A stretch of DNA of 64,000 nucleotides from Oscillibacter sp. (GTDB taxonomy: Bacteria > Bacillota > Clostridia > Oscillospirales > Oscillospiraceae), in NCBI GenBank assembly GCA_022652815.1, contig JALCRR010000006.1:1-64000 (forward strand), given 5' to 3'. The translations under genes and the position numbers were made by a program. Below the pieces are notes generated by a model. The model saw only the letters and a list, made by a program, of their open reading frames with translations. It searched no databases and was not told where the DNA came from. This document shows positions 1-64,000 of the stretch, one piece after another (positions within the stretch are counted from its first letter, which is position 1; each line of letters begins with the position of its first letter).

Positions 1-328
1 TGGTTGCGCCAATCAAGAATGCCTCGGGCTTCTTCTCCTCGATGGCGTCGCAGATGACCTTGGCATAGCCGTCGGTGGTATAGTCCTTCAGCAGGGGGCT
101 ATCGCAGACGATCACTTCGTCAGCGCCGTAGCCGCCCAGCTCCTTGGCAATGCCCTCGACCTTGTCGCCCAGCAGCAGTCCGCAGAGCTTTACGCCCAGC
201 TCGTCCGCCAGCTTGCGGCCTTCAGAAATCAGCTCGAAATCGGTGGGCATCAGTTTGCCCTGGCGCTGCTCGCAGAAAACCCACACATTCTTGAAAGCAG
301 CAAGATCAGTATTGTTAAAAGTAGCCAT
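1..328 (-). CDS. etfA: Electron transfer flavoprotein alpha subunit (C-terminus outside window)
   Basis: The first 109 codons are in the window and the remainder lies beyond base 1, so this is a window-edge truncation. The product starts MATFNNTDLAAFKNVWVFCE and contains the ETF-domain stretch around GYGADEVIVCDSPLLKDYT and EEKKPEAFLIGAT. EtfA carries the FAD that, with EtfB, passes electrons to or from butyryl-CoA dehydrogenase; in clostridia the Bcd-EtfAB complex bifurcates electrons between crotonyl-CoA and ferredoxin. It is last in the crt-hbd-bcd-etfB-etfA operon, 21 bases after etfB, with a GGAGAAAG ribosome binding site before the ATG. The call rests on sequence and operon position. 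Confidence 0.93.
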   Translation of the reverse strand, partial: MATFNNTDLAAFKNVWVFCEQRQGKLMPTDFELISEGRKLADELGVKLCGLLLGDKVEGIAKELGGYGADEVIVCDSPLLKDYTTDGYAKVICDAIEEKKPEAFLIGAT

Positions 329-349
329 TTCTTATCTTTCTCCTTTCAA

Positions 350-1150
350 TCAGATAATGTGCTTTGCAGCCAGCATGCCAGCCAGCTTATCGCAGTCAGC
401 CTTTTCTGCACCGTCCATCATGACGCCGGCACCCTTGGCGGGAGGCGTGAAGGAGGTCAGAATGTTGGTGGGAGAGCCCTTCAAGCCGATGGTAGTTGCA
501 TCGATTAGGGGATCGTCCTTCAAGGCGTTGTAATCGAACACATCCATGGGCTTGGAATAAGCCTCAAACACGCCGCCAACGCTCATGTAACGAGGAGCAT
601 TCAGCTCCTTGATGCAGGTGAGCAGGCAGGGAGTCTTGACCTTGATGGTCATGTAGCCGTCTTCCAGCATACGCTTGACGGTGATGTCATTGCCGGTCTT
701 GTGCAGTTCGGCAACATAGGTGACCTGGGGCAGATGCAGCTTTTCAGCGATCTGGGGGCCGACCTGGGCTGTATCGCCATCGATGGCCTGACGGCCGCAC
801 ATCACGATATCGTCCTTCTCAACGCCGATGCGGTTGACAGCAGCAGCGATGATCTGGGAAGTAGCATAAGTATCAGAACCGCCGAACTCACGAGCGGAGA
901 CCAGAACTGCGGAATCTGCGCCCATGGCGAGGATTTCACGCAGCATGCCCTCTGCGGGAGGGGGGCCCATGGTGACGATCTTGACTTCGCAGCCAGTCTC
1001 GTCCTTCAGCTGAAGAGCAGCCTCAACGGCGTTTAGGTCATCGGGGTTGATGATGGTCTGCATGGATGCACGATCCAGCGTGCCATCGGGGTTCACGGCA
1101 ACCTTTCCGGAGGTATCGGGAACCTGCTTGACACAAACGATAATTTTCAT
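350..1150 (-). CDS. etfB: Electron transfer flavoprotein beta subunit
   Basis: The 266-residue product is the normal EtfB length and starts MKIIVCVKQVPDTSGKVAVN, the hallmark N-terminus of the family. The segment VKIVTMGPPPAEGMLREILA and the later DGDTAQVGPQIAEKL form the adenine-nucleotide-binding ETF fold. In clostridial butyryl-CoA dehydrogenase complexes EtfB binds the bifurcating FAD and takes hydride from NADH. The gene follows bcd by 19 bases and precedes etfA, as in most clostridial butyrate operons, and a GGAGGTAAAGG ribosome binding site lies just before the ATG. It should be transcribed from the crt promoter. Confidence 0.95.
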   Translation of the reverse strand: MKIIVCVKQVPDTSGKVAVNPDGTLDRASMQTIINPDDLNAVEAALQLKDETGCEVKIVTMGPPPAEGMLREILAMGADSAVLVSAREFGGSDTYATSQIIAAAVNRIGVEKDDIVMCGRQAIDGDTAQVGPQIAEKLHLPQVTYVAELHKTGNDITVKRMLEDGYMTIKVKTPCLLTCIKELNAPRYMSVGGVFEAYSKPMDVFDYNALKDDPLIDATTIGLKGSPTNILTSFTPPAKGAGVMMDGAEKADCDKLAGMLAAKHII

Positions 1151-1169
1151 TTTACCTTTACCTCCTTAC

Positions 1170-2312
1170 TTATTTCACGCCCAGATGGCTGGCGATGACC
1201 ATGCGCTGAACCTCGGAAGTGCCCTCGTAGATCTCGGTGATCTTCGCGTCGCGCATCATGCGCTCCACGGGATACTCACGGGTGTAGCCATAGCCGCCGA
1301 ACAGCTGGACAGCGCGGCGAGTGACATCGGAAGCAGCCTCAGCAGCAAACAGCTTTGCCATGGCAGCGTCCATAGAATAGTTCTCGTGCAGCTGCTTCTT
1401 GCAGGCTGCGGCGTAGACCACATACTGTGCGGCCTGCATACGGCAGTGCATATCAGCCAGCTGGAACTGGGTGTTCTGGAACTGAGACAGGCGACGGCCA
1501 AACTGGACGCGCTCCTTGGTGTACTTGACAGCCTCGTCCACAGCGCCCTCGCCCAGGCCCAGAGCCTGAGAAGCGATGCCGATACGGCCGCCGTCCAGCG
1601 TCATCATAGCGATCTTGAAGCCCTTGCCAACCTGGCCCAGCAGGTTCTCCTTGGGAACGATGCAGTCCTCAAAGATCAGATCGCAGGTGGAAGAACCGCG
1701 AATGCCCATCTTCTTCTCGTGCTTGCCCTGAGAGAAGCCGGGGAAGTCCTTCTCCACGATGAATGCGGTGATGCCATGGTTGCCCAGCTTCTTGTCGGTC
1801 ATTGCGAACACGACGAAGGTGTCAGCCACGTTGCCGTTGGTGATGAAGCACTTGGAGCCGTTGAGCACCCAGTGATCGCCGTCCAGGACAGCAGTGGTCT
1901 GCTGTCCGGATGCGTCAGTGCCTGCGCCCGGCTCGGTCAGGCCGAATGCGCCGATCTTCTTGCCGGAGCACAGATCAGGCAGATACTTTTTCTTTTGTTC
2001 CTCGGTGCCGTGCTCAAAGATAGGAGCGCAGCAAAGAGAAGTATGTGCGGACAGAATGACTGCGGTGGTGCCGCAGACCTTGGCCAGTTCCTCGACTGCC
2101 ATTGCATAGGAGAGAACGTCGCCGCCGGCGCCGCCGTACTCCTTCGGGAAGTAAATGCCCATCATTCCCAGCTTGGCCATCTTCTGGACGGTCTCCATGG
2201 GGAACCGCTCTTCTTCGTCGATTTCCTGAGCGAGGGGTTTTACTTCGTTCTCGGCAAAGTCACGGTACATCTTACGGAGCATCTGCTGCTCTTTAGTCAG
2301 ATGAAAATCCAT
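1170..2312 (-). CDS. bcd: Butyryl-CoA (short-chain acyl-CoA) dehydrogenase
   Basis: This 380-residue acyl-CoA dehydrogenase reduces crotonyl-CoA to butyryl-CoA with EtfAB as redox partner. The N-terminal helical domain starts MDFHLTKEQQMLRKMYRDFA. The flavin-binding middle domain has FGLTEPGAGTDASG and CFITNGNVADTFVVFAMTD. The C-terminal domain has the conserved QLFGGYGYTREYPVERMMRD followed by ITEIYEGTSEVQR, whose glutamate is the usual catalytic base of short-chain members. It sits between hbd and etfB with gaps of 20 bases or so. Length and motifs match clostridial Bcd; other short-chain acyl-CoA substrates cannot be excluded from sequence, but the operon argues for butyryl-CoA. Confidence 0.94.
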   Translation of the reverse strand: MDFHLTKEQQMLRKMYRDFAENEVKPLAQEIDEEERFPMETVQKMAKLGMMGIYFPKEYGGAGGDVLSYAMAVEELAKVCGTTAVILSAHTSLCCAPIFEHGTEEQKKKYLPDLCSGKKIGAFGLTEPGAGTDASGQQTTAVLDGDHWVLNGSKCFITNGNVADTFVVFAMTDKKLGNHGITAFIVEKDFPGFSQGKHEKKMGIRGSSTCDLIFEDCIVPKENLLGQVGKGFKIAMMTLDGGRIGIASQALGLGEGAVDEAVKYTKERVQFGRRLSQFQNTQFQLADMHCRMQAAQYVVYAAACKKQLHENYSMDAAMAKLFAAEAASDVTRRAVQLFGGYGYTREYPVERMMRDAKITEIYEGTSEVQRMVIASHLGVK

Positions 2313-2333
2313 ACCTGTTTCTCCTTTACTAAA

Positions 2334-3170
2334 TTACTTGGAATAATCGTAGAAGCCCTTGCCAGTCTTCTTGCCCAGCAGACCGCCGCGGACCATCTTA
2401 CGCAGAAGCAATGCGGGACGATACTTGGGATCGCCCGTCTCGTTGTACAGGGTCTCCATGATGGCCAGGCACACGTCCAGGCCGATGAAATCGCCCAGAG
2501 CCAGAGGGCCCATGGGATGATTTGCACCCAGCATCATCGCCTTGTCGATATCGCCGACAGAGGCAACGCCGGTCTCAACCAGGCCAATGGCCTCGTTGAT
2601 CATGGGGATCAGAACCTTGTTCACCACGAAGCCGGGAGCCTCGGCAACCTCGATGGGGTCCTTGCCGATGTCCTGAGCCAGCTTGTAGATGAAGTCGAAA
2701 GTCTCCTGGGTGGTGTTGGCACCGCGGATGACTTCCACCAGCTTCATGCTGGGCACGGGGTTGAAGAAGTGCATGCCGATCACGGGATGCTTCAAGCCAT
2801 TGCCCATCTCGGTCACAGACAGAGAAGAGGTGTTGGAAGCGAAGACGGTCTCGGGCTTGCACAGAGCATCCAGTTCATTGAGGAGTTCCTTCTTGGTGGC
2901 CATGTCTTCCTTGACACACTCGATGATCAGATCGGCGTCTGCGGCAGCGGACTTTTCATCCACCACGATATTGTTCAGAATCGCCTGCTTGGCCTCCTCG
3001 GTCATCTTGCCCTTGGCAACACGCTTGTCCAGAGAAGCAGCCAGCTTATCCTTGTGCTTCTGAGCGGAAGCAACGGAGCTTGCATACATCAGTGCGGTGT
3101 GGCCCTTCTGAGCGAACACCTGAGCAATACCGGAGCCCATGGTACCTGCGCCAAAAATTGCTACCTTCAT
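2334..3170 (-). CDS. hbd: 3-hydroxybutyryl-CoA dehydrogenase
   Basis: The 278-residue product starts [20 protein letters not shown], giving the GxGxxGxG nucleotide-binding loop of the 3-hydroxyacyl-CoA dehydrogenase family. The catalytic His lies in [20 protein letters not shown] and the C-terminal domain has the [13 protein letters not shown] motif. It interconverts acetoacetyl-CoA and 3-hydroxybutyryl-CoA with NAD(P)H. The gene is second in the operon after crt, with a GGAGGAAACACA ribosome binding site. The thiolase that would supply acetoacetyl-CoA is not in this window. Confidence 0.95.
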
Positions 3171-3228
3171 TGTGTTTCCTCCTGTTATCTGAATTTTTGA
3201 TTGGAACTATTTTATAAATGCCGAAAAA

Positions 3229-4005
3229 TCAGCAATTTACAAACGGATCATGTTTCCGCTTTTCAACAAAAGCGGACATGGCATTTTTCTGGTCCTTCGT
3301 CTCGAAGCAGGAACCAAACAGGCCCTCTTCGATGGCGGCGCCCTTCTCGATGTCGACCTGCAGGCCATCGTTGATTGCCTTTTTGCAGGCGCGCACGGCG
3401 ATGGGGGCATTGCCGGCAATCCGAAGTGCCATCTTTTCAGTCTGCGCCATCAGCTCTTCAGCGGGATAAACAGCCTGCACAAGGCCAATTTCCAGTGCTT
3501 CGGGAGCCTTGATATTGCGAGCGGTGTAAATCAATTCCTTGGCCTTGCCCATGCCGACAAGACGGGCCATTCTCTGGGTTCCGCCAAAGCCCGGCGTGAT
3601 GCCCAGACCCACTTCCGGCTGACCGAAAACGGCCGTTTCCGAAGCCAGACGAATATCGCAGCTCATGGAGAGCTCGCAGCCGCCGCCCAGTGCAAAGCCG
3701 TTTACTGCAGCAATGGTGGGAATCGGAAGTGTTTCCAGCTTGCGGAACACGTCATTGCCCAGCTTGCCGAAAGACTCGCCTTCCTTTTTGGTTAGGCCGC
3801 TCATCTGGGCGATATCTGCACCCGCGACGAAAGCCTTTGTCCCCGCGCCGGTGACGATGACACAGCGCACCGTATTAAGATCAATGGAATCGAGGACCTT
3901 GTCCAGTTGAGAGATCACTTGATCGTTCAGCGCATTCAGCGCCTCGGGCCTGTTGATCGTCAGAATTCCGATCTGGTCTTTTGCTTCAAATTCAACAAAC
4001 GCCAT
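3229..4005 (-). CDS. crt: 3-hydroxybutyryl-CoA dehydratase (crotonase)
   Basis: The 258-residue enoyl-CoA hydratase family protein dehydrates 3-hydroxybutyryl-CoA to crotonyl-CoA. The frame extends upstream, but MAFVEFEAKDQIGILTINRP at 4005 is the start chosen because TTGAGGAGGA lies immediately upstream and the N-terminus then matches the family length. The oxyanion-hole motifs AFVAGADIAQM and GFALGGGCELSMSCDIR are present, as is the glutamate pair in FGQPEVGLGITPGFGGTQR. It is the first gene of the butyrate operon, preceded by a consensus promoter and a Rex-like operator. Confidence 0.94.
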   Translation of the reverse strand: MAFVEFEAKDQIGILTINRPEALNALNDQVISQLDKVLDSIDLNTVRCVIVTGAGTKAFVAGADIAQMSGLTKKEGESFGKLGNDVFRKLETLPIPTIAAVNGFALGGGCELSMSCDIRLASETAVFGQPEVGLGITPGFGGTQRMARLVGMGKAKELIYTARNIKAPEALEIGLVQAVYPAEELMAQTEKMALRIAGNAPIAVRACKKAINDGLQVDIEKGAAIEEGLFGSCFETKDQKNAMSAFVEKRKHDPFVNC

Positions 4006-4084
4006 GATGTTCCTCCTCAATCTTGCCGATTTTCGAAAAACATGGGCAAAATACACAGAATTTACCCCTATGCTCACAGAGTCT

Positions 4085-4113
4085 ATTATAGAGTTCCGAC
4101 GTGCATTTATCAA
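4085..4113 (-). promoter_or_regulatory. Housekeeping promoter of the crt-hbd-bcd-etfBA operon
   Basis: On the minus strand TTGATA (4113-4108) and TATAAT (4090-4085) are separated by exactly 17 bases, a near-consensus sigma-A promoter. Initiation near 4077 would give a leader of about 70 bases before crt. Confidence 0.8.
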
Positions 4114-4191
4114 GTGCAAATTCGGCCTAAAATCCTCTGTTTCCAGCTTTTTTACACTTCCCACAAAATAATCGTTAAAATTTTTACACAT

Positions 4192-4209
4192 TTGTTAAAC
4201 TGTTAACAT
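4192..4209. promoter_or_regulatory. Rex operator upstream of the butyrate operon
   Basis: TTGTTAAACTGTTAACAT matches the Rex consensus TTGTTAA-N4-TTAACAA at 13 of 14 fixed positions. Rex is the NADH/NAD+-sensing repressor known to control clostridial butyrate and fermentation genes. The site lies about 80 bases upstream of the crt -35 box, farther than a simple steric block, so a second promoter or looping may be involved. No rex gene is in the window. Confidence 0.7.
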
Positions 4210-4262
4210 ATCTTTGCGCACTTTGTCGGATATAGCCCCCGCTTTTCCAAAAAAAATTGTCA

Positions 4263-4291
4263 TTTACACCCGTTTTTTCCTATGCTAAAAT
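4263..4291 (+). promoter_or_regulatory. Promoter of trmB
   Basis: TTTACA (4263-4268) and TAAAAT (4286-4291) are spaced by 17 bases, 60 bases upstream of the chosen trmB start. It is divergent from the crt promoter; the 4006-4351 gap holds these two promoters and the Rex site. Confidence 0.7.
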
Positions 4292-4351
4292 AGGATATTG
4301 TAAAAAAACTATTTTATCATGGTGTACCATGTGTCTGGAGGAACCCCTCTT

Positions 4352-5056
4352 ATGCGAATGAGAAAAAAGAAGAATCTTGGACCGCGGATGGAGCGCTGCC
4401 GTGAAAGTCTGATTGCCGATCCCTATTCCATGCCCGGAAAGTGGCGGGAGCTGAAGCCGGACTGTTCCGAACTCCGGGTGGAGCTGGGCTGCGGCAAGGG
4501 TCGTTTTACCGCGGAAACCGCCAAGCTGGAGCCCGATGTGCTTTTCATTGCGGTAGAAATGATTCCTGATGCCATGGTTGTGGCGATGGAGCGCTGCCGG
4601 GACGAGGGCTTGACCAACGTCTTTTTCGTGTCTGCCAACGCCGATCAGCTCCCCCTCTTCTTCCAGCCCGAAGAAGTTGATCGGATCTATATCAATTTCT
4701 GCGATCCCTGGCCTACCAAGCGGCATGCAAAGCGCCGCCTGACCCATGGCAATTTTTTGCAGCTCTACCGCAAGGTGCTAAAGATGGGCGGTCAGATTCA
4801 CTTCAAGACCGACAACGTGCCTCTGTTCGACTTCTCTCTGGAGGAAATCCCTCAGTTCGGCTTTACCCTGTCCGAAGTCACCCACGATCTGCACGGGAAT
4901 GGCCCGGTGGGCGTGATGACGGATTACGAGGCAAAGTTCCATGAGCTTGGCCAACCCATTAACCGCTGTGTTGCCACCATAGTTCCCTGGACGCCTCCTG
5001 TCTCCGCGGAGGAATCCCCGGCTGAAGATCCGTTGGGCGACACGCCGGAGCAGTAA
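4352..5056 (+). CDS. trmB: tRNA (guanine-N7-)-methyltransferase
   Basis: The product makes m7G46 in tRNA using S-adenosylmethionine. From the start MRMRKKKNLGPRMERC it is 234 residues, a usual TrmB length; a longer in-frame start at 4319 exists, but GGAGG at 4337-4341 is spaced correctly for 4352. The SAM-binding loop is VELGCGKGRFTAE, and the family signature NFCDPWPTKRHAKRRLTHG binds tRNA and forms the active site. It is monocistronic, divergent from the butyrate operon and convergent with rplT, ending in a shared hairpin terminator. Confidence 0.93.
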   Translation: MRMRKKKNLGPRMERCRESLIADPYSMPGKWRELKPDCSELRVELGCGKGRFTAETAKLEPDVLFIAVEMIPDAMVVAMERCRDEGLTNVFFVSANADQLPLFFQPEEVDRIYINFCDPWPTKRHAKRRLTHGNFLQLYRKVLKMGGQIHFKTDNVPLFDFSLEEIPQFGFTLSEVTHDLHGNGPVGVMTDYEAKFHELGQPINRCVATIVPWTPPVSAEESPAEDPLGDTPEQ

Positions 5057-5081
5057 AAGCACGATTCACCAAACGATAAAA

Positions 5082-5117
5082 AAAGAAATTCCGGAGATTT
5101 CTCTCCGGAATTTCTTT
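5082..5117. terminator. Bidirectional intrinsic terminator between trmB and rplT
   Basis: A 16-bp perfect stem (5082-5097 with 5102-5117) with a 4-base loop has A-rich and T-rich flanks on opposite sides, so it can terminate trmB (plus) and infC-rpmI-rplT (minus). Confidence 0.9.
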
Positions 5118-5135
5118 ATGTTCAATTTCTTGAAA

Positions 5136-5492
5136 TTATGCAACAGCCTTCTTGGCAACTTCGGTCAGCTGCTTGAATGCAGCCTCGTTGCTGATTGCCA
5201 TCTCGGCCAGCATTTTGCGGTTGATGGTGATGCCGGCAGTCTTTAGGCCGTGCATGAACGTAGAATAGTTCATGCCGTTCATCTTGCAGGCAGCAGAAAT
5301 CCGGGTGATCCACAGGGAACGGAAGTCGCGCTTCTTCAAGCGGCGTCCGGCGTATGCGTAGGACAGGGACTTCATGACCGCTTCATTCGCAATGCGGAAA
5401 TGCTTGGACTTGTCGCCCCAGTAGCCCTTGGCCAGCTTCAGTGTTTTATTTCTTCTCTTGCGCGTCATCATCGCGCCTTTAACTCTTGCCAT
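5136..5492 (-). CDS. rplT: 50S ribosomal protein L20
   Basis: The 118-residue basic protein starts [20 protein letters not shown] and has the conserved [20 protein letters not shown], both diagnostic of bL20. L20 nucleates 23S rRNA assembly and in Bacillus also represses its own infC-rpmI-rplT operon by binding the leader RNA. It is last in the operon and ends at a bidirectional terminator. Length is standard. Confidence 0.98.
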
Positions 5493-5527
5493 TGTTGATT
5501 AGCCTCCTATTCAAAAACTGTTCAGTC

Positions 5528-5725
5528 TTACTTGTAAGGAATCATCTTGCGGATGATATCCTCGGTGGTCTTGTCCGCATAAGTCGCGGTACGCAGACCG
5601 CGGAGGCGTTTGGTATCCTTCTTGGTCAGAATGTGGCTCTTGAAAGCCTTTGCACGCTTGACTTTGCCGGTCTTGGTTAGGTTGAATCTTTTCTTTGCAC
5701 CACTATGGGTTTTCAGCTTCGGCAT
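5528..5725 (-). CDS. rpmI: 50S ribosomal protein L35
   Basis: The 65-residue product begins [20 protein letters not shown], the invariant bL35 start. The frame runs further upstream, but AAGGAGA just before this ATG and the universal MPK start fix the N-terminus at 5725. It lies between infC and rplT, the usual operon order. Confidence 0.98.
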
Positions 5726-5771
5726 AATTGTGAATCTCCTTCCGTATGTTTCAAAACAAATGAATTCTAAA

Positions 5772-6290
5772 TTATTTGCCAACTTTGGGAGAAAGGAAGA
5801 TGGACATCATCCGTCCTTCCATTTTGGCGGTCTTGTCCAAGGTGGTCGTTTCGGCACATTCCTGCGCAAACCGGTCTAGAAGACTTCTGCCGATATCGGT
5901 ATGCGCCATCTCGCGGCCGCGGAAGCGGACGCTGACCTTGACACGGTTGCCCTCGTCAATGAACTTCTGTGCATTGCGGAGCTTCGTGTTAAAATCGCCG
6001 ATGTCGATGCCCGGTGACATCCGGATTTCCTTGATCTCGACTGCGTGCTGATTTTTCTTGGCTTCTTTTTCCTTCTTGCCCTGTTCAAACTTGAACTTAC
6101 CGTAGTTCATCAGCTTGCACACAGGCGGTGTCGCCTGCGGAGAGATTTTAACCAGATCAAGCCCCTGCTCGTCAGCCAGTCTCATGGCGTCCACAGGACC
6201 CATAATACCAAGCTGCTCGCCGTTGGCTCCAATCAGTCGGATTTCCTTGTCGCAGATCTCCTCGTTCAGTTCATGCACTGCTTTACTAAT
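5772..6290 (-). CDS. infC: Translation initiation factor IF-3 with an AUU start codon
   Basis: The 172-residue product has the IF-3 N-domain ([20 protein letters not shown]), the linker rich in Lys/Glu and the C-domain ([20 protein letters not shown]). An open frame reaches 6350, but homology begins at ISKAVHELN and GGAGGT sits about 10 bases before the ATT at 6290. Rare AUU/AUA starts are characteristic of infC, because IF-3 itself rejects non-AUG starts and thereby limits its own synthesis. This start is therefore preferred. It is first in the infC-rpmI-rplT operon with a long structured leader. Confidence 0.95.
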
Positions 6291-6492
6291 GGTCGAAGCA
6301 CCTCCATTCAAAATAACAAAACGCGGACACCTATTCTGGCATCCGCGCAATCAACCGGACAGTTTCGCCGGACGCAGAAAAATTCTGGCGGCGACTGTCA
6401 ACAAACTGTTTTCACAGTCTGATTACCCTTGTAAACCTCTTTACCTAAGCGGTTGGAGGTGAGGCGGATGCGATCAGCCCTCTTTGTTTTGC
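6291..6492 (-). ncRNA. infC leader RNA, candidate L20-responsive attenuator
   Basis: About 200 untranslated bases separate the promoter from infC. They hold an inner hairpin (arms GACTGT and ACAGTC) and then a terminator-like hairpin with a T-rich run shortly before the ribosome binding site. Bacillus infC operons are attenuated by L20 through such a leader (Rfam L20_leader). Matching to that family was not tested. Confidence 0.6.
6310..6347 (-). terminator. Attenuator-type terminator in the infC leader
   Basis: A 10-bp stem with two G-U pairs (6322-6331 with 6338-6347) is followed on the minus strand by TTTTGTTATTTT. It lies upstream of the infC start, so it would act as a conditional terminator. 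Confidence 0.65.
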
Positions 6493-6498
6493 TCGATT

Positions 6499-6527
6499 AG
6501 TATATCAGTATTATTTCCCTTTGTCAA
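6499..6527 (-). promoter_or_regulatory. Promoter of the infC-rpmI-rplT operon
   Basis: On the minus strand TTGACA (6527-6522) and TATACT (6504-6499) with a 17-base spacer form a near-consensus sigma-A promoter. Confidence 0.85.
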
Positions 6528-6549
6528 TGTGTTTTTTCAGAAAAAAGCA

Positions 6550-6579
6550 GTATATTTTTCTTCTGCTGCGGTCAAAATA
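6550..6579 (+). promoter_or_regulatory. Possible sigma-G/F-type sporulation promoter for the Asn/Gln-rich small gene
   Basis: GTATA (6550-6554), 18 bases, then CAAAATA (6573-6579) resembles the Bacillus sigma-G pattern GHATR-N17/18-CATWHTA with one mismatch at -10. No good sigma-A promoter was seen between 6528 and 6619. Match made by eye only. Confidence 0.35.
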
Positions 6580-6619
6580 GCGACTGTACTCAAAATGCGT
6601 GAAAGGGGGTGCGCACGTT

Positions 6620-6739
6620 ATGCAGCAGAATAACAATCAGAATAAGGACAACCGCAACCAGAAGAATAATCAGAATCAGAACCAGAACAACAACCAGAAG
6701 AACAATCAGAACCAGAAGGACAACAAGAACGAGCGCTAA
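6620..6739 (+). CDS. Asn/Gln/Lys-rich 39-residue protein, unknown function
   Basis: ATG at 6620 opens a 39-codon frame, preceded by AGGGGGT at 6603-6609 and followed directly by a strong terminator, so it is a self-contained transcription unit. The product starts MQQNNNQNKDNRNQKNNQNQ and ends KDNKNER: it is almost entirely Asn, Gln, Lys, Asp and Arg, with no hydrophobic segment and no signal peptide. It is not a recognised family to me. Low-complexity Asn/Gln-rich small proteins of this size occur among spore-core proteins of Firmicutes (gamma-type SASP), and a sporulation-like promoter lies upstream, but the role is inference. Overlapping frames give Arg/Thr-rich peptides that are not credible. 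Confidence 0.7.
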   Translation: MQQNNNQNKDNRNQKNNQNQNQNNNQKNNQNQKDNKNER

Positions 6740-6744
6740 GGCGA

Positions 6745-6778
6745 AACAGCGGGGAGCAATCCCCGCTGTTTTTCTTCT
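6745..6778 (+). terminator. Terminator of the small Asn/Gln-rich gene
   Basis: A 10-bp GC-rich stem (6745-6754 with 6761-6770) is followed by a T-rich run, 5 bases after the stop codon. Confidence 0.9.
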
Positions 6779-6872
6779 TGCCAGTACTTCTTCTTTCGTG
6801 TTATGATGCCTTTACTGTCGATTTTTCGACAAATCACATTTTGGCTGTCAGTCATCGGAAAGCAGGCTATCC

Positions 6873-7763
6873 ATGAACGCACAGAAGAAAACGTCCGGTT
6901 ATCTCTTTGCCCTCATCACGATTTTGGTCTGGGGCACCACGTTTATTTCCAGTAAGGTACTGCTGCGAAGCTATACGCCGCAGCAGGTCATGCTGACCCG
7001 ATTCATTCTCGCGTATGTATTTCTCTGGATTCTCCGTCCCCGCCGTCTGAAGCTGACGCGGCAGGAGGAGTTCTCTTTTTTCTTGATGGGCATTTTCTCC
7101 TGCTCGCTCTACTTTTTCACAGAGAACACCGCTCTTACCCTAACGCAGGCGGCCAATGTCAGCATCATTGTCTCCATTGCCCCGATTCTGACGGCGTTTC
7201 TGGCCCACTTTATGACGGAGGAAAAGCTCTCCCGGAATATGTTTCTAGGCTCTGCAGTTGCATTCGTCGGAGTGGTATTGGTGGTTTTTAACGGTGCGTT
7301 CGTTTTGAAGCTTCAGCCAAAAGGCGATCTTCTGGCGCTGGCAGCCGCTCTTTGCTGGGCCGTTTATTCCGTTATCATGAAACGCTTTTCCGGGAAATAC
7401 GACGCAATTCTTCTGACCCGGCGGACCATTTTCTGGGGTATGCTCACCTCGGTACCGTTGGTGCTTCTGGACGGTTCCCCCTACGCCTTCGCCCTTTGGA
7501 AAGACCCTGTCATCTCTCTCAATTTTCTCTATCTCGGCCTGATTGGCTCCGCCGCATGCTATGTGCTCTGGAACAAGGCGTTTGCCCGTATCGGCATCGT
7601 CGCCACCAATAACTTTATTTACATCAATCCGTTTGTCACGATTGTCGCAGCGGCTCTGATTTTAAAAGAGTCCGTCTCCCCTGTCGCCGTCCTCGGTGCC
7701 GTGCTGATTACCGTCGGTGTAATTGCCGCCGAGCGACTGCCAAGCAAGTCCGCTGTCTCCTAA
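6873..7763 (+). CDS. EamA/DMT-family inner-membrane transporter
   Basis: The 296-residue protein is a two-repeat EamA (drug/metabolite transporter) permease with about ten hydrophobic segments. The first repeat runs from LFALITILVWGTTFISSKVL and the second from GDLLALAAALCWAVYSVIMK, each with the family tryptophan/alanine-rich first helix. Members export amino acids, metabolites or drugs; the substrate cannot be read from sequence. It is a single-gene unit ending in a strong hairpin and convergent with the SLH-GH25 gene. The ribosome binding site is weak (GGAAAGCAGG). Confidence 0.85.
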   Translation: MNAQKKTSGYLFALITILVWGTTFISSKVLLRSYTPQQVMLTRFILAYVFLWILRPRRLKLTRQEEFSFFLMGIFSCSLYFFTENTALTLTQAANVSIIVSIAPILTAFLAHFMTEEKLSRNMFLGSAVAFVGVVLVVFNGAFVLKLQPKGDLLALAAALCWAVYSVIMKRFSGKYDAILLTRRTIFWGMLTSVPLVLLDGSPYAFALWKDPVISLNFLYLGLIGSAACYVLWNKAFARIGIVATNNFIYINPFVTIVAAALILKESVSPVAVLGAVLITVGVIAAERLPSKSAVS

Positions 7764-7782
7764 TCGCATTGCTGTAAAACGG

Positions 7783-7818
7783 AAGAAGCCCGCACAGGAT
7801 GTGCGGGCTTCTTTTTTA
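7783..7818 (+). terminator. Terminator after the EamA transporter
   Basis: A 13-bp stem (7783-7795 with 7801-7813) is followed by a T run to 7817. The T run overlaps the last codons of the convergent gene. Confidence 0.9.
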
Positions 7819-9417
7819 ATTTCTGATAAACTGCATGTCCAAATCAACGTGGGTACTGCTGATTCCGTCGATCTTTCCGCTGTCACTGTACTGCCAGTAA
7901 TTCGGCTGGTAATAAAATGAGGGGTAGCAGTTTGCAGACCCGGATGCCGGATAGCCCGCATAGCAAGTGGCATAGGATGCAATCTGGTCAAAGTAGGCGC
8001 CGTATTTCACGTAGCCCACATATTTTCCCATATAGATTGCTGCCCGATAGCCGGCGTCCTCAATGGTCTTACAGAAGGTCAACGCGCAGGCGGTGGCCAC
8101 TTCCGGGGTGGTTCCGTAAACGCGGTAGGTCTTGTCCTTCATCTCCCAGTCAAACATGACTGGGCCCGTGATATTGTAGCCTTGCAGCTGACCAATGACG
8201 AAGTTTGCCTCCTCAATGGCCTCTTCCGGAGAAGTTGCCTGCGAGAAGAAGTAGGCGCCGGTCTCAATTCCTGCCGCAGTAGCACCGGCCAAATTCTGCT
8301 GGCCGAAGGTGTCGGTATAAATGCCCCCTGTGGAGGTTCCGCGACCGCCTACCCGCACCAAAGCAAATTCGATGCCGGTGGCTGCCACGGCGTTCCAGTC
8401 GATTCTTCCCTGGTGGGATGAAACATCAATGCCGTAGCGCGTGGTATAGTTCGGGTCATTGCAGCGAAGGCTGCCGTTTTCATCCCAGTAGAACGATGAC
8501 TGATCCAGCTGCATGGCCTGCGTCCCCACCGGAACAGAAAGAGACGCGCCATCATACGAGAAGTGTTCCCCGGTGTATTGAGGAATCGTGGGCCACACGC
8601 CGGTATCCTTCATGCTGGTTTCGGTCACAGCGGCAGAACCAAGATTGCGAATGCTGCCGCTGATGGAAACGTCCGCAAGGCTCACCTCTCCAGTAACGCC
8701 GGGTGCGATGATTAGGTCGCCGGTGATGGACATATTTTTCAGTGTCGCGCCCTCTGTGGCATTGATCATCAGCGTTCCTCTTACGTTGGAAGTATAGACT
8801 CCGCCAGTCTGATAGAGAACGGAGATCATATTATTGAGGATGTTCACGACCTCGGCGCGAGTGATGTCGTCACTGGGGCGGAAGCAGTTGTCACTGCCCA
8901 CGTCTGTGATATACCCTGCGTTTTTCATGGTCAGAAGATCCCCGTATGCGTAGCTGGCAACGCTTCCGGCATCCGCGTATGACAGTGTTCCCGCCGTCTC
9001 GCTGATTCCAAAAGCGCGGGCGATCATGGCAATGGCCTGCTGGCGGGTAATGTTGTCGTGAAGGTTTGCCTTGCCGTTGTTGCCGAGATACACGCCTGCG
9101 GCGTTGAGCTTCAAAATGGAATCTTCCCAGTACTCCCCAAACGTGTCACTGAACGTTCCAGAAGAAGATGTCTGTATGTACTGCAAAAAGCGCACCATGA
9201 TGCCTGCAAAGGCGCCGCGGGTAATGGTTGCGTCCGGTCGGAAGGTTCCGTCATCATAGCCCTGTAAGATTCCGTAGCTCCCGCTCCACTTCTCAATGGC
9301 GCTCTCCGCCCAGTTTCCGCTGGTATCGGTGTAGGTCGCAGCCATCATGGGCGTCATCATCAACGCCCCGCTCAGCAGCAGTGCAAAGCCCCTCTTTAAC
9401 ACTTGTTTGGTCCCCAT
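7816..9417 (-). CDS. S-layer-homology protein with C-terminal GH25 lysozyme domain
   Basis: From the start MGTKQVLKRGFALLLSGALM (AAGGGA upstream; a longer in-frame start at 9504 has no ribosome binding site) the product is 533 residues. Residues 1-26 are a signal peptide. Three SLH motifs follow at about 28-75, 82-135 and 140-205, with the fingerprint GYDDGTFRPDATITRGAF in the first and CFRPSDDITRAEVVNILNNM in the third. A beta-rich linker comes next, and from about 328 a GH25 muramidase domain runs to the end, with YGIDVSSHQG and the acidic FDWEM (about residue 423). SLH modules anchor to wall polymers, so this is likely a wall-bound peptidoglycan hydrolase. It is monocistronic. Confidence 0.88.
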   Translation of the reverse strand: MGTKQVLKRGFALLLSGALMMTPMMAATYTDTSGNWAESAIEKWSGSYGILQGYDDGTFRPDATITRGAFAGIMVRFLQYIQTSSSGTFSDTFGEYWEDSILKLNAAGVYLGNNGKANLHDNITRQQAIAMIARAFGISETAGTLSYADAGSVASYAYGDLLTMKNAGYITDVGSDNCFRPSDDITRAEVVNILNNMISVLYQTGGVYTSNVRGTLMINATEGATLKNMSITGDLIIAPGVTGEVSLADVSISGSIRNLGSAAVTETSMKDTGVWPTIPQYTGEHFSYDGASLSVPVGTQAMQLDQSSFYWDENGSLRCNDPNYTTRYGIDVSSHQGRIDWNAVAATGIEFALVRVGGRGTSTGGIYTDTFGQQNLAGATAAGIETGAYFFSQATSPEEAIEEANFVIGQLQGYNITGPVMFDWEMKDKTYRVYGTTPEVATACALTFCKTIEDAGYRAAIYMGKYVGYVKYGAYFDQIASYATCYAGYPASGSANCYPSFYYQPNYWQYSDSGKIDGISSTHVDLDMQFIRN

Positions 9418-9456
9418 AGCAGTCCCTTTCTGTCTTTTTTTGTCGAATGAGTCAGC

Positions 9457-9493
9457 AAAAAAACTCCGCAGGCCAGGAAAGGCCTGCGGAGTT
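9457..9493 (-). terminator. Terminator of the glmS transcript
   Basis: A 13-bp perfect stem (9462-9474 with 9481-9493) with a 6-base loop is followed on the minus strand by seven T. It lies about 380 bases past the glmS stop, so glmS has a long 3' UTR that includes the repeats at 9641-9879. It also separates glmS from the SLH-GH25 gene. Confidence 0.88.
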
Positions 9494-9640
9494 ATGTCAA
9501 TCACCGTTTTGGTGTCTGGCAGTGCCTCTTTTTCCCATCATAGCAAATGGTTTCCATTTCGTCAACAGGAAACTTATGTCAACTATATTGGAGCAGGGGC
9601 TTACGGAACGCAATCCCGCCTCCCGGCAGGCTCATGTTCC

Positions 9641-9747
9641 CTAACCACTGTCATGGCCTGCGGTTTCCAGCTGCTTCGCACCTGCAAACCGTGCCGCTTC
9701 CTCGAATAAGCCTCGGTTCATCCGCCGCTAGCGGCGCTTTGGCTTAT
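9641..9747 (-). repeat. Structured 3'-UTR repeat, copy A
   Basis: Read on the minus strand, arms ATAAGCC and GGCTTAT (9747-9741 with 9712-9706) flank a CGCCGCTAGCGGCG hairpin. These are followed by the fixed motif CGAGGAAGCGGC, then a second hairpin with arms CGGTTT and AAACCG around GTGCGAAGCAG, and a tail resembling GCCatGACaGTGgTT. The layout is the same as copies B (9751-9879) and C (60063-60182), but the stem sequences differ. Confidence 0.75.
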
Positions 9748-9750
9748 GGA

Positions 9751-9879
9751 ACACCGTCGCGGCCTTACGTTTTGCGTGCACTTCGTGCCCGCCAACCGTG
9801 CCGCTTCCTCGAAAGCACCTCACTTTATCCGCCACTGGCGGCGCTTCGGTGCTTTCCACTGGCGGCGCTTCGGCTTATT
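9751..9879 (-). repeat. Structured 3'-UTR repeat, copy B
   Basis: Minus-strand arms AAAGCACC and GGTGCTTT (9855-9848 with 9819-9812) enclose GAAGCGCCGCCAGTGGCGG. Next come CGAGGAAGCGGC, a second stem whose outer pairs are ACG/CGT around GCACGAAGTGC, and the tail GCCGCGACGGTGTT. An extra GAAGCGCCGCCAGTGG unit precedes it and overlaps the glmS stop codon. It is tandem with copy A. No credible coding frame covers 9494-9874. Confidence 0.75.
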
Positions 9880-11713
9880 CCACCGTGACGGACTTTGCCA
9901 GATTGCGGGGCTTATCAATGTCGCAGCCGCGCTGCAGCGCCACGTAATAGGCAAACAGCTGCAGCGGCACCACACCGAGAGACGGCTGCAAAATCGGATG
10001 AATCGACGGAACGGAGATCGTAGAATCCGCAGTCTTTTCCATCTTCTCCCGGAACTCATCCGTCGTCAGTGCCAGTACCTCGGCACCGCGCGCTTTGACC
10101 TCCACCACGTTGCTCATGGCCTTGTCAAACAGCGGTGCATAGGTTCCCAGTGCCACCACCAGCGTACCCTGCTCAATTAGGGAGATGGTTCCGTGCTTCA
10201 GCTCGCCGGATGCGTATGCCTCCGAGTGGATATAGCTGATCTCCTTGAGCTTCAAAGAGCCCTCCATGCCCATGGCGTAATCCACATTCCGTCCGATAAA
10301 GAAGATGGAATTGTGGTTGAAATAGCGGGAGGCAAAATACTGAATGTCTGCCGTTTTCTCAAGGACTTTCTGCATTTTCTCCGGCAGCTCTTGAATCCCC
10401 GCCAGAATTGCCTTGTACTCCGAATCGCTGACTGTGCCTAGAAGGTCGCCCAGATACAGTCCCACCAGATCCATCAGCGCCAGTTGGGTGGAATAGGCCT
10501 TTGTGGTTGCAACGGCAATCTCGGGACCGGCCCAGGTGTACAGCACGTCATCCGCATCCCGCGCAATGGAGGAGCCCACCACATTGACAATGGCAAGGGC
10601 TCTGCCGCCCCGGCGCTGCGCCTCCCGCATGGCGGCCATGGTGTCCAGCGTCTCGCCGGACTGGCTGATGACGATGACCAGCGTGTGATCGTCCACCAGC
10701 GGATCGCAATACCGGAACTCGGAGGCCAGAACGACTTCCACCGGCCGGCGCAGCATCTTTTCCCAGTTGTACTTGCTGACCATACCCACATGGTAGGATG
10801 ACCCGCAGGCAATGATAAAGATGCGGGAGATATTTTTCACATACTCCTGCGTCATGGAGATGTCGTCCAGTACAACCCGCTCGCCCTTGATTCGTGGGGA
10901 GACCGTCTTGCGAATTGCTTCCGGCTGCTCCATGATCTCTTTGAACATGAAGTGGGGATAGCCGCCCTTTTCCGCCGCGGTAACGTCCCAGTTCACCTGA
11001 TGGTGTTCCTTGGTCACAGGCACCAGCTCGTCGTCAAACACGTCAATGGAATCGGGGGTGATAACGGCGATCTCGCCGTCGTCCATATAGGAAACTTCCC
11101 GGGTGTGCTTCAAAATTGCCGTCACATCGGAGGCGATGAAGTTCTCACCCTTGCCGTAGCCCAGCAGCAGCGGGGCATCTTTCCGGGCGGCAATCAGTGC
11201 GTTGGGATAGTCGGCGCAGATGATGCCCAGCGCATAGGAGCCCTCGATGCGGCGCAGCACGCGACCCACGGCCTCCAGCATATTGTGACACTCATTATAA
11301 TGATACTCCAGCAGCTGTGCCACCACCTCAGAGTCCGTGTCGGACTTGAAGGTGACGCCCAGCTTCATCAGATGTTCCTTGATCTCCAGATAGTTTTCAA
11401 TGATGCCGTTATGCACCAGCGCAATCTGTCCGTTGGAGCTGACATGGGGATGGGCATTGACGTCGCTAGGCTCGCCGTGGGTTGCCCAGCGGGTATGGCC
11501 GATGCCGAGGTTTCCCTCCAAATCCGCACCGCCATGGGTCAGATCGGAGAGCACCTGCAGCCGCCCCTTTGATTTTTTGACCTGTAAGCCCTTTGTCTCG
11601 GAGCGCACTGCAATTCCTGCGGAGTCATAGCCCCGGTACTCCATACGCTCAAGGCCGTCCAGCAGAATGGGGGCTGCCTCGCTGTGACCTGCAAAGCCGA
11701 TAATACCACACAT
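9875..11713 (-). CDS. glmS: Glutamine--fructose-6-phosphate aminotransferase (isomerizing)
   Basis: The 612-residue enzyme makes glucosamine-6-phosphate, the entry step to UDP-GlcNAc and peptidoglycan. MCGIIGFAGHSEAAP places the N-terminal nucleophile Cys2 of the class-II glutamine amidotransferase domain; the R-G-Y motif MEYRGYDSAGIAV and the GNLGIGHTRWATHGEP loop follow. Two SIS domains (from about 290 and 460) hold the sugar phosphate, with IACGSSYHVGMVSKYNWEK and SQSGETLDTMAAMREAQ, and the C-terminus ends PRNLAKSVTVE as expected. A GGAGGA ribosome binding site precedes the ATG. Expression should be controlled by the glmS ribozyme upstream. The 3' UTR is unusual in carrying two structured repeats. 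Confidence 0.97.
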   Translation of the reverse strand: MCGIIGFAGHSEAAPILLDGLERMEYRGYDSAGIAVRSETKGLQVKKSKGRLQVLSDLTHGGADLEGNLGIGHTRWATHGEPSDVNAHPHVSSNGQIALVHNGIIENYLEIKEHLMKLGVTFKSDTDSEVVAQLLEYHYNECHNMLEAVGRVLRRIEGSYALGIICADYPNALIAARKDAPLLLGYGKGENFIASDVTAILKHTREVSYMDDGEIAVITPDSIDVFDDELVPVTKEHHQVNWDVTAAEKGGYPHFMFKEIMEQPEAIRKTVSPRIKGERVVLDDISMTQEYVKNISRIFIIACGSSYHVGMVSKYNWEKMLRRPVEVVLASEFRYCDPLVDDHTLVIVISQSGETLDTMAAMREAQRRGGRALAIVNVVGSSIARDADDVLYTWAGPEIAVATTKAYSTQLALMDLVGLYLGDLLGTVSDSEYKAILAGIQELPEKMQKVLEKTADIQYFASRYFNHNSIFFIGRNVDYAMGMEGSLKLKEISYIHSEAYASGELKHGTISLIEQGTLVVALGTYAPLFDKAMSNVVEVKARGAEVLALTTDEFREKMEKTADSTISVPSIHPILQPSLGVVPLQLFAYYVALQRGCDIDKPRNLAKSVTVE

Positions 11714-11758
11714 AATATAATCCTCCTGAAATGTTTTCTTTGTTCAAGCATTCAAAAG

Positions 11759-11936
11759 GACAAACGCGCAGTCATTTGTCTCTTTTCACACAGTCCGGGC
11801 CCCTCTGTTTTGCGGTCGCCCGCATATTTGTCAGCCCGGTTACGCATCCGTGCACACGGAGGGGCATCCGCCGAAGACTTCGATACTCCCCTCTCCTCGT
11901 CGTCCTGCGTGGTTTGCCCCGCAGGCACATGGCGCT
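11759..11936 (-). ncRNA. glmS ribozyme/riboswitch
   Basis: The minus strand upstream of glmS carries the conserved glmS ribozyme core. AAGCGCC at 11937-11931 includes the cleavage site, between the complements of 11936 and 11935. GACGAGGAG is followed by TATCGAAGTCTTCGGCGGAT and GCCCC, and P3 pairs CCGGGC (11839-11834) with GCCCGG (11800-11795). A further hairpin (11780-11775 with 11764-11759) closes the 3' side. The family self-cleaves on binding glucosamine-6-phosphate and so represses glmS. Boundaries are approximate. Confidence 0.93.
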
Positions 11937-12065
11937 TGGTGTATGGAAAATCCATAAACTCCTTTCACATCTGCGCTTATGATAAAACTCCTTATTGGAG
12001 CAGTATCCCAAAAATGGATAAATCCGCCTCCCGCGGCAAATACTTCCGGTAAAGGGAGGGATTGT

Positions 12066-12749
12066 ATGGCAACGGCGTTTTTACGCACCGTCATTCTCTA
12101 TTTTCTCATCGTGTTCGGACTGCGGCTGATGGGCAAGCGGCAGATCGGCGATCTGGAGCCCAGCGACCTGGTGCTGACCATGATGGTGTCGGATCTGGCC
12201 ACGGTTCCCATGCAGGACTTCGGGATTCCCCTACTGGCCGGCGTCATTCCGATTTTGACGCTGCAGGCTCTGTCCATGCTGTTCAGCCAGCTGTCCCTGA
12301 AAAGTCTCCGCTTTCGGGCGCTGGTCTGCGGCACGCCCACCGTGCTCATCGACCACGGACGCGTCTGTCAGAGCGCCATGCGGAAAAATCGCTTCACCAT
12401 TGATGAACTTCTGGAAGAACTGCGTGCACAGGGATATTCTGAACTGGATGCGGTCAAATATGCCATTTTGGAAAATTCCGGTCAGCTGTCCATTCTTCCC
12501 TGGCCCCGGGAGCAGCCTGCCACGATCAAGCAACTCCACCAGACGGTGGCGGATGACGTGGAGCTGCCGGTGGTCCTCATCAACGACGGGCGCGTTCTGC
12601 GTAAAAGCCTGCTCAAATGCGGAAAGACGGATGAGTGGCTCGCCCAACAGCTCTCCAGCCGGGGTTATTCCTCCCCGGGAGAGGTCTTTCTTCTGACGCT
12701 CACAGGCGGGGACAGCGTCTGCTGCCTCGGAAAGGAGAATCCGTCATGA
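12066..12749 (+). CDS. YetF (DUF421) family membrane protein
   Basis: Starting at MATAFLRTVILYFLIVFGLR (GGGAGGG upstream; a longer frame from 11979 overlaps the glmS leader and is rejected), the product has 227 residues. It has three N-terminal membrane helices, then the signature MGKRQIGDLEPSDLVLTMMV, then a soluble YetF domain (TPTVLIDHGRVCQSAMRKNR; ELLEELRAQGYSELDAVKYA). YetF proteins are Firmicutes inner-membrane proteins of poorly known function, several linked to sporulation. Its stop overlaps the next gene's start (ATGA), which implies translational coupling. Confidence 0.88.
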   Translation: MATAFLRTVILYFLIVFGLRLMGKRQIGDLEPSDLVLTMMVSDLATVPMQDFGIPLLAGVIPILTLQALSMLFSQLSLKSLRFRALVCGTPTVLIDHGRVCQSAMRKNRFTIDELLEELRAQGYSELDAVKYAILENSGQLSILPWPREQPATIKQLHQTVADDVELPVVLINDGRVLRKSLLKCGKTDEWLAQQLSSRGYSSPGEVFLLTLTGGDSVCCLGKENPS

Positions 12750-13126
12750 AGCCTTTACTTCCCCCCATTCTCCTTTTGGCCGTCCTCCTCGGTTTTTCTC
12801 TTGTGAACTGCTCCTATATGGTCCGTCAAACCACTCGCTGGGATGCGGAGCTTCAAGAGGCAGACCGTCTGGCGGAGGATGAACGCTGGGACGAGGCCGG
12901 TCAGACTCTTTCAAAGGGCTACCGTGACTGGTCCTCCCATCAAACCTATCTGCACATTGTGGTCAAGCATGAGGAGGTAGACGGCGCACAGACCATGTAT
13001 CTGCGTGCAAACGCATTTCTTCAAGAGCAGGAGCTCTCTGAATTTCGGGCAGAGCTGGCAGATCTGCGCAGTCAGCTTCAGCTGCTTGCTGAAATGGAGC
13101 GGATCAGCATCAAGAACATTCTCTAA
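12746..13126 (+). CDS. DUF4363-family membrane-anchored protein
   Basis: The 126-residue product starts MKPLLPPILLLAVLLGFSLV, a single N-terminal signal anchor, and continues as a helical, charged domain (RWDAELQEADRLAEDERWDE; AEMERISIKNIL at the end). This layout and its position directly after a YetF gene match the DUF4363 family commonly paired with YetF in Clostridia. The start overlaps the yetF stop by four bases. The function is not known; an envelope complex with YetF is inference from the coupling. Confidence 0.75.
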   Translation: MKPLLPPILLLAVLLGFSLVNCSYMVRQTTRWDAELQEADRLAEDERWDEAGQTLSKGYRDWSSHQTYLHIVVKHEEVDGAQTMYLRANAFLQEQELSEFRAELADLRSQLQLLAEMERISIKNIL

Positions 13127-13143
13127 AAAGTATCGAGAACGCC

Positions 13144-13599
13144 TTACTTGTCAGCCAGCAGTTTGTTCAGCTCCGCCATAAAGGTATCAATGTCCTTAAA
13201 CTGGCGGTACACAGAGGCAAAGCGGACATAGGCCACCTCGTCCACGCCCTTGAGTCGGTCCATGACCTTCGTGCCGATCAACTCGGTGCTGATCTCGCGC
13301 TCCATGGAGTTTTGCAGATCCTGCTCGATCTCCTCAGAGATCTTTTCCAGCTCCATCACGGGGACAGGGCGCTTTTCGCATGCGCGAATCATACCGCCAA
13401 GAATTTTTCTTCTGTCAAAGCTCTGCCGGCTGCCGTCTTTTTTAATGACGACCATGGGCAGGCTTTCCACCGTCTCATACGTGGTAAACCGCTTCTGACA
13501 GGCCAGGCACTCTCTGCGCCGGCGGATGCTGCTGCCTTCGTCGGCAGGCCGGGAATCAATCACCTTGCTCTCGCTGTAACCGCAAAAAGGGCATTTCAT
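13144..13599 (-). CDS. nrdR: Transcriptional repressor NrdR
   Basis: The 151-residue product starts [20 protein letters not shown], the NrdR zinc ribbon, with the second Cys pair in CLACQKRF. An ATP-cone domain follows ([20 protein letters not shown]). NrdR senses dATP/ATP and represses ribonucleotide reductase genes. The start at 13599 is supported by GGGAGGG eight bases upstream; an in-frame extension to 13620 adds only MFREGKT. No nrd genes are in the window. Confidence 0.95.
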
Positions 13600-13693
13600 G
13601 GTTTTTCCCTCCCGAAACATTTTTCTCTGTTCTCTTTACACCATATTCTCCGCAGGCACCGGGCAACCGCCCCAAACATGCCTACTTGAGTGG

Positions 13694-13702
13694 ATTATAG
13701 CA
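13694..13702 (-). promoter_or_regulatory. Extended -10 promoter for nrdR
   Basis: On the minus strand TGC-TATAAT forms an extended -10 element about 95 bases upstream of the nrdR start. The -35 region (TACCAT at 17 bases) is poor. Confidence 0.45.
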
Positions 13703-13748
13703 CACCGGTACAAGATATGGTAGACATAAATGCAAATTTTCATTTTCT

Positions 13749-14279
13749 TCACGGAAGGACGGGGTTCTCGTTTCGGTCAAAGGAAAAAACGGCGTAGGTC
13801 TTTCCGTGGATGGTTCTGACGCGGGCAAAGCAGAACAGGGACGTGAGAAGAAACGGCCTGCGTCGGTCATACGGCAGTGCTACCCGGAATACCCCATTTT
13901 CCTGTAAAAAGAGGACGCCTTCTGCTCCCCGCATCTGCTCCCGTAGAAATCCGCTGCGAAACAGTCTCTCCGGCTGGACTGCGGTCTGCCAGCGTGTTGT
14001 GCCGTCGGGCTGGTCATCGCTTGGCCGCAGCTCCGCCCGCTTCAGATTTCCCGCTGTGCCGGCCTCTCTGCACGAAACCCGATGCGTCAGCGCAAACATG
14101 TCTCCGCACGGTGCCGGAATTCCCAGTGGAAGTCTGCCCTGATCCCCCACGGCTTCCAGGCGAAACACTTCGTCTGACGGAATGCGGCACTGCGCAGAAA
14201 AGACAAGATACAGTCCCTCCTGCCGGACGCATACCTGTCCCACCGCAGCTCCATCCAGCAAAATCGGCAGTGAATCCAT
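13749..14279 (-). CDS. Hypothetical protein, 176 residues
   Basis: No known family is recognised. The start MDSLPILLDGAAVGQVCVRQ at 14279 is chosen because AGAGGG lies upstream; a longer in-frame start at 14315 would fall inside a terminator hairpin. The protein seems soluble, with alternating hydrophobic residues suggesting beta structure (EGLYLVFSAQCRIP; GVLFLQENGVFRVALPY) and no signal peptide or membrane segment. It lies between a secreted protein gene and nrdR on the same strand but is separated from the former by a terminator. Absence of stops plus the ribosome binding site support coding; the function is unknown. Confidence 0.65.
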   Translation of the reverse strand: MDSLPILLDGAAVGQVCVRQEGLYLVFSAQCRIPSDEVFRLEAVGDQGRLPLGIPAPCGDMFALTHRVSCREAGTAGNLKRAELRPSDDQPDGTTRWQTAVQPERLFRSGFLREQMRGAEGVLFLQENGVFRVALPYDRRRPFLLTSLFCFARVRTIHGKTYAVFSFDRNENPVLP

Positions 14280-14295
14280 ATCTGCACCCTCTCCC

Positions 14296-14339
14296 ATAAA
14301 AGCAAGGACGTCCATGCAATTCTATGCATGGACGTCCTT
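14296..14339 (-). terminator. Terminator of the small secreted protein gene
   Basis: A 15-bp perfect inverted repeat (14304-14318 with 14325-14339) is followed on the minus strand by TTGCTTTTAT, 30 bases after the stop at 14369. Confidence 0.85.
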
Positions 14340-14368
14340 GTCCTATGTTCTGTTATGGAAGATTTGCG

Positions 14369-14872
14369 TCAGGCAATGGAATACGTTCCTCTTGCCAAAA
14401 CCTTGACCGTTGCGGCAGTTGCTTTTACTCCCCGATTTTCAACGGTCATCATGTAAAGGTGGTTCTGCGTCAGAGCCTTGCCGCCGGCCAGAGCCGCGCC
14501 GGTGGTCTCGTCAATCAGTCCCGGTGAGGACGCTGCCACGCAGGTCGCCGTTCCCACCCGCAGCATGACCTCACAGCCGATCTCCCCGGTCAATGTCTGG
14601 CCACTTTTCAGCGTGACGACGGTAAAGGTCGTCCCGGCAGAAGTTGAGCCGGTTCCGCTGCCGATCTTGGCGATCAAGTCCGCATTCCGGGTCGTGATTT
14701 TGCTGTCCACCTTCGTCAGAATCGTATTGAGATATGTAGTATTCAAATAGCTCAGTGTCACCAGCGGATCCCCGGATGATCCAGCTTCCGCCGCAGCGGA
14801 CAACGTCACATTTAGGGAAAGGGAAACCAGCAGCAGCGCGGCGGCGCGCAGAAGCCATCGATTTTTCTTCAT
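14369..14872 (-). CDS. Secreted protein of unknown function
   Basis: The 167-residue product has a signal peptide (MKKNRWLLRAAALLLVSLSL, cleavage probably after LSAAAEA). A mature domain follows that begins GDPLVTLSYLNTTYLNTILT and is rich in Thr, Val and Gly. The GDPLVTLSYLN opening resembles a recurrent motif after the signal sequence of small clostridial envelope proteins (DPLVTKSYVD-like), whose function I do not know. The C-terminal half (LKSGQTLTGEIGCEVMLRVG) looks all-beta. It is monocistronic, flanked by strong hairpins. Confidence 0.7.
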   Translation of the reverse strand: MKKNRWLLRAAALLLVSLSLNVTLSAAAEAGSSGDPLVTLSYLNTTYLNTILTKVDSKITTRNADLIAKIGSGTGSTSAGTTFTVVTLKSGQTLTGEIGCEVMLRVGTATCVAASSPGLIDETTGAALAGGKALTQNHLYMMTVENRGVKATAATVKVLARGTYSIA

Positions 14873-14908
14873 TGGTACCTCCGTAGTTGTCTTTTGTACA
14901 TCCGTTCC

Positions 14909-14940
14909 TCCGCGGAAAAGGAAATCTCCTTTTCCGCGGA
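14909..14940. terminator. 14-bp perfect hairpin after mazF
   Basis: A perfect inverted repeat (14909-14922 with 14927-14940, 4-base loop) lies 8 bases past the mazF stop. On the minus strand it has no clear T run after the stem, so termination could be weak and an mRNA-stabilising role is possible. Confidence 0.6.
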
Positions 14941-14948
14941 AAAACGTC

Positions 14949-15317
14949 TTAAACCATTCGGTCGTGCGGCAGGCCGAAGCTAACCGCGATTGCCGTATCG
15001 ATCTTCTCCATCACTCTTTCGTCCACGCGGCCCATGCACTCCCGCAGGCGCTTTTTATCCAGTGTCCGCACCTGCTCCAGCAATACCACGGATTCCTTAG
15101 TCAGTCCGCAGCTCTGGTCGACTGGGAGTTCAATATGTGTCGGCAGCCGGGCCTTGCCCGTCTGTGACGTAATAGCCGCCGCGATGACCGTTGGGCTGTA
15201 TCGGTTTCCGGTATCGTTCTGAATAATCAGAACCGGCCGGACGCCCCCCTGTTCGCTGCCCACCACCGGAGAGAGGTCGGCATAATAGATCTCACCGCGT
15301 TTGACACTCGTATCCAC
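14949..15317 (-). CDS. mazF: MazF/PemK-family endoribonuclease toxin (NdoA type)
   Basis: The 122-residue product has the MazF core [20 protein letters not shown], then [20 protein letters not shown] and LPTHIELP, closely like Bacillus NdoA, an mRNA interferase cutting at UACAU. The start is GTG at 15317 with GGAG about 13 bases upstream, so initiation may be weak. It follows alr as in Bacillus, where the ndoAI antitoxin gene lies between them. Here only about 170 bases separate the two and no antitoxin-sized frame was found. Toxin activity is expected but not certain. Confidence 0.9.
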
Positions 15318-15488
15318 TTAAGTTCACACTCCGCCGAAAGAAGTACCCACCACCGTTTTCTATCTTAGGACGGTAGGGCCACTTTCATTCTCCCACGCGG
15401 CTGCGGAATTTATACTTGCATCAGATTGGGAAATTCCCGCCCCGTCATATTCTATGCGGGAGGACAGGTCGAAGTGCGAAGTGCTGTT

Positions 15489-16661
15489 TTACATCAGCAG
15501 CTGCAAATTGCGGTCAACCACCTTGCCGTTTTCGATGTACACTCTCGGCACACGCTTGGAAACGGCACAGGTGAGCTCGTAGGTGATGGTTCCGGCCACA
15601 TCGGCCATCTTCTCCACGGGATTTCCCTCGCCGAATACAACCACTTCATCGCCAGTTTTGACATTGGGCAGATCGGTCAGATCCACCATGCACATGTCCA
15701 TGCAAATGCGCCCGCAGATCTTTGCCGGGCCGTCCTTGGTCATCATTTCCCACTTGCCCGAGAGGCACCGCTGCAAACCGTCGGCGTAGCCGATGGTCAG
15801 CACGCCGATGCGGCGGGTTTTGTCGGTATAATAGGTTCGGCCATAGCTGACGGAGGTTCCCTCCGTGTACTCCTTGATGGGGCCGACGGTGGTTTTCAGC
15901 GTCATAACAGGCTTTAGGCCGAATTCCGCGCTCATGGGCTCAGTGCCGAACAGCACCACGCCGGGGCGGCACATGTCCCACGCGTAATCCGGATGGAACA
16001 GCACACCGCCGCTGTTGTCGCAGTGGTGAATGCGGAACTGGAACCCCGCCTTGCTCTCCACCTGCTCAATCATGTGGACAAAGCGGTCGTGCTGGGTTTC
16101 GGTGAATGCGCGGCACTTAATGGAATCCGGTTCATCGGACACGCAGAAGTGCATAAAAACGCCTTCCCAGTCCAGGTTCGGCAGCTTGACGGCCTCCAAA
16201 ATTTCAGAAAGGCTCTTGTCGAAGTGTGCCTCATCACACTGAAAGCCCAGACGACCCATACCGGTGTCCAGCTTTAGGTGGCACTTGAGGGTCTTGCCGC
16301 ACTTCTTTGCCTCGGCGGAGTAGGCCTTTGCCATCTCCAGGGAGGGCACATCCTGCGCAACGCCGTTGTCAATCAGCACTTCCGTCATGTCGGCGGGGGT
16401 GTAGCCCAGCATCAGAATTGGCAGCTTGATTCCGTTGTGTCGCAGCTCCTCTGCTTCCTCCACATTGGAAATTGCCAGATAGTCCGCACCCAACGTCTCC
16501 AGCTTGTGGGCAACACGCACGGCGCCGTGGCCGTAAGCGTCCGCCTTGACGACGCCCAGATACTTTGCCTTGGGGCCCATCTGTTCGCGCAGCTTCTTGT
16601 AGTTGTAAGTAAGATTGTCAAGATTAATTTCTGCCCATGTCCGTTTCAGTGTTTTTTCCAT
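15489..16661 (-). CDS. alr: Alanine racemase
   Basis: The 390-residue PLP enzyme interconverts L- and D-alanine for peptidoglycan. MEKTLKRTWAEINLDNLTYN at 16661 is the likely start, since AAGGTGG lies upstream; the frame extends to 16748. The PLP lysine is in YLGVVKADAYGHGAVRVAHK, the second catalytic base Tyr in SYGRTYYTDKTRRIGVLTIG, and RPGVVLFGTEP is the substrate-side motif. It lies in the conserved order nnr-lipoprotein-alr-mazF. Confidence 0.96.
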   Translation of the reverse strand: MEKTLKRTWAEINLDNLTYNYKKLREQMGPKAKYLGVVKADAYGHGAVRVAHKLETLGADYLAISNVEEAEELRHNGIKLPILMLGYTPADMTEVLIDNGVAQDVPSLEMAKAYSAEAKKCGKTLKCHLKLDTGMGRLGFQCDEAHFDKSLSEILEAVKLPNLDWEGVFMHFCVSDEPDSIKCRAFTETQHDRFVHMIEQVESKAGFQFRIHHCDNSGGVLFHPDYAWDMCRPGVVLFGTEPMSAEFGLKPVMTLKTTVGPIKEYTEGTSVSYGRTYYTDKTRRIGVLTIGYADGLQRCLSGKWEMMTKDGPAKICGRICMDMCMVDLTDLPNVKTGDEVVVFGEGNPVEKMADVAGTITYELTCAVSKRVPRVYIENGKVVDRNLQLLM

Positions 16662-16765
16662 ATCCTGTGGCCACCTTTTAATCAGCGTTTCGCAAATTGC
16701 ACGAAAAGTCCGTGCTTTGCAGCCGAAAAGTGCTGATTTTGTCCGCAATTCCGGTTGAATTTGCT

Positions 16766-17362
16766 CTAATTTGTTAGTATATCACCAAATTGGAAATTCG
16801 TAAACTCCGCTTGCAAAATTATTTCGTCATCGACGGCGATCTCGCCATAAACCGGCGTGCCATCCTCTTGACGCAAGAAAACCGTGGATACAATTTTGTT
16901 CCCGCTCTTCCCGGTTTGGTCGAACGCCATCCGCAGGCAGGGAATCTCGTTCCAATCTTCCTCGTTCTCCTCCAGCAGCCAGCCGTCCCGCAGGGCATTC
17001 ATTAGCTGTGGCAAACACGCAGCGGGAGAAATGTTCTCCGCGCTGAGTGTTCCCGTATTCAAACACTCGCCGTCGTATTCCAGCTTCAGCGTCAGCCCAT
17101 CCACAACGGCCTTTACCCCCGCCACCGTCTCCGGCGCGGTCACCTCTATCGTACACGCTCCGTCCGGCACATAATCGCATTTCATTGTGAAGGAAAGAAT
17201 CTCATCGCTGCCCGCACCGCAGGTCACCTGTGCCTCCATGGTGCTTCCGCCCATATCCCGGTACGTTTGCCGGAGCGTTTCCGCCGGGTCGGTTTTTTCT
17301 CCGCCGCAGCCGCAAAGCAGCAGGCAGAGCGCTATCATTGGTACGCAAATTCCTCTGCGCAC
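16766..17362 (-). CDS. Lipoprotein, YdcC/LolA-like
   Basis: The 198-residue product has a lipoprotein signal (RRGICVPMIALCLLLCGCGG with the lipobox LCGC) and a beta-rich domain (EILSFTMKCDYVPDGACTIE; VKAVVDGLTLKLEYDGE). Its place between nnr and alr is the same as Bacillus ydcC, a LolA-like sporulation-associated lipoprotein, and length and fold pattern agree. The GTG at 17362 is 7 bases after AGGAGG; a TTG one codon upstream is the alternative. It is 15 bases from nnr. The family assignment is by synteny more than motif. Confidence 0.7.
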   Translation of the reverse strand: MRRGICVPMIALCLLLCGCGGEKTDPAETLRQTYRDMGGSTMEAQVTCGAGSDEILSFTMKCDYVPDGACTIEVTAPETVAGVKAVVDGLTLKLEYDGECLNTGTLSAENISPAACLPQLMNALRDGWLLEENEEDWNEIPCLRMAFDQTGKSGNKIVSTVFLRQEDGTPVYGEIAVDDEIILQAEFTNFQFGDILTN

Positions 17363-17377
17363 CAAAAGACCTCCTCC

Positions 17378-18931
17378 TTATTTTAGATCGCGTATCGACG
17401 CAAAAGCCAGCGGCAGCATGGCTGCCGTATCCTGCGGCGTCATGGCGTACTCCGTCAGGTGTTCCGCCGCCAGATCCCCCGCCTTGCCGTGGAGCCATAC
17501 GCCCGCTGCGCATGCCTGTACCGACGTTGCCCCCTGGCACAAAAGCGACGCGATCATGCCGGTCAGCACATCGCCGCTGCCGCCCTTGGCGAGGCCTAAA
17601 TTTCCCGTGGTGTTTACCAGGGCATTTCCCTCCGGCGTCGCCGTAATGGTTCGGTGCCCCTTTAAAACCAGCGTGCAGCCGTGCTGGACAGCGAACGCCC
17701 GTGCTGCCTTGATCCGATCCCCCTCGGAAAGGTCGCCGCCCAAACGGACAAACTCCCCGTCGTGGGGCGTGAGAATCGTCACTCGCCCCCGCCTTGCATC
17801 CAGAATATCTATATGCCCGGAAAGCGCATTGATGCCATCCGCGTCCAGCACCATCGGTTTTTGTGTCCGGCGTAGCAGCTCACAGACAAGGCGGGTGATT
17901 TCCTCCGACTTCCCCAGTCCCGGCCCCAGAGCCAAAACATCGCATTTCTCCAGTTTTTCCTCAATTTTGTGTAAAGCTTTATAGCTTAACAGTCCTTTTT
18001 TGTCAGCGAGTGGGAACGGCATGGCTCCCACGCATTTCTGTGCCTCTACCGCCCAGATGCTCTCTGGAACACCCAGATATACCAGCCCGCAGCCGGAGCG
18101 TTCCGCGGCATAGGCGCACAGATATGGTGCCCCGGTATAGCCCACGCTGCCGCCAACAATGAGCAGCTTTCCGAAGTCTCCCTTGTGCCCATCCGCCTTG
18201 CGTGCAGGCAGAGCGGAGCGCACGAACTCCGCGCCCACGGTCTGGGCTGGGCAGCAAACCTCCCGCACGAGATCTTTGGGAATGCCGATTTCGCACACGC
18301 TTACTTTTCCGGAAGCCACCGCTCCATCTCCCGCAAACTGTCCGATTTTAGGGAGTGTAAAGGTAACTGTCCTGTCAGCCTTGACCGCAAGGCCAAGCAA
18401 TTTCCCGGTATTTGCATCCACACCGCTTGGAAGATCGGCAGCGATCACGGTTCCCTGCGCCTCGTTCATCAGCGCCACAGCCGCGCCGAACGTCGAATCC
18501 GGGGAGATTTCCCGGGAAAGCCCCACGCCGAACAGGGCGTCAATCACAAGATCGCTTCGCTTTGCCCAGCTTCGCTGGTCGGCAGAATCCGGGTCAAACG
18601 GCTCCAGATCGATGCCGCAGTCCGAAAGCCGTCCCGTCATCTCCATGGCGTCTTTCGTCAGCTTCTCGTATTTTCCTGCCAAAAACACCCGCACCCTAAC
18701 GCCTGCGAGAAACAGCAGCCTGGCTGCGGCGATGCCGTCTCCCCCATTGTTTCCGCTGCCGCAGAACACTGCCGCGCGGCAGGTGCCTGGTTTTCGCGGG
18801 GAAATCTCCTCCAGTGCGACGTCGCGGATGTGCTCCGCCGCCCGCTCCATGAGGTCAATGGACGGAATCTTCCGTTCCTCAATGGCTCTTGCGTCCAGTT
18901 CCCTCGTCTGCTGCGCAGTTGCAAGTTTCAT
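17378..18931 (-). CDS. nnr: Bifunctional NAD(P)H-hydrate epimerase / ADP-dependent dehydratase
   Basis: The 517-residue protein repairs hydrated NAD(P)H. The N-terminal YjeF_N epimerase domain (1-210) has MKLATAQQTRELDARAIEER and FCGSGNNGGDGIAAARLLF. The C-terminal YjeF_C/CARKD kinase-like dehydratase domain (about 220-517) has LIVGGSVGYTGAPYLCAYAA, ALGPGLGKS, DADGINAL, ILTPHDGEFVRLGG and AKGGSGDVLTGMIASLL. All key glycine-rich loops are intact, so both activities should be present. It begins the nnr-lipoprotein-alr-mazF run and is divergent from the Phe T-box/pheST unit. Confidence 0.95.
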   Translation of the reverse strand: MKLATAQQTRELDARAIEERKIPSIDLMERAAEHIRDVALEEISPRKPGTCRAAVFCGSGNNGGDGIAAARLLFLAGVRVRVFLAGKYEKLTKDAMEMTGRLSDCGIDLEPFDPDSADQRSWAKRSDLVIDALFGVGLSREISPDSTFGAAVALMNEAQGTVIAADLPSGVDANTGKLLGLAVKADRTVTFTLPKIGQFAGDGAVASGKVSVCEIGIPKDLVREVCCPAQTVGAEFVRSALPARKADGHKGDFGKLLIVGGSVGYTGAPYLCAYAAERSGCGLVYLGVPESIWAVEAQKCVGAMPFPLADKKGLLSYKALHKIEEKLEKCDVLALGPGLGKSEEITRLVCELLRRTQKPMVLDADGINALSGHIDILDARRGRVTILTPHDGEFVRLGGDLSEGDRIKAARAFAVQHGCTLVLKGHRTITATPEGNALVNTTGNLGLAKGGSGDVLTGMIASLLCQGATSVQACAAGVWLHGKAGDLAAEHLTEYAMTPQDTAAMLPLAFASIRDLK

Positions 18932-18990
18932 CTCGTCAGTCTCCTTTGCCGGATTGATTTGCTTTCCCGCTTATTATAGGGAATTTCCCC

Positions 18991-19019
18991 TTGCATTTCA
19001 ATGTTTAATATGTTATAAG
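18991..19019 (+). promoter_or_regulatory. Promoter of the pheST operon
   Basis: TTGCAT (18991-18996) and TATAAG (19014-19019) are separated by 17 bases, just upstream of the T-box stem I. Confidence 0.8.
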
Positions 19020-19027
19020 TAGTATTT

Positions 19028-19263
19028 GATATCAGCGTTGAACGGAAAAATAACGATTGTTTCCCGCCAAGAGAGGGTCGGTCACCGGCTGCAAGCCGAC
19101 CTGCGGTCAAGTCGTTTGGTTCGTCCGGGAGCTGCCATGGAGACATGGCCGGTTTTCCCCCGTTACAGGGAGCACGAGTGCGCGCAGTTTTTCTGCGTGA
19201 ATTTGGGTGGTACCGCGGAAGCAAGCCTTTCGTCCCATTTTACGGGATGAAGGGTGTTTTTTT
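19028..19263 (+). ncRNA. T-box leader, phenylalanine type
   Basis: A long structured leader ends with the T-box sequence GGTGGTACCGCGG (19207-19219). An intrinsic terminator follows (stem 19226-19236 with 19244-19253, then a T run to 19263). Such leaders read uncharged tRNA and permit pheST expression on starvation. A TTC (Phe) triplet at 19120-19122 in the apical part of stem I is the probable specifier; its exact place in the loop was not modelled. Confidence 0.9.
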
Positions 19264-19318
19264 GTGCTCTTTCATTCCAAAACGCAAGTAATTCAAATGA
19301 AGATAAGGAGCATCAACT

Positions 19319-20344
19319 ATGAAGGAACAACTGGAAGCGATCCGCAAGAGTGCGCTCGAATCCATCAATTCCACCGAGGCCGGAGCGGAGCTGGAAAGTC
19401 TGCGTGTCAAGTACCTCGGCAAAAAGGGCGAGCTGACCGCCGTTTTGAAGCAGATGGGTTCCCTGTCCGCAGAAATGCGGCCTGTCATGGGACAGATGGC
19501 AAACGATGTCCGTGCGGCGGTGGAGACGGCGATTGAAAAGCAGTCTGCCATCCTGCAGGAAAAGGCACTGGAGGCCAAGCTGGAGGCCGAGACGGTGGAC
19601 GTCACCATCCCCGGCAAAAAGCTGGAAATCGGCCACAAGCACCCCATGTATACGGTGCTGGACGAGATCAAGGCCATCTTCATCGGCCTTGGCTTTGAAA
19701 TTCTGGACGGCCCCGAGGTGGAGCTGGACGATTACAACTTCACCAAGCTCAATACGCCGGAGGATCATCCCGCTCGCGAGTGGTCCGACACCTTCTATTT
19801 AAATGAGAACGGCAAGATTCTGCTGCGCACCCAGACCTCCAACATGCAGATTCGCGCCATGGAAACCCGTCCCCTGCCCATCCGCATGATCTCCCCGGGA
19901 CGCGTGTACCGCAAGGACGAGGTGGACGCCACCCATTCCCCCATGTTCCACCAGATCGAGGGCATGGTTATCGACAAGGGCATCACCATGGGGGATCTGA
20001 AGGGCACGCTGAACGCCGTCATTCGCCAGATCTACGGTGAGAACACCGTCACCCGCTTCCGTCCCCACCACTTCCCGTTCACCGAGCCCTCCTGCGAGAT
20101 GGACATTCAGTGCCACAAGTGCGGCGGCGTGGGCTGCCCCACCTGCAAGGGCGAGGGCTGGATTGAGGTTCTGGGCGCCGGCATGGTGCACCCGAAGGTG
20201 CTGCGCAACTGCGGCATTGACCCGGACGTTTACTCCGGCTTTGCCTTTGGCATGGGCCTTGAGCGTCTGGTGCTGGGCCGTTTCAAGATCAGCGACATGC
20301 GTCTGGTCTTTGAAAACGACGTCCGGTTCTTAAACCAGTTCTGA
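19319..20344 (+). CDS. pheS: Phenylalanyl-tRNA synthetase alpha subunit
   Basis: The 341-residue catalytic subunit has an N-terminal coiled coil (MKEQLEAIRKSALESINSTE) and class-II motifs. Motif 2 is in RTQTSNMQIRAMETRPLPIR and motif 3 in GFAFGMGLERLVLGRFKISD. A zinc-type cluster CHKCGGVGCPTCKGEGW (about 262-278) replaces the short loop seen in many homologues and is common in Firmicutes PheS. AAGGAG precedes the ATG. It forms the alpha2beta2 enzyme with PheT, 19 bases downstream. Confidence 0.98.
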   Translation: MKEQLEAIRKSALESINSTEAGAELESLRVKYLGKKGELTAVLKQMGSLSAEMRPVMGQMANDVRAAVETAIEKQSAILQEKALEAKLEAETVDVTIPGKKLEIGHKHPMYTVLDEIKAIFIGLGFEILDGPEVELDDYNFTKLNTPEDHPAREWSDTFYLNENGKILLRTQTSNMQIRAMETRPLPIRMISPGRVYRKDEVDATHSPMFHQIEGMVIDKGITMGDLKGTLNAVIRQIYGENTVTRFRPHHFPFTEPSCEMDIQCHKCGGVGCPTCKGEGWIEVLGAGMVHPKVLRNCGIDPDVYSGFAFGMGLERLVLGRFKISDMRLVFENDVRFLNQF

Positions 20345-20363
20345 GAAAGGAGAGCGAAAAATT

Positions 20364-23051
20364 ATGTTACTATCCCGTAAATGGCTGAATGAATTTGTGG
20401 AAGTCGATGCCGCTGACCGCGATTTTGCGGAGGCGATGACGCTCTCCGGCTCCAAGCAGGAGATCACGACCGACCTTTCCAAAGAGCTTTCAAATGTTGT
20501 TGTCGGCAAGATTGTCGAAATGAAGAAACACCCGGACTCCGATCATATGTGGATTTGCCAGCTGGATGTTGGCAAAGACGAGCCCACTCAGATCGTCACC
20601 GGCGCCTGGAACATCCATGAGGGTGATCTGGTGCCCGTGGCTCAGCACAAGTCTCTGCTCCCCGGCGGTGTCAAGATTGAAAGGGGCAAGCTCCGCGGCG
20701 TGCCCTCCAACGGTATGCTCTGCTCCTTGAAGGAGCTGGGCCTAACCGCCGAGCACGACTATCCCTACGCCGTCATCAAGGCCGCGGCTATTCTGGGCGA
20801 TTACACCGCGCTGAAGGGCGAAGCCCCCTCCATCGCCCCCGATATTGCCCCGGGCGACAAGATTTTCGGCAAGGTGATCGCCGCCAAAGTGACGGAAGTC
20901 ACCACCAAAGCATATAGCGCTTACGACGTGGTGCTGGACACTGGAAAGGGCCCTGTGGAGATCTTCTCCTGCCCCTGCCAGAACCTCCATGCAGGCGATC
21001 TGGTCGCCTATGATACGGCAAAGTCCGGCATCTGCACCCTTGCAGACCTTCATGCCCAGCAGGCCGAATTCCCCCACTGCATCGAAGATGGCATCTGGAT
21101 TCTCAATGAGGACTGCAAGCCCGGTGATGATATCGCCAAGCTCATCGGTTACGACGATCACATCGTGGAATTTGAGATCACCCCCAACCGCCCGGACTGC
21201 TTGAGCGTCATCGGTCTTGCCCGTGAGGCGGCCGCCACCTTTGATAAGCCCATCAAGCTGCACATCCCCGTTGTCAAGGGCTGCGGCGGCAGCATTGCCG
21301 ACCTGGTGGACATTGAGATTGAGGACGCGAACCTGTGCCCGCGTTATACCGCCCGCATGGTCAAAAACGTCAAGATTGCCCCCTCCCCCGCCTGGATGCG
21401 GGAGCGGCTGCGCAATTCCGGCGTGCGCCCCATCAACAATATCGTGGACATCACCAACTATGTCATGCTGGAATACGGCCAGCCCATGCACGCCTTTGAC
21501 TTTTCCTGCGTAGGGGGCGGCAAGATCGTTGTCCGCACCGCCCATCAAGGCGAGACTATCCAGACGCTGGACGGCAAGGATCACGAGCTGACCACCTCCA
21601 TGCTGTGCATCTGCGACGAGCACAAGCCCGTGTGTGTGGCCGGCGTGATGGGGGGCGCTAACTCTGAGATCGTAGGCGATACCGCCCAGGTGCTCTTCGA
21701 GTCCGCCAACTTCAACGGTGCCTCCGTGCGCCGTACCGCCGTTGCCCTAAATATGCGCTCCGAGGCCTCTGCCCGCTATGAAAAGGGTCTGGACGTGATG
21801 AACACCATGAAGGCCGTGCAGCGTGCCTGCGAGCTGGTAGAGCTTCTGGGTGCCGGCGAAGTGGTGGACGGCGTGATGGACGTCATTGCCAAGGATTCTG
21901 CTCCGCACACCGTCAAGCTGGAACCGGAAAAGGTCAACGCCCTGCTGGGCACCGATGTGAAGCGTGACGAGATGGTTCGCATCCTCGAAAAACTGGACTT
22001 CAAGGTGGACGGCGACACGATCTCCGTTCCCTCCTGGCGCGGCGACGTGGAAGGCAACGCCGACATTGCCGAGGAAGTTGCCCGGTTCCATGGTTACAAC
22101 AAAATTCCCATTACGCTGATGGGCGGAGCAGCTGCCAAGGGCGGCTATTCCGAGGTGCAGCTGGCCGAAAATGCCGTGGGTGCCCTCTGCCGTGACTGCG
22201 GTTACAGCGAGATCATCACCTACTCCTTCATCAGCCCCTCCTACTACGACAAAATCAACCTGCCGGCAGATTCCAAGCTGCGGGATTCTCTGAAGATTCT
22301 CAATCCCCTGGGCGAGGACACCTCCATCATGCGCACCACCACCCTGCCCCCCATGTTGGAAATTCTGACCCGCAACTGCAACTTCCACAATCCCTCCGCA
22401 AAGCTCTATGAGTTGGGCCGTATCTATTTCAAGCGTGAAGACGGCCTTGCCAACGAGCCGAAGGTTCTGTCCCTGGGTGCCTACGGCCCCGACATGGACT
22501 TCTTTACCCTCAAGGGCGCGGTGGAAACTGTCCTGGCCGGGATGCGAATTGAAAACGTCTCTTATGTGGCGGAAGCCGGCAATCCCTCCTACCATCCGGG
22601 CCGTTGTGCCAAGATTTATTGCGGCGACAAGCTGCTGGGTGTTTTCGGCCAGGTTCATCCCATGGTCGCGGCAAACTACGGCGTCAGCAATGACCTCTAC
22701 GCAGCCGAGCTGGATTTTGATTCTCTGCTCGCAGCCAGAGCACCCGCGCCCATCTATCGACCCCTGCCCCGCTTCCCCGCCGTCACCCGCGACATCGCTG
22801 TGGTCTGCAAAAAAGACATTACCGTTGCCGCGCTGGAGGATTGCATTCGCCGCGGTGCCAAGGGTCTTTTGAAAGACGTTGCGCTGTTTGATATCTACAC
22901 TGGCCCCGGCATCGCTCCCGACAAGAAAAGCGTTGCCTTTAACTTGACGCTGCGCTCCGATGACCGCAACCTAACCGCAGCCGAAGCCGATGACGATGTC
23001 CAGAGCATTCTGGACGCGCTGAAAGCGGAATTGGACGCTTCCCTGCGCTGA
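20364..23051 (+). CDS. pheT: Phenylalanyl-tRNA synthetase beta subunit with an extra EMAP-like segment
   Basis: At 895 residues the protein is about 90 longer than the usual 800-residue PheT. Domains: N-terminal helix MLLSRKWLNEFVEVDAADRD, EMAP/tRNA-binding domain (about 44-125, GKIVEMKKHPDSDHMWICQL), an added segment (about 165-250), then B3/B4 editing, B5 and the C-terminal FDX-ACB anticodon-binding domain (ending near PRFPAVTRDIAVVCKKD). The added segment (GKVIAAKVTEVTTKAYSAYD ... LHAGDLVAYDTAKS) parallels the first EMAP domain (GKIVEMKK ... IHEGDLVPVAQHKS), so it looks like a diverged tandem duplication. The reading frame is intact. Confidence 0.96.
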   Translation: MLLSRKWLNEFVEVDAADRDFAEAMTLSGSKQEITTDLSKELSNVVVGKIVEMKKHPDSDHMWICQLDVGKDEPTQIVTGAWNIHEGDLVPVAQHKSLLPGGVKIERGKLRGVPSNGMLCSLKELGLTAEHDYPYAVIKAAAILGDYTALKGEAPSIAPDIAPGDKIFGKVIAAKVTEVTTKAYSAYDVVLDTGKGPVEIFSCPCQNLHAGDLVAYDTAKSGICTLADLHAQQAEFPHCIEDGIWILNEDCKPGDDIAKLIGYDDHIVEFEITPNRPDCLSVIGLAREAAATFDKPIKLHIPVVKGCGGSIADLVDIEIEDANLCPRYTARMVKNVKIAPSPAWMRERLRNSGVRPINNIVDITNYVMLEYGQPMHAFDFSCVGGGKIVVRTAHQGETIQTLDGKDHELTTSMLCICDEHKPVCVAGVMGGANSEIVGDTAQVLFESANFNGASVRRTAVALNMRSEASARYEKGLDVMNTMKAVQRACELVELLGAGEVVDGVMDVIAKDSAPHTVKLEPEKVNALLGTDVKRDEMVRILEKLDFKVDGDTISVPSWRGDVEGNADIAEEVARFHGYNKIPITLMGGAAAKGGYSEVQLAENAVGALCRDCGYSEIITYSFISPSYYDKINLPADSKLRDSLKILNPLGEDTSIMRTTTLPPMLEILTRNCNFHNPSAKLYELGRIYFKREDGLANEPKVLSLGAYGPDMDFFTLKGAVETVLAGMRIENVSYVAEAGNPSYHPGRCAKIYCGDKLLGVFGQVHPMVAANYGVSNDLYAAELDFDSLLAARAPAPIYRPLPRFPAVTRDIAVVCKKDITVAALEDCIRRGAKGLLKDVALFDIYTGPGIAPDKKSVAFNLTLRSDDRNLTAAEADDDVQSILDALKAELDASLR

Positions 23052-23079
23052 GCCCGGGAAAAAATCATCTGAAAACCGC

Positions 23080-23108
23080 TTTACAGAAACAGGAAAAACG
23101 AGTATACT
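23080..23108 (+). promoter_or_regulatory. Promoter of ireB
   Basis: TTTACA (23080-23085) and TATACT (23103-23108) with a 17-base spacer lie 33 bases upstream of the ireB ATG. No terminator was seen between pheT and this promoter. Confidence 0.75.
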
Positions 23109-23140
23109 AAGTAGGACTTCCAAGGAAGGGTGGTGTCTTT

Positions 23141-23386
23141 ATGGACGATTTTACCAGAAAGTTTAACATTGCCATGGAAAAGGACATGGAAATCCATGAA
23201 ATCTTATCCACGGTTTATCAAGCGCTGGAAGAAAAGGGATACAACCCCATCAATCAGATTGTGGGTTATATTCTCTCCGAAGATCCCACCTACATCACCA
23301 ACCACAACAATGCGCGTACGCTGATCCGCAAGATTGATCGGGATGAGCTGCTGCAGGTCCTGGTGAAAAAGTATCTCGGGCAGTAA
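23141..23386 (+). CDS. ireB: IreB-family regulatory phosphoprotein (UPF0297)
   Basis: The 81-residue product [20 protein letters not shown] ... [20 protein letters not shown] ... [20 protein letters not shown] matches the IreB/YrzL family along its length. In Enterococcus faecalis IreB is phosphorylated on N-terminal threonines by the PASTA kinase IreK and controls cephalosporin resistance; Thr5 here fits. In many Firmicutes it lies next to ruvX/yqgF, but not here. A GAAGGGTGGTG ribosome binding site precedes the ATG. Confidence 0.93.
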
Positions 23387-23560
23387 CAGTTTGTTACCGG
23401 TTTTTTACCAATTATCCTAATCAACATTAAAATTCCGCATCATCATAGTGAAAAGTAACAATTTGACTTTCCACTGTGTGGTGCGGAATTTTTCTGTATT
23501 TTTTCGTGGAATTGCAAGAAAAACCCAGGATTTTTCCGTCAGAAAAACAAGGTATCATCA

Positions 23561-23589
23561 TTGACAGATTGGAAAAAATCTGTTACAAT
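23561..23589 (+). promoter_or_regulatory. Promoter of the small conserved gene and possibly the NlpC/P60 gene
   Basis: TTGACA (23561-23566) and TACAAT (23584-23589) with a 17-base spacer lie 31 bases upstream of the next start. Confidence 0.8.
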
Positions 23590-23619
23590 TTGGTTACAAA
23601 CTTTTTGAAGGAGCATTTT

Positions 23620-23925
23620 ATGGCAGAAGCAAAAACGACTCAAGAAGGTCTCATTTACAAGGGCCATCCGCTTCGTCGGGTTGACAACTTGATTTACTAC
23701 GGAACGATGGCAGAAAAATATATCATCATGATTCAGATTCTGCAAACCAAGAAAATGCAGGACATGGATGTGGCCACAAAGGTCTCCGTTCAGCTTCAGC
23801 TGACGGATCCGGATCTCAAATCCCGTGATCGAATCGTGAAGAAGAGTGAGAAAGACAGTCTCTACTCCGCGATGGATATTGGCTCGATCTGGCTGGAGCG
23901 TGCTTTGGCCGGTAAGGAGAAATAA
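23620..23925 (+). CDS. Small conserved-looking protein of unknown function
   Basis: The 101-residue product starts MAEAKTTQEGLIYKGHPLRR (GAAGGAG upstream). A longer frame from 23476 runs through the promoter and is rejected. It is a compact, probably soluble alpha/beta protein with LIYYGTMAEKYIIMIQILQT, the hydrophilic TDPDLKSRDRIVKKSEKDSL and a C-terminal helix. I do not recognise the family. It lies 53 bases before the NlpC/P60 gene on the same strand and may be co-transcribed. Confidence 0.7.
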   Translation: MAEAKTTQEGLIYKGHPLRRVDNLIYYGTMAEKYIIMIQILQTKKMQDMDVATKVSVQLQLTDPDLKSRDRIVKKSEKDSLYSAMDIGSIWLERALAGKEK

Positions 23926-23978
23926 CTTCTCTTTTCATTCCTCCCAACCAAAGAAGACGAGAAAGGAAGCGTATCCCA

Positions 23979-24872
23979 ATGACACACTTTGCAGGCAGGG
24001 CAGCAAAAGTCCTGATTTTTTCCGTCATGACGACTATGCTGCTGGCTGCCACCGCTTTTGCGGCCGACATTGCAACCGGAGTTGGTTCCATTACCGGCTC
24101 TGCCGTCAGAATGCGTTCTGAGGCCTCCACTTCTTCCTCCATTGTTACCACGCTTGACAAGGACAGTGCCGTCGCTATTTTGGGTGGCTCCGCTGCCGAC
24201 TGGTATCAGATCTCCTATAACGGCTCCACTGGCTATGTATCTTCCGATTATTTAATTGAGGATTCTGACGGTGTATTCACCTCCTACGGAATCGTGAACA
24301 GCGACGGCGTAAATGTTCGTTCCTCCGCTTCTGTGGAGGGTGCCTGTGCCGCTACCGTTTCCAAAGGAACAACCGTCACCGTCACCGGATTCACAAACGG
24401 TTGGTACGCAGTTACCTGCCAGTACGGAACCCAAGGTTATATCCGCAGTGATTTCTTGAATCTCTCCTCTTCGGCAAGTTCTTCCGGCTCTAAAGTCGTG
24501 TCACTTGCCAAGCAGTATCTGGGAACCCGTTATTCCTATGGTGGTGCCTCCCCCAGCGGTTTTGACTGCTCCGGCTTCACCATGTACATCTACAAGCAGT
24601 TCAGCGTCTCCCTTCCCCACACGGCTACCGGCCAGTGGCAGAGCGGCGTTGGCAACAAAGTTTGGTCTGTCTCCGCTTTGAATTCCGGCGATCTGGTGTT
24701 CTTCTGTGATCCCAGTCGCAGTCTCGGAAAGGCCTGTTCCCACGCCGGCATCTACATCGGCAACGGTCAGTTCATTCACGCCTCCTCTGCCCGCAGCGGC
24801 GGCGTTGTGATCAGCAGCCTTTACGAAGATTATTACTCCCGTTATTTTGTAGGCGGTATTCACGCCCTGTAA
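23979..24872 (+). CDS. Secreted NlpC/P60 endopeptidase with two SH3b domains
   Basis: The 297-residue product has a signal peptide (1-28, MLLAATAFAA). Two bacterial SH3 repeats follow (about 35-95, GSAVRMRSEASTSSSIVTTL; about 105-165, VNSDGVNVRSSASVEGACAA). After a Ser-rich linker comes an NlpC/P60 domain (about 175-297). The catalytic Cys is in FDCSGFTMYIY, His in SHAGIYIGNGQF and the third polar residue in FIHASSARSGG. It should cut peptide stems of peptidoglycan during growth or sporulation. It ends in a strong terminator. Confidence 0.93.
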   Translation: MTHFAGRAAKVLIFSVMTTMLLAATAFAADIATGVGSITGSAVRMRSEASTSSSIVTTLDKDSAVAILGGSAADWYQISYNGSTGYVSSDYLIEDSDGVFTSYGIVNSDGVNVRSSASVEGACAATVSKGTTVTVTGFTNGWYAVTCQYGTQGYIRSDFLNLSSSASSSGSKVVSLAKQYLGTRYSYGGASPSGFDCSGFTMYIYKQFSVSLPHTATGQWQSGVGNKVWSVSALNSGDLVFFCDPSRSLGKACSHAGIYIGNGQFIHASSARSGGVVISSLYEDYYSRYFVGGIHAL

Positions 24873-24888
24873 ATTCTGTATACATAAA

Positions 24889-24919
24889 CGGCACACCGAT
24901 TTCGGTGTGCCGCTTTTTT
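24889..24919 (+). terminator. Terminator of the NlpC/P60 gene
   Basis: A 10-bp stem (24889-24898 with 24903-24912) with loop attt is followed by CTTTTTT. Confidence 0.92.
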
Positions 24920-24929
24920 GCCTGTGGAG

Positions 24930-24980
24930 CAAAAAGAGCGGAACCGCAGGTTCTTCCTGCGCATTCCGCTCTTGCTTTTT
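24930..24980. terminator. Long hairpin terminator of the lgt-folD transcript
   Basis: Stacked stems 24934-24943 with 24964-24973 and 24944-24950 with 24956-24961 have T-rich sequence on both sides. It serves folD on the minus strand and backs up the preceding plus-strand terminator. Confidence 0.85.
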
Positions 24981-24986
24981 TCTGTT

Positions 24987-25832
24987 TTACTGAATTCCTT
25001 GATGCCGCTTGGAAGCCGTCAAGATGTTCTTCAGCAGGATCGCCCGGGTCATGGGACCCACGCCGCCGGGAACCGGCGTAATGTAAGAGGCCTTCTTGGA
25101 AACCTCCGCAAAGTCCACGTCTCCGCAGAACTTTCCCTCCTCGTTGCGGTTCATGGCCACATCAATGACCACGACGCCGTCCTTCACCATATCCGCTGTC
25201 ACCAGATTGCGGTGCCCGGCAGCGGAAACCAGAATGTCGGCCTCACGGGTGTACTTGGCCAGATTCTCCGTCTTGGTATGGCAGGTTGTCACCGTACCGT
25301 CATTTTGCATCAGCAGTGTTGCCATGGGCTTGCCGACAATGTTGGACCGTCCCAGCACCACGCAGCGCTTTCCGGCGATCTGAATGTTGTATTCCTTAAA
25401 CATCTCCATAATGCCGGCGGGAGTGCAGGGCAGGAACACCGGGTCGCCAATCACCATACGTCCCACATTCACGGGATGGAAGGCATCCACATCTTTGTCC
25501 GGGGAAATCGCAAAGATAATTTTTTCTTCATCCAGCTGGGCCGGAACAGGCATCTGAACCAGAATTCCGTCCACCTTGGCGTTGTTATTTAGGTAGCCGA
25601 TCATGTCGAGAATTTCGTCCTCGGAGGTCTCCTCCGGCAGTTTATATTCGTAGCTAAGAAAGCCACACTGTTCGCAGTCCTTTTCCTTGTTCGTTACGTA
25701 AATTCTGGAGGCGGGGTCTTTTCCAACCAGAATGACCGCCAGACCGGGTCTGCGCGGCAGGGTCTTTGCCTCCTCAATCAGCTGTGCTTTGATTTTTGCT
25801 GCAAGGGCTTTTCCGTCAATGAGTGTTGCCAT
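24987..25832 (-). CDS. folD: Methylenetetrahydrofolate dehydrogenase / methenyltetrahydrofolate cyclohydrolase
   Basis: The 281-residue bifunctional FolD starts MATLIDGKALAAKIKAQLIE. The catalytic lysine is in VTNKEKDCEQCGFLSYEYKL, the DGILVQMPVP substrate motif is present, and the Rossmann motifs are KRCVVLGRSNIVGKPMATLL and the C-terminal PVPGGVGPMTRAILLKNIL. It supplies one-carbon folates used, among others, by the purine enzymes downstream in this window. The start overlaps the lgt stop by 17 bases. A longer in-frame start lies inside lgt and is rejected. Confidence 0.96.
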   Translation of the reverse strand: MATLIDGKALAAKIKAQLIEEAKTLPRRPGLAVILVGKDPASRIYVTNKEKDCEQCGFLSYEYKLPEETSEDEILDMIGYLNNNAKVDGILVQMPVPAQLDEEKIIFAISPDKDVDAFHPVNVGRMVIGDPVFLPCTPAGIMEMFKEYNIQIAGKRCVVLGRSNIVGKPMATLLMQNDGTVTTCHTKTENLAKYTREADILVSAAGHRNLVTADMVKDGVVVIDVAMNRNEEGKFCGDVDFAEVSKKASYITPVPGGVGPMTRAILLKNILTASKRHQGIQ

Positions 25833-26823
25833 CTGTGTGATCCTCTCCTTCTTCCGTATCGCAATGATGAATATGATCGGTGGCTTCTCCCACATCAGAA
25901 GCGGGTGCTGCCTCCGAATTTTCCGCTATTTCGGTGTCCGAACCTGCAATTTGATTGACCATCAAGTCGTCTGGATTGCGCTTTCGTATTTTGATCTGAA
26001 AAAACAGCATAACGGCAGATACCAGAATCATGACAAAGGACAGCGCCTGCGAAACCCGAATCGGCTCTCCAAACAACGTCCAGTCGAAGAGATACAGGCT
26101 GTCCGTCCGCAGGCCTTCGACCCAGAATCGACCCAGACCGTACCACAGGAAATAGAACCAGGTATTTTCACCGTCAAATCGGCGCGCCTTTGTCACCACA
26201 AAGATGGCCAGCAACAGTCCGCAGACGTTCCAGAAGCTCTCGTAGAAAAAGGTCGGATGAACCTCAATGTACTGGGTGGCACTGACCCACAGGCGCATGC
26301 GCCAAGGCAACGATGTAAAGCTACCGAAGGCCTCCCGGTTCATAAAGTTTCCCCAGCGGCCGATGGCCTGACCCAACAGCAGACCCATCACACAAAGGTC
26401 CGTCATGGCGCCCATCTTGATCTTGTGGCGGCGGCAGTAGACAAACGCCAGAATAAAGACCGCAATGACCGAGCCGTAAATTGCAAGGCCGCCGTTCCAG
26501 ATGGCAATGACTCTGCCCCAGTCCAGACCTCCACCTTCCTTTCGGTACAGGTCCAGATAGAAAATGACATAATAGGTGCGGGCGCCCAGAATGCCGATGG
26601 GCACACCCCAGAGCACAATGTCCAAAACGCTGTCCGACGTCAATCCAAACCGCTTTGCCTGTTTCGAGCACAGCAGCAGACCAAACAGGACACCAGATGC
26701 CAGGATGATACCATACCAATATACAGGATGACCGCCAAGGTGAAAGGCGATGGAGCTGGCAGTAAACTGCCAGTCACCAAACAGGCCCGGAAAGCTGATA
26801 GGAGAATCTGTGATCACGTTCAA
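25816..26823 (-). CDS. lgt: Prolipoprotein diacylglyceryl transferase
   Basis: The 335-residue integral membrane enzyme attaches diacylglycerol to the lipobox Cys of prolipoproteins. The Lgt signature is GRWGNFMNREAFG, and HPVYWYGIILASGVLFGLLL and EGLRTDSLYLF are also typical. It starts with TTG at 26823 (AAGGAA upstream), with no in-frame ATG nearby. The hydrophilic C-terminal tail (from about residue 290, rich in Asp, Glu and His) is longer than in E. coli Lgt. It lies between the M16 genes and folD. Confidence 0.95.
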   Translation of the reverse strand: MNVITDSPISFPGLFGDWQFTASSIAFHLGGHPVYWYGIILASGVLFGLLLCSKQAKRFGLTSDSVLDIVLWGVPIGILGARTYYVIFYLDLYRKEGGGLDWGRVIAIWNGGLAIYGSVIAVFILAFVYCRRHKIKMGAMTDLCVMGLLLGQAIGRWGNFMNREAFGSFTSLPWRMRLWVSATQYIEVHPTFFYESFWNVCGLLLAIFVVTKARRFDGENTWFYFLWYGLGRFWVEGLRTDSLYLFDWTLFGEPIRVSQALSFVMILVSAVMLFFQIKIRKRNPDDLMVNQIAGSDTEIAENSEAAPASDVGEATDHIHHCDTEEGEDHTDGNTH

Positions 26824-26841
26824 TGCTTGTTCCTTCTTTCG

Positions 26842-28110
26842 TTAGGCACGGGGCAGAATCTGGGAGAGCACGGTGTGCTCTTCGGTCAGATTCTCTTTCA
26901 AAAACGCCGTGACATCCTCTTTTTCAATCGTATCAAACACCTGTGGGAACCGCAGGGTATCGTAGCCGTGGAAATACCCTTCTGTCAAAGAGACCGCAAT
27001 ATTTTCAAAGGAGTTGAGATCCCGGAGCATACTGCCGAAGGATGCTCTGCGTACCTGCTGATAATACGCCTCATCCAGTCCCTCCCGGATAACCCGGTCA
27101 ACTTCTTTCTGGATCTCTGCCACAACCGTTTTTGCGTCCTTGCTGTCGCCGCCGGCATACAGATAGGCCATGCCCGGCAGCATCTCAAAGGAGCTGCCGA
27201 AGGTTCCGTTAATCAGTCCCTGCTCATAAAGCCGTAGGTAAAGGGGGCTGGACTCGCCCAGTAGCAGATCGCAGGCAAAATCCCCCAGCAGCTGACGGCG
27301 GAGAAAATCCTCGCCATCCTGCGCCGGAGTGCATTTATAGCCCACCAGAAACTGTGGGCAGGAGACCTCCATCTTTGTGGTCGTCTCTTTCTCCCCCACA
27401 GCCGCCGGCTCCTCACCGTAGTCTCTGGGAATGACCGCGCCGCCTTCCCGAGGCAAAACGCTGCGTGCAAGATCCACAATATGCACCGGGTCGACATCGC
27501 CCACCACCGTCAAAATCATGTTGGAGGGCGTGTAGAATGCCTTGTGGCAATCGTAAAGTGTCTGCGCCGTAATCTCTTTGATGCTCTCAATGCTGCCGGC
27601 TACGGAAATTCGCCCCGCATTGTTCTGGTACATGGCGTGCATCATCCGATTGTAAATCTGCCAGTCGGGGTTATCCTCAATCATGCGGATTTCCTGTCCG
27701 ATAATCCCCTGTTCCTTGGCAACACTCTCATCTGTAAAATACGGAATGGAGACAAAGGAAAGCAGAATTTTCAAATTTTCCTCAAAATGATCAGTGGAAT
27801 CAAAATAGTAGCCCGTCATGGCATTGGAGGTAAACGCGTTGGGCTCGGCGCCGTTTTTGGCCAACTCCTGCAGGGCGTTGCCTTCCTTGGTGTCGAACAT
27901 CTTGTGTTCCAGATAGTGGGCAATTCCGGCAGGGGTATTCAGCCACGCCCCGTCCTTTTGAAACCGCACGTCCATTCCGCCGTAGCGGGTGGCAAAAAAG
28001 GCGTACTTGTTGGCGAAGTCCGGCTTTGGAACAACGCAGACCATTAGGCCATTGGGAAGGACCTCCCGCAGGGCGGATTCTCCGATCCGTTCGTAAAAAG
28101 TCTCTTTCAT
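26842..28110 (-). CDS. yfmH: M16 family metallopeptidase, YfmH type (active-site motif intact)
   Basis: The 422-residue protein has the inverted zinc motif HxxEH in GIAHYLEHKMFDTKEGNALQ and the downstream glutamate in EEN-containing segments, so it should be a catalytic M16B peptidase. It matches the protein known as EF-P 5-aminopentanol modification-associated YfmH (ymfH in B. subtilis). It overlaps the partner yfmF gene by four bases, the usual pairing of an active and an inactive M16 subunit. The substrate is unknown. Confidence 0.9.
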   Translation of the reverse strand: MKETFYERIGESALREVLPNGLMVCVVPKPDFANKYAFFATRYGGMDVRFQKDGAWLNTPAGIAHYLEHKMFDTKEGNALQELAKNGAEPNAFTSNAMTGYYFDSTDHFEENLKILLSFVSIPYFTDESVAKEQGIIGQEIRMIEDNPDWQIYNRMMHAMYQNNAGRISVAGSIESIKEITAQTLYDCHKAFYTPSNMILTVVGDVDPVHIVDLARSVLPREGGAVIPRDYGEEPAAVGEKETTTKMEVSCPQFLVGYKCTPAQDGEDFLRRQLLGDFACDLLLGESSPLYLRLYEQGLINGTFGSSFEMLPGMAYLYAGGDSKDAKTVVAEIQKEVDRVIREGLDEAYYQQVRRASFGSMLRDLNSFENIAVSLTEGYFHGYDTLRFPQVFDTIEKEDVTAFLKENLTEEHTVLSQILPRA

Positions 28111-29375
28111 TCCGCAGCCTCCTTTCCTTTTAGGAAGTACACGGTATCCAGTTTCACAGACTGCATGGCCTCAAAAATCCGCTTGTCGTCCATTCTGCGA
28201 ATCTGCTCCGCCAGCTCCTCCGGCGTCTCCTCCTGACCGGTGGCAGCCTGTCCGAGATAAAAGTTTTCCAGTTTGACCTGAGAATCCCCGATGGAAGCAT
28301 ACGCATTGAGCAGCGTACTTCGCGCGCCCTCCAGCTCCCAATCGTCCATTTTTCCCTCCTGAACGGCCTTCAGCTGCGTCAAAATCTCATCGTAAGCCCG
28401 CTGATAATTCTCAAACTCAATGCCGGAGGAAACGGTAATCAGCCCCTTCTGCCGGTGATAGATGGAAGACGCATAATAGCAAAGGGACAGCTTCTCCCGC
28501 ACATTCAGAAAAAGCTTGGAATTGCTGGAACCGCCAAACAGCGTGTTGCCCATCAGCAGCGCCGGAAAATCGTCGCTCCCGCAGGAAAAGCCCATGCCCA
28601 GCTTGCCCTGCGTCACGTCCATTGCCTCTGTGGTGGTCTTGATTTCGCCCCGGGGCGTATGAACCTCCGTCAGCGTCAGCGGGCGGACGTTCTCTCTCGG
28701 CAGGGTGGAAAGCGCATTCAGCAGGGCGTCCTGCACCCGCTCGGGTGCTGCGCTGCCGCAATAGAAAAGTTCCAGTCGGGTGGAGGAAATCAAATCCGTA
28801 TAGGTGGCATAGAGCTTCTGTGCGGAAATCTTTTCTGCCCGCTGCTCGCTACCAAACCGGCTGACGCCATATGGCTCGCCGCAACACATCTCCTGCAGCA
28901 GCCGCAGCTCGGCATAGTCCCGCTTATCGTTTAAGATGCCCCGGATGGTGTCCACCAGATTGGCCCGTTCACTCTCCACATATTCCGGGAGGAAACGGCC
29001 GTTCCGGGTCACCGGCTCACAAATCAGCTGCCCCAGCAGGGAGGCAACCTTCTCCAACAGCGTCTCTTTACCAGGGACAAAGGCGTCATCAATAAAGCTG
29101 GCCACAAAACCTACGCAGTGGCTTTCGGCCTTCTTGCGAACCGTATAATCAACCTGTGCGCCGTATAGGTTGTCAAGCTGTGCATTGAGACTGGTCATAT
29201 CGGGGTACTGCATCGTGCCACGGCGCAAAACAGCCGGCAGCAATGCATTGACTGCCGCATTCTCTTCCGTCAGCGGTGTCACAAACTGAGCGGACAGTAG
29301 ACTGGTCTTAAACTTTCTTGCCGGCAAACAGGTCAGATAGACCCCGGGAGCCAGTTTCGTTCTTGTTTCCTCCAC
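28107..29375 (-). CDS. yfmF: M16 family protein, YfmF type (catalytically inactive)
   Basis: The 422-residue protein has the M16 fold (FKTSLLSAQFVTPLTEENAA; FVASFIDDAFVPGKETLLEK; FGGSSNSKLFLNVREKLSLC) but lacks the HxxEH zinc motif, as expected for the YfmF (ymfF) partner. It starts with GTG at 29375, 8 bases after AAGGAG, and overlaps yfmH by four bases, consistent with a heterodimer made in equal amounts. Confidence 0.88.
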   Translation of the reverse strand: MEETRTKLAPGVYLTCLPARKFKTSLLSAQFVTPLTEENAAVNALLPAVLRRGTMQYPDMTSLNAQLDNLYGAQVDYTVRKKAESHCVGFVASFIDDAFVPGKETLLEKVASLLGQLICEPVTRNGRFLPEYVESERANLVDTIRGILNDKRDYAELRLLQEMCCGEPYGVSRFGSEQRAEKISAQKLYATYTDLISSTRLELFYCGSAAPERVQDALLNALSTLPRENVRPLTLTEVHTPRGEIKTTTEAMDVTQGKLGMGFSCGSDDFPALLMGNTLFGGSSNSKLFLNVREKLSLCYYASSIYHRQKGLITVSSGIEFENYQRAYDEILTQLKAVQEGKMDDWELEGARSTLLNAYASIGDSQVKLENFYLGQAATGQEETPEELAEQIRRMDDKRIFEAMQSVKLDTVYFLKGKEAAE

Positions 29376-29416
29376 GTTCTCACTCCTTGCCCTTCATCGA
29401 TAAAATTACAGAATAT

Positions 29417-29446
29417 AGTATATCACGTTTTCCCGTTTACCCGCAA
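29417..29446 (-). promoter_or_regulatory. Promoter of yfmF-yfmH-lgt-folD
   Basis: On the minus strand TTGCGG (29446-29441) and TATACT (29422-29417) with an 18-base spacer lie about 45 bases upstream of the GTG. Confidence 0.65.
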
Positions 29447-29477
29447 GTGTCAGAACTTCCATCATTCGATCCGTGCA

Positions 29478-29506
29478 TTGACCTTTTTTTGAAAATTTGA
29501 TAAGAT
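29478..29506 (+). promoter_or_regulatory. Promoter of the XRE-cupin regulator
   Basis: TTGACC (29478-29483) and TAAGAT (29501-29506) with a 17-base spacer lie 38 bases upstream of the ATG. Confidence 0.75.
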
Positions 29507-29543
29507 AAATATTATTAAAGAAAAAACTCCGGGAGGATTGTAC

Positions 29544-30095
29544 ATGGAACTGCAAATCGGGTCCCAGCTCCGCAGGCTGCGAAAAAGCGCAGGATTGAGC
29601 ATCGCCGACCTGTCAGTAAAAAGCGGTGTTAGCACAGGCTTAATCAGTCAGATTGAGCGGGACATGGTGGTTCCCTCGGTGGTTAGCCTGTATCGGATTG
29701 CGCAGGCGTTGGATACCAACCTCAACTATTTTTTTGAGGATGCAACCGCCCAGTCGTGCAGCATCATTCGGCGCGGCGATCACAAATCCATTATCACCTG
29801 TCAAGGCAGCAGCCGGTACGACCTGCTAGTGCCGGAGCATATGGAGCATGTGCTGGATTTGGTGAAAGTCACCTTGAAGGGCGGCGAAACCTACGATCAC
29901 GACTGCGTCACCCATGCGGGGGAAGAGTGTGGCTACGTGCTCTCCGGTATTCTGACCGTCCTGCTGGAAGGGCGGCAGTATCAGCTCTATCCCGGCGACA
30001 GCATGTTTTTTTACAGCACACAGCCCCACAAATATATTAATAATGAAAAAGAGGACTGCGTTTCCATCTGGGGTATGACGCCCAAATTCTTCTGA
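29544..30095 (+). CDS. XRE-family regulator with C-terminal cupin domain
   Basis: The 183-residue protein has an N-terminal helix-turn-helix (MELQIGSQLRRLRKSAGLSI; GVSTGLISQIERDMVVPSVV). A C-terminal cupin_2 domain follows (THAGEECGYVLSGILTVLLE; YPGDSMFFYSTQPHKYIN). Start 29544 is set by GGGAGG 7 bases upstream. Members of this type regulate amino-acid, peptide or polyamine metabolism and bind a small ligand in the cupin. It converges on the dipeptidase/DUF819 unit, a plausible target, though no operator was identified. Confidence 0.9.
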   Translation: MELQIGSQLRRLRKSAGLSIADLSVKSGVSTGLISQIERDMVVPSVVSLYRIAQALDTNLNYFFEDATAQSCSIIRRGDHKSIITCQGSSRYDLLVPEHMEHVLDLVKVTLKGGETYDHDCVTHAGEECGYVLSGILTVLLEGRQYQLYPGDSMFFYSTQPHKYINNEKEDCVSIWGMTPKFF

Positions 30096-30100
30096 AGAGC

Positions 30101-30138
30101 AAAAAGATCCCGCCGCTTGCAAGCGGCGGGATCTTTTT
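30101..30138. terminator. Perfect 38-base palindromic bidirectional terminator
   Basis: The sequence is a perfect palindrome centred at 30119/30120, with five A at one end and five T at the other, lying between two convergent genes. It can serve both. Confidence 0.92.
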
Positions 30139-30140
30139 CA

Positions 30141-31115
30141 TCAGCCCATCACGTCCTTCACGACGCGCTGGAAATTCTTGTAGGCAATCTTTTCCTGATC
30201 TTCCTTGCTCATGCCCATCTTGTCAAAGCAGGCAAAGAGATTGGGAATCTTGGAGCAGTCCTCCAGCCCGATGGTACTGGGGCTGCCGGTGGAAGTCATG
30301 GTGCCCATGGTTTCTTCGCTTTCAATGAACTCGAAGAAATCAAAGCCACAGCCCACATGGTCAACGCCCATGACGTCGATCATATGCGCGGCGTGCTGGG
30401 CAAGTCGCTCCACGGTCTCTTTCTTGGGATCATGGTCGATAAACAGATTGAAGGCATTCAAACCCACCACACCGTTCACGTCACGGATTGCCCGGAGCTG
30501 CTCATCCGTCAGATTCCGGGGCACATCGCACAGGGTCTTGGTGTTGGAGTGGGAAGCGATAAACGGCTTGGTCGCCAGCTTCGCAACATCCCAGAATCCC
30601 GCCTCGTTCAGATGGGAAGTATCCAGCAGCATCCCCTTCTCTTGAATCTTGCGAGCTGCCTTTTTACCAGCTTCTGTCAAGCCATAATCCTTGCCGGAAA
30701 GTGCGCCTGCGCCCAGCGCATTGGCCTCGTTCCAGGTTAAGATCGCGTGGCGTGCGCCGAAATCATAATACTCGTCGATCTTCGCCACATCATCGCCAAT
30801 GGCTGCTAAACCCTCAATGCCGATAAAGACATAGATTTTTCCGTCGGCCTTGGCTTTACGCATCTCCTCAGCGTTGTGAACAATGCGGAAGTCCGTGCAC
30901 TCTGCCATCTCAGCGCGGGCACAGTCCATAATCTGCTTGGTTCTCTTCTGATAATCCGCGTCATAAGGCGGATCAACCCAGATTACAAAAATGCTGCCCT
31001 CGACACCGCCCTTTTGAAAGCGCTGAAGATGATGGTTGTGGAAAACGTTCGTCTCCCCTCTTAGGCGGCGATTGGTGACATCGCACCAGATATCTGAATG
31101 TGCATCGAAATACAT
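30141..31115 (-). CDS. Membrane dipeptidase family (M19) protein
   Basis: The 324-residue protein has the renal-dipeptidase TIM barrel. The first metal motif is FDAHSDIW (HxD), the bridging glutamate is in FIGIEGLAAIGDDV and the later metal His in DTSHLNEAGFWDVA and FIASHSNTKTLC. Substrates are usually dipeptides, including D-amino-acid ones. The start at 31115 has GAGGGA upstream, while a longer frame to 31163 is rejected. It follows the DUF819 permease gene by 85 bases with a strong intercistronic hairpin, suggesting uptake and cleavage of a small peptide. Confidence 0.9.
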   Translation of the reverse strand: MYFDAHSDIWCDVTNRRLRGETNVFHNHHLQRFQKGGVEGSIFVIWVDPPYDADYQKRTKQIMDCARAEMAECTDFRIVHNAEEMRKAKADGKIYVFIGIEGLAAIGDDVAKIDEYYDFGARHAILTWNEANALGAGALSGKDYGLTEAGKKAARKIQEKGMLLDTSHLNEAGFWDVAKLATKPFIASHSNTKTLCDVPRNLTDEQLRAIRDVNGVVGLNAFNLFIDHDPKKETVERLAQHAAHMIDVMGVDHVGCGFDFFEFIESEETMGTMTSTGSPSTIGLEDCSKIPNLFACFDKMGMSKEDQEKIAYKNFQRVVKDVMG

Positions 31116-31139
31116 GGAAAATCCCTCTTTTGCTTGTAT

Positions 31140-31168
31140 CCGGCGTGCCCCTCTGGGGAGCACGCCGG
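31140..31168. repeat. Intercistronic hairpin between DUF819 and dipeptidase genes
   Basis: Arms CCGGCGTGCCCC (31140-31151) and GGGGaGCACGCCGG pair almost perfectly. There is no T run, so an mRNA-processing or stabilising element is more likely than a terminator. Confidence 0.55.
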
Positions 31169-31200
31169 ATGATTGTTAGAGTTAGAAAACGAATTTAGAA

Positions 31201-32460
31201 TTAGGCGCCCAGCACGGTGCCGACAATCACGCCGAGATAGTTTCCGATGACATAGCCCAGTGTGCCGATCAGCATAGCGGGGCCAACCAGAGCGGACCAG
31301 CCCTGGGAGATTGCCATGCCGGCAGCGGTGGTGGGTCCGCCAATGTTGGCGTTGGATGCGATGATGGCGTCCTCCAGATTGAACTTGAACAGCTTCGCTG
31401 CCAGGAAGCAGAAGAGCATGTTGACAATGACCATAATGGCGGTCAGAGCCAGCAGCAGCGGAGACTTGGTGAGAACGGTCATAATGTTTGCAGGAACGCC
31501 GATGACGAACAGGAACAGGTAAATGAGATATGTACCCAGCTCTTGAGAACCGTGAAGCTGCTCCACCTTCTTATCCATGAAGGTCGCCACAATCACGGAG
31601 AACGTCGTGATCCAGACATACTGGCTGCCGAAGAATTTGCCCACAAAGTCCAGGAAAGCGTTGGGATCCTCGGGGATCCAGCCTGCGATGCCGCCGGCGA
31701 CCAGCTTGGAAACCCAAACGATGGCGATGCAGTAGGCGAAGTTGAAGGCGATGTCCTTTAGGGAGATATCCTTGCGGCTCCAGAAAGCAGCGGCCTGGGT
31801 CTGAGCGGCATCGCGGTTGGCGGTATCAGCCTCAACCTCGTCGATCAGCGGATGGCGGAAGTTCTTACGGAAGAATCTCATGCCGGCAAAGGCAATCAGC
31901 ACGAAGAAGTAGGCAGCCATCAGCAAGTTGTCTGCCACAGTGGCTGCTGCCGTCAGATCTTGACCGGCGGCATACTGAGAAGCCATTGCTGCAAAGTTCA
32001 CGCCGCCGCCGATGTAAGAGCCGGTCATCATGGCTGCCACCTTTGCCAAATCCTGTGCGTTGCCAAAGGGTCCGCGCAGCAGGAAATAAGCAAGGAACGC
32101 GCCCACTACCGTACCGACTGCGCCGATCACGAAGATTGTCAGCATACGGCCGGTTTCCCGGAAGATTTTCTTGATGTTGCACTGCAGCAGCAGCAGCGGA
32201 ATGCCCATCGGCACCACGATGCCCCACACAATATCATCATACAGCACGCAGCTGGTGGGAATGATATTGAAGTTTGCAAGTAGCATAGCAACAATCAGAG
32301 CAATGATTGCGCCGGAAACCTTAGACGCCCATCTATACTTCTGCTCCAGAAAGATTGCCAGAGCGACACCGGCACACATCACCAGCATCAACGTCCAGGT
32401 GTCGTCGGCTGCGACAAGAGTTTCCCTGCCCAGCCAGTTCATAAAGAATGAACCCAACAT
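31201..32460 (-). CDS. DUF819 (YjcL-like) family membrane protein
   Basis: The 419-residue polytopic membrane protein has about ten hydrophobic segments. Family-like stretches are WGIVVPMGIPLLLLQCNIKK, MMTGSYIGGGVNFAAMASQY and ASNANIGGPTTAAGMAISQG. DUF819 proteins are putative transporters of the CPA/BART type with unknown substrates. Linkage with an M19 dipeptidase and an XRE-cupin regulator suggests a peptide or amino-acid substrate, by inference. GGGAGGAAAAAAACT precedes the ATG. Confidence 0.85.
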   Translation of the reverse strand: MLGSFFMNWLGRETLVAADDTWTLMLVMCAGVALAIFLEQKYRWASKVSGAIIALIVAMLLANFNIIPTSCVLYDDIVWGIVVPMGIPLLLLQCNIKKIFRETGRMLTIFVIGAVGTVVGAFLAYFLLRGPFGNAQDLAKVAAMMTGSYIGGGVNFAAMASQYAAGQDLTAAATVADNLLMAAYFFVLIAFAGMRFFRKNFRHPLIDEVEADTANRDAAQTQAAAFWSRKDISLKDIAFNFAYCIAIVWVSKLVAGGIAGWIPEDPNAFLDFVGKFFGSQYVWITTFSVIVATFMDKKVEQLHGSQELGTYLIYLFLFVIGVPANIMTVLTKSPLLLALTAIMVIVNMLFCFLAAKLFKFNLEDAIIASNANIGGPTTAAGMAISQGWSALVGPAMLIGTLGYVIGNYLGVIVGTVLGA

Positions 32461-32530
32461 AGTTTTTTTCCTCCCTATTCCTCTTAATTATTGAAAGCCG
32501 TAAATTGACAGGCCGGCTTTTCATGTTTAC

Positions 32531-32559
32531 AGTATAGTCATTTTCTTTAGGATTCGCAA
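32531..32559 (-). promoter_or_regulatory. Promoter of the DUF819-dipeptidase operon
   Basis: On the minus strand TTGCGA (32559-32554) and TATACT (32536-32531) with a 17-base spacer lie about 70 bases upstream of the gene. A small GC hairpin (AAAGCCGG ... CGGCTTT) is in the leader. Confidence 0.7.
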
Positions 32560-32734
32560 TGCCTTTGGGCCAATTTCGTCACTATCCTAAATTTTCCGCC
32601 AATATTTTGATGAATTATGACAATTTGTACCACATGATATGCAGGAATGTATTGTTTAAGGTTTTAAACGGGAAAAAGCTGATTAACCAATCTTTCGATC
32701 CCCACGGCTTTTTTGTTTTCTCTCCTTTTTCCCC

Positions 32735-32763
32735 TTGACTTTTTTTCCGTTTTCCTGTAAACT
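32735..32763 (+). promoter_or_regulatory. Promoter of ylxM-ffh
   Basis: TTGACT (32735-32740) and TAAACT (32758-32763) with a 17-base spacer lie 47 bases upstream of ylxM. The 32564-32734 stretch holds nothing recognisable. Confidence 0.8.
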
Positions 32764-32810
32764 ATCTTTTGTTGTAAAGTGATACAGCTTTACAGGGAGG
32801 AGTTTTCTGC

Positions 32811-33176
32811 ATGAAAAATCAAACTTATCGGATGACCATGCTCTATGATTTTTATGGAGAACTCTTGACGGATCGGCAGCGGGAGTTTTTTGACCTCTAT
32901 TATAATGATGATCTGTCTCTTTCCGAGATTGCAGAAAACGCCGGCATCTCCCGTCAAGGTGTGCGAGACGTAATTGTCCGAGCAGAAGCGCAGATGCAGG
33001 AAATTGAGGATAAAACCGGCTTGATTCAGCGCTTTGAGCAGATGCGCGGCCATCTTGATGCGATTGCTGCCGCAGCTGAAGAAATTAAAACCATCAACTA
33101 TCGTCAGTATGAGGACGCGCGTCTGACCGAATTGGCCCAGGCCATTGAAGCAGACACAGCGGCCTTGAGAGATTGA
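32811..33176 (+). CDS. ylxM: YlxM-family SRP-associated helix-turn-helix protein
   Basis: The 121-residue product has the UPF0122 signature MKNQTYRMTMLYDFYGELLT, QREFFDLYYNDDLSLSEIAE and AGISRQGVRDVIVRAEAQMQ, a sigma-70 region 4-like fold. YlxM binds SRP components and stimulates the Ffh GTPase cycle in streptococci. It precedes ffh by 13 bases, the standard order. GGGAGGAG precedes the ATG. Confidence 0.95.
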   Translation: MKNQTYRMTMLYDFYGELLTDRQREFFDLYYNDDLSLSEIAENAGISRQGVRDVIVRAEAQMQEIEDKTGLIQRFEQMRGHLDAIAAAAEEIKTINYRQYEDARLTELAQAIEADTAALRD

Positions 33177-33189
33177 TTTAGGAGTATCC

Positions 33190-34539
33190 ATGGCATTTGA
33201 AGGACTGACTGAAAAATTAAGCTCCACCTTTAAAAAGCTGCGCGGCAAAGGCCGCCTTTCGGAAAACGACGTCCGGGAAGGCATGCGGGAAGTTCGCCTT
33301 GCCCTGCTGGAAGCCGACGTCAGCTATAAGGTGGTTAAGGATTTTGTTGCAAAGGTGACCGAGCGGGCTGTTGGATCCGATGTTCTGGACAGCCTAACCC
33401 CGGCCCAGCAGGTCATCAAGATCGTGAACGAAGAGATGACCGCGCTGATGGGCGGTACCAACGCAAAAATTACCATGGGTTCCCAGCCCCCCACCGTCGT
33501 GATGATGGTTGGTCTGCAGGGTGCCGGCAAAACCACCAACGGTGCCAAGCTGGCAGGCTACATGCAAAAGCAGCACGCCAAGCGTCCACTGCTGGTAGCC
33601 TGCGACGTCTATCGCCCCGCGGCCATTGAGCAGCTACAGGTGGTAGGTTCTCAGCTGAACATTCCCGTCTTTGAGATGGGTCAAGGTGATCCGGTAAAGA
33701 TCGCGCAGGAAGCAATCAAGCACGCAAAAGACTATGGCAATGACATGGTCTTTCTCGATACCGCCGGCCGTCTCCACGTGGACGAGGCGCTGATGGACGA
33801 GCTAAAGCGCATGAAGGCCACCGTTCACCCCAACGAGATTCTGCTGGTGGTCGATGCCATGACCGGTCAAGATGCCGTCAATGCAGCCGGCGCCTTTGAT
33901 GAGGCGCTGGGAATCGACGGTGTGGTGCTGACCAAGTTGGACGGCGACGCCCGCGGCGGTGCGGCTCTCTCGATTCGCGCCACCACCGGAAAACCCATCA
34001 AATTTGTGGGCACCGGCGAAAAGCTGGATATGATCGAGCCCTTCCACCCCGACCGCATGGCCTCCCGCATTCTCGGCATGGGCGATATGCTGACGCTGAT
34101 TGAAAAGGCGCAGCAGACCTACGACGAAAAGCAGGCCACAAAGCTGGAGGAAAAGCTCCGCAAAAACAAATTTACTCTGCAGGACTACTATGATCAGCTT
34201 CAGCAGCTGCGCGGCATGGGAGACCTCTCCCAGCTGGCCGGCATGATGCCCGGCAATATGGGTCGGCAGCTGGAAGGCGCCACCATCGATGATAAGATGA
34301 TGGGACATACGGAAGCCATCATTCTCTCCATGACTCCGTTGGAGCGGGAAAATCCCCAGATTCTAAATGCCAGCCGGAAAAAGCGGATTGCCGCCGGCTG
34401 CGGACTTGAAGTGGTGGATGTCAACCGTCTTTTGAAGCAGTTTGACATGATGCAGCAACTCACCAAGCAGTTTTCCAAGGGTCGCATTTCCCGCAGTGGC
34501 GGAATGATGCACGGTATGGGCCGCAAAAAGCGCAAATAA
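33190..34539 (+). CDS. ffh: Signal recognition particle protein Ffh
   Basis: The 449-residue SRP54 GTPase targets nascent membrane proteins. It has the N domain (MAFEGLTEKLSSTFKKLRGK) and the G domain with P-loop GLQGAGKTTNGAKLAGYM, DTAGRLHVDEALMDELKRMK and TKLDGDARGGAALSIRATTG. The methionine-rich M domain follows, with the signature around LSMTPLERENPQILNASRKK RIAAGCG, and the protein ends in GRKKRK. It is in the ylxM-ffh-rpsP-khpA run. Confidence 0.98.
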   Translation: MAFEGLTEKLSSTFKKLRGKGRLSENDVREGMREVRLALLEADVSYKVVKDFVAKVTERAVGSDVLDSLTPAQQVIKIVNEEMTALMGGTNAKITMGSQPPTVVMMVGLQGAGKTTNGAKLAGYMQKQHAKRPLLVACDVYRPAAIEQLQVVGSQLNIPVFEMGQGDPVKIAQEAIKHAKDYGNDMVFLDTAGRLHVDEALMDELKRMKATVHPNEILLVVDAMTGQDAVNAAGAFDEALGIDGVVLTKLDGDARGGAALSIRATTGKPIKFVGTGEKLDMIEPFHPDRMASRILGMGDMLTLIEKAQQTYDEKQATKLEEKLRKNKFTLQDYYDQLQQLRGMGDLSQLAGMMPGNMGRQLEGATIDDKMMGHTEAIILSMTPLERENPQILNASRKKRIAAGCGLEVVDVNRLLKQFDMMQQLTKQFSKGRISRSGGMMHGMGRKKRK

Positions 34540-34610
34540 TTCTTTTGTGTATAAGTGCTCACGCATTTATCGAGATAAATTAAACAATTTTATTTGGAGG
34601 TACATTTACT

Positions 34611-34850
34611 ATGGTTAAGATCAGACTGCGCCGTCTCGGCGCCAAGAAGGCTCCTTTCTATCGCGTTGTCGTTGCTGACTCCCGTTTCCCCCGCAATGGC
34701 CGTTTCATTGAGGAGATCGGCACTTACAATCCCTGCGTCTCCCCCGCCGAGATCAAGATTGATGGCGAGCGCGCACAGGCTTGGATCAAGTCCGGCGCAC
34801 AGCCCACCGATACCGTCCGTGCCCTGCTGAAAAAAGTGGACGTCCTCTAA
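34611..34850 (+). CDS. rpsP: 30S ribosomal protein S16
   Basis: The 79-residue product [20 protein letters not shown] ... [20 protein letters not shown] is a canonical bS16. A TTGGAGGT ribosome binding site lies 9 bases upstream. It is 71 bases from ffh and 15 from khpA. Confidence 0.98.
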
Positions 34851-34865
34851 GCTGGAGGGAGCCGC

Positions 34866-35096
34866 ATGAAAGACTTGCTGCTCTACATCGCCAGAAACCT
34901 CGTGGATGATCCTGACGCCGTCTCCGTTACGGAAGTACAGGGCGATCAGGAGCTGACGCTGGAGCTGCGCGTTGCCCCCGACGACATGGGTAAGGTAATC
35001 GGCCGTCAAGGCCGCATCGCCAAGGAGATCCGCACAGTTGTGCGCTCTTACGCCCAGCGAACCGGGGTCAAGGTTTCCGTCGACATTGTAGATTGA
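34866..35096 (+). CDS. khpA: KH-domain RNA-binding protein KhpA (YlqC)
   Basis: The 76-residue protein has a single type-II KH domain with the GxxG loop in GKVIGRQGRIAKEIRTVVRS. KhpA heterodimerises with KhpB/Jag in Firmicutes and affects cell elongation and sRNA binding. Its position between rpsP and rimM is conserved. CTGGAGGGAGCCGC precedes the ATG. Confidence 0.95.
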   Translation: MKDLLLYIARNLVDDPDAVSVTEVQGDQELTLELRVAPDDMGKVIGRQGRIAKEIRTVVRSYAQRTGVKVSVDIVD

Positions 35097-35100
35097 GTGA

Positions 35101-35136
35101 AAAACCGTCCGCGTAACTGCGGGCGGTTTTTTCCGC
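35101..35136 (+). terminator. Terminator after khpA
   Basis: Arms AAAACCGTCCGC and GCGGGCGGTTTT with a short loop are followed by T residues, 4 bases after the stop. Confidence 0.9.
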
Positions 35137-35144
35137 ACCGATTG

Positions 35145-35173
35145 CTGACATATTTCTGCTTGTATGGTACAAT
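35145..35173 (+). promoter_or_regulatory. Promoter of rimM-trmD
   Basis: CTGACA (35145-35150) and TACAAT (35168-35173) with a 17-base spacer lie 40 bases upstream of rimM. Confidence 0.7.
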
Positions 35174-35212
35174 AAGTGCATCATGTAGAAGTTTGAACAA
35201 AGGAGTTTCTCT

Positions 35213-35719
35213 ATGAAACTGGAATTTATAAAAGTTGGCCGGATCGTCAATGCCCACGGCATCCGTGGTGAGGTTCGGGTTCAGCCCATCAATCAAGAGC
35301 CTGCCTTCTTGACACGATTCAAGACCTTTTATCTGGGCGGAAAGCCCGTCTCCCCCACTGCCAATCATGTCCACAAAAGTCTGGTGCTTTTAAAGCTGCC
35401 CGGGGTGGATGACATGAATGCGGCGCTTGATCTGAAAGGTCAAGAGTTCTCGGTTCGTCGGGAGGATGCGCATCTTGCCCCCGGCGAATGCTTTGACGAG
35501 GAACTGCTGGGTCTGGACGTATGCGACGCCGACACAGGCGATGCCATCGGCAAGCTGACGCTGGTTGAGCAATATCCCGCCCATAAAGTTTATACGGTGA
35601 CGGGCGAAAAAGTATACCTGATTCCGGCTGTGCCGGGTGTATTCATCAAATCCGTGGACCTGGACGAAAACCGCATGGAGGTTCATATGCTGGAGGGGCT
35701 GGCTGTCGATGAGAATTGA
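35213..35719 (+). CDS. rimM: Ribosome maturation factor RimM
   Basis: The 168-residue protein helps mature the 30S head. It has the N-terminal barrel (FIKVGRIVNAHGIRGEVRVQ) and the C-terminal PRC-barrel (GLDVCDADTGDAIGKLTLVE; YLIPAVPGVFIKSVDLDENR). AAAGGAG precedes the ATG. It overlaps trmD by 11 bases, as commonly seen. Confidence 0.96.
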   Translation: MKLEFIKVGRIVNAHGIRGEVRVQPINQEPAFLTRFKTFYLGGKPVSPTANHVHKSLVLLKLPGVDDMNAALDLKGQEFSVRREDAHLAPGECFDEELLGLDVCDADTGDAIGKLTLVEQYPAHKVYTVTGEKVYLIPAVPGVFIKSVDLDENRMEVHMLEGLAVDEN

Positions 35720-36521
35720 TATTATGACGCTGTTTCCCGATTCGGTGGACGCCATGCTGAATGCCTCCATTCTGGGCCGTGCCCAGGCGCGGGGTTATAT
35801 CAACATTCAGACCCACCAGATTCGGGACTATACCACCAACAGGCAGATGCAGGTGGACGACTATCCCTACGGCGGAGGCCGAGGCGCCATCATGCAGGCT
35901 GATCCCCTGTATCGCTGCTGGCGCCACATTCTCTGGGACACCAACGATTTTGAAGCCTATACCATTTTCATGTCCCCCTGCGGCCGTACCTTTAACCAGG
36001 AGGTGGCGAAAGAGCTGAAAGCCCAGCACGACCATCTGATTCTGGTCTGCGGCCACTACGAAGGCATTGACCAGCGCTTTATTGAGGAATGCGTGGACGA
36101 AGAGATTTCCATGGGTGACTTTGTGCTCACCGGCGGCGAAATTCCCGCCATGGCAGTGTGCGATGCCATCTGCCGCATGGTTCCCGGCGTCCTGCCGGAG
36201 GAAAGCTGCTACACAGAAGAATCCCACTGGAATGGGCTTCTGGAATATCCCCAGTATTCCCGCCCTGCCGAATGGCACGGGCAGAAGGTTCCAGAGATTT
36301 TGACCAGCGGCGACCACGCAAAAGTCGCCGCCTGGCGAAAAAAAGAGAGCTATAAGCGCACCATGCTCCGCCGCCCGGATCTCTTTGCCGGTTTTGACGA
36401 GCGCCAACTCACTACGAAAGCTGACCGCAGAATTCTCCAACAGGCAAAAGAGGAAGTCCGTGCCGAGCGTCAGTCAGAACAGCCTGCTGTTTCCTGCGGG
36501 GAAGATCAAAGCAAAAAATAA
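35709..36521 (+). CDS. trmD: tRNA (guanine-N1-)-methyltransferase
   Basis: The 270-residue SPOUT enzyme makes m1G37 in tRNA. MRIDIMTLFPDSVDAMLNAS at 35709 is the conserved N-terminus. The trefoil-knot SAM motifs are ILVCGHYEGIDQRFIEECVD, EISMGDFVLTGGEIPAMAVC and GLLEYPQYSRPAEW. The C-terminal extension after about residue 240 is longer and more acidic than in E. coli. An upstream in-frame start inside rimM is rejected. It ends in a strong terminator. Confidence 0.97.
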   Translation: MRIDIMTLFPDSVDAMLNASILGRAQARGYINIQTHQIRDYTTNRQMQVDDYPYGGGRGAIMQADPLYRCWRHILWDTNDFEAYTIFMSPCGRTFNQEVAKELKAQHDHLILVCGHYEGIDQRFIEECVDEEISMGDFVLTGGEIPAMAVCDAICRMVPGVLPEESCYTEESHWNGLLEYPQYSRPAEWHGQKVPEILTSGDHAKVAAWRKKESYKRTMLRRPDLFAGFDERQLTTKADRRILQQAKEEVRAERQSEQPAVSCGEDQSKK

Positions 36522-36545
36522 ACAGCTTCAAAATTTGCAATAATG

Positions 36546-36582
36546 AAAAGCGAGACGGAATTTTTCGTCTCGCTTTTTATTT
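36546..36582 (+). terminator. Terminator of rimM-trmD
   Basis: A 12-bp stem (36546-36557 with 36566-36577) is followed by TTTATTTT, 25 bases past the trmD stop. Confidence 0.92.
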
Positions 36583-36611
36583 TCACCGGGGATACTACTC
36601 CAAAAGAGCAG

Positions 36612-36640
36612 TTGACAGATACCCCCATAGGGTATATATT
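36612..36640 (+). promoter_or_regulatory. Promoter of copA-csoR-copZ
   Basis: TTGACA (36612-36617) and TATATT (36635-36640) with a 17-base spacer. The first CsoR box fills the spacer, so bound CsoR would block RNA polymerase. Confidence 0.88.
36619..36635. promoter_or_regulatory. CsoR operator 1
   Basis: ATACCCCCATAGGGTAT is an inverted repeat of the TACCC/GGGTA type bound by copper-sensing CsoR repressors, lying between the -35 and -10 boxes. Confidence 0.85.
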
Positions 36641-36655
36641 ATATGTGTATTTAAA

Positions 36656-36672
36656 ATACCCCCCAGGGGTAT
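36656..36672. promoter_or_regulatory. CsoR operator 2
   Basis: ATACCCCCCAGGGGTAT is a second, perfect inverted repeat of the same type, downstream of the start site and 37 bases (centre to centre) from operator 1. Confidence 0.82.
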
Positions 36673-36691
36673 CTGCTGAGAAAGGATTTTT

Positions 36692-38926
36692 ATGCGCGAG
36701 GAAAAATACGAAATTATTGGGATGCACTGCGCCGCGTGCAGCGCATCCGTGGAAAAAGTCACCCGCCGTCTCCCCGGTGTGGAGCGCAGCGATGTAAATC
36801 TGACGACAAATCTGATGGATATTGTCTATGACGAAACGCAAACCACCCCGGAAATGATCTGTGCCAAGGTCGAAAAGGCCGGTTTTGGCATTGAACTGCA
36901 CGCCGAGCATCCGGAACAACAATCGTCTGAAGCGAAGAAGAACTCCAATGATGACTATCAAGCGCAAAAGCGGCGATTGATCGGTGCGGCGATTTTCTCC
37001 CTTTTATTATTATATGTATCGATGGGGCAGATGCTGCCCACTCCCCTGCCCCTGCCAGATCTGTTTTCCATGGACACTCACGGCGTCAACTTTGCCGTTT
37101 TGCAACTGATTTTGACGATTCCGGTGCTATTTTTCGGCAGCAGCTACCTCAAAAGCGGTTTTTCTGCCTTAATTCACGGAAATCCGAATATGGATTCTCT
37201 GGTCACCATCGGCAGCTCCTGCTCCTTTGTGTACAGTCTGGTTATGACGTTTCTAATTTCCGACAATATGCACCATGTCCACCATTTATATTATGAGTCC
37301 GCCGCCATCGTGCTGACGCTGATTATGCTAGGCAAGTTTTTTGAAGCCCGCAGCGTTCAGAAAACGAAAGGTGCCATCACAAAGCTGATGGAACTGAAGC
37401 CCGACACCGCCATTCTGGCAGAAAATGGTCGGGAAGTTCCGACGTCCACCCTAAAAGTGGGCGACGTGATTCTGGTCAAGCCCGGCGAAAAAATTGCGGC
37501 GGACGGAGAAGTGGTTCAGGGCCGCGGCAGTGTCAACGAGGCCATGCTCACGGGAGAGAGCCTGCCCGTTGAAAAGGAACCCGGCAGCACCGTCATTGGT
37601 GGAAGCATCAGTCAAGACGGGCTTCTTCAAGTTCGCGTTTCCCGCACAGGTGATGACACAACGCTTGCCAAAATCATTCACTTTGTGGAGGATGCGCAGG
37701 GCAAAAAAGCGCCGATTGCCAAGATCGCCGACCGGGTAGCGGGCGTCTTTGTCCCGGTGGTGATTTTCATTGCCGCTCTGGCAGCCATTTTGTGGCTGCT
37801 TTTGGGGCAGGACTTCGCCTTTGCTCTGCGGATTTTCACTTCGGTTCTGGTGATTGCCTGCCCCTGTGCGCTGGGTCTGGCAACCCCCACTGCCATCATG
37901 GTTGGAACAGGGCTTGGCGCTTCCAACGGCATTCTGATCCGCTCCGGCGAGGCGCTGGAGATTACCCACAAGGTAAACGCGGTGGTACTGGACAAAACCG
38001 GCACCGTCACGCAAGGTCGGCCAGCCGTGGCTGCTGTGGTTCCCGCCGGGATTTCAGAGCAGGAACTTTTGATGTATGCCGCATCCGTGGAAAGTGGCTC
38101 CGCTCACCCGCTGGCAGGCGCCGTGACCGCCTATGCGTCAGAGAATGGACTCGCCGTGCAGGGTGCGGAAAATCTGACGGAGTTCCCGGGTCGGGGGTTA
38201 CAGGCCACCATTGCGGGCAGCGTCATTCTCGCCGGAAATAGGCGGCTGATGGATGAGCATTCCATTGACCTCTCTGCTCTTGATTCTCAGACAGCCGACC
38301 TATGTGCCAAGGGTCAAACGCTGCTTTATTTTGCCAGAGACGGACATCTGATTGGTCTGATCGGCGTGTCCGACCCCATCAAGCCCTCCAGCCGAGAAGC
38401 CATTGAAACGCTAAAAAAAGAGGGCATCCGTACAGTTCTCCTCACCGGTGACACGAAAGCCGCTGCGGCCTCCATTGCCCGGCAAGCCGGTGTGGACGAG
38501 GTCATTGCCGAGGTTCTACCGGCGGATAAGGCCGCTGTGATCCAGCAGCTGCAAAAGGACGGAAAAACGGTGATGATGGTGGGCGACGGCATCAATGACG
38601 CCCCTGCTCTGGCACAGGCCGACGTGGGCTGCGCCATCGGCAGCGGCAGCGATATTGCCATTGAATCCGCCGACTTAATTCTCATGCGCAGCGATTTGAA
38701 AGACGTTCCCCGGGCGATTCAGCTCTCCCGCCTGACGATACGGGATATTAAGCAGAATCTTTTCTGGGCGTTTTGCTACAATACCGTCTGCATTCCCGTG
38801 GCTGCCGGCATTCTGTTCCCCGCCTTTGGCATCTTGCTGACCCCCATGATTGCCGGCGCTGCCATGTCATTAAGCTCCCTGTGCGTGGTGGGCAATGCCC
38901 TGCGGCTGCGGACAAAAAAACTGTAA
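36692..38926 (+). CDS. copA: Copper-exporting P1B-type ATPase
   Basis: The 744-residue ATPase exports Cu(I). It has one N-terminal HMA domain with GMHCAACSASVEK, then about eight membrane helices. The metal-site motif CPC is in VIACPCALGLATPTA (about residue 390), the phosphorylation site in VLDKTGTVTQGRP (about 433) and the hinge in MVGDGINDAPALAQADVG (about 628). The M7/M8 residues YNTVCIPVAAG and MAGAAMSLSSL-type MSLSS motif match Cu(I) pumps. AGAAAGGA precedes the ATG. It is first in an operon with csoR and copZ. Confidence 0.96.
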   Translation: MREEKYEIIGMHCAACSASVEKVTRRLPGVERSDVNLTTNLMDIVYDETQTTPEMICAKVEKAGFGIELHAEHPEQQSSEAKKNSNDDYQAQKRRLIGAAIFSLLLLYVSMGQMLPTPLPLPDLFSMDTHGVNFAVLQLILTIPVLFFGSSYLKSGFSALIHGNPNMDSLVTIGSSCSFVYSLVMTFLISDNMHHVHHLYYESAAIVLTLIMLGKFFEARSVQKTKGAITKLMELKPDTAILAENGREVPTSTLKVGDVILVKPGEKIAADGEVVQGRGSVNEAMLTGESLPVEKEPGSTVIGGSISQDGLLQVRVSRTGDDTTLAKIIHFVEDAQGKKAPIAKIADRVAGVFVPVVIFIAALAAILWLLLGQDFAFALRIFTSVLVIACPCALGLATPTAIMVGTGLGASNGILIRSGEALEITHKVNAVVLDKTGTVTQGRPAVAAVVPAGISEQELLMYAASVESGSAHPLAGAVTAYASENGLAVQGAENLTEFPGRGLQATIAGSVILAGNRRLMDEHSIDLSALDSQTADLCAKGQTLLYFARDGHLIGLIGVSDPIKPSSREAIETLKKEGIRTVLLTGDTKAAAASIARQAGVDEVIAEVLPADKAAVIQQLQKDGKTVMMVGDGINDAPALAQADVGCAIGSGSDIAIESADLILMRSDLKDVPRAIQLSRLTIRDIKQNLFWAFCYNTVCIPVAAGILFPAFGILLTPMIAGAAMSLSSLCVVGNALRLRTKKL

Positions 38927-38939
38927 GGAGAACACCTGT

Positions 38940-39293
38940 ATGGACGAAGAAAAGGGCTGCACACTGGAAAAAATTATGCGGGAATGCAGGCTTTCGGACG
39001 ACCAGGCCTGCTGCCACAAGACGAAACATCGGGACCCGGAGGAGTATGACGCGCTGACAAAGCGCCTTAGCCGGATTGAAGGACAAATCCGCGGCATCCG
39101 CGGCATGGTGGAAAAAGACGCCTACTGCACGGATATTCTCACGCAGGTATCGGCCGCTCAAGCCGCTCTGAACGCTTTTTCCCGGGAGCTGTTGGAAAAT
39201 CATATTCGCACCTGCGTTGTGCAGGATATTCAAAACGGCCAGATGGACGTCATTGACGACCTAATGAAAACCATTCAAAAGCTGATAAAATAA
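38940..39293 (+). CDS. csoR: CsoR-family copper-sensing repressor
   Basis: The 117-residue DUF156 protein has the helical core LTKRLSRIEGQIRGIRGMVE. The Cys-His-Cys copper ligands are in DAYCTDILTQ and ENHIRTCVV. The N-terminal extension is Cys-rich (EEKGCTLEKIMRECRL; DDQACCHKTKH), more than in typical CsoR, and could bind additional metal. Start 38940 follows AAGGAG; a longer frame overlaps copA. It should repress this operon at the two boxes upstream of copA. Confidence 0.93.
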   Translation: MDEEKGCTLEKIMRECRLSDDQACCHKTKHRDPEEYDALTKRLSRIEGQIRGIRGMVEKDAYCTDILTQVSAAQAALNAFSRELLENHIRTCVVQDIQNGQMDVIDDLMKTIQKLIK

Positions 39294-39308
39294 AAGGAGT
39301 GTATTTTT

Positions 39309-39503
39309 ATGAAGACAATATCCGTTCCAGACATGATGTGCGCCCATTGCGTAGAGCGAATTACCGACGGATTGAATGCCGCCGGACTGAAGTTCACCGT
39401 CTCTCTTGAGAAAAAGCTTGTCACCCTTGACGGTGATGAAACCGCTGCCTCAGCAGCTGTTTCCGAGCTGGAAGATCTTGGTTTTTCTCCAGAAATGCAA
39501 TAA
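39309..39503 (+). CDS. copZ: Copper chaperone, HMA domain (CopZ-like)
   Basis: The 64-residue HMA-fold protein MKTISVPDMMCAHCVERITD has the MxCxxC copper-binding motif and normal CopZ length. It is third in the copper operon, 15 bases after csoR, and probably delivers Cu(I) to CopA and CsoR. AAAAGGAGTG precedes the ATG. Confidence 0.93.
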   Translation: MKTISVPDMMCAHCVERITDGLNAAGLKFTVSLEKKLVTLDGDETAASAAVSELEDLGFSPEMQ

Positions 39504-39532
39504 AAAGTAATAAAAATTTTCGTTTTTTGGAA

Positions 39533-39577
39533 AAAAGAGCTCTGTATTCCGTTCTGGGGTACAGAGCTCTTTTCTGC
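39533..39577. terminator. Terminator of the copper operon
   Basis: A 14-bp stem (39533-39546 with 39560-39573) has an A run before and a T run after it. Confidence 0.9.
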
Positions 39578-39694
39578 ATTCATTCCTTGTCACTTTTTTG
39601 TAATTTTTTTAACTTTCGTTTACTTTTATTTCCATATTGTTTTGAGTCTTTTTGTCGAAAGTGGGAGACATAATACCGCAATTTGCATGAAAAC
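39578..39694. other. AT-rich intergenic spacer
   Basis: This AT-rich stretch follows the copper operon terminator. No open frame with a ribosome binding site and no convincing hairpin was seen; it ends at the promoter of the YabE-like gene. Confidence 0.6.
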
Positions 39695-39723
39695 TTGACA
39701 TGAGTGGGAGTTTGGTGTATACT
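39695..39723 (+). promoter_or_regulatory. Promoter of the YabE-like gene
   Basis: TTGACA (39695-39700) and TATACT (39718-39723) with a 17-base spacer. The leader is about 115 bases. Confidence 0.85.
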
Positions 39724-39843
39724 GAACCCAGTTTTTTGAGAAGTAACAAAAGTTACAAATTGATTTTTTCTTTGTAATCAATGGATTTGCAACATTGAAA
39801 GCCGGGAAAAAATGTCTTGGAAAACTCTTCAGGAGGTATTTGT

Positions 39844-40884
39844 TTGGAACATCAAAACCATTGGAAAAAACTGCATGAGTTATGGAAACAGTATTCCATT
39901 TTGGTCTGCGTTCTGGCAAGCGTTGCATGCGTGAGTCTGTTTCTGGTAAATCGCGCTGACGCTCTGTATATTCTGACTGGCGCTTCTGATTCTGCGATTG
40001 TGCTGGACCGCACAGCAGATGCAAACGCGGCCAAGGATTTTTCTTCCCAGCTGGTCTACGTCGGAGCCAAGGCTTCCGGCTATGAAGTTACCCTAAAGGC
40101 CGGTCAGAATGTCTCCGTCAGTTTTGACGGTGCAACTGTTGCCGCCGCTTCCCAAGGTGAGACCATTTCTGCCCTTTTAAATCGTCTGCACATCGAGCCT
40201 ACTCCGCTGGACATGGTTCTGGTCGATCTCTCCGGAGATTATACCAAGCTGACGATTGCGGAGGATCTGACCTATTATGACAAGGTCGTGGAGTCCGTGG
40301 ACTATGAAACAGTCCGCACACCCTCCGTGTATCTTCCCCAGGGCACGGAGCAGGTCGTTCAGGCCGGACAGGACGGCACCCGCACCGCCGTTTATGAAGT
40401 GGTCTATTCCGGCGGCGAGCTGGTTTCCCGCCAGTTCGTGGATGAGGAAAATTCCACCGCTGTCAACGAAATCGTTGCGGTGGGCACCGCCGTCTCCACG
40501 GTCTCTGCGTCTGACCGCATCGCCTCCGTCTCTAAAAGTGACGACGGCAGCGGCGTTCTGGCCTTCCAGTCCGGCGGAACCATGCGGTTCTCCTCCGTCA
40601 AATCCATGACGGCCACCGCCTATACGCAGGGCGTCCCAGGCGTGGACAGCCGCACAGCCACTGGAACCACGGTTCATGTGGGCACCGTGGCCGTGGACAG
40701 AAATGTGATTCCTCTGGGCACCAAAATGTATATTCTCACCAATGACGGCAGAGTCGTTTATGGCGTTGCCGTGGCCGAGGATACCGGCGTGCGTGGCAAC
40801 AAGGTGGACCTGTACTACGATACCTATTCACAGTGCATCAATTTTGGCCGCAGAGCCTGCACCGTCTATCTGCTCAGCGACTAA
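39844..40884 (+). CDS. YabE-like wall protein with G5 and 3D domains
   Basis: From a TTG start at 39844 (AGGAGG 7 bases upstream) the product has 346 residues. An N-terminal membrane anchor (YSILVCVLASVACVSLFLVN) is followed by DUF348-like segments. A G5 domain comes next (YYDKVVESVDYETVRTPSVY onward), then a C-terminal 3D/RlpA-like barrel (SMTATAYTQGVPGVDSRTAT; VAVDRNVIPLGTKMYI; VAEDTGVRGNKVDLYY) carrying the three Asp of the 3D family. It is probably a peptidoglycan-active enzyme related to Bacillus YabE. In Bacillus yabE precedes rnmV and ksgA; here rsmA follows but rnmV is missing. Confidence 0.88.
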   Translation: MEHQNHWKKLHELWKQYSILVCVLASVACVSLFLVNRADALYILTGASDSAIVLDRTADANAAKDFSSQLVYVGAKASGYEVTLKAGQNVSVSFDGATVAAASQGETISALLNRLHIEPTPLDMVLVDLSGDYTKLTIAEDLTYYDKVVESVDYETVRTPSVYLPQGTEQVVQAGQDGTRTAVYEVVYSGGELVSRQFVDEENSTAVNEIVAVGTAVSTVSASDRIASVSKSDDGSGVLAFQSGGTMRFSSVKSMTATAYTQGVPGVDSRTATGTTVHVGTVAVDRNVIPLGTKMYILTNDGRVVYGVAVAEDTGVRGNKVDLYYDTYSQCINFGRRACTVYLLSD

Positions 40885-40906
40885 TTCTCCCTTTTAACTC
40901 ATGCTT

Positions 40907-40936
40907 TCCCCGGCACGGAATGTGCCGGGGATTTTT
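40907..40936 (+). terminator. Terminator of the YabE-like gene
   Basis: A 10-bp stem (40907-40916 with 40922-40931) is followed by TTTTT. Confidence 0.9.
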
Positions 40937-40941
40937 CCTGC

Positions 40942-40970
40942 TTGGAAACAGGCCCTAATTCTGTTATACT
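40942..40970 (+). promoter_or_regulatory. Promoter of rsmA
   Basis: TTGGAA (40942-40947) and TATACT (40965-40970) with a 17-base spacer lie 37 bases before the start. Confidence 0.7.
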
Positions 40971-41006
40971 GACTTTAAGTTTACTTGGAAAGGGCGGCGG
41001 AACGCT

Positions 41007-41882
41007 TTGAATCTTTGCGACTATGCAGTCATCCGTGAAGTGCTTGCGCGTCACGGGTTTCATTTTTCAAAATCCATGGGACAGAATTTTCTCATTGACC
41101 CCAGCATCCCCCGCGCGATTGCGGAGGCTTCCGGCGCAGACGAAACCTGCGGCGTTCTGGAGATTGGTCCCGGCGTCGGTCCTCTGACTGCCGAGCTTGC
41201 CCAGCGCGCGGGAACCGTCACGGCGCTGGAGCTGGATCACACGCTGCTGCCCGTTCTTGCAGAGACGCTGGCAGATTATTCCAATGTGGAGGTTGTGCCC
41301 GGTGACGTCATGAAATGCGACCTGGGCGCCCTGGCGGAGGAGAAATTTGCCGGGCTGACCCCCATTGTCTGCTCCAATCTCCCCTACAACATTACAACGC
41401 CGGTGCTGACAAAAATTGTGGAGACGCCCCAATTTCAGTCCATCACCGTGATGATTCAGCGGGAAGTTGCCCGACGGATTTGCGCCGCTCCCGGCGACAG
41501 TGAGTGCGGATATTTCTCTCTTGTGATGCAGTACTACATGGAAACGGAGCTGTTGTTCGACGTCCCCCGGGAATGCTTTTTCCCGTCCCCGAAGGTAACG
41601 TCCTCCGTCATCCGCTGCGTCCGGCGAAAGGAACCCGCCGTTTGCGTGGAGGACAAGGCGTTCTTCTTCCAAGTGATGCGGGGCGCGTTTCTGCTGCGGC
41701 GAAAGACACTGGTCAACTCTCTCGCCTCCGCTCTGCCGGAAATCGGCAAGCCTGCCATTCAAGAAGCCATTGCCGCCTGCGGTCTGAGCGCGGACATTCG
41801 AGGGGAGCGGCTGAGCCTTCAAAGTTTTGCCAGTCTGTCCGATTATTTGCGAATTCACAAAAGTAAACGTTTTTCCTCTTGA
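41007..41882 (+). CDS. rsmA: 16S rRNA (adenine1518-N6/adenine1519-N6)-dimethyltransferase
   Basis: The 291-residue KsgA enzyme dimethylates A1518 and A1519. The hallmark is FHFSKSMGQNFLIDPSIPRA, the SAM site VLEIGPGVGPLTAELAQRAG and the catalytic NLPY in CSNLPYNITTPVLTKIVE. The C-terminal domain has VPRECFFPSPKVTSSVIRCV. It uses a TTG start at 41007 with a poor upstream GGCGG site. It is 4 codons from the pckA promoter, with no terminator between. Confidence 0.96.
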   Translation: MNLCDYAVIREVLARHGFHFSKSMGQNFLIDPSIPRAIAEASGADETCGVLEIGPGVGPLTAELAQRAGTVTALELDHTLLPVLAETLADYSNVEVVPGDVMKCDLGALAEEKFAGLTPIVCSNLPYNITTPVLTKIVETPQFQSITVMIQREVARRICAAPGDSECGYFSLVMQYYMETELLFDVPRECFFPSPKVTSSVIRCVRRKEPAVCVEDKAFFFQVMRGAFLLRRKTLVNSLASALPEIGKPAIQEAIAACGLSADIRGERLSLQSFASLSDYLRIHKSKRFSS

Positions 41883-41907
41883 TTTTTTGGTTGAATTCCT
41901 GTATTAT
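41879..41907 (+). promoter_or_regulatory. Promoter of pckA
   Basis: TTGATT (41879-41884) and TATTAT (41902-41907) with a 17-base spacer overlap the rsmA stop codon. Confidence 0.6.
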
Positions 41908-41968
41908 AAAGAGCAATCAGAATTTTTGTAAGCAACCTAAAAATATTTTGTCAGGAGGAGCGATTTAT

Positions 41969-43657
41969 ATGTCAACAAAAGCCTATTATTCCAGAAACGA
42001 AATTGGGCCCGGAAAAGTTGGTTTTTCCAAGACCCGTTCCATTATTGAAGCCCCCTTCTACGGCAATAACGTCATCAAGATTAACTCTTTGCGTGAGGCC
42101 TATGATCTGGCCAAGAACTCTCCCGGTACCGTCGTGACCGATATGCCGGTCTATCGCGGTGAGGAATTCGGTCTGGAGCCCGACGCCAAGGTTCTGCTGT
42201 TTAACGACGGCTCCATCACCGGCCGTTATGCTCCCGCCCGCCGCATTGCTGGCAAGCCCGGCGTGGATGAGGCGAAGCTGGATAAAATCGTCATGGACGC
42301 AGTCTACGATACCCGCTTCAAGACCATGTATCACGCCGAGGTCTTTATCGGCCTGGACCCCGAGTTCATGGTCAAGGCTCACCTGCTGATTCCCGAGGGT
42401 GAGGAGAACCTGCTTTACAACTGGATGCTGAACTTCCAGTATATGTCCACCGAGTATGTCAAGATGTACAAGAACTCCAAGCCCGTCGGCGATGGCAAGG
42501 AGTCCGACATTTACATCTTCTCCGATCCCCAGTGGAAGGGTGCTCCCGGCCAGGAGGACGTCTGCGATCCGAAGTGCCTGTGCTACTTCAACACGCAGAC
42601 CAACTGCGCCGCCATCCTCGGCATGCGCTATTTCGGTGAGCACAAGAAGGGCACGCTGACGCTGGCCTGGGCCATTGCAAACCGCAACGGCTACGCCTCC
42701 TGCCACGGCGGTCAGAAGGAATACACGCTGGACGACGGTTCCAAGTACGTCGCAGCCGTGTTCGGCCTGTCCGGCTCCGGCAAGTCCACCCTGACCCATG
42801 CCAAGCACGGCGGAAAGTACCCCGCCATCAAGGTGCTGCATGACGACGCCTTCATCATCAACTCCGACACCTGCGCATCCATTGCGCTGGAGCCGACTTA
42901 CTTCGACAAGACGGCCGATTATCCCGTCAACTCCCCGGACAACAAGTTCCTGCTGACCGCCCAGAACTGCTCTGCAACGCTGGATGAGGACGGCAAAATT
43001 GTTCTGGTGACCGAGGACGTCCGCAACGGCAACGGCCGCGCTATCAAGTCCAAGCTCTGGTCCCCCAACCGCGTCGACAAGATTGACTCCCCCGTCAACG
43101 CGATTTTCTGGATCATGAAGGACCCGACCATTCCCCCCATCGTGCGTCTGAAGGGCGCCTCCCTGGCTTCTGCCATGGGTGCAACCCTCGCCACCAAGCG
43201 TTCCTCCGCTGAGCGTCTGAAAGCCGGCGTCGACCCCAACGCACTGGTTGTGGAGCCGTACGCAAACCCGTTCCGCACCTACCCGTTGGTGAACGACTAC
43301 GAGAAGTTCAAGAAGCTGGTTGCCGAGAAGAACGTGGCCTGCTATATCATCAACACCGGCGAGTTCATGGGCAAGAAGGTTCAGAAGGAAGACACGTTGG
43401 GCGTGCTGGAAGCCGTTGTCGAGGGCAAGGCCACCTTCAAGAAGTGGGGTCCGTTCTCCGACATTGAGATCTGCGAGTGGCCCGGCTTCGTGCCCGACCT
43501 CTCCGACAAGGAGTATGTTGCCCAGCTGAAGGCCCGTATGTCTGACCGTCTGAATTACATTCAGAATTTGAAGGACGCCGAGGGCGGCTTCAACGTCCTG
43601 CCGGACGACGCTGCAGAGGCAATTCAGCGCGTGGTGAACGAGGCAAATTCCCTGTAA
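41969..43657 (+). CDS. pckA: Phosphoenolpyruvate carboxykinase (ATP-type, divergent)
   Basis: The 562-residue enzyme interconverts oxaloacetate and PEP. The start MSTKAYYSRNEIGPGKVGFS at 41969 is set by AGGAGGAG. The kinase P-loop is FGLSGSGKSTLTHAKHG, where classical ATP-PEPCKs read GLSGTGKTTLS. The metal-binding pair is in KVLHDDAFIIN and the PEPCK-specific region is GMRYFGEHKKGTLTLAWAIA. It is somewhat longer than the E. coli enzyme. The motif changes make nucleotide choice (ATP, GTP or other) less certain. It ends in a strong bidirectional hairpin. Confidence 0.88.
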   Translation: MSTKAYYSRNEIGPGKVGFSKTRSIIEAPFYGNNVIKINSLREAYDLAKNSPGTVVTDMPVYRGEEFGLEPDAKVLLFNDGSITGRYAPARRIAGKPGVDEAKLDKIVMDAVYDTRFKTMYHAEVFIGLDPEFMVKAHLLIPEGEENLLYNWMLNFQYMSTEYVKMYKNSKPVGDGKESDIYIFSDPQWKGAPGQEDVCDPKCLCYFNTQTNCAAILGMRYFGEHKKGTLTLAWAIANRNGYASCHGGQKEYTLDDGSKYVAAVFGLSGSGKSTLTHAKHGGKYPAIKVLHDDAFIINSDTCASIALEPTYFDKTADYPVNSPDNKFLLTAQNCSATLDEDGKIVLVTEDVRNGNGRAIKSKLWSPNRVDKIDSPVNAIFWIMKDPTIPPIVRLKGASLASAMGATLATKRSSAERLKAGVDPNALVVEPYANPFRTYPLVNDYEKFKKLVAEKNVACYIINTGEFMGKKVQKEDTLGVLEAVVEGKATFKKWGPFSDIEICEWPGFVPDLSDKEYVAQLKARMSDRLNYIQNLKDAEGGFNVLPDDAAEAIQRVVNEANSL

Positions 43658-43668
43658 AAAAACAGATA

Positions 43669-43707
43669 AAAAATTCTGCGTGCCAATGGCACGCAGAATT
43701 TTTTTAT
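43669..43707. terminator. Terminator after pckA, shared with the zinc-ribbon gene
   Basis: A stem of about 17 bp (from 43669, closing by 43705) has A-rich and T-rich flanks, between convergent genes. Confidence 0.9.
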
Positions 43708-43943
43708 CATTCGTATGAAATGATCAGTTTTTTGCAGGCAGGACAGTGGGCAGCAGGAATTGACGGATGGGCGTTTTCCGTCAGCAGAAAGCCGCCTTTC
43801 TTTTCCACCCGGATCTTTGTGAACAGGAGTCCGTTGGGCGGCTCCTCTCCCTCTGGCAACCAGTAAACGTCGCCCATATAGCGGCCGTTGTCCACAGACA
43901 GATTGCCCGCTTCCAGTTCTCCGCCGCAGTAGGGACATTGCAC
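43707..43943 (-). CDS. Small zinc-ribbon protein (PF20097-like)
   Basis: The product of 78 residues has CPYCGGELEAGNLSVDNGRY at its N-terminus and CPACKKLIISYE at its C-terminus. This two-knuckle zinc ribbon fits the PF20097 family of unknown function. The GTG at 43943 is preferred because AGGTG lies 6 bases upstream; a TTG at 43961 would add six residues. It follows the WapI-like gene by about 25 bases and the two may be co-transcribed. Confidence 0.75.
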   Translation of the reverse strand: MQCPYCGGELEAGNLSVDNGRYMGDVYWLPEGEEPPNGLLFTKIRVEKKGGFLLTENAHPSIPAAHCPACKKLIISYE

Positions 43944-43966
43944 AGTGCTCACCTCATTCAATCAAC

Positions 43967-44404
43967 TTACTTCCTGTCAGGGTATCTTTCGCAGAGCCGA
44001 TCCAGCTCTTTGACAAGCTCGCCCAGCTCGGCCTTGGTGAGCGTACATTCAAGCTCGGCAGAGTCGATGTCCTCCATGGTGTTCGGCATGGCAAAGGCCA
44101 CGTCCACGGTGAAGCCGTCTTCCCCGTCAGCCTGCGCCGCAAACTCGAAGTACGGCTCCACATAGGCGCTTTCGTAGGAGTCCTTGATGCCAGCGTTCAT
44201 GACCTTCAACTCCGTAGCCAGTTCCTTCAGTTCATAGGTCAGCAGACAGGAATTGGAATCCACAATCACGCTGTCGCCCTCGGTATAGGTTCCGCGGAGC
44301 ACCAGCCAGTTCCGGTCATCGGAATTCGGCTCGCCGCCGTCGGCGGGAAATTCGTAGCGCAGGACTTCCAGCTTCAAGCTGGCCTCTTCATTTTTAAAAA
44401 GCAT
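43967..44404 (-). CDS. WapI-like immunity-type protein
   Basis: The 145-residue acidic, soluble protein (KLEVLRYEFPADGGEPNSDD; NWLVLRGTYTEGDSVIVDSN; CTLTKAELGELVKELDRLCE) resembles the WapI immunity family, small proteins that in Bacillus neutralise the WapA contact-dependent toxin but are also found alone. No toxin gene is adjacent, so an immunity role is doubtful. AAAAGGAGAATGACCC precedes the ATG. It sits 14 bases after the aldo/keto reductase gene. Confidence 0.55.
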   Translation of the reverse strand: MLFKNEEASLKLEVLRYEFPADGGEPNSDDRNWLVLRGTYTEGDSVIVDSNSCLLTYELKELATELKVMNAGIKDSYESAYVEPYFEFAAQADGEDGFTVDVAFAMPNTMEDIDSAELECTLTKAELGELVKELDRLCERYPDRK

Positions 44405-44418
44405 GGGTCATTCTCCTT

Positions 44419-45450
44419 TTAATCGTTGTGATGCTCGGCGTAAAATGCGTCGTAATCCTTCAGCATGGAAGCAAGCAGCTCTGGCGTGTCCAACTCGTAG
44501 GGGCAGCGGCTCTTGCAGACATTGCAGTGAACGCACTCCTCAATTTTGTGCATCTTGGCGTACCACTCGTCGGTCATATAGGGCTTGTACGGAGACCGGC
44601 GCAGAAGCATGGCCATGCGCGCCGCCTGGGGAATATCGATTCCGGCCGTGCAAGGCAGGCAATAGCCGCAGCTGCGGCAGAAATTGTGGGCAAGCTCCTT
44701 GCGGTCATGGTCGATAACCGCCTGAAGTGCGGGCGTCATCTGCGCATTCTGCTCCGTTAGGGAAAGCCACTGATCCAGCTCCCACTCATGCTGAATGCCC
44801 CAGATGGGCACCACATTGTCATAGCCCTGCATGAACGCATAGCAGGCCTCCGCATTGTTCAGCATACCGCCAGACAGGCCTTTCATGGCGATAAAGCCCA
44901 TGTCATGGGTCTTGCACTGATTCACAAGGTCTACATCCTTCTCGGAAGAAAGATAGCAGAACGGAAATTGCAGCGTTTCAAAATTTCCGGAATCAATGGC
45001 CGCCTGGGCAATCTTTAGGCGGTGATTCGTGATGCCGATATGACGGATGTAGCCCTTCTTTTTTGCCTCCAGTGCAGCAGCAAAGGGGCCATCCGGGTCG
45101 TCGATGTCCGGCAAAACTGCCGGGTTGTGGAACTGAAAGAGATCAATGTAATCCGTCTGCATCCGGCGCAGGCTCTCCTCAATATGTGCGGCAACCGTCT
45201 TTTTATCCCCGCCGCCGCTCTTGGTGGAGATCACGACTTGGTGGCGCACATCGTGCAGCGCCTCGCCGATCTTCTCCTCGCTGTCCGTATAGGCATTGGC
45301 CGTATCAAAATAGTTAATACCGGACTCGTAAGCCCGACGCAGCAGGGCTTTTGCATCCGTATGGTTAATCCGCTGCACCGGCAGTGCACCGAACGAGGTC
45401 TTTGTCACCATCAAGTCTGTTTTTCCCAGCCGAATTTTTTTCATGTCCAT
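44419..45450 (-). CDS. Aldo/keto reductase with C-terminal 4Fe-4S ferredoxin domain
   Basis: The 343-residue protein starts MDMKKIRLGKTDLMVTKTSF (GGAGG upstream; a longer frame to 45540 crosses the promoter). The AKR barrel has the catalytic Asp/Tyr in GINYFDTANAYTDSEEKIGE, Lys in VVISTKSG and His in LFQFHNPA. A C-terminal extension has two Cys clusters, CRSCGYCLPCTAGIDIP and CVHCNVCKSRCPYELDTP, fitting iron-sulfur clusters as in anaerobe oxidoreductases of this family. The substrate is unknown. It is divergent from the ModE-like regulator. Confidence 0.9.
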   Translation of the reverse strand: MDMKKIRLGKTDLMVTKTSFGALPVQRINHTDAKALLRRAYESGINYFDTANAYTDSEEKIGEALHDVRHQVVISTKSGGGDKKTVAAHIEESLRRMQTDYIDLFQFHNPAVLPDIDDPDGPFAAALEAKKKGYIRHIGITNHRLKIAQAAIDSGNFETLQFPFCYLSSEKDVDLVNQCKTHDMGFIAMKGLSGGMLNNAEACYAFMQGYDNVVPIWGIQHEWELDQWLSLTEQNAQMTPALQAVIDHDRKELAHNFCRSCGYCLPCTAGIDIPQAARMAMLLRRSPYKPYMTDEWYAKMHKIEECVHCNVCKSRCPYELDTPELLASMLKDYDAFYAEHHND

Positions 45451-45502
45451 GGTTGATCCTCCCCGCCGCCGGTTATCCGGCGAAAATTGGTTTTCTATCT
45501 GC

Positions 45503-45531
45503 ATTTTATCATATTGGACGCTGTTTGCAAA
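45503..45531 (-). promoter_or_regulatory. Promoter of the aldo/keto reductase gene
   Basis: On the minus strand TTTGCA (45531-45526) and TAAAAT (45508-45503) with a 17-base spacer lie about 53 bases upstream of the ATG. Confidence 0.65.
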
Positions 45532-45537
45532 CAAAAA

Positions 45538-45564
45538 CACGTTTGACGACCACCGGCAAACGTG
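45538..45564. promoter_or_regulatory. Inverted-repeat operator between the divergent promoters
   Basis: CACGTTTG (45538-45545) and CAAACGTG (45557-45564) form a perfect 8-bp inverted repeat with an 11-base gap. It overlaps the -35 box of the regulator and lies just upstream of the aldo/keto reductase -35, as expected for an autoregulating LysR/ModE-type protein. Confidence 0.6.
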
Positions 45565-45571
45565 CTATATT
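45543..45571 (+). promoter_or_regulatory. Promoter of the ModE-like gene (probably leaderless)
   Basis: TTGACG (45543-45548) and TATATT (45566-45571) with a 17-base spacer would start transcription at about 45578, the A of the start codon. Confidence 0.65.
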
Positions 45572-45577
45572 CGGAAT

Positions 45578-45946
45578 ATGGAAAAAGATTTACATTTAAA
45601 ACTGACGGTACGTCTTTATACCGATGACAATGAACGCTGCTTCGGTCCGGGAATCGCAACACTGCTGCACCGGGTGGAGGAGCATCATTCGCTGCGCGCT
45701 GCCGCAGCCTCCATGGGGATGGCCTATTCCAAGGCGTGGCGGATTATCCGCACAGCCGAGGACGTCTTTGGCTGCAAGCTGCTTGCCTCCACCATCGGCG
45801 GAAAGAACGGCGGCGGCGCCCATTTGACGCCGCAGGCGGAAAAGCTGCTAAGTGCCTATGACGCTTATTGTGCCGATGTGAAGGCATACAGCGCCGCAAA
45901 GTTTGATGCCGCGTTCAGCTTTTACAAATCACTGGATCAGCAATAG
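45578..45946 (+). CDS. ModE/LysR-type winged-helix regulator
   Basis: The 122-residue protein has the ModE N-terminal winged helix (FGPGIATLLHRVEEHHSLRA; AAASMGMAYSKAWRIIRTAE; GGAHLTPQAEKLLSAY) and no molybdate-binding (MOP) domain. Stand-alone domains of this kind regulate molybdenum or other redox-linked genes. The start at 45578 has no Shine-Dalgarno site, consistent with leaderless mRNA. It is divergent from the aldo/keto reductase, its probable target. An upstream extension across the promoter is rejected. Confidence 0.85.
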   Translation: MEKDLHLKLTVRLYTDDNERCFGPGIATLLHRVEEHHSLRAAAASMGMAYSKAWRIIRTAEDVFGCKLLASTIGGKNGGGAHLTPQAEKLLSAYDAYCADVKAYSAAKFDAAFSFYKSLDQQ

Positions 45947-45947
45947 G

Positions 45948-45978
45948 AAAAACCGGACCGCATTGCGGTCCGGTTTTT
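45948..45978. terminator. Bidirectional terminator between the regulator and the kinase-like gene
   Basis: A near-perfect palindrome with a 13-bp stem, five A before and five T after it. Confidence 0.92.
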
Positions 45979-45984
45979 ATGTAC

Positions 45985-46599
45985 TTACTGCACTTCCTTG
46001 CGGGCAATCAGTTGCTCGATAATCTCTACGGTTCCGTCCAGGCCAAAGACGCCGGAATCCAGGCAGAAATCATAGCTGTCCACGTCGCCCCACTGTTGGG
46101 AGGAATAGTACTCATAATAGGCGGCGCGGCGCTTATCCGTCTTGACAATGAGCGCCTTGGCCTTTTCCGGCGTCAGCTTCTCCCGCTGTGCCACCGTTTG
46201 GATGCGCTTTTCCAGCGGCGCATCAATGAACAGACGCAGGACGTTGGGATAGTCCGCCAGCGCATAGTCGGCACAGCGGCCGATAATCACGCAGGAGCCT
46301 TGATCCGCCAGATGGCGCACGGCATCGTATGTAGCCAGATACACCTGCTGCTCCAGCGAGTCCGTAGCGCCGGTACCGGGCAGAGAAAACATATAGCTGT
46401 CCATGGCAATGGAATAGAGCAGGCTCTTGGGCCGCTCATCAAAGTTCTCAAAGATTTTCTCACAAAGGCCGCTTTTCTCGGCAGCCTTTTGCAGAAGTTC
46501 CTTATCGTAAAACGGAATATTGAGCTTTTTAGCAAGTTTAACGCCAATTTCCCGTCCACCGCTGCCGAACTGCCGGCCAATCGTAATGACTGTTTTCAT
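45985..46599 (-). CDS. Cytidylate kinase-like family protein
   Basis: The 204-residue protein starts MKTVITIGRQFGSGGREIGV, with the P-loop variant GRQFGSGG typical of the cytidylate kinase-like family (PF13189), distinct from true Cmk. The LID-type region is VAQREKLTPEKAKALIVKTD. Members phosphorylate unknown substrates. Start 46599 is favoured by GGGGG 8 bases upstream; 46605 is the alternative. It is monocistronic. Confidence 0.85.
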   Translation of the reverse strand: MKTVITIGRQFGSGGREIGVKLAKKLNIPFYDKELLQKAAEKSGLCEKIFENFDERPKSLLYSIAMDSYMFSLPGTGATDSLEQQVYLATYDAVRHLADQGSCVIIGRCADYALADYPNVLRLFIDAPLEKRIQTVAQREKLTPEKAKALIVKTDKRRAAYYEYYSSQQWGDVDSYDFCLDSGVFGLDGTVEIIEQLIARKEVQ

Positions 46600-46792
46600 G
46601 TTCATTTCCCCCTTTGCTTGATAATTAAATTATAAGCTTATCGCGTTAGCACAGCTGCAATTCTCATAAGCATTGTAGTTTCAATTTCTTGATGCTATTC
46701 TGCAACTATTCACCCGTTTGTTGAATAATTCCTTTAGTTGCAAGGCGCTTGGAATTTTATAGCTGCGTAAAGTAGATAAGCATAAATATGAT

Positions 46793-47989
46793 TTACTTTT
46801 CCAACAGCGGGTAACCCCTCTGCTCCAGCGCCTTTTCAATGTCTGCCACGTGTGAAAGGTCTCGCGTCTCCAGCACCATGGTTACAATGCACGCGCCTAC
46901 CTCGGACTTCTTATCCTCCCGGGCGTGATTGATAGAGAGAATGTTGGCACCAGAGGCGGAAATGACCTCCAGCAGGTGAATTAATTCACCCGGCTTATCG
47001 GTGACCTTAGTAATGACCTCGGTGATACGGCCCGTGCGGACAAGTCCTTTGGTGATGATGCGGGAAAGCGTGGTCACGTCCACGTTGCCTCCGGAAACCA
47101 CACACACTGTCTTTTTGTGTTCCGTGTCTACCTTGCCGAACATGCAGGCTGCCACGGGAGTGGCACCGGCACCTTCCGCTACGGTTTTCTGACCCTCAAT
47201 TAAAGCCAGAATGGCGGCGGCAATCTCGTCCTCTTCTACGGTGACAATTTCATCCACATACTGCTGACACAACTCGAAGGTCAGATCACCGGGGCGACGA
47301 ACCCAGATGCCGTCCGCAATGGTCGAGGCCCCGGTGCCCAGCGTAATAGGCTTTCCAGCTGTTCGTGATTCCGCCATAGAGGCCACGTTGGCGGCCTGTA
47401 CGCCGATCACCCGGCAGGAGGGCTTCATGTGCTTGATGGCAAAAGCCACGCCGCTGATTAGCCCACCGCCACCGATAGGAACGACTACCTGCTCCACCTC
47501 GGGCAGCTGCTGCAAGATTTCCATGCCGATGGTGCCCTGCCCGGCAATGACGTATTCATCGTTAAACGGATGTGCAAAGGTGTAGCCGTTTTCCTTTGTC
47601 AGACGCTCCGCCTCGGCGGCGGCATCGTCATAAACACCGGGAACCAGTACTACCTCGGCTCCGTATTTTTTGGTCGTTTCAATTTTACTGATCGGTGCGC
47701 CAGAGGGCATACAGATAATAGAGCGACAGCCCAGTTTTGCACAGGAGAGAGCAATGCCCTGTGCGTGGTTGCCTGCGGAGCAGGCAATGACACCCTTAGC
47801 CCGTTCCTCTGGGGAGAGAGAGCGTACCTTATTATAGGCCCCGCGAATCTTAAACGCGCCGGTTACCTGCAAATTCTCCGATTTTATGTAGAGATTGTCC
47901 CCTAAATTTTTCGTCTGGTTCAGTGGAGTTATGCGGGCCACGCTCTTCAGCGCCGCCTGCGCATCCAAGATCATTTCCATAGATAGCAT
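46793..47989 (-). CDS. ilvA: Threonine ammonia-lyase with ACT domain
   Basis: The 398-residue PLP enzyme converts threonine to 2-oxobutanoate and ammonia. The PLP lysine is in SENLQVTGAFKIRGAYNKVR and the phosphate loop in VVPIGGGGLISGVAFAIKHM. A single C-terminal ACT domain (about 325-398, TEVITKVTDKPGELIHLLEV) matches the shorter IlvA/TdcB form found in many anaerobes. It could serve isoleucine synthesis or threonine fermentation. GGAGGAAATTTT precedes the ATG. Confidence 0.94.
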   Translation of the reverse strand: MLSMEMILDAQAALKSVARITPLNQTKNLGDNLYIKSENLQVTGAFKIRGAYNKVRSLSPEERAKGVIACSAGNHAQGIALSCAKLGCRSIICMPSGAPISKIETTKKYGAEVVLVPGVYDDAAAEAERLTKENGYTFAHPFNDEYVIAGQGTIGMEILQQLPEVEQVVVPIGGGGLISGVAFAIKHMKPSCRVIGVQAANVASMAESRTAGKPITLGTGASTIADGIWVRRPGDLTFELCQQYVDEIVTVEEDEIAAAILALIEGQKTVAEGAGATPVAACMFGKVDTEHKKTVCVVSGGNVDVTTLSRIITKGLVRTGRITEVITKVTDKPGELIHLLEVISASGANILSINHAREDKKSEVGACIVTMVLETRDLSHVADIEKALEQRGYPLLEK

Positions 47990-48029
47990 AAAATTTCCTC
48001 CCTTTCGACTCTCTGGGTGTTTCTTTCTT

Positions 48030-48054
48030 GATGCGGGCGACAGATACCCGCATC
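48030..48054 (-). other. Hairpin in the ilvA leader
   Basis: An 8-bp GC-rich stem (48030-48037 with 48047-48054) lies in the roughly 120-base ilvA leader. There is no T run and no T-box motif, so its role is open. Confidence 0.4.
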
Positions 48055-48118
48055 AGACACGCAAATGTCCTTATATCAAACACAAAAATCTACAAAAGTG
48101 TTTCTCTCAGCAAAACAA

Positions 48119-48147
48119 ATTATAGTAGTACTGTAAGAAAATTACAA
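48119..48147 (-). promoter_or_regulatory. Promoter of ilvA
   Basis: On the minus strand TTGTAA (48147-48142) and TATAAT (48124-48119) with a 17-base spacer. Confidence 0.75.
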
Positions 48148-48262
48148 CTGATGTTTTTCACAAAGACACCATAAAAAATACATGAAATTGCCAATGCGTC
48201 TCCGGCTTACGGACAGCTTTCCGCCGAAAGCACCGAATTCCCTGCGGTGGTTGCAAATGCCA

Positions 48263-48292
48263 TTGACCGCCTTGCGGGAAAGGCGGTATGAT
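48263..48292 (+). promoter_or_regulatory. Promoter of ogg-nfo with inverted repeat in the spacer
   Basis: TTGACC (48263-48268) and TATGAT (48287-48292) have an 18-base spacer. Within it CCGCCTT (48267-48273) and AAGGCGG (48280-48286) form a perfect inverted repeat, a possible operator. Confidence 0.6.
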
Positions 48293-48325
48293 AAAACCAT
48301 TAAATGCAGAGGGAGGCGGAAAACG

Positions 48326-49132
48326 ATGGTGCGTATTGAATCGGAGGATTTTGACCTTCGGAAAATTATGGACAGCGGCCAGTGCTTCCGCCTGACGGAG
48401 CGTTCGCCGGGGCAATATCGCCTGCTTGCGGGAAGTAAGGTACTGGAACTGGAGGCATTGCCCTGCGGCGCCATGCTCCGCTGCTCTGAATCGGAGTACC
48501 AAACCCGCTGGCAGGACTACTTCGACCTTACCACGGATTACACGGCATTTCGTGCGGCGGTTCCTGCCCGGGATCGCTACCTCACTGCGGCGGCGGAGTT
48601 CGGCCGGGGTATCCGCATCTTAAAACAGGACCCGTGGGAGATGCTGGTGACATTCATCCTCTCCCAGCGCAAGAGCATCCCGGCCATTAAATCCTCGGTG
48701 GAGGCACTGTGCGCCCTTTGCGGGGAACCGCTGTCGAATGGCCTTTTTGCCTTTCCCACGCCGGAGGCGGTGGCCGCTTGCCCGGAAAGCGCCCTTGCGG
48801 GCTGCTCCTTCGGCTATCGGACGCCCTATGTCCGTGCGGCGGCGGAGCTGGCTGCCTCCGGAACACTGAACTTTCCCGCGCTTACCCGCCTGCGGGATCG
48901 CAAGCTCCATGAGACACTTCAAACCGTCCCCGGCGTTGGGCCGAAGGTCGCCAACTGCGTTATGCTCTTCGGATTCCATCGACTCACGGGTTTTCCCCGT
49001 GATGTGTGGATCAATCGGGTGATTGACGAGCACTACGGCGGGAAATTCCCTCTGCGCCGCTATCGCGGCTTCGAGGGCGTCATTCAGCAGTACCTCTTTT
49101 ATTACGGCCGCAGTCTCGGCCTATCCAAATGA
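48326..49132 (+). CDS. ogg: OGG1-type 8-oxoguanine DNA glycosylase/AP lyase
   Basis: The 268-residue protein starts MVRIESEDFDLRKIMDSGQC (AGGGAGGCGG upstream; a longer frame to 48182 crosses the promoter). SGQCFRLTERSPGQYRLLAG is the OGG N-terminal domain. The helix-hairpin-helix is ETLQTVPGVGPKVANCVMLF with the catalytic Lys, and the conserved Asp is in GFPRDVWINRVIDEHYG. The enzyme removes 8-oxoguanine. It precedes nfo by 33 bases, so the glycosylase and AP endonuclease are co-expressed. Confidence 0.92.
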   Translation: MVRIESEDFDLRKIMDSGQCFRLTERSPGQYRLLAGSKVLELEALPCGAMLRCSESEYQTRWQDYFDLTTDYTAFRAAVPARDRYLTAAAEFGRGIRILKQDPWEMLVTFILSQRKSIPAIKSSVEALCALCGEPLSNGLFAFPTPEAVAACPESALAGCSFGYRTPYVRAAAELAASGTLNFPALTRLRDRKLHETLQTVPGVGPKVANCVMLFGFHRLTGFPRDVWINRVIDEHYGGKFPLRRYRGFEGVIQQYLFYYGRSLGLSK

Positions 49133-49165
49133 AGCTGCGGCGTTTGCCGCTGAAAGGAAATCTAT

Positions 49166-49999
49166 ATGCTGCACATCGGTTGCCATCTCTCGTCCTCGGA
49201 CGGCTTTCTCGCCATGGGCGAAACCGCCCTCTCCTTAGGTGCGGACACCTTCCAGTTTTTCACCCGCAACCCTCGGGGCAGTCGGGCCAAAGCCATCGAC
49301 CCCGCGGACGCGGCGGCGCTGTGCGCCCTGCTCAAGGAGCACGCTTTTGCGCCTCTGATTGCCCACGCACCCTATACGCTCAACCCATGCTCTGCATCGG
49401 AAAGTACCCGCGAGTTTGCGCGGATCACTATGGCGGACGATCTTGCCCGTATGGAGTTCGTACCCGGCCAGTATTATAATTTCCATCCCGGCAGCCACAC
49501 GGGGCAGGGCATGGAGACCGGCATTGCCCAGATCACGGATACTCTGAATGCCATTCTGACCCCCGATCAAACCACCACTGTCCTGCTGGAAACTATGTCC
49601 GGCAAGGGCAGCGAGGTTGGCGGACGCTTCGAGGAACTGCGCGCCATCCTTGACCGCGTGGCGTGCAAGGACAAAATGGGCGTGTGTCTGGACACCTGCC
49701 ATGTAAGCGATGCCGGGTACGACATCATTGGCGATCTTCCCGGCGTGCTGGCGGAGTTTGACCGGGTCATCGGCCTTTCGTATCTGAAAGCCATTCATTT
49801 AAATGACAGCAAAAACCTGCCCGCCAGCCACAAAGACCGCCACGAAAAGCTGGGGCAGGGCTGCATCGGCCTCGATGCCCTAACGGCCATCGTCCGCCAT
49901 CCGGCGCTGGGGGGTCTGCCCTTCTGCCTGGAAACGCCCAACGAGCTGCCGGGCTATGCGGCGGAAATTGCCCTCATGCGCGCCCGTGTGCAGGACTGA
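49166..49999 (+). CDS. nfo: Endonuclease IV (AP endonuclease)
   Basis: The 277-residue TIM-barrel enzyme cuts DNA at abasic sites. Metal-binding motifs are intact: [89 protein letters not shown] precedes the ATG. It completes base-excision steps started by the adjacent Ogg. Confidence 0.96.
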
Positions 50000-50054
50000 T
50001 TCATACACAAACGCGCCCGTTCACTTTGCAAAAGCTCAAGATTTCTCGAAAGTA

Positions 50055-50087
50055 AACGCGCCTCCCCGAACGGGGAGGCGCGTTATT
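50055..50087. terminator. Bidirectional terminator between nfo and the purine operon
   Basis: A 13-bp GC-rich perfect stem (50055-50067 with 50072-50084), loop GAAC, lies between convergent genes. The flanking T runs are short and interrupted. Confidence 0.8.
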
Positions 50088-50097
50088 TGTTGGCTTT

Positions 50098-53000
50098 TTA
50101 CAGGGAGAAGTAGTCCTTTGCGGCATCAAACAGGTGCAGGTCGTAGTTGCCCGACACGTTCTGATACAGGTCCGGCCCAATGCGCTCAGCGTGGCCCATC
50201 TTGCCGAACACCCGTCCGTCGGGAGAGGTGATGCCCTCAACCGCCCAGGCGGAGCCGTTGGGATTGAACGCGGCGTCCATGGTGGGCTTTCCGTCCAGAT
50301 CGACGTACTGCGTGGCGATCTGCCCGTTTTCAGCCAGCTGCTCCAAGAGCTCCGGCGCGCAGAGGAACCGCCCCTCGCCGTGGGAGATGGGCACGGAGAC
50401 CACATCGCCCACCTGCACCCCGGCCAGCCACGGCGAGCGGTTGGAGGCGATGCGGGTACGCACGATCTTCGACTGATGGCGTCCGATGACGTTGTAGGTT
50501 AGGGTGGGGCAGCGATCGTCGGTGTCGACGATCTCGCCGTACGGCACCAGCCCCAGCTTAATCAACGCCTGAAAGCCGTTGCAGATGCCGAGCATCAGAC
50601 CGTCCCGGTTTTTGAGAAGGTCGTAGGTGGCATCCTTCACGGCGCTGTTGCGGAAGAATGCCGTGATGAACTTGCCGGAGCCGTCCGGCTCATCGCCGCC
50701 GGAAAAACCGCCGGGCAGGAAGATCATCTGGCTGCACTTTGCCGCCTTGCAAAACCGTGCGGCGGAATCCGCAACGCCTTGGGCAGTCTTGTTGTTCAGC
50801 ACCAGAATCTCCGGCGCAAGCCCAGCCCGTTCGCAGGCGTGGGCGCTGTCATATTCGCAGTTGGTGCCGGGGAACACGGGAATCAGGACCTTCGGCTGCG
50901 CGACGCCCACCTTGGGGGCGGAGCGCAAAAACGCGGGAGCTTCCAGCGTGGGCACCGGCTCTGCCGCCACAGGTGCGCGCATGGGGAACACGTATTCCAG
51001 CGCACCGTCATACGGCGTTTCCAGCTCGGAAAGCGTCACGCGCTCACCCCGCGCCGTCAGCACGCCGTCGTCCGTCACGGTGCCGAGGACTGTACCCACA
51101 CCCAGCGGAGCGGTGCTTTCCAGCAAAATCGCAGCGGGCATCCGCTCAAAAAGCGGGGTGACGGAATCTGTGAAGGCAAAGCCCAGTCGATTGCCGAAGG
51201 CGGACTTCATGACAGAAGCCGCGATGCCGGCATTACCCACAACGCTGGCGCTAACCACCTTGCCGGAGGCAATGGCTGCCTCGGCGCGATCCAGCGTGGC
51301 GCGCAGATCATCGGGGACAGGCAGCCCATTTTCATCGCATTTGGGAATCAGCACGGTGACGGTGTTTCCTGCAGCCTTGAATTCGTTGGAGACGATCTTC
51401 TTTGTGTGGCCCACACCCACGGCGAAGGACACCAGCGTGGGGGGCACGTCCAGATCGTTGAAGGTGCCGGACATGGAGTCCTTGCCGCCGATGGCGGCGC
51501 ACTGCAAATCCAGCTGGGCGGAAAGTGCGCCCAGCAAAGCTGCAGCAGGCTTGCCCCAGCGCTTGGGGTCGCTGCCGAGCTTCTCAAAATACTCCTGGAA
51601 GGTGAGATAGCACGCACTGCGGTGACCACCGGCGGCAATCACCTTGGCGACGCTGTCCGCAACGGCCAGATAAGCGCCCCGATAGGGGGACTCGTCCATC
51701 ACGTAAGGGTCGCCACCCCATGCCATGATCGAGCAGGTGGTGGTGTCGTGACCCAAAACCGGCAGCTTGGCCGCCATGGCCTCTGCCGGGGTTTTCTGAT
51801 CCTTTCCGCCGAAGGGCATCAAGAGGGAGCCTGCCCCGATGGTGGAGTCAAACCGTTCGCAAAGTCCCTGCTTGGAGCAGACATTCAAGTCCCCTGCAAG
51901 GGTGAGCAGCGTTTCACGGAAGTTGCCCGACGGGGCAGCTTTGGGCGCCTTAGGTGCTTCCACCACAACGGTCGCTTCTCTCGAAGCGCCGTTGGTGTCC
52001 AAAAAGGCGCGGGAAAGGCTGACCACGGTCTGCCCACGGAACGTCATTTCCAAACGACCCGTGTCGGTGACGGTGGCAACAATGGTGGCCTCCAGATTTT
52101 CCTCGTCTGCGATTTCCATGAAGCGCTCGGCATCTTTTGCTTCGACTACTACAGCCATGCGCTCCTGAGATTCGGAGATGGCCAGCTCGGTTGCGTCCAG
52201 ACCCTCGTATTTTTTGGTCACCTTGTCCAGATTGATGGACAGGGAGTCTGCCAGCTCGCCCACGGCGACGGACACGCCGCCTGCGCCAAAGTCGTTGCAG
52301 CGCTTGATGAGCTTCACGGCTTCGCCGTGGCGGAACAGGCGCTGGAGCTTGCGTTCCTCCGGAGCGTTGCCCTTTTGCACCTCGGCGGAGCAGGTGGCAA
52401 CGGAGGCGGTATCGTGGCTTTTGGAGGAGCCGGTGGCGCCGCCGATGCCGTCGCGGCCGGTGCGCCCACCCAGCAGAATGACCACGTCGCCGGAAGTCGG
52501 CGTCTCCCGGCGGACATTGCCCGCAGGCACGGCACCAACCACGGCACCGATTTCCAGACGCTTGGCCGTGTAGCCGGGGTGATACATCTCGTCCACAAGA
52601 CCGGTGGCAAGGCCGATCTGGTTGCCGTAGGAGGAGTAGCCTTGGGCGGCTTTTTGCACAATGCGGCGCTGGGGCAGCTTGCCGGGCAGCGTCTGGCGCA
52701 GCGAGGCACGGGGATCGGCTGCGCCGGTGACGCGCATGGCCTGATAGACATAGCCCCGTCCGGCAAGGGGATCGCGGATGGCACCGCCAATGCAGGTCGC
52801 CGCACCGCCGAAGGGCTCAATTTCTGTGGGATGGTTGTGGGTCTCGTTCTTAAACAGCAGAAGCCAGGGCTTTTTCTCACCGTCCTCATCCACGTCGATC
52901 TTCACTGTGCAGGCGTTGATCTCCTCAGACTCGTCCAAATTGGTGAGATACCCGGTCTTTTTCAGATATTTTGCGCCCCGGGTAGCCATGTCCATCAGCG

Positions 53001-53787
53001 TGACGGGCTTGGCACCGGCGTTGGTTTCCTCCCGGACAGCCAGATAGCGGTCATATGCCGCCTTGGCAGCAGGGTCTGCAAAGGAAAAGTCCTTCAGATG
53101 GGTGGAGAAGGTGGTGTGGCGGCAGTGATCGGACCAGTAGGTGTCCAGAATCCGGATTTCCGTGATGGTGGGATCCCGACCCTCCTCGGCAAAATAGGCC
53201 CGGCAGCATTTGAGATCGTTCAAATCCATAGCAAGACCCAGAGAATCCACCAATTCGGAAAGCATATCATCGCTCATCGCCGTAAAGCCTGTGAGAATCT
53301 CCGGCGCCTGGGGCAGTTCTACGGTCATGGTCAGGGATTCCGGCAGGTCGAGGGAGGCCTCTCTTGCCTCTACGGGGTTAATGACATAACCCTTGATGGC
53401 TGCAAGATCGTCCTGCGTCAGTGCCCCGGAGAGAAGATATACCCGGGCAGTGCGGACGGCGGGCTTTTCTCCCGCCAGCAGCAGCTGAATGCACGCGGCG
53501 GCGGAGTCTGCCCGCTGGTCAAACTGACCGGGCAGATATTCTACGGCAAAGGTAATGCCGTCATGTGCGGGCAAAGAGTCCATGGTATCGTCCAGCTGGG
53601 GCTCGGAAAAGACAAACTCCACCGCACGGCGGAAGCCCTCTTCGTCCAGACCCTCTGCGTCATAGCGGTTCAAAAGGCGCAGGGCAGTCAGATGCTCCAC
53701 ACCCAAAAGGGTGCGCAGCTCCTTGAAAAGGCCGTCGGCCTCCTGACGAAGCGCCTTCTTTTTCTCCACATAAATCCGTTTTACCAT
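50098..53787 (-). CDS. purL: Phosphoribosylformylglycinamidine synthase, large single-chain form
   Basis: The 1229-residue enzyme converts FGAR to FGAM with glutamine and ATP. It fuses the PurS-like N-terminus, the PurL synthase core (about 180-940; SDHCRHTTFSTHLKDFSF, NETHNHPTEIEPFGGAATCI, GGTGRDGIGGATGSS-like loop) and a C-terminal glutaminase (about 965-1229). The glutaminase has the nucleophile Cys in LMLGICNGFQALIKLGLVPY and His/Glu in ISHGEGRF. It is the clostridial long type, and no separate purS or purQ is seen. It is last in the operon, 3 bases after purD. Confidence 0.96.
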   Translation of the reverse strand: MVKRIYVEKKKALRQEADGLFKELRTLLGVEHLTALRLLNRYDAEGLDEEGFRRAVEFVFSEPQLDDTMDSLPAHDGITFAVEYLPGQFDQRADSAAACIQLLLAGEKPAVRTARVYLLSGALTQDDLAAIKGYVINPVEAREASLDLPESLTMTVELPQAPEILTGFTAMSDDMLSELVDSLGLAMDLNDLKCCRAYFAEEGRDPTITEIRILDTYWSDHCRHTTFSTHLKDFSFADPAAKAAYDRYLAVREETNAGAKPVTLMDMATRGAKYLKKTGYLTNLDESEEINACTVKIDVDEDGEKKPWLLLFKNETHNHPTEIEPFGGAATCIGGAIRDPLAGRGYVYQAMRVTGAADPRASLRQTLPGKLPQRRIVQKAAQGYSSYGNQIGLATGLVDEMYHPGYTAKRLEIGAVVGAVPAGNVRRETPTSGDVVILLGGRTGRDGIGGATGSSKSHDTASVATCSAEVQKGNAPEERKLQRLFRHGEAVKLIKRCNDFGAGGVSVAVGELADSLSINLDKVTKKYEGLDATELAISESQERMAVVVEAKDAERFMEIADEENLEATIVATVTDTGRLEMTFRGQTVVSLSRAFLDTNGASREATVVVEAPKAPKAAPSGNFRETLLTLAGDLNVCSKQGLCERFDSTIGAGSLLMPFGGKDQKTPAEAMAAKLPVLGHDTTTCSIMAWGGDPYVMDESPYRGAYLAVADSVAKVIAAGGHRSACYLTFQEYFEKLGSDPKRWGKPAAALLGALSAQLDLQCAAIGGKDSMSGTFNDLDVPPTLVSFAVGVGHTKKIVSNEFKAAGNTVTVLIPKCDENGLPVPDDLRATLDRAEAAIASGKVVSASVVGNAGIAASVMKSAFGNRLGFAFTDSVTPLFERMPAAILLESTAPLGVGTVLGTVTDDGVLTARGERVTLSELETPYDGALEYVFPMRAPVAAEPVPTLEAPAFLRSAPKVGVAQPKVLIPVFPGTNCEYDSAHACERAGLAPEILVLNNKTAQGVADSAARFCKAAKCSQMIFLPGGFSGGDEPDGSGKFITAFFRNSAVKDATYDLLKNRDGLMLGICNGFQALIKLGLVPYGEIVDTDDRCPTLTYNVIGRHQSKIVRTRIASNRSPWLAGVQVGDVVSVPISHGEGRFLCAPELLEQLAENGQIATQYVDLDGKPTMDAAFNPNGSAWAVEGITSPDGRVFGKMGHAERIGPDLYQNVSGNYDLHLFDAAKDYFSL

Positions 53788-53790
53788 CGC

Positions 53791-55068
53791 TTATTGCTCC
53801 TCCCCGCGCAGCGCCCGCTGACCAATGTCGTGTCTCATAAAGGCACCTTCAAAATAGATGGAATCTGCGGCGGCATACGCCCGGTTCAGCGCCGCTTTCA
53901 GCGTGGGGGCTGCTGCCGTGACGCCCAGCACCCGTCCACCGGAAGTGACAAGGCTTTGCCCTTGCAGCTTATCGCCGGCATGGTAGACGGTTACATCCTC
54001 CGGCAGGTTGGACGGGATAAAAATGGTCTTGCCCTTTTCATAGTGCTCCGGGTAGCCGCCGGAGGCCAGAATGACGCAGGCTGCTACGCCGTCGTGCCAT
54101 TCCACGTCCAGCGTGTCCAGCGTTTCATTTTCCACGGAGCGCATAATTGTCAGAAGATCGGTTTTTAAAAGCGGCAGGACAACCTGCGTCTCCGGATCGC
54201 CGAAGCGGCAGTTGTACTCAATCACCTTGGGACCGTCCGGCGTCAGCATCAGACCAAAGTACAGGCAGCCCTTGAAGGGGCAGCCCTCTGCGCACATGGC
54301 GGCGAGGGTGGGCAGGAAAATGGTGTCCATGCAGACCGCCGCAATGTCGCGCGTGTAGTACGGATTGGGGGCAATGGTGCCCATGCCGCCGGTGTTCAGT
54401 CCGGTGTCGCCGTCTCCGGCACGCTTATGATCCATGGAGGAAACCATGGGGCGAATGGCCGTACCGTCTGTAAAGGCCAGAACGCTGACCTCCGGGCCGG
54501 TGAGGAATTCCTCCACCACAACCTGTGCACCGGACTCGCCGAACACCTTGTCCTCCATAATGGCTTTGATGGCGGCTTCCGCCTCGGCAAAGCTCTGGGG
54601 AATGAGCACGCCTTTGCCCAGCGCCAGGCCGTCGGCCTTGATGACAATGGGGTATTTCGCGCTGCGCAGATAGGAAAGCGCCGCCTCCGGCGCTTCAAAC
54701 ACCTGATAATCCGCAGTGGGAATGCCGTACTTTTTCATCAATCCCTTGGAAAAAACCTTGCTGGATTCAATTCGGGCGGCCTTGGCGTCGGGGCCGAAGC
54801 AGGGAATCCCCGCCTCATGCAGCCGATCCACGCAGCCCAGCGCCAGCGGGTCGTCCGGTGCCACAACCGCAAAATCAATGTCATGGGTCTTGGCAAAGCT
54901 CACAATGCCGGAAATGTCCTTGGTTCCGATTTCCGGCATGCACACCGCGTCGGCGGCAATGCCGCCGTTGCCGGGCAGTGCGTAAATCGTCTCGACCTCC
55001 GGGTTTTCCTTCAGCTTTTTAATAAGGGCGTGTTCGCGGCCACCGCCGCCGACGACCAGAAGATTCAT
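53791..55068 (-). CDS. purD: Phosphoribosylamine--glycine ligase (GAR synthetase)
   Basis: The 425-residue ATP-grasp enzyme starts MNLLVVGGGGREHALIKKLK. VVVEEFLTGPEVSVLAFTDG and MDHKRAGDGDTGLNTGGMGT are the PurD signatures, and FGLMLTPDGPKVIEYNCRFG holds the metal-binding acidic residues. It makes GAR from phosphoribosylamine and glycine. It lies 21 bases after purN. Confidence 0.97.
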   Translation of the reverse strand: MNLLVVGGGGREHALIKKLKENPEVETIYALPGNGGIAADAVCMPEIGTKDISGIVSFAKTHDIDFAVVAPDDPLALGCVDRLHEAGIPCFGPDAKAARIESSKVFSKGLMKKYGIPTADYQVFEAPEAALSYLRSAKYPIVIKADGLALGKGVLIPQSFAEAEAAIKAIMEDKVFGESGAQVVVEEFLTGPEVSVLAFTDGTAIRPMVSSMDHKRAGDGDTGLNTGGMGTIAPNPYYTRDIAAVCMDTIFLPTLAAMCAEGCPFKGCLYFGLMLTPDGPKVIEYNCRFGDPETQVVLPLLKTDLLTIMRSVENETLDTLDVEWHDGVAACVILASGGYPEHYEKGKTIFIPSNLPEDVTVYHAGDKLQGQSLVTSGGRVLGVTAAAPTLKAALNRAYAAADSIYFEGAFMRHDIGQRALRGEEQ

Positions 55069-55089
55069 AAGGTGTTCCTCCGCGCTTTT

Positions 55090-55707
55090 TTATCGTGATG
55101 CTGGTTCCTGTGTAAGCCTTTGGGCAAGCAGCTCTGCCGCCTGCGGAAGCAGAACCCATTCGGCCTGCTCCATGACGCGCTTTTGCAGAATTTCCGGCGT
55201 GTCGCCGGGCAAAATTTCCACGGCTTTTTGAAGCAAAATGGTTCCGCCGTCTGGAATTTCGTTGACAAAGTGGACGGTGGCGCCGGTGACTTTTACGCCC
55301 CGCGCCAGTGCCGCCTCGTGGACCTTTAATCCGTAAAAACCCTTTCCGCAAAACGACGGAATTAAGGACGGATGGATATTCAGAATTTTTTCCGGCCACT
55401 GTTTCACAAAATTTTCAGACAAAATAGAGAGAAAACCGGCTAAAATCAGAAAATCTACCCCGAAATCCTGGAGCTTTTGTGACAGTAATTTTTCAAAATA
55501 CTCCTGGGGGGTATCTTTTTTCGGAATGCACACAGCGGGCACGCCGTGCTTTTCCGCCCGGGTCAGCGCGTAGGCGCTGGGGTTGCCCGAAACCACCAGA
55601 ACGATCTCCCCGTGGGGGAGTTCACCGCGCTCCTGCGCCAGCAGAAGATGCTCCAGATTGGTGCCGCCGCCGGAAACCAGCACGGCAATTCTTGCCTTTT
55701 TCAGCAT
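55090..55707 (-). CDS. purN: Phosphoribosylglycinamide formyltransferase (folate-dependent)
   Basis: The 205-residue GAR transformylase starts MLKKARIAVLVSGGGTNLEH. It has the catalytic motif GFLSILSENFVKQWPEKILN IHPSLIPSF (Asn/His) and the Asp in VTGATVHFVNEIPDGGTILL. It uses 10-formyl-THF, which FolD helps supply. Its start overlaps the purM stop by 7 bases. Confidence 0.96.
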   Translation of the reverse strand: MLKKARIAVLVSGGGTNLEHLLLAQERGELPHGEIVLVVSGNPSAYALTRAEKHGVPAVCIPKKDTPQEYFEKLLSQKLQDFGVDFLILAGFLSILSENFVKQWPEKILNIHPSLIPSFCGKGFYGLKVHEAALARGVKVTGATVHFVNEIPDGGTILLQKAVEILPGDTPEILQKRVMEQAEWVLLPQAAELLAQRLTQEPASR

Positions 55708-56735
55708 AGGGCAATCTTCTCCTCGCCGGCGGCAATCTCACCGATTGCGTAGGCATTACATCCACTGCTTTGCAGCGCTTTCAGCGCATCGTCCGCGTCG
55801 TCTCTTTTTACGATGATCGCCATGCCCACTCCCATGTTGTAGGTGTTGAACATATCCCGCTCGGGAATTTCGCCGGCGGATTGCAGCATGGAGAAAATGG
55901 GCGGAATTTTAATGGCGGCTTTTTCAATTTTTGCGCACAGACCGTTGGGAACAGACCGGGGAATGTTTTCAAAAAATCCGCCGCCGGTGATGTGGCTGAT
56001 GCCGTGAATTTCTGCCGCCGCAAGGCAGGCGAGAATTGGCTTGACATAGATCACGGTGGGGGTCAAAAGCGCCTCGCCCAGTGTCTGGCCCAGGTCTGCG
56101 CAGTAGGCGGAAAGATCGGCGTGCTCCACGTCGAACACCTTGCGCACCAAGGAATAGCCGTTGGAGTGAATGCCGGAGGAGGGCAGGGCGAGAATTACGT
56201 CGCCCGCCGCCATCTTCGTGTGATCGACCACCTTGGACTTATCCACAACGCCGACGGAAAAGCCCGCCACGTCGTAGTCATCCGCAGCCATCATGCCCGG
56301 GTGCTCAGCGGTTTCGCCGCCGATGAGGGCGCAGCCGGACTGCACGCAGCCCTCGGCAACGCCGGAGACGATGGCGGCCACCTTTTCCGGGTCATTTTTG
56401 CCAATAGCGATGTAATCGAGGAAGAAGAGGGGCTTGGCGCCGCAGCAGATAATGTCGTTGACGCACATGGCCACGGCGTCGATGCCGATGGTGTCGTGCT
56501 TGTCCAAAAGCTCGGCAATGCGGAGCTTGGTGCCGACGCCGTCGGTGCCGGAGACAAAAACCGGCTCGCGCATCCCGGAAAGATCCGGCATGAACAGGCC
56601 GCCGAAGCCACCGATGTCGGATACTACGCCGGGAATCATCGTGCGGTCCACATACTTGCGCATGAGCTTCACGCCTTCATAGCCGGCCTCAATATTGACG
56701 CCGGAGTCCCGATAGCTGTCAGAAAAACTACGCAT
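55701..56735 (-). CDS. purM: Phosphoribosylformylglycinamidine cyclo-ligase (AIR synthetase)
   Basis: The 344-residue enzyme starts MRSFSDSYRDSGVNIEAGYE (AAGGAG 10 bases upstream; the in-frame extension to 56816 lies inside purF). The signatures are VSGTDGVGTKLRIAEL, DIICCGAKPLFFLDYIAIGK, GGETAEHPGMMAADDYDVAG and HITGGGFFENIPR. It makes AIR from FGAM. It overlaps purF by 8 bases. Confidence 0.96.
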   Translation of the reverse strand: MRSFSDSYRDSGVNIEAGYEGVKLMRKYVDRTMIPGVVSDIGGFGGLFMPDLSGMREPVFVSGTDGVGTKLRIAELLDKHDTIGIDAVAMCVNDIICCGAKPLFFLDYIAIGKNDPEKVAAIVSGVAEGCVQSGCALIGGETAEHPGMMAADDYDVAGFSVGVVDKSKVVDHTKMAAGDVILALPSSGIHSNGYSLVRKVFDVEHADLSAYCADLGQTLGEALLTPTVIYVKPILACLAAAEIHGISHITGGGFFENIPRSVPNGLCAKIEKAAIKIPPIFSMLQSAGEIPERDMFNTYNMGVGMAIIVKRDDADDALKALQSSGCNAYAIGEIAAGEEKIALC

Positions 56736-58212
56736 GTGCGTTTTTCTCCTTTTCACTGATCTTACATTCAAAGCGATTTTTGCCGCCGCACTTGGGCACG
56801 GCGGTGGGATAGCCACCGCCGAAGCAGGCGGTGCAGAAGCCGCATTCCGTGTTGTCGGCCAGCTTCACCACGTCCTCGCGGCTCAAGTAGCCCAGAGAGT
56901 CCACGCCGATGATTTCGGCAATTTCGTCCACGGAGTGGTTGTTGGCAATGAGCTTGCTGGGATCGTCAATATCGGTGCCATAATAGCAGGCGGCCACAAA
57001 GGGAGGCGCAGACACCCGCATGTGGATTTCTTTGGCACCGGCCTTGCGCAGAAGGTCAATGGTGCGCCGGCAGGTGGTGCCGCGGACAATGGAGTCGTCA
57101 ATCAGCACGACGCGCTTGCCCTCCACCACCGAGCGGATGGGGTTGAGCTTTATGTTGACCTCATTTTCCCGCATGGCCTGGGTGGGAGAGATGAACGTGC
57201 GACCAATGTACTTGTTCTTGATAAAGCCCATGCCGTAAGGAATGCCGCTCTGCCGGGCATAGCCTAGCGCGGCGTCCAGTCCGGAATCCGGCACACCCAC
57301 TACCACGTCGGCTTGAACGGGATGTTCCAGCGCCAGAAATGCGCCGGCCCGCTGACGGGCAACATGGACGGAGGAACCGTCGATCACGGAGTCGGGGCGG
57401 GCAAAATAGATAAACTCAAAGACGCACAGGCACTTGGGCTCCTTGCCACAGTGGGAAGTGTCCGATTTGACGCCGGACTTGTCCGCCACCACGATTTCGC
57501 CGGGCAGAATATCCCGCTCAAATCTGGCGCCGATGGCGTCCAGCGCGCAGGTTTCCGAGGTGAACACCACCGACCCGTCCTTCATGCGGCCCATGCACAG
57601 GGGGCGAAAGCCGTGGGGGTCCCGGACGGCGATGAGCTTGGAGGGGGAGGAAATCACCAGCGAGTACGCGCCCACAATGCGCTCCATGGCGGCGGAGACG
57701 GCCTCCTCAATAGAGGCGTGGGTCAATCGCTCCTGCACGATGATGTGGGCAATGACCTCCGAGTCCGTGGTGGACTGGAAGATGGAACCGCGGCTCTCTA
57801 GTTCCTCCCGCAGCTCCTGTGAGTTTACAAGGTTGCCATTGTGGGCAAGCGCCATGCGGCCCTTGCGGTGATTGACCACGATGGGCTGGGCGTTGTTGCG
57901 GTCGGTGATGCCGGTGGTGCCGTAGCGCACATGACCTACGGCAATGTTGCCGGCGCCGAGGGTTGCAAGTCTCCCGGCGGGGAACACCTCGTTGACAAGG
58001 CCAATGTCCCGGTAGGAGGTGAAAAGGCCATCGTCATTGACCACGATGCCGGCACTCTCCTGCCCGCGGTGCTGCAAGGCGTAAAGCGCGTAATAGGCAA
58101 GGCTTGCCACATCCTGTGTCGTTTCGGAATAGACGCCGAACACGCCGCATTCCTCGTGCAGATGCCGATCGGAAAGGACGGGACGATTCAAAGAGGGAAC
58201 CGTATTATTCAT
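56728..58212 (-). CDS. purF: Amidophosphoribosyltransferase
   Basis: The 494-residue first enzyme of the pathway makes phosphoribosylamine. A short propeptide precedes the nucleophile Cys in EECGVFGVYSETTQDV. LQHRGQESAGIV and GHVRYGTTGI are class-II glutaminase motifs, the PRPP loop is VVLIDDSIVRGTTCRRTIDL. Cys residues at KCLCVFEF and ECGFCTACFGGGYP match the Bacillus-type 4Fe-4S enzyme, which is oxygen-sensitive. It overlaps purC by 8 bases. Confidence 0.97.
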   Translation of the reverse strand: MNNTVPSLNRPVLSDRHLHEECGVFGVYSETTQDVASLAYYALYALQHRGQESAGIVVNDDGLFTSYRDIGLVNEVFPAGRLATLGAGNIAVGHVRYGTTGITDRNNAQPIVVNHRKGRMALAHNGNLVNSQELREELESRGSIFQSTTDSEVIAHIIVQERLTHASIEEAVSAAMERIVGAYSLVISSPSKLIAVRDPHGFRPLCMGRMKDGSVVFTSETCALDAIGARFERDILPGEIVVADKSGVKSDTSHCGKEPKCLCVFEFIYFARPDSVIDGSSVHVARQRAGAFLALEHPVQADVVVGVPDSGLDAALGYARQSGIPYGMGFIKNKYIGRTFISPTQAMRENEVNIKLNPIRSVVEGKRVVLIDDSIVRGTTCRRTIDLLRKAGAKEIHMRVSAPPFVAACYYGTDIDDPSKLIANNHSVDEIAEIIGVDSLGYLSREDVVKLADNTECGFCTACFGGGYPTAVPKCGGKNRFECKISEKEKNAHA

Positions 58213-58918
58213 GGGCCAGCAGACGGTTCATGACCTCGGTGTAGGCATCTTCCACACCGCCCATGTCGCGGCGGAAACGGTCCTTGTCCAGCTTTTCGTT
58301 GGTTTTGGAGTCCCACAGGCGGCAGGTGTCGGGGCTGATCTCGTCGGCCAGAACAATGGTGCCGTCGGAGAGCTTGCCGAATTCCAGCTTAAAATCCACC
58401 AGCGTGACACCGCAGTCTGCCCAGAAGGCTTTCAGCACATCGTTGACGCCGAAGGAATACTTCTTGATGGTGTCGATTTCCTCACGGGTGGCCAGCTTCA
58501 GCGCCAGTGCATGATACTCGTTGAGCAGGGGATCATCCAGTGCGTCGCACTTATAGGAAAACTCGATGGTGGGGGTCTCAAACACGATGCCCTCCTCCAC
58601 GCCGTAGCGGGAGGCGAAATGACCGGCGGAGATGTTGCGGACAATGACTTCCAGAGGGACGATGGAGACCTTCTTCACCAGCGTTTCCCGGTCAGAGAGC
58701 TCCTTGACGAAATGGGTGGGAATGCCGGCCTTTTCCATCTTCTGCATGAGAATGTTGGTCATCTTGTTGTTGATGACGCCCTTGCCGGAGATGGTGCCCT
58801 TCTTCTTGCCGTTGAGTGCGGTTGCGTCGTCCTTGTAATCCACGATAAAAAGCTCGGGATCGTCGGTCTTAAAAACTTTTTTTGCCTTGCCCTCGTATAC
58901 CTGTTCCAACTTCTGCAT
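58205..58918 (-). CDS. purC: Phosphoribosylaminoimidazole-succinocarboxamide synthase
   Basis: The 237-residue SAICAR synthetase starts MQKLEQVYEGKAKKVFKTDD. Motifs VPLEVIVRNISAGHFASRYG, LVDFKLEFGKLSDGTIVLAD and DEISPDTCRLWD are diagnostic. It ligates aspartate to CAIR. It lies 39 bases after purE. Confidence 0.97.
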   Translation of the reverse strand: MQKLEQVYEGKAKKVFKTDDPELFIVDYKDDATALNGKKKGTISGKGVINNKMTNILMQKMEKAGIPTHFVKELSDRETLVKKVSIVPLEVIVRNISAGHFASRYGVEEGIVFETPTIEFSYKCDALDDPLLNEYHALALKLATREEIDTIKKYSFGVNDVLKAFWADCGVTLVDFKLEFGKLSDGTIVLADEISPDTCRLWDSKTNEKLDKDRFRRDMGGVEDAYTEVMNRLLAHE

Positions 58919-58957
58919 CTTGTATTTCCTCCTGCTTATTTAAAAAGTTTTGTTGTT

Positions 58958-59452
58958 TTATTTGGAAAGCTCCGCTTGGAGCTTTGCGTCCTTATCGGCG
59001 ATGGCTTTTTCCATGTCCACCCGTGCATCTGCCAGCTTTTCCGCCAGTGCCTCATCGGTCACGGCCAGAATTTCCGCTGCCAGAACGGCGGCGTTTTTGG
59101 CACCGTTGAGTGCCACCGTGGCCACCGGAATGCCCGAGGGCATCTGAACCGTGGCCAGCAGGGCGTCCAGCCCGTCCATAGCGCCGCCCTTCATGGGAAT
59201 GCCTACCACAGGGAGCGTGGAGTTGGCAGCAAAGGCGCCTGCCAGATGCGCAGCCATGCCGGCGGCGCAGAGAATCACGCCAAACCCATTGGCACGGGCA
59301 GATTTTGCAAACTCCGCCGCTGCACCGGGCGTGCGGTGGGCAGAGAGGATGCGGGCTTCATACGGAATCCCGAAAGCGTCCAGCTGGGCGCAGGCGGCTT
59401 TGACCACGGGCCAGTCCGAATCACTGCCCATAATAACGGCAACTTTTTTCAT
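58958..59452 (-). CDS. purE: N5-carboxyaminoimidazole ribonucleotide mutase
   Basis: The 164-residue PurE starts MKKVAVIMGSDSDWPVVKAA and has AHRTPGAAAEFAKSARANGF, the active-site His region. No purK is adjacent, so it could be a class-II enzyme that uses CO2 directly, as in some anaerobes, or purK may be elsewhere. It is the first gene of the purine operon, about 60 bases from its promoter. Confidence 0.95.
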   Translation of the reverse strand: MKKVAVIMGSDSDWPVVKAACAQLDAFGIPYEARILSAHRTPGAAAEFAKSARANGFGVILCAAGMAAHLAGAFAANSTLPVVGIPMKGGAMDGLDALLATVQMPSGIPVATVALNGAKNAAVLAAEILAVTDEALAEKLADARVDMEKAIADKDAKLQAELSK

Positions 59453-59517
59453 GGTATTGCACTTCCTTATAGCTGAAAGTAGTAAATAAAATAGGTAGTA
59501 CCTTTTACTGCATGCTT

Positions 59518-59546
59518 AGTATAGTGGATTTTACAAAATCCGACAA
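59518..59546 (-). promoter_or_regulatory. Promoter of the purine operon with an internal palindrome
   Basis: On the minus strand TTGTCG (59546-59541) and TATACT (59523-59518) are separated by 17 bases. GGATTTT-GT-AAAATCC, a perfect 16-base inverted repeat (59526-59541), fills the spacer and is a strong operator candidate. It does not look like the Bacillus PurR box, and no purine riboswitch fits in the roughly 60-base leader. Confidence 0.75.
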
Positions 59547-59997
59547 GTGGCAAAATTACCAGAATCCAGACGAATTTCACTGGGCCGGTTATAAGATTGG
59601 CTTATAGAACACGGGGATTGCGGCAGTGCGGCGGCAACGAGAACGTGCCGTGTTGCGGCACGGGAAATGCGGCCCCATTCTTTTTCGTCTTGACGGAAAA
59701 GAACGCGCCCCGCAGGGTGTAAGAAAAAGCCGCTTAGAGTTGGTCTGCGACAAACCTTCGGTGCACCCAGTAGACGCGGTGATGCCCAGTCGTTTAAGAC
59801 CGGGGAAGAAACCTGCATTGCTCCTGCTCCTAAAACGCTTTCGCTCACCTGTTTCAAAACTGCCAGCGGCAGCGAAAGAAAACGCAGGGGGTATCCGGAA
59901 ATTCGCTGGCCTTGCTTTTCCCGGTATGAAAATGGGCGCTTTGGGGCTGCAAATTCCCGCCGTACCAAACCCCTACGTGGACACGAGGTCCCCACAA
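59547..59997. other. Non-coding region rich in hairpins
   Basis: No credible gene covers this stretch: open frames lack ribosome binding sites and homologous domains, and encode low-complexity Arg/Pro/Ala-rich peptides. It has small inverted repeats such as ACGTGCCG with CGGCACG around 59641-59668, and TTCTTTTTCGTC with GACGGAAAAGAA at 59680-59703. It joins the 3' side of the DJ-1 transcript and may be decayed repeat DNA. Confidence 0.55.
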
Positions 59998-60031
59998 AAA
60001 AATCACCTGCCTTTTCGGGCAGGTGATTTTC
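59998..60031 (-). terminator. Terminator of the DJ-1 family transcript
   Basis: A perfect stem (AATCACCTGCC with GGCAGGTGATT) is followed on the minus strand by seven T, about 280 bases past the stop at 60307. The structured repeat copy C lies between the stop and this terminator. Confidence 0.85.
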
Positions 60032-60062
60032 TTTGCGGGGTGCGTCCAAAGCGGTTTTCTTA

Positions 60063-60182
60063 ACACCGTCGCGGCAATGTAATTTGTGGATGCTTCGCAT
60101 GCGCAAATTGCGCCGCTTCCTCGATTGCGGTTCGCTTATTCCGCCACCGGCGGCGCTTCACCGCAATCCACCGCTGGCGGCG
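60063..60182 (-). repeat. Structured 3'-UTR repeat, copy C
   Basis: On the minus strand arms ATTGCGGT and ACCGCAAT (60167-60160 with 60131-60124) enclose GAAGCGCCGCCGGTGGCGG. CGAGGAAGCGGC follows, then a second stem CAATTTG with CAAATT around GCATGCGAAGCATC, then GCCGCGACGGTGTT. The architecture and the fixed motifs equal copies A and B at 9641-9879, while the stem arms differ with pairing kept. An extra GCGCCGCCAGCGG unit precedes it. Confidence 0.75.
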
Positions 60183-60300
60183 CATTTTCTTTGCCCAAGA
60201 GCAAAGAAAATGGGGGGCCAGGTTTCCTCCGCGCATCAGCGCGGATTCTTGCAGCGGAGCGCCGCAGTTCCCTCGGCGGAGCGCCGCAGGTGCGCGGCAA
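60183..60300. repeat. Hairpin cluster adjoining copy C
   Basis: A 12-bp perfect hairpin (CATTTTCTTTGC with GCAAAGAAAATG, about 60183-60212) is followed by TCCGCGC-ATCA-GCGCGGA (60228-60245) and a tandem GCGGAGCGCCGCAG pair (60253-60290). All lie in the 3' UTR of the DJ-1 family gene. Confidence 0.6.
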
Positions 60301-60306
60301 TCCGCA

Positions 60307-60858
60307 TCAGTGCAGATATTCGATGGCCTGCCGGACGCGGTCTGCGGCAGCCTCGCCTTCCAGCTGGCGCAGCAGCTCCAGCGCGAAGGGAATGGCGCCG
60401 CCGAGGCCAAAGGACGTAGTGAGATTGCCGTCCACAACAACTTCCTGATCCAAAACCTCTGCACCGGTGAGTTGGTCCCGGAAATGCACGTTGGAGGTGG
60501 CTTTCCGCCCTTGAAGCAGGCCGAGATGCCCGAGAATGCTGGGCGCGGCGCAGATGGCGGCGACCTTTTTCCCGCTGCGGAAAAAAGAAGTTGCCAACTG
60601 CGTGACGGCGGGGCAGGCTTCTAGATTGGGCGTGCCGGGAATGCCGCCGGGGAGTACGAGAAGATCCGTATCGGAAGCGTCCACATTTGCGGCTACGGCG
60701 TCCGTGTGCAGGCGGATGCCGTGGCTGGAGACGATCTCCGGAGCGGAGCCGGCGGAGGCAGTGGTAACGTCCACACCGCCCCGGCGCAGAAGATCGACCA
60801 CCAGAAGGGCTTCGCACTCCTCCGTGCCGTCGGCAAAAAAGACAATGGCTTTGCTCAT
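60307..60858 (-). CDS. DJ-1/PfpI/YajL family protein
   Basis: The 183-residue protein starts MSKAIVFFADGTEECEALLV (GGAGGAAC upstream). The nucleophile elbow Cys is in KVAAICAAPSILGHLGLLQG and the conserved Glu is in DGTEECEAL. Members act as chaperones, deglycases or ThiJ-like proteins; the precise role is unclear. An in-frame extension to 61161 passes through the divergent promoter and is rejected. The transcript has a long structured 3' UTR. Confidence 0.92.
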   Translation of the reverse strand: MSKAIVFFADGTEECEALLVVDLLRRGGVDVTTASAGSAPEIVSSHGIRLHTDAVAANVDASDTDLLVLPGGIPGTPNLEACPAVTQLATSFFRSGKKVAAICAAPSILGHLGLLQGRKATSNVHFRDQLTGAEVLDQEVVVDGNLTTSFGLGGAIPFALELLRQLEGEAAADRVRQAIEYLH

Positions 60859-60955
60859 GAAGGGTTCCTCCGATTTCTCCGCCGGAAAGGCGGCTTGTTT
60901 GCAAGGCGATGATACCACAGCTGGGCCGCGCGGTGCAAGCTGCGAAAAATTTTGC

Positions 60956-60984
60956 TTGACTTTTTTTGCGGGGGCGCATATACT
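60956..60984 (+). promoter_or_regulatory. Promoter of the Trp T-box/trpB unit
   Basis: TTGACT (60956-60961) and TATACT (60979-60984) with a 17-base spacer. Confidence 0.82.
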
Positions 60985-61009
60985 CAGCCACAAGTTCAAA
61001 GCAAACAAA

Positions 61010-61286
61010 CCGATGACGCAGACGAGTAGGCGGAACGAGTTTCTTTCAGAGAGCTGCCGACGATGGGAACGCAGCAGAGATGACTCCGTTGAATGGACTT
61101 GCAGAGGGCGGACTGAACGCGAAAGCCAGTAAGTTCCGACGGGCTTTTCCCCCGTTACCAAGGAAAGACGTGTGTTGGCACGTTGCTAAGTGGGCGAGAA
61201 ATCGCCAAATTGGGTGGCACCGCAGAAGTTTTAGACTTTTGTCCCAAGAGAACAAGGTTCTCTTTGTGGATGAAGGTCTTTTTTTG
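61010..61286 (+). ncRNA. T-box leader, tryptophan type
   Basis: The leader starts with GACGAGTAG (a stem I motif). TGG (Trp) at 61094-61096 sits in the context GAATGGACTT expected of a specifier loop, and the T-box sequence GGGTGGCACCGCAGAAG lies at 61212-61228. A terminator stem (about 61234-61245 with 61267-61278) precedes a T run to 61285. It should permit trpB expression when tRNA-Trp is uncharged. Confidence 0.9.
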
Positions 61287-61331
61287 ATGCCTTTTCCGAA
61301 AGAGAACGCCATTTTGAAAGGAGAAAGCACC

Positions 61332-62717
61332 ATGAAATTCGACAACAACATTCCCTACAAGATCTACCTCACTGAAAACGAGATGCCGAAAAGCTGGTAC
61401 AATGTCCGGGCGGATATGAAAACTAAGCCCGCCCCGCTACTGAATCCCGCCACCGGCAAGCCCTGCACCTTCGAGGATTTGCAGCCTGTGTTCTGCGACG
61501 AGCTGGTTCGCCAGGAGCTGAACAACGACGACCGGGAAATCCCCATCCCCCAGGAAATTCGGGATTTTTACAAGATGTACCGTCCCTCTCCGCTGGTGCG
61601 AGCCTATTGTCTGGAGGAGAAGCTGGGCACGCCCGCCAAGATCTATTACAAGTTCGAGGGCAACAACACCTCCGGCTCCCACAAGCTCAACTCCGCCATC
61701 GCCCAGGCCTATTATGCAAAGATGCAGGGGCTCAAGGGCGTGACAACCGAGACCGGCGCCGGTCAGTGGGGCACGGCACTTTCCATGGCCTGCTCCTACT
61801 TCGGTCTGGATTGCAAGGTGTTCATGGTGAAATGCTCCTATGAGCAAAAGCCCTTCCGCCGGGAGGTCATGCGCACCTACGGCGCCGCCGTGACGCCCTC
61901 TCCCTCCGAGACGACCAATGTGGGTCGCGCCATTTTGAAGGAGCACCCCGGCACCTCCGGCTCTCTGGGCTGCGCCATTTCTGAGGCCGTGGAGGAGGCC
62001 GTCAGCCATCCCGGGTACCGCTACGTGCTGGGCAGCGTGCTCAACCAGGTGCTGCTGCACCAGAGCGTCATCGGCCTGGAGACCAAGGCAGCACTCGACA
62101 AGTACGGCATTACGCCAGACATCATCATCGGCTGCGCCGGAGGCGGCAGCAACCTCGGCGGCCTAATTTCCCCGTTCATGGGCGAAAAGCTCCGGGGCGA
62201 GAAGAACTATCAGATCATCGCAGTGGAGCCGGCGTCCTGCCCCAGCCTAACCAGAGGCGTGTTTGCCTACGATTTCTGCGACACGGGACATGTGTGCCCC
62301 CTTGCCAAGATGTACACGCTGGGCAGTGACTTCATTCCCTCGCCCAACCACGCAGGCGGTTTGCGCTACCACGGCATGAGCGCCATCCTCTCCGAGCTGT
62401 ACGACGAGGGACTGATGGAAGCCCGCAGCGTGGAGCAGACCAAGGTCTTTGAGGCGGCGGAGGAGTTTGCCCGGGTAGAGGGCATTCTGCCCGCACCGGA
62501 GAGCAGCCACGCTATCCGCGCGGCCATTGACGAGGCGCTCAAGTGCAAGGAAACCGGCGAGAAAAAGACCATCGTCTTTGGCCTGACCGGCACGGGCTAC
62601 TTCGACATGGTGGCCTATCAGAAATTCCATGACGGCGAGATGAGCGACTACGTTCCCACCGACGCGGAACTGCAGGAGAGCTTCAAGAAGCTGCCCAAGA
62701 TTGCCGGACAGAAATAA
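61332..62717 (+). CDS. trpB: TrpB2-type tryptophan synthase beta chain
   Basis: The 461-residue PLP enzyme is of the long TrpB2 type. It starts MKFDNNIPYKIYLTENEMPK (AAAGGAGAAAG upstream). The PLP lysine lies in NTSGSHKLNSAIAQAYYAKM, the phosphate loop in IIGCAGGGSNLGG, and ETGAGQWGTALSMACSYFG is the catalytic Glu segment. TrpB2 proteins convert indole and serine to tryptophan without TrpA. No other trp gene is in the window, so it may salvage free indole. Control by a Trp T-box supports tryptophan as product. Confidence 0.94.
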   Translation: MKFDNNIPYKIYLTENEMPKSWYNVRADMKTKPAPLLNPATGKPCTFEDLQPVFCDELVRQELNNDDREIPIPQEIRDFYKMYRPSPLVRAYCLEEKLGTPAKIYYKFEGNNTSGSHKLNSAIAQAYYAKMQGLKGVTTETGAGQWGTALSMACSYFGLDCKVFMVKCSYEQKPFRREVMRTYGAAVTPSPSETTNVGRAILKEHPGTSGSLGCAISEAVEEAVSHPGYRYVLGSVLNQVLLHQSVIGLETKAALDKYGITPDIIIGCAGGGSNLGGLISPFMGEKLRGEKNYQIIAVEPASCPSLTRGVFAYDFCDTGHVCPLAKMYTLGSDFIPSPNHAGGLRYHGMSAILSELYDEGLMEARSVEQTKVFEAAEEFARVEGILPAPESSHAIRAAIDEALKCKETGEKKTIVFGLTGTGYFDMVAYQKFHDGEMSDYVPTDAELQESFKKLPKIAGQK

Positions 62718-62738
62718 AGAGAAACCCAGAATTGCCAA

Positions 62739-62778
62739 AACGGGAAGCAGACTTTTGCCTGCTTCCCGTTTACATTTT
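62739..62778 (+). terminator. Terminator of trpB
   Basis: A 12-bp stem (62739-62750 with 62759-62770) is followed by TTACATTTT. Confidence 0.85.
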
Positions 62779-62790
62779 GGGAAAAGAGAC

Positions 62791-62818
62791 TTGTTCGGAC
62801 GAAAAAACCCGCTATAAT
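62791..62818 (+). promoter_or_regulatory. Promoter of the TauE-like permease gene
   Basis: TTGTTC (62791-62796) and TATAAT (62813-62818) with a 16-base spacer lie 50 bases upstream of the ATG. Confidence 0.65.
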
Positions 62819-62868
62819 AAAAGAATATGCGGAGAGCCTTGCCGGCTGCCGCCGGGAAGGGGAACCCT

Positions 62869-63630
62869 ATGTCTGAAACGTTGATGCGCTGTCTGGTTAT
62901 TTTTCCGCTGGTATTTCTGGCGGGAGCCGTGGACGCGGTGGCAGGCGGAGGAGGGCTGATCTCTCTGCCGGCCTATCTGATCTCCGGACTGCCGGTGCAT
63001 CTGGCCATTGGAACAAATAAGCTCAGCGCGGGCATGGGAACGGCTCTTGCAACCTGGCGCTATGCAAAAAGCGGATATATTCCGTGGCGGGAGTCGCTGT
63101 GCTGTGCGCTTTGCACGCTGGCAGGTTCTGCCGGCGGCGCAAAGTTGGCGCTCTTGCTGGACGACCGAATTTTTAAGATCGTCATGCTGGTGATTCTGCC
63201 GCTGACGGGACTTTATGTGCTGCGAGGGAAGTCCTTGAAAACGGAGCAGGCGCCTCTGCCGCCTCGAAAGACGCTGCTTTTGAGCATGGGAATCGCGTTG
63301 GTGATCGGCGTTTACGACGGCTTTTACGGTCCGGGGACTGGGACGTTTTTGCTGCTGGGCTTGACCGGACTTGCCCACTGGAAGCTGCAGGAGGCAAACG
63401 GCCTAACCAAAGCCGTCAATCTGACCACCAATGTCACGGCGCTGACTGTGTTCCTGCTGCACGGAGCCGTGCTGCTGCCGCTGGGACTGGCGGCGGGAGC
63501 GTTCAGCATTGCCGGAAACTATCTGGGCACCCGAATTTTTGACCGGGGCGGCGCCAGAGCGATTAAACCGATTATCATGGTGGTACTGTCCATCTTTTTT
63601 ATTAAAGTATTATGGGAGGTTCTTACATGA
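62869..63630 (+). CDS. TauE/SafE (TSUP) family membrane permease
   Basis: The 253-residue protein has about eight hydrophobic segments and the TSUP motifs LAGAVDAVAGGGGLISLPAY and GVYDGFYGPGTGTFLLLGLT. The family exports or imports sulfite, sulfoacetate, organosulfonates or other anions; the substrate is not deducible. AAGGGG precedes the ATG at 62869, and an in-frame start at 62827 overlaps the promoter zone. It overlaps the flavodoxin-fold gene by four bases (ATGA), suggesting a joint function. Confidence 0.88.
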   Translation: MSETLMRCLVIFPLVFLAGAVDAVAGGGGLISLPAYLISGLPVHLAIGTNKLSAGMGTALATWRYAKSGYIPWRESLCCALCTLAGSAGGAKLALLLDDRIFKIVMLVILPLTGLYVLRGKSLKTEQAPLPPRKTLLLSMGIALVIGVYDGFYGPGTGTFLLLGLTGLAHWKLQEANGLTKAVNLTTNVTALTVFLLHGAVLLPLGLAAGAFSIAGNYLGTRIFDRGGARAIKPIIMVVLSIFFIKVLWEVLT

Positions 63631-64000
63631 AAGCACTGTTGATAAACGGCAGCCCTCATTCCAACGGCTGCACCTTTACTGCGCTGAAAGAGGTCGCGGA
63701 CACGCTGGAGAAAAACGGTGTGGAGACAGAGATTTTGCAGCTGGGCACGAAGCCTGTGGCAGGCTGTATTGCCTGCGGCAAATGTGCAAAAACCGGGAAA
63801 TGCGTGTTTGACGATCAAGTCAACGACATTCTTCCTCAGCTGGACACCATTGATGCGCTGGTGGTGGGTTCCCCGGTGTATTATGCGGGTCCTGCAGGCC
63901 AGCTGTGTGCCTTTCTGGACCGGCTGTTTTACTGCGGCGGTGGAAAAATGGCGGGAAAATGCGCGGCGGCTGTGGTTTCCTGCCGCCGGGGCGGCGCCAG
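63627..64000 (+). CDS. Flavodoxin-fold NAD(P)H-dependent FMN reductase (C-terminus outside window)
   Basis: The first 124 codons are present, starting MKALLINGSPHSNGCTFTAL, the FMN phosphate-binding loop of the flavodoxin-like NADPH reductase family. GCIACGKCAKTGKCVFDDQV is the Cys-rich motif seen in anaerobic iron-sulfur-flavoprotein-like members. VVGSPVYYAGPAGQLCAFLD is the second flavin loop. Coupled to the TauE-like gene, with GGGAGG upstream of the ATG. The gene is cut by the window end. Confidence 0.88.
   Translation, partial: MKALLINGSPHSNGCTFTALKEVADTLEKNGVETEILQLGTKPVAGCIACGKCAKTGKCVFDDQVNDILPQLDTIDALVVGSPVYYAGPAGQLCAFLDRLFYCGGGKMAGKCAAAVVSCRRGGA

Follow-up and report, generated by a model that had tools for sequence, protein, structure and literature searches.

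What are the two folded repeats that stand in tandem behind glmS in a 64,000-nt stretch of an Oscillibacter sp. contig (the window), and do they serve this gene? The original prediction, made from this stretch, described a tandem element of about 110-130 bases that could be either a structured RNA or a hairpin DNA element, and proposed a covariance-model search of the host and its relatives as a check. Here, we describe the repeat unit, its distribution and its insertion sites, and then weigh the explanations of its spread. In our view the repeats probably represent a non-autonomous mobile element, about 106 nt long and composed of two hairpins and fixed motifs, that enters behind GG in folded single strands. 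Because it settles beside GG in the loops of hairpins and in disrupted tRNA gene copies, it resembles a genomic parasite that targets folded nucleic acids, as opposed to a regulator of glmS.

The repeat unit and its copies in the window

The repeat is real: all three copies (A, B and C) are present on the minus strand at the predicted positions (Table 1), and its unit measures 106 nt (copies B and C) or 105 nt (copy A) rather than 110-130, copy A being decayed in its 3′ half, where GGCCATGACAGTG stands in place of B's GGCCGCGACGGTG. With minor variations, the order of the unit is GG-(8-nt arm)-GAAGCGCCGCCnGTGGCGGAnnAAGCGA-(complementary arm)-CGAGGAA-GCGGC-(second stem)-GCCGC-GACGGTG. Helix 1, formed by arm1 and arm1′, has 9 bp if the G preceding the arm and the C of CGAGG are counted, the inner hairpin CCGCC/GGCGG sits on a 2-bp GC/GC step, and the second hairpin consists of GCGGC/GCCGC and a variable stem and is followed by the unpaired tail GACGGTG. 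Eight host copies align without gaps over 106 columns (alignment A2). The partial 5′ module, which carries the arm of copy A and contains the glmS stop codon (9875-9877), flanks copy B on its other side, and B is thereby enclosed by a pair of near-copies, each about 24 nt long. An unfilled paralogue of the larger repeat that holds copy C is found at locus L034 on host contig C1. The larger repeats that surround the element hold further hairpins, whose arms differ from copy to copy yet are complementary (e.g. CATTTTCTTTG..CAAAGAAAATG), at 60174-60221 of the window and in the paralogues L012, L013 and L034, and other hairpin repeats with fixed AGCGAAGC loops are present elsewhere.

Table 1. Features of the glmS locus and of the element copies in the window; R1 is the covariance model described in the text.
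Feature	Position	Strand	Basis
Copy B, full-length element, 106 nt	9752..9857	-	R1 113.7 bits, positions 1-106; gap-free in A2; training copy
Copy A, full-length, 3′ half decayed, 105 nt	9646..9750	-	R1 62.3 bits, positions 1-106; outside R1 training set
Copy C, full-length, within larger dispersed intergenic repeat	60064..60169	-	R1 117.7 bits; training copy; unfilled site
Partial 5′ module GG-AATAAGCC-GAAGCGCCGCCAGTGG with arm of copy A	9856..9881	-	Repeat-family search; sequence
Copy B arm1, pairs with 9811-9819	9848..9856	-	Helix 1, 97.2% of cells paired, 92 distinct rows
Copy B arm1′	9811..9819	-	Helix 1
Copy B inner GC hairpin, CCGCC-loop-GGCGG	9829..9841	-	Helix 3, 100% of cells paired
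Copy B fixed motif CGAGGAAGCGGC, including the 5′ foot of stem 2 (GCGGC)	9800..9811	-	Motif scan; helix 4
Copy A fixed motif CGAGGAAGCGGC	9693..9704	-	Motif scan
Copy C fixed motif CGAGGAAGCGGC	60112..60123	-	Motif scan
Copy B second hairpin, GCGGC ... GCCGC, stem variable and covarying	9759..9804	-	Helices 4 and 5
Copy B unpaired 3′ tail GACGGTG, right end of the insertion	9752..9758	-	ACGGTG invariant in A2; right boundary at unfilled site
glmS, host gene	9875..11713	-	ORF; SIS and glutamine amidotransferase domains
glmS riboswitch	11785-11947		Rfam search

At up to one mismatch, the fixed motif CGAGGAAGCGGC is found three times in the window (0.49 expected; one of 100 shuffles reaches three), and in the 2.25-Mb host genome this 12-mer has 13 exact copies, compared with none for a reversed control pattern. 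By eye, one of the 13 (L004) stands without other parts of the element and three (L001, L002 and L011) have the second hairpin only, which is also the part kept, behind a different 5′ part, in a tandem region of host contig C1 (41222-41641; L027, L031-L033).

Folding and covariation

The pair counts bear out the original description of stems that change in a compensatory manner while loop motifs stay fixed. Two-sided changes occur in 15 of 34 pairs of A2, which was aligned by MAFFT alone, with a covariation score of 0.345 (0.153 ± 0.020 when shuffled and at most 0.091 when slid). They rise to 25 of 34 pairs in A3, a set of 92 distinct rows from the window, the genome-contig collection and two viral contigs (0.227 versus 0.076 ± 0.004 shuffled), and to 28 of 34 pairs in 37 distinct copies mostly of other families (0.488 versus 0.119 ± 0.010), where alignments A3, A4 and A5 were made to a model, which for A3 and A4 favours pairing, and where the pair-change cells count sequences rather than independent events. 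In stem 2 the loops are conserved, internal ones included. Single sequences fold only moderately better than their shuffles (z -4.3 for B, -2.8 for A and -1.8 for C), and for A and C the fold of lowest energy departs from the consensus in places. Covariation does not in itself point to RNA as the selected form, as single-stranded DNA or templated correction of the arms would give the same signal as RNA.

Distribution of the element

The search proposed with the original prediction was made with a covariance model, R1, built from the eight host copies and a structure assigned by us, and with a second model, R2, built from A4. In the host genome, R1 returns 21 matches at E<=0.1; twelve, among which are the eight training copies, score higher than 87 bits. 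Within the genus (37 members, host included) there is a match at E<=0.01 in 16 genomes and none in 21, and 23 other genomes of the order add weaker matches in 8, giving 24 of 60 genomes in total, host included. The order searched is, we take it, Oscillospirales in GTDB; NCBI taxonomy places Oscillibacter under Eubacteriales. Across wider samples of the order, each including the host, R1 matches 45 of 394 genomes and R2 matches 99 of 295, belonging to 53 of 149 genera. A phylum-wide draw gave R2 matches in 5 of 398 genomes; besides the host, these are two from its order and two from elsewhere. As R2 also recovers the host copies (best E 8.6e-17), we treat the Oscillibacter type and the type of other families as one superfamily. 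A pattern scan of genome contigs found 86 stretches, and the 80 titles listed name Oscillibacter, Dysosmobacter, Oscillospiraceae and uncultured Clostridia. The element has reached numerous places in a large number of genomes, mainly within a single order.

Just as no named family had been recognised at the outset, Rfam release 15 gave no match at E<=1 for window positions 9630-9890 or for the other-family element at L157 (1480-1640), and none at gathering scores over the elements of the window or of 16 loci; the open-licence literature that we searched yielded no description of the element.

In a single sequence of Vescimonas fastidiosa MM35 (NZ_AP023416.1, 860,917 bp), R1 gives 37 matches at E<=0.01. 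Of these, 13 score above 84 bits; the other 24 score below 44 bits, and the 20 low-scoring ones that were listed read like the other-family type. In seven 50-kb stretches of this sequence, 33 of 33 elements lie between listed genes (by eye, in an incomplete gene table), both sense and antisense to their neighbours: some follow a gene of the same strand, such as recO or ribF, and some are antisense to both neighbours. The plus strand carries 29 copies and the minus strand 8, and plus copies prevail on both sides of dnaA, near 296 kb (22/26 and 7/11), so there is no clear leading- or lagging-strand rule. The sequence is labelled a plasmid, yet it holds dnaA, dnaN, rpoB, rpoC and other core genes (296247-299282, 535696-543113). 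With 37 matches in a named isolate, mobility, transcription and the enzyme become directly testable.

Elements are also present in phages. BLAST with one host copy matched seven unannotated phage records from human faeces, one at full length, and the viral contig L149 (IMGVR_UViG_3300001598_000262) has four R1 matches within 13.7 kb, on the same strand as its genes for a terminase, a portal protein and a replication initiator and, by eye, outside the larger ORFs. This phage is a possible vehicle between hosts.

The glmS locus

GlmS was matched in 35 of 41 genomes, host included, so that relatives are sampled incompletely; the glmS loci of 29 relatives gave no R1 match at E<=0.01, those of L302 and L315 ending less than 100 nt past the stop codon, and we reject a regulator of the glmS 3′ UTR on these grounds. 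Many relatives carry, by eye, an inverted repeat with a run of T soon after the glmS stop. Two T-box leaders lie elsewhere in the window (19029-19240 and 61004-61249). The insertion behind glmS would be one ordinary event in the life of the element, tolerated because the stop codon was kept.

Insertion at GG

Unfilled counterparts of filled sites were found by searching joined flanks against the collected loci, and comparison pairs were picked among the matches listed. At least 25 comparisons, covering 21 filled sites (several in the same larger repeat and partly non-independent), set filled sites beside paralogues, as opposed to one locus before and after, and show that the element inserts as a precise block at GG or a run of G. 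The typical change is from X-GG-Y to X-GG-(arm ... GACGGTG)-NN-Y, where NN stands for two nucleotides that in most comparisons are other than GG. A few sites have a G or GT run at the junction instead of a clean GG, and gaps make the comparison of L123 with L138 unreadable. Since the block by which filled and unfilled sites differ includes the arms, the variable arms are part of the element. At the sites with shared flanks, L101, L107, L130 and L140, arms vary between genomes and are still largely complementary. An open AAA-ATPase frame of the host contains one copy, located behind the lid domain; it is the single result retained from a survey of gene context with a crude ORF caller, whose statistics we set aside because such calls are untrustworthy where DNA is rich in GC. 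GC skew along the element strand gave no signal (19/31 positive).

tRNA genes as targets in other families

Outside the host's family, 80 stretches around high-scoring R2 matches, a set that favours strong copies, hold 97 elements. An intact tRNA is present in 51 of these stretches, at most 300 nt from an element in 50 and on the same strand in 46 of the 51, compared with an intact tRNA within 300 nt in 1 of 105 Oscillibacter-type elements; the tRNA habit thus belongs to the other families, and GG is the common denominator. In 69 of the 97 elements a tRNA-like piece was found in an 80-nt flank (E<=0.01; an uncontrolled count), and GG falls within the last six flank bases or the first three element bases in 91, a figure that has no chance control.

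Exact words placed 35 of the 97 elements on a tRNA. In tRNA-Ser, seven follow nt 18 (the GG of the D-loop) and the downstream flank of five begins at nt 19-20; in tRNA-Pro, six follow nt 37 in the anticodon loop; in tRNA-Met, four lie at nt 41-54 (the variable-loop region); three follow nt 19-23 of tRNA-Leu; two in tRNA-Asn and one in tRNA-Ala are at nt 20; and the remaining seven are at other points. Frequent sites in these families are thus the D-loop, behind its GG, the tRNA-Pro anticodon loop and the region of the variable loop in tRNA-Met. In the loci displayed, the tRNA copy that bears the element is an incomplete, extra copy, usually beside an intact tRNA, and by eye removal of the element leaves no complete tRNA, which rules out an intron. 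At L159 the element lies on the antisense strand of a tRNA-Gly copy, so the loops of tRNA transcripts cannot be the sole target. Inverted tRNA pieces adjoin some elements. At eight loci (L168, L175, L241, L249, L254, L255, L268 and L275) two or three elements stand in a row beside tRNA genes, the repeated unit at L168 and L175 comprising the upstream region, the first part of the tRNA and the element.

Flank duplications and hairpin-loop context

The upstream flank is often repeated downstream of the element (local score >=20): in 28 of 63 cases versus 3 of 309 mismatched pairs in other families, and in 7 of 76 versus 4 of 376 for the Oscillibacter type. The repeat varies in length, from about 20 to more than 100 nt, and its end often coincides exactly with the boundary of the element. 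For inverted flank repeats (score >=14), other families show a modest excess (5/63 versus 3/311) and the Oscillibacter type none (1/76 versus 2/377). Judged by duplex energy, the flanks of 77 Oscillibacter-type copies are complementary directly beside the element (z -3.0), a signal that is absent 40-120 nt away, and in other families the same test is weak (z -2.4, -1.8 and +0.9 at 0, 40 and 80 nt). The outer stem of 20 Vescimonas copies has 161 of 180 cells paired, compared with 148.1 ± 2.5 (largest 156) for shuffled partners.

Other small repeats of these genomes seem to insert with similar flank duplication. At L304 (G013) and L310 (G029), a different repeat follows glmS, and beyond it the terminal glmS coding bases are present a second time, giving additional matches to residues 582-612 and 591-612. 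At L119 (3298-3470), about 23 nt are repeated on either side of the element, beside what is presumably the end of groEL, as recognised from the sequence.

Candidate enzymes and coding capacity

Three enzyme families were considered as partners. Strong Y1_Tnp matches (E<1e-10) are found in 7 of 16 carriers versus 2 of 21 non-carriers, and Y1_Tnp has no match in 6 of the 16 carriers (draft genomes); seven Y1 loci have no R1 match at E<=0.1 around them. RVT_1 is absent in 9 of the 16 carriers, host included, and IS110 gave no match in 6 and matches below the cut-off only in 3 more (draft genomes in both cases). With the reserve that these are drafts, carriers without them rule out Y1, RVT_1 and IS110 as obligatory partners, and a weak enrichment of Y1 remains. 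The element itself makes no case for a conserved peptide and is ruled out as a coding element, since its lengths vary between 105 and 108 and, while five of its six reading frames are open more often than in shuffles, the sixth is open in 38 of 99 copies, as in shuffles (0.39).

A model for the spread of the element and its rivals

In the mechanism that we propose, the element would be recognised in its folded single-stranded form, either as DNA exposed at replication or transcription or as RNA, probably via the fixed motifs GAAGCGCC..AAGCGA, CGAGGAA and GACGGTG. The target hairpin would be nicked behind GG within its loop and the folded element inserted there, followed by gap filling or template switching, which could give rise to flank duplications of variable length and to the fold-back stems that surround the element. 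The acting protein may come from the host or from phages. The two nucleotides that differ from GG at the right end are unaccounted for by this model. We think it rather doubtful that the repeats go further and represent a mobile class of their own, in which the hairpin loop is the unit of mobility, entering loops of folded nucleic acid behind GG (D, anticodon and variable loops of tRNA as well as loops of other repeats) and having its stems rebuilt by fold-back copying, with no dedicated transposase; if stems are so rebuilt from the target, loops would travel and stems would be rewritten at each site.

Of the two forms initially envisaged, mobile hairpin DNA is favoured and a conserved cis-regulatory RNA of glmS is disfavoured, against which speak the unfilled sites, the scattered positions, the glmS loci without a match, the presence of sense and antisense copies and the insertions into tRNA copies. 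A broader RNA reading, in which a conserved structured RNA of 3′ UTRs (an RNase barrier or terminator-like structure) has spread as a module and is kept for its function, would fit the covariation in A2, A3 and the other-family set, the intergenic position of all inspected Vescimonas copies, and the place of copy B behind glmS on its strand, a placing that some Vescimonas copies share, such as those behind recO and ribF. We judge it improbable in view of the relatives' glmS loci, the Vescimonas copies antisense to both neighbours, the copy within the AAA-ATPase frame, the patchy presence in the genus (16 of 37, absent in 21) and the insertion into incomplete tRNA copies. An ordinary MITE, mobilised by a known insertion sequence (IS200/IS605, RAYT, IS607 or IS110 type) with an enzyme that acts in trans on the hairpin ends, is also unlikely: the present unit is small, non-coding and precisely inserted at a short motif, its two-hairpin form recalls the ends of IS200/IS605 and, going by PMC3733652, REPs, and strong Y1 matches are commoner in carriers, but no tested family (Y1, RVT_1 or IS110) occurs in every carrier and the seven Y1 loci have no element around them. 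Moreover, the aligned ends, (GG)AAACAGCC.. and ..GACGGTG, are by eye in A2 not inverted copies of each other, and in place of a fixed-length target-site duplication there is GG on the left, mostly another dinucleotide on the right, and flank repeats of variable length.

Templated arm correction is a serious alternative source of the covariation: if a polymerase switching between the arms of the palindrome keeps them identical, covariation would be unselected and folding need not be functional. At several pairs of helix 1 two-sided changes far outnumber one-sided ones (at columns 7-43, both sides are changed in 43 cases and one side in 4, with 3 unpaired), 31 different arm sequences occur among 88 copies, and inverted tRNA pieces adjoin elements, all of which suit this account. 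We nevertheless regard it as the less probable one, because stem 2 has conserved loops, internal ones included, and helix 1 is fully Watson-Crick in only 49 of the 88 copies, with G-U pairs in 20 and a mismatch in 19, so that correction would be incomplete. A SINE-like RNA element, reverse-transcribed from its folded RNA into nicked sites so that the flank duplications are target-site duplications, agrees with duplicated flanks of variable length that often end at the element boundary and with the association with tRNA, and is nonetheless very improbable, RVT_1 having been found neither in the host (96% complete) nor in eight further carriers.

With this element, an order of gut bacteria gains a widespread family of small mobile DNAs, and its settling in tRNA loops leads to a concrete prediction on folded single strands as insertion targets. 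In addition, strong covariation in bacterial intergenic DNA need not imply a regulatory RNA.

Comparison with known systems

Several kinds of mobile DNA share single traits with the element. The ends of IS200/IS605 elements are hairpins, which the two-hairpin form recalls. The BOX repeats of pneumococcus and the ERIC/RU repeats are, like the present repeats, intergenic, mobile and folding, and are about 100-170 bp long; they are likened here by description only, and to our knowledge they are not targeted to GG in loops. The absence of RVT_1 in 9 of 16 carriers and of an IS110 recombinase match in 6 of 16 (drafts in each case) does not suit an element driven by a reverse transcriptase, such as a group II intron, or one of the bridge-RNA IS110 kind. 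REPs, according to PMC3733652, which also mentions the Rickettsia palindromic elements, are single hairpins of 20-40 bp with a GTAG or CGTC tag, associated with RAYTs; the present element has likewise hairpins and an unpaired tag, its tail GACG being CGTC on the opposite strand. In contrast to the single tagged palindrome of REPs, it is a 106-nt two-hairpin unit, no link to a RAYT was found at the seven Y1 loci and in the 16 carriers, and its tail tag is not conserved, reading AACG in many copies and AAGAGGG or AACAGGA in other families.

The element appears to work most like the mitochondrial double-hairpin elements and the Rickettsia palindromic elements, by analogy and not as a member of either group. 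The double-hairpin elements of Allomyces show compensatory changes, and the present repeats, with two hairpins kept by such changes, are dispersed and mobile as well, which is an analogy only. In PMC2800124, the repetitive hairpin-forming elements of Allomyces and sponge mitochondria are described as short, dispersed, presumed mobile, often intergenic and also present in rRNA genes; both they and the present element are short dispersed hairpins that can be tandem, whereas the latter is bacterial, about 106-114 nt long and provided with fixed motifs between its hairpins; the two are likened by description only. The short palindromic repeats of Volvox organelles have been inserted into one another and also inside an rRNA-coding module, and differ in being organellar and single palindromes (PMC2670323). 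The present element resembles the Rickettsia palindromic elements in being palindromic and dispersed; some of their copies lie in open frames, as one host copy does in the AAA-ATPase frame. It is likened to them by description only, belongs to another phylum, is mostly intergenic where inspected and, in the other families, frequently has tRNA loops as its target.
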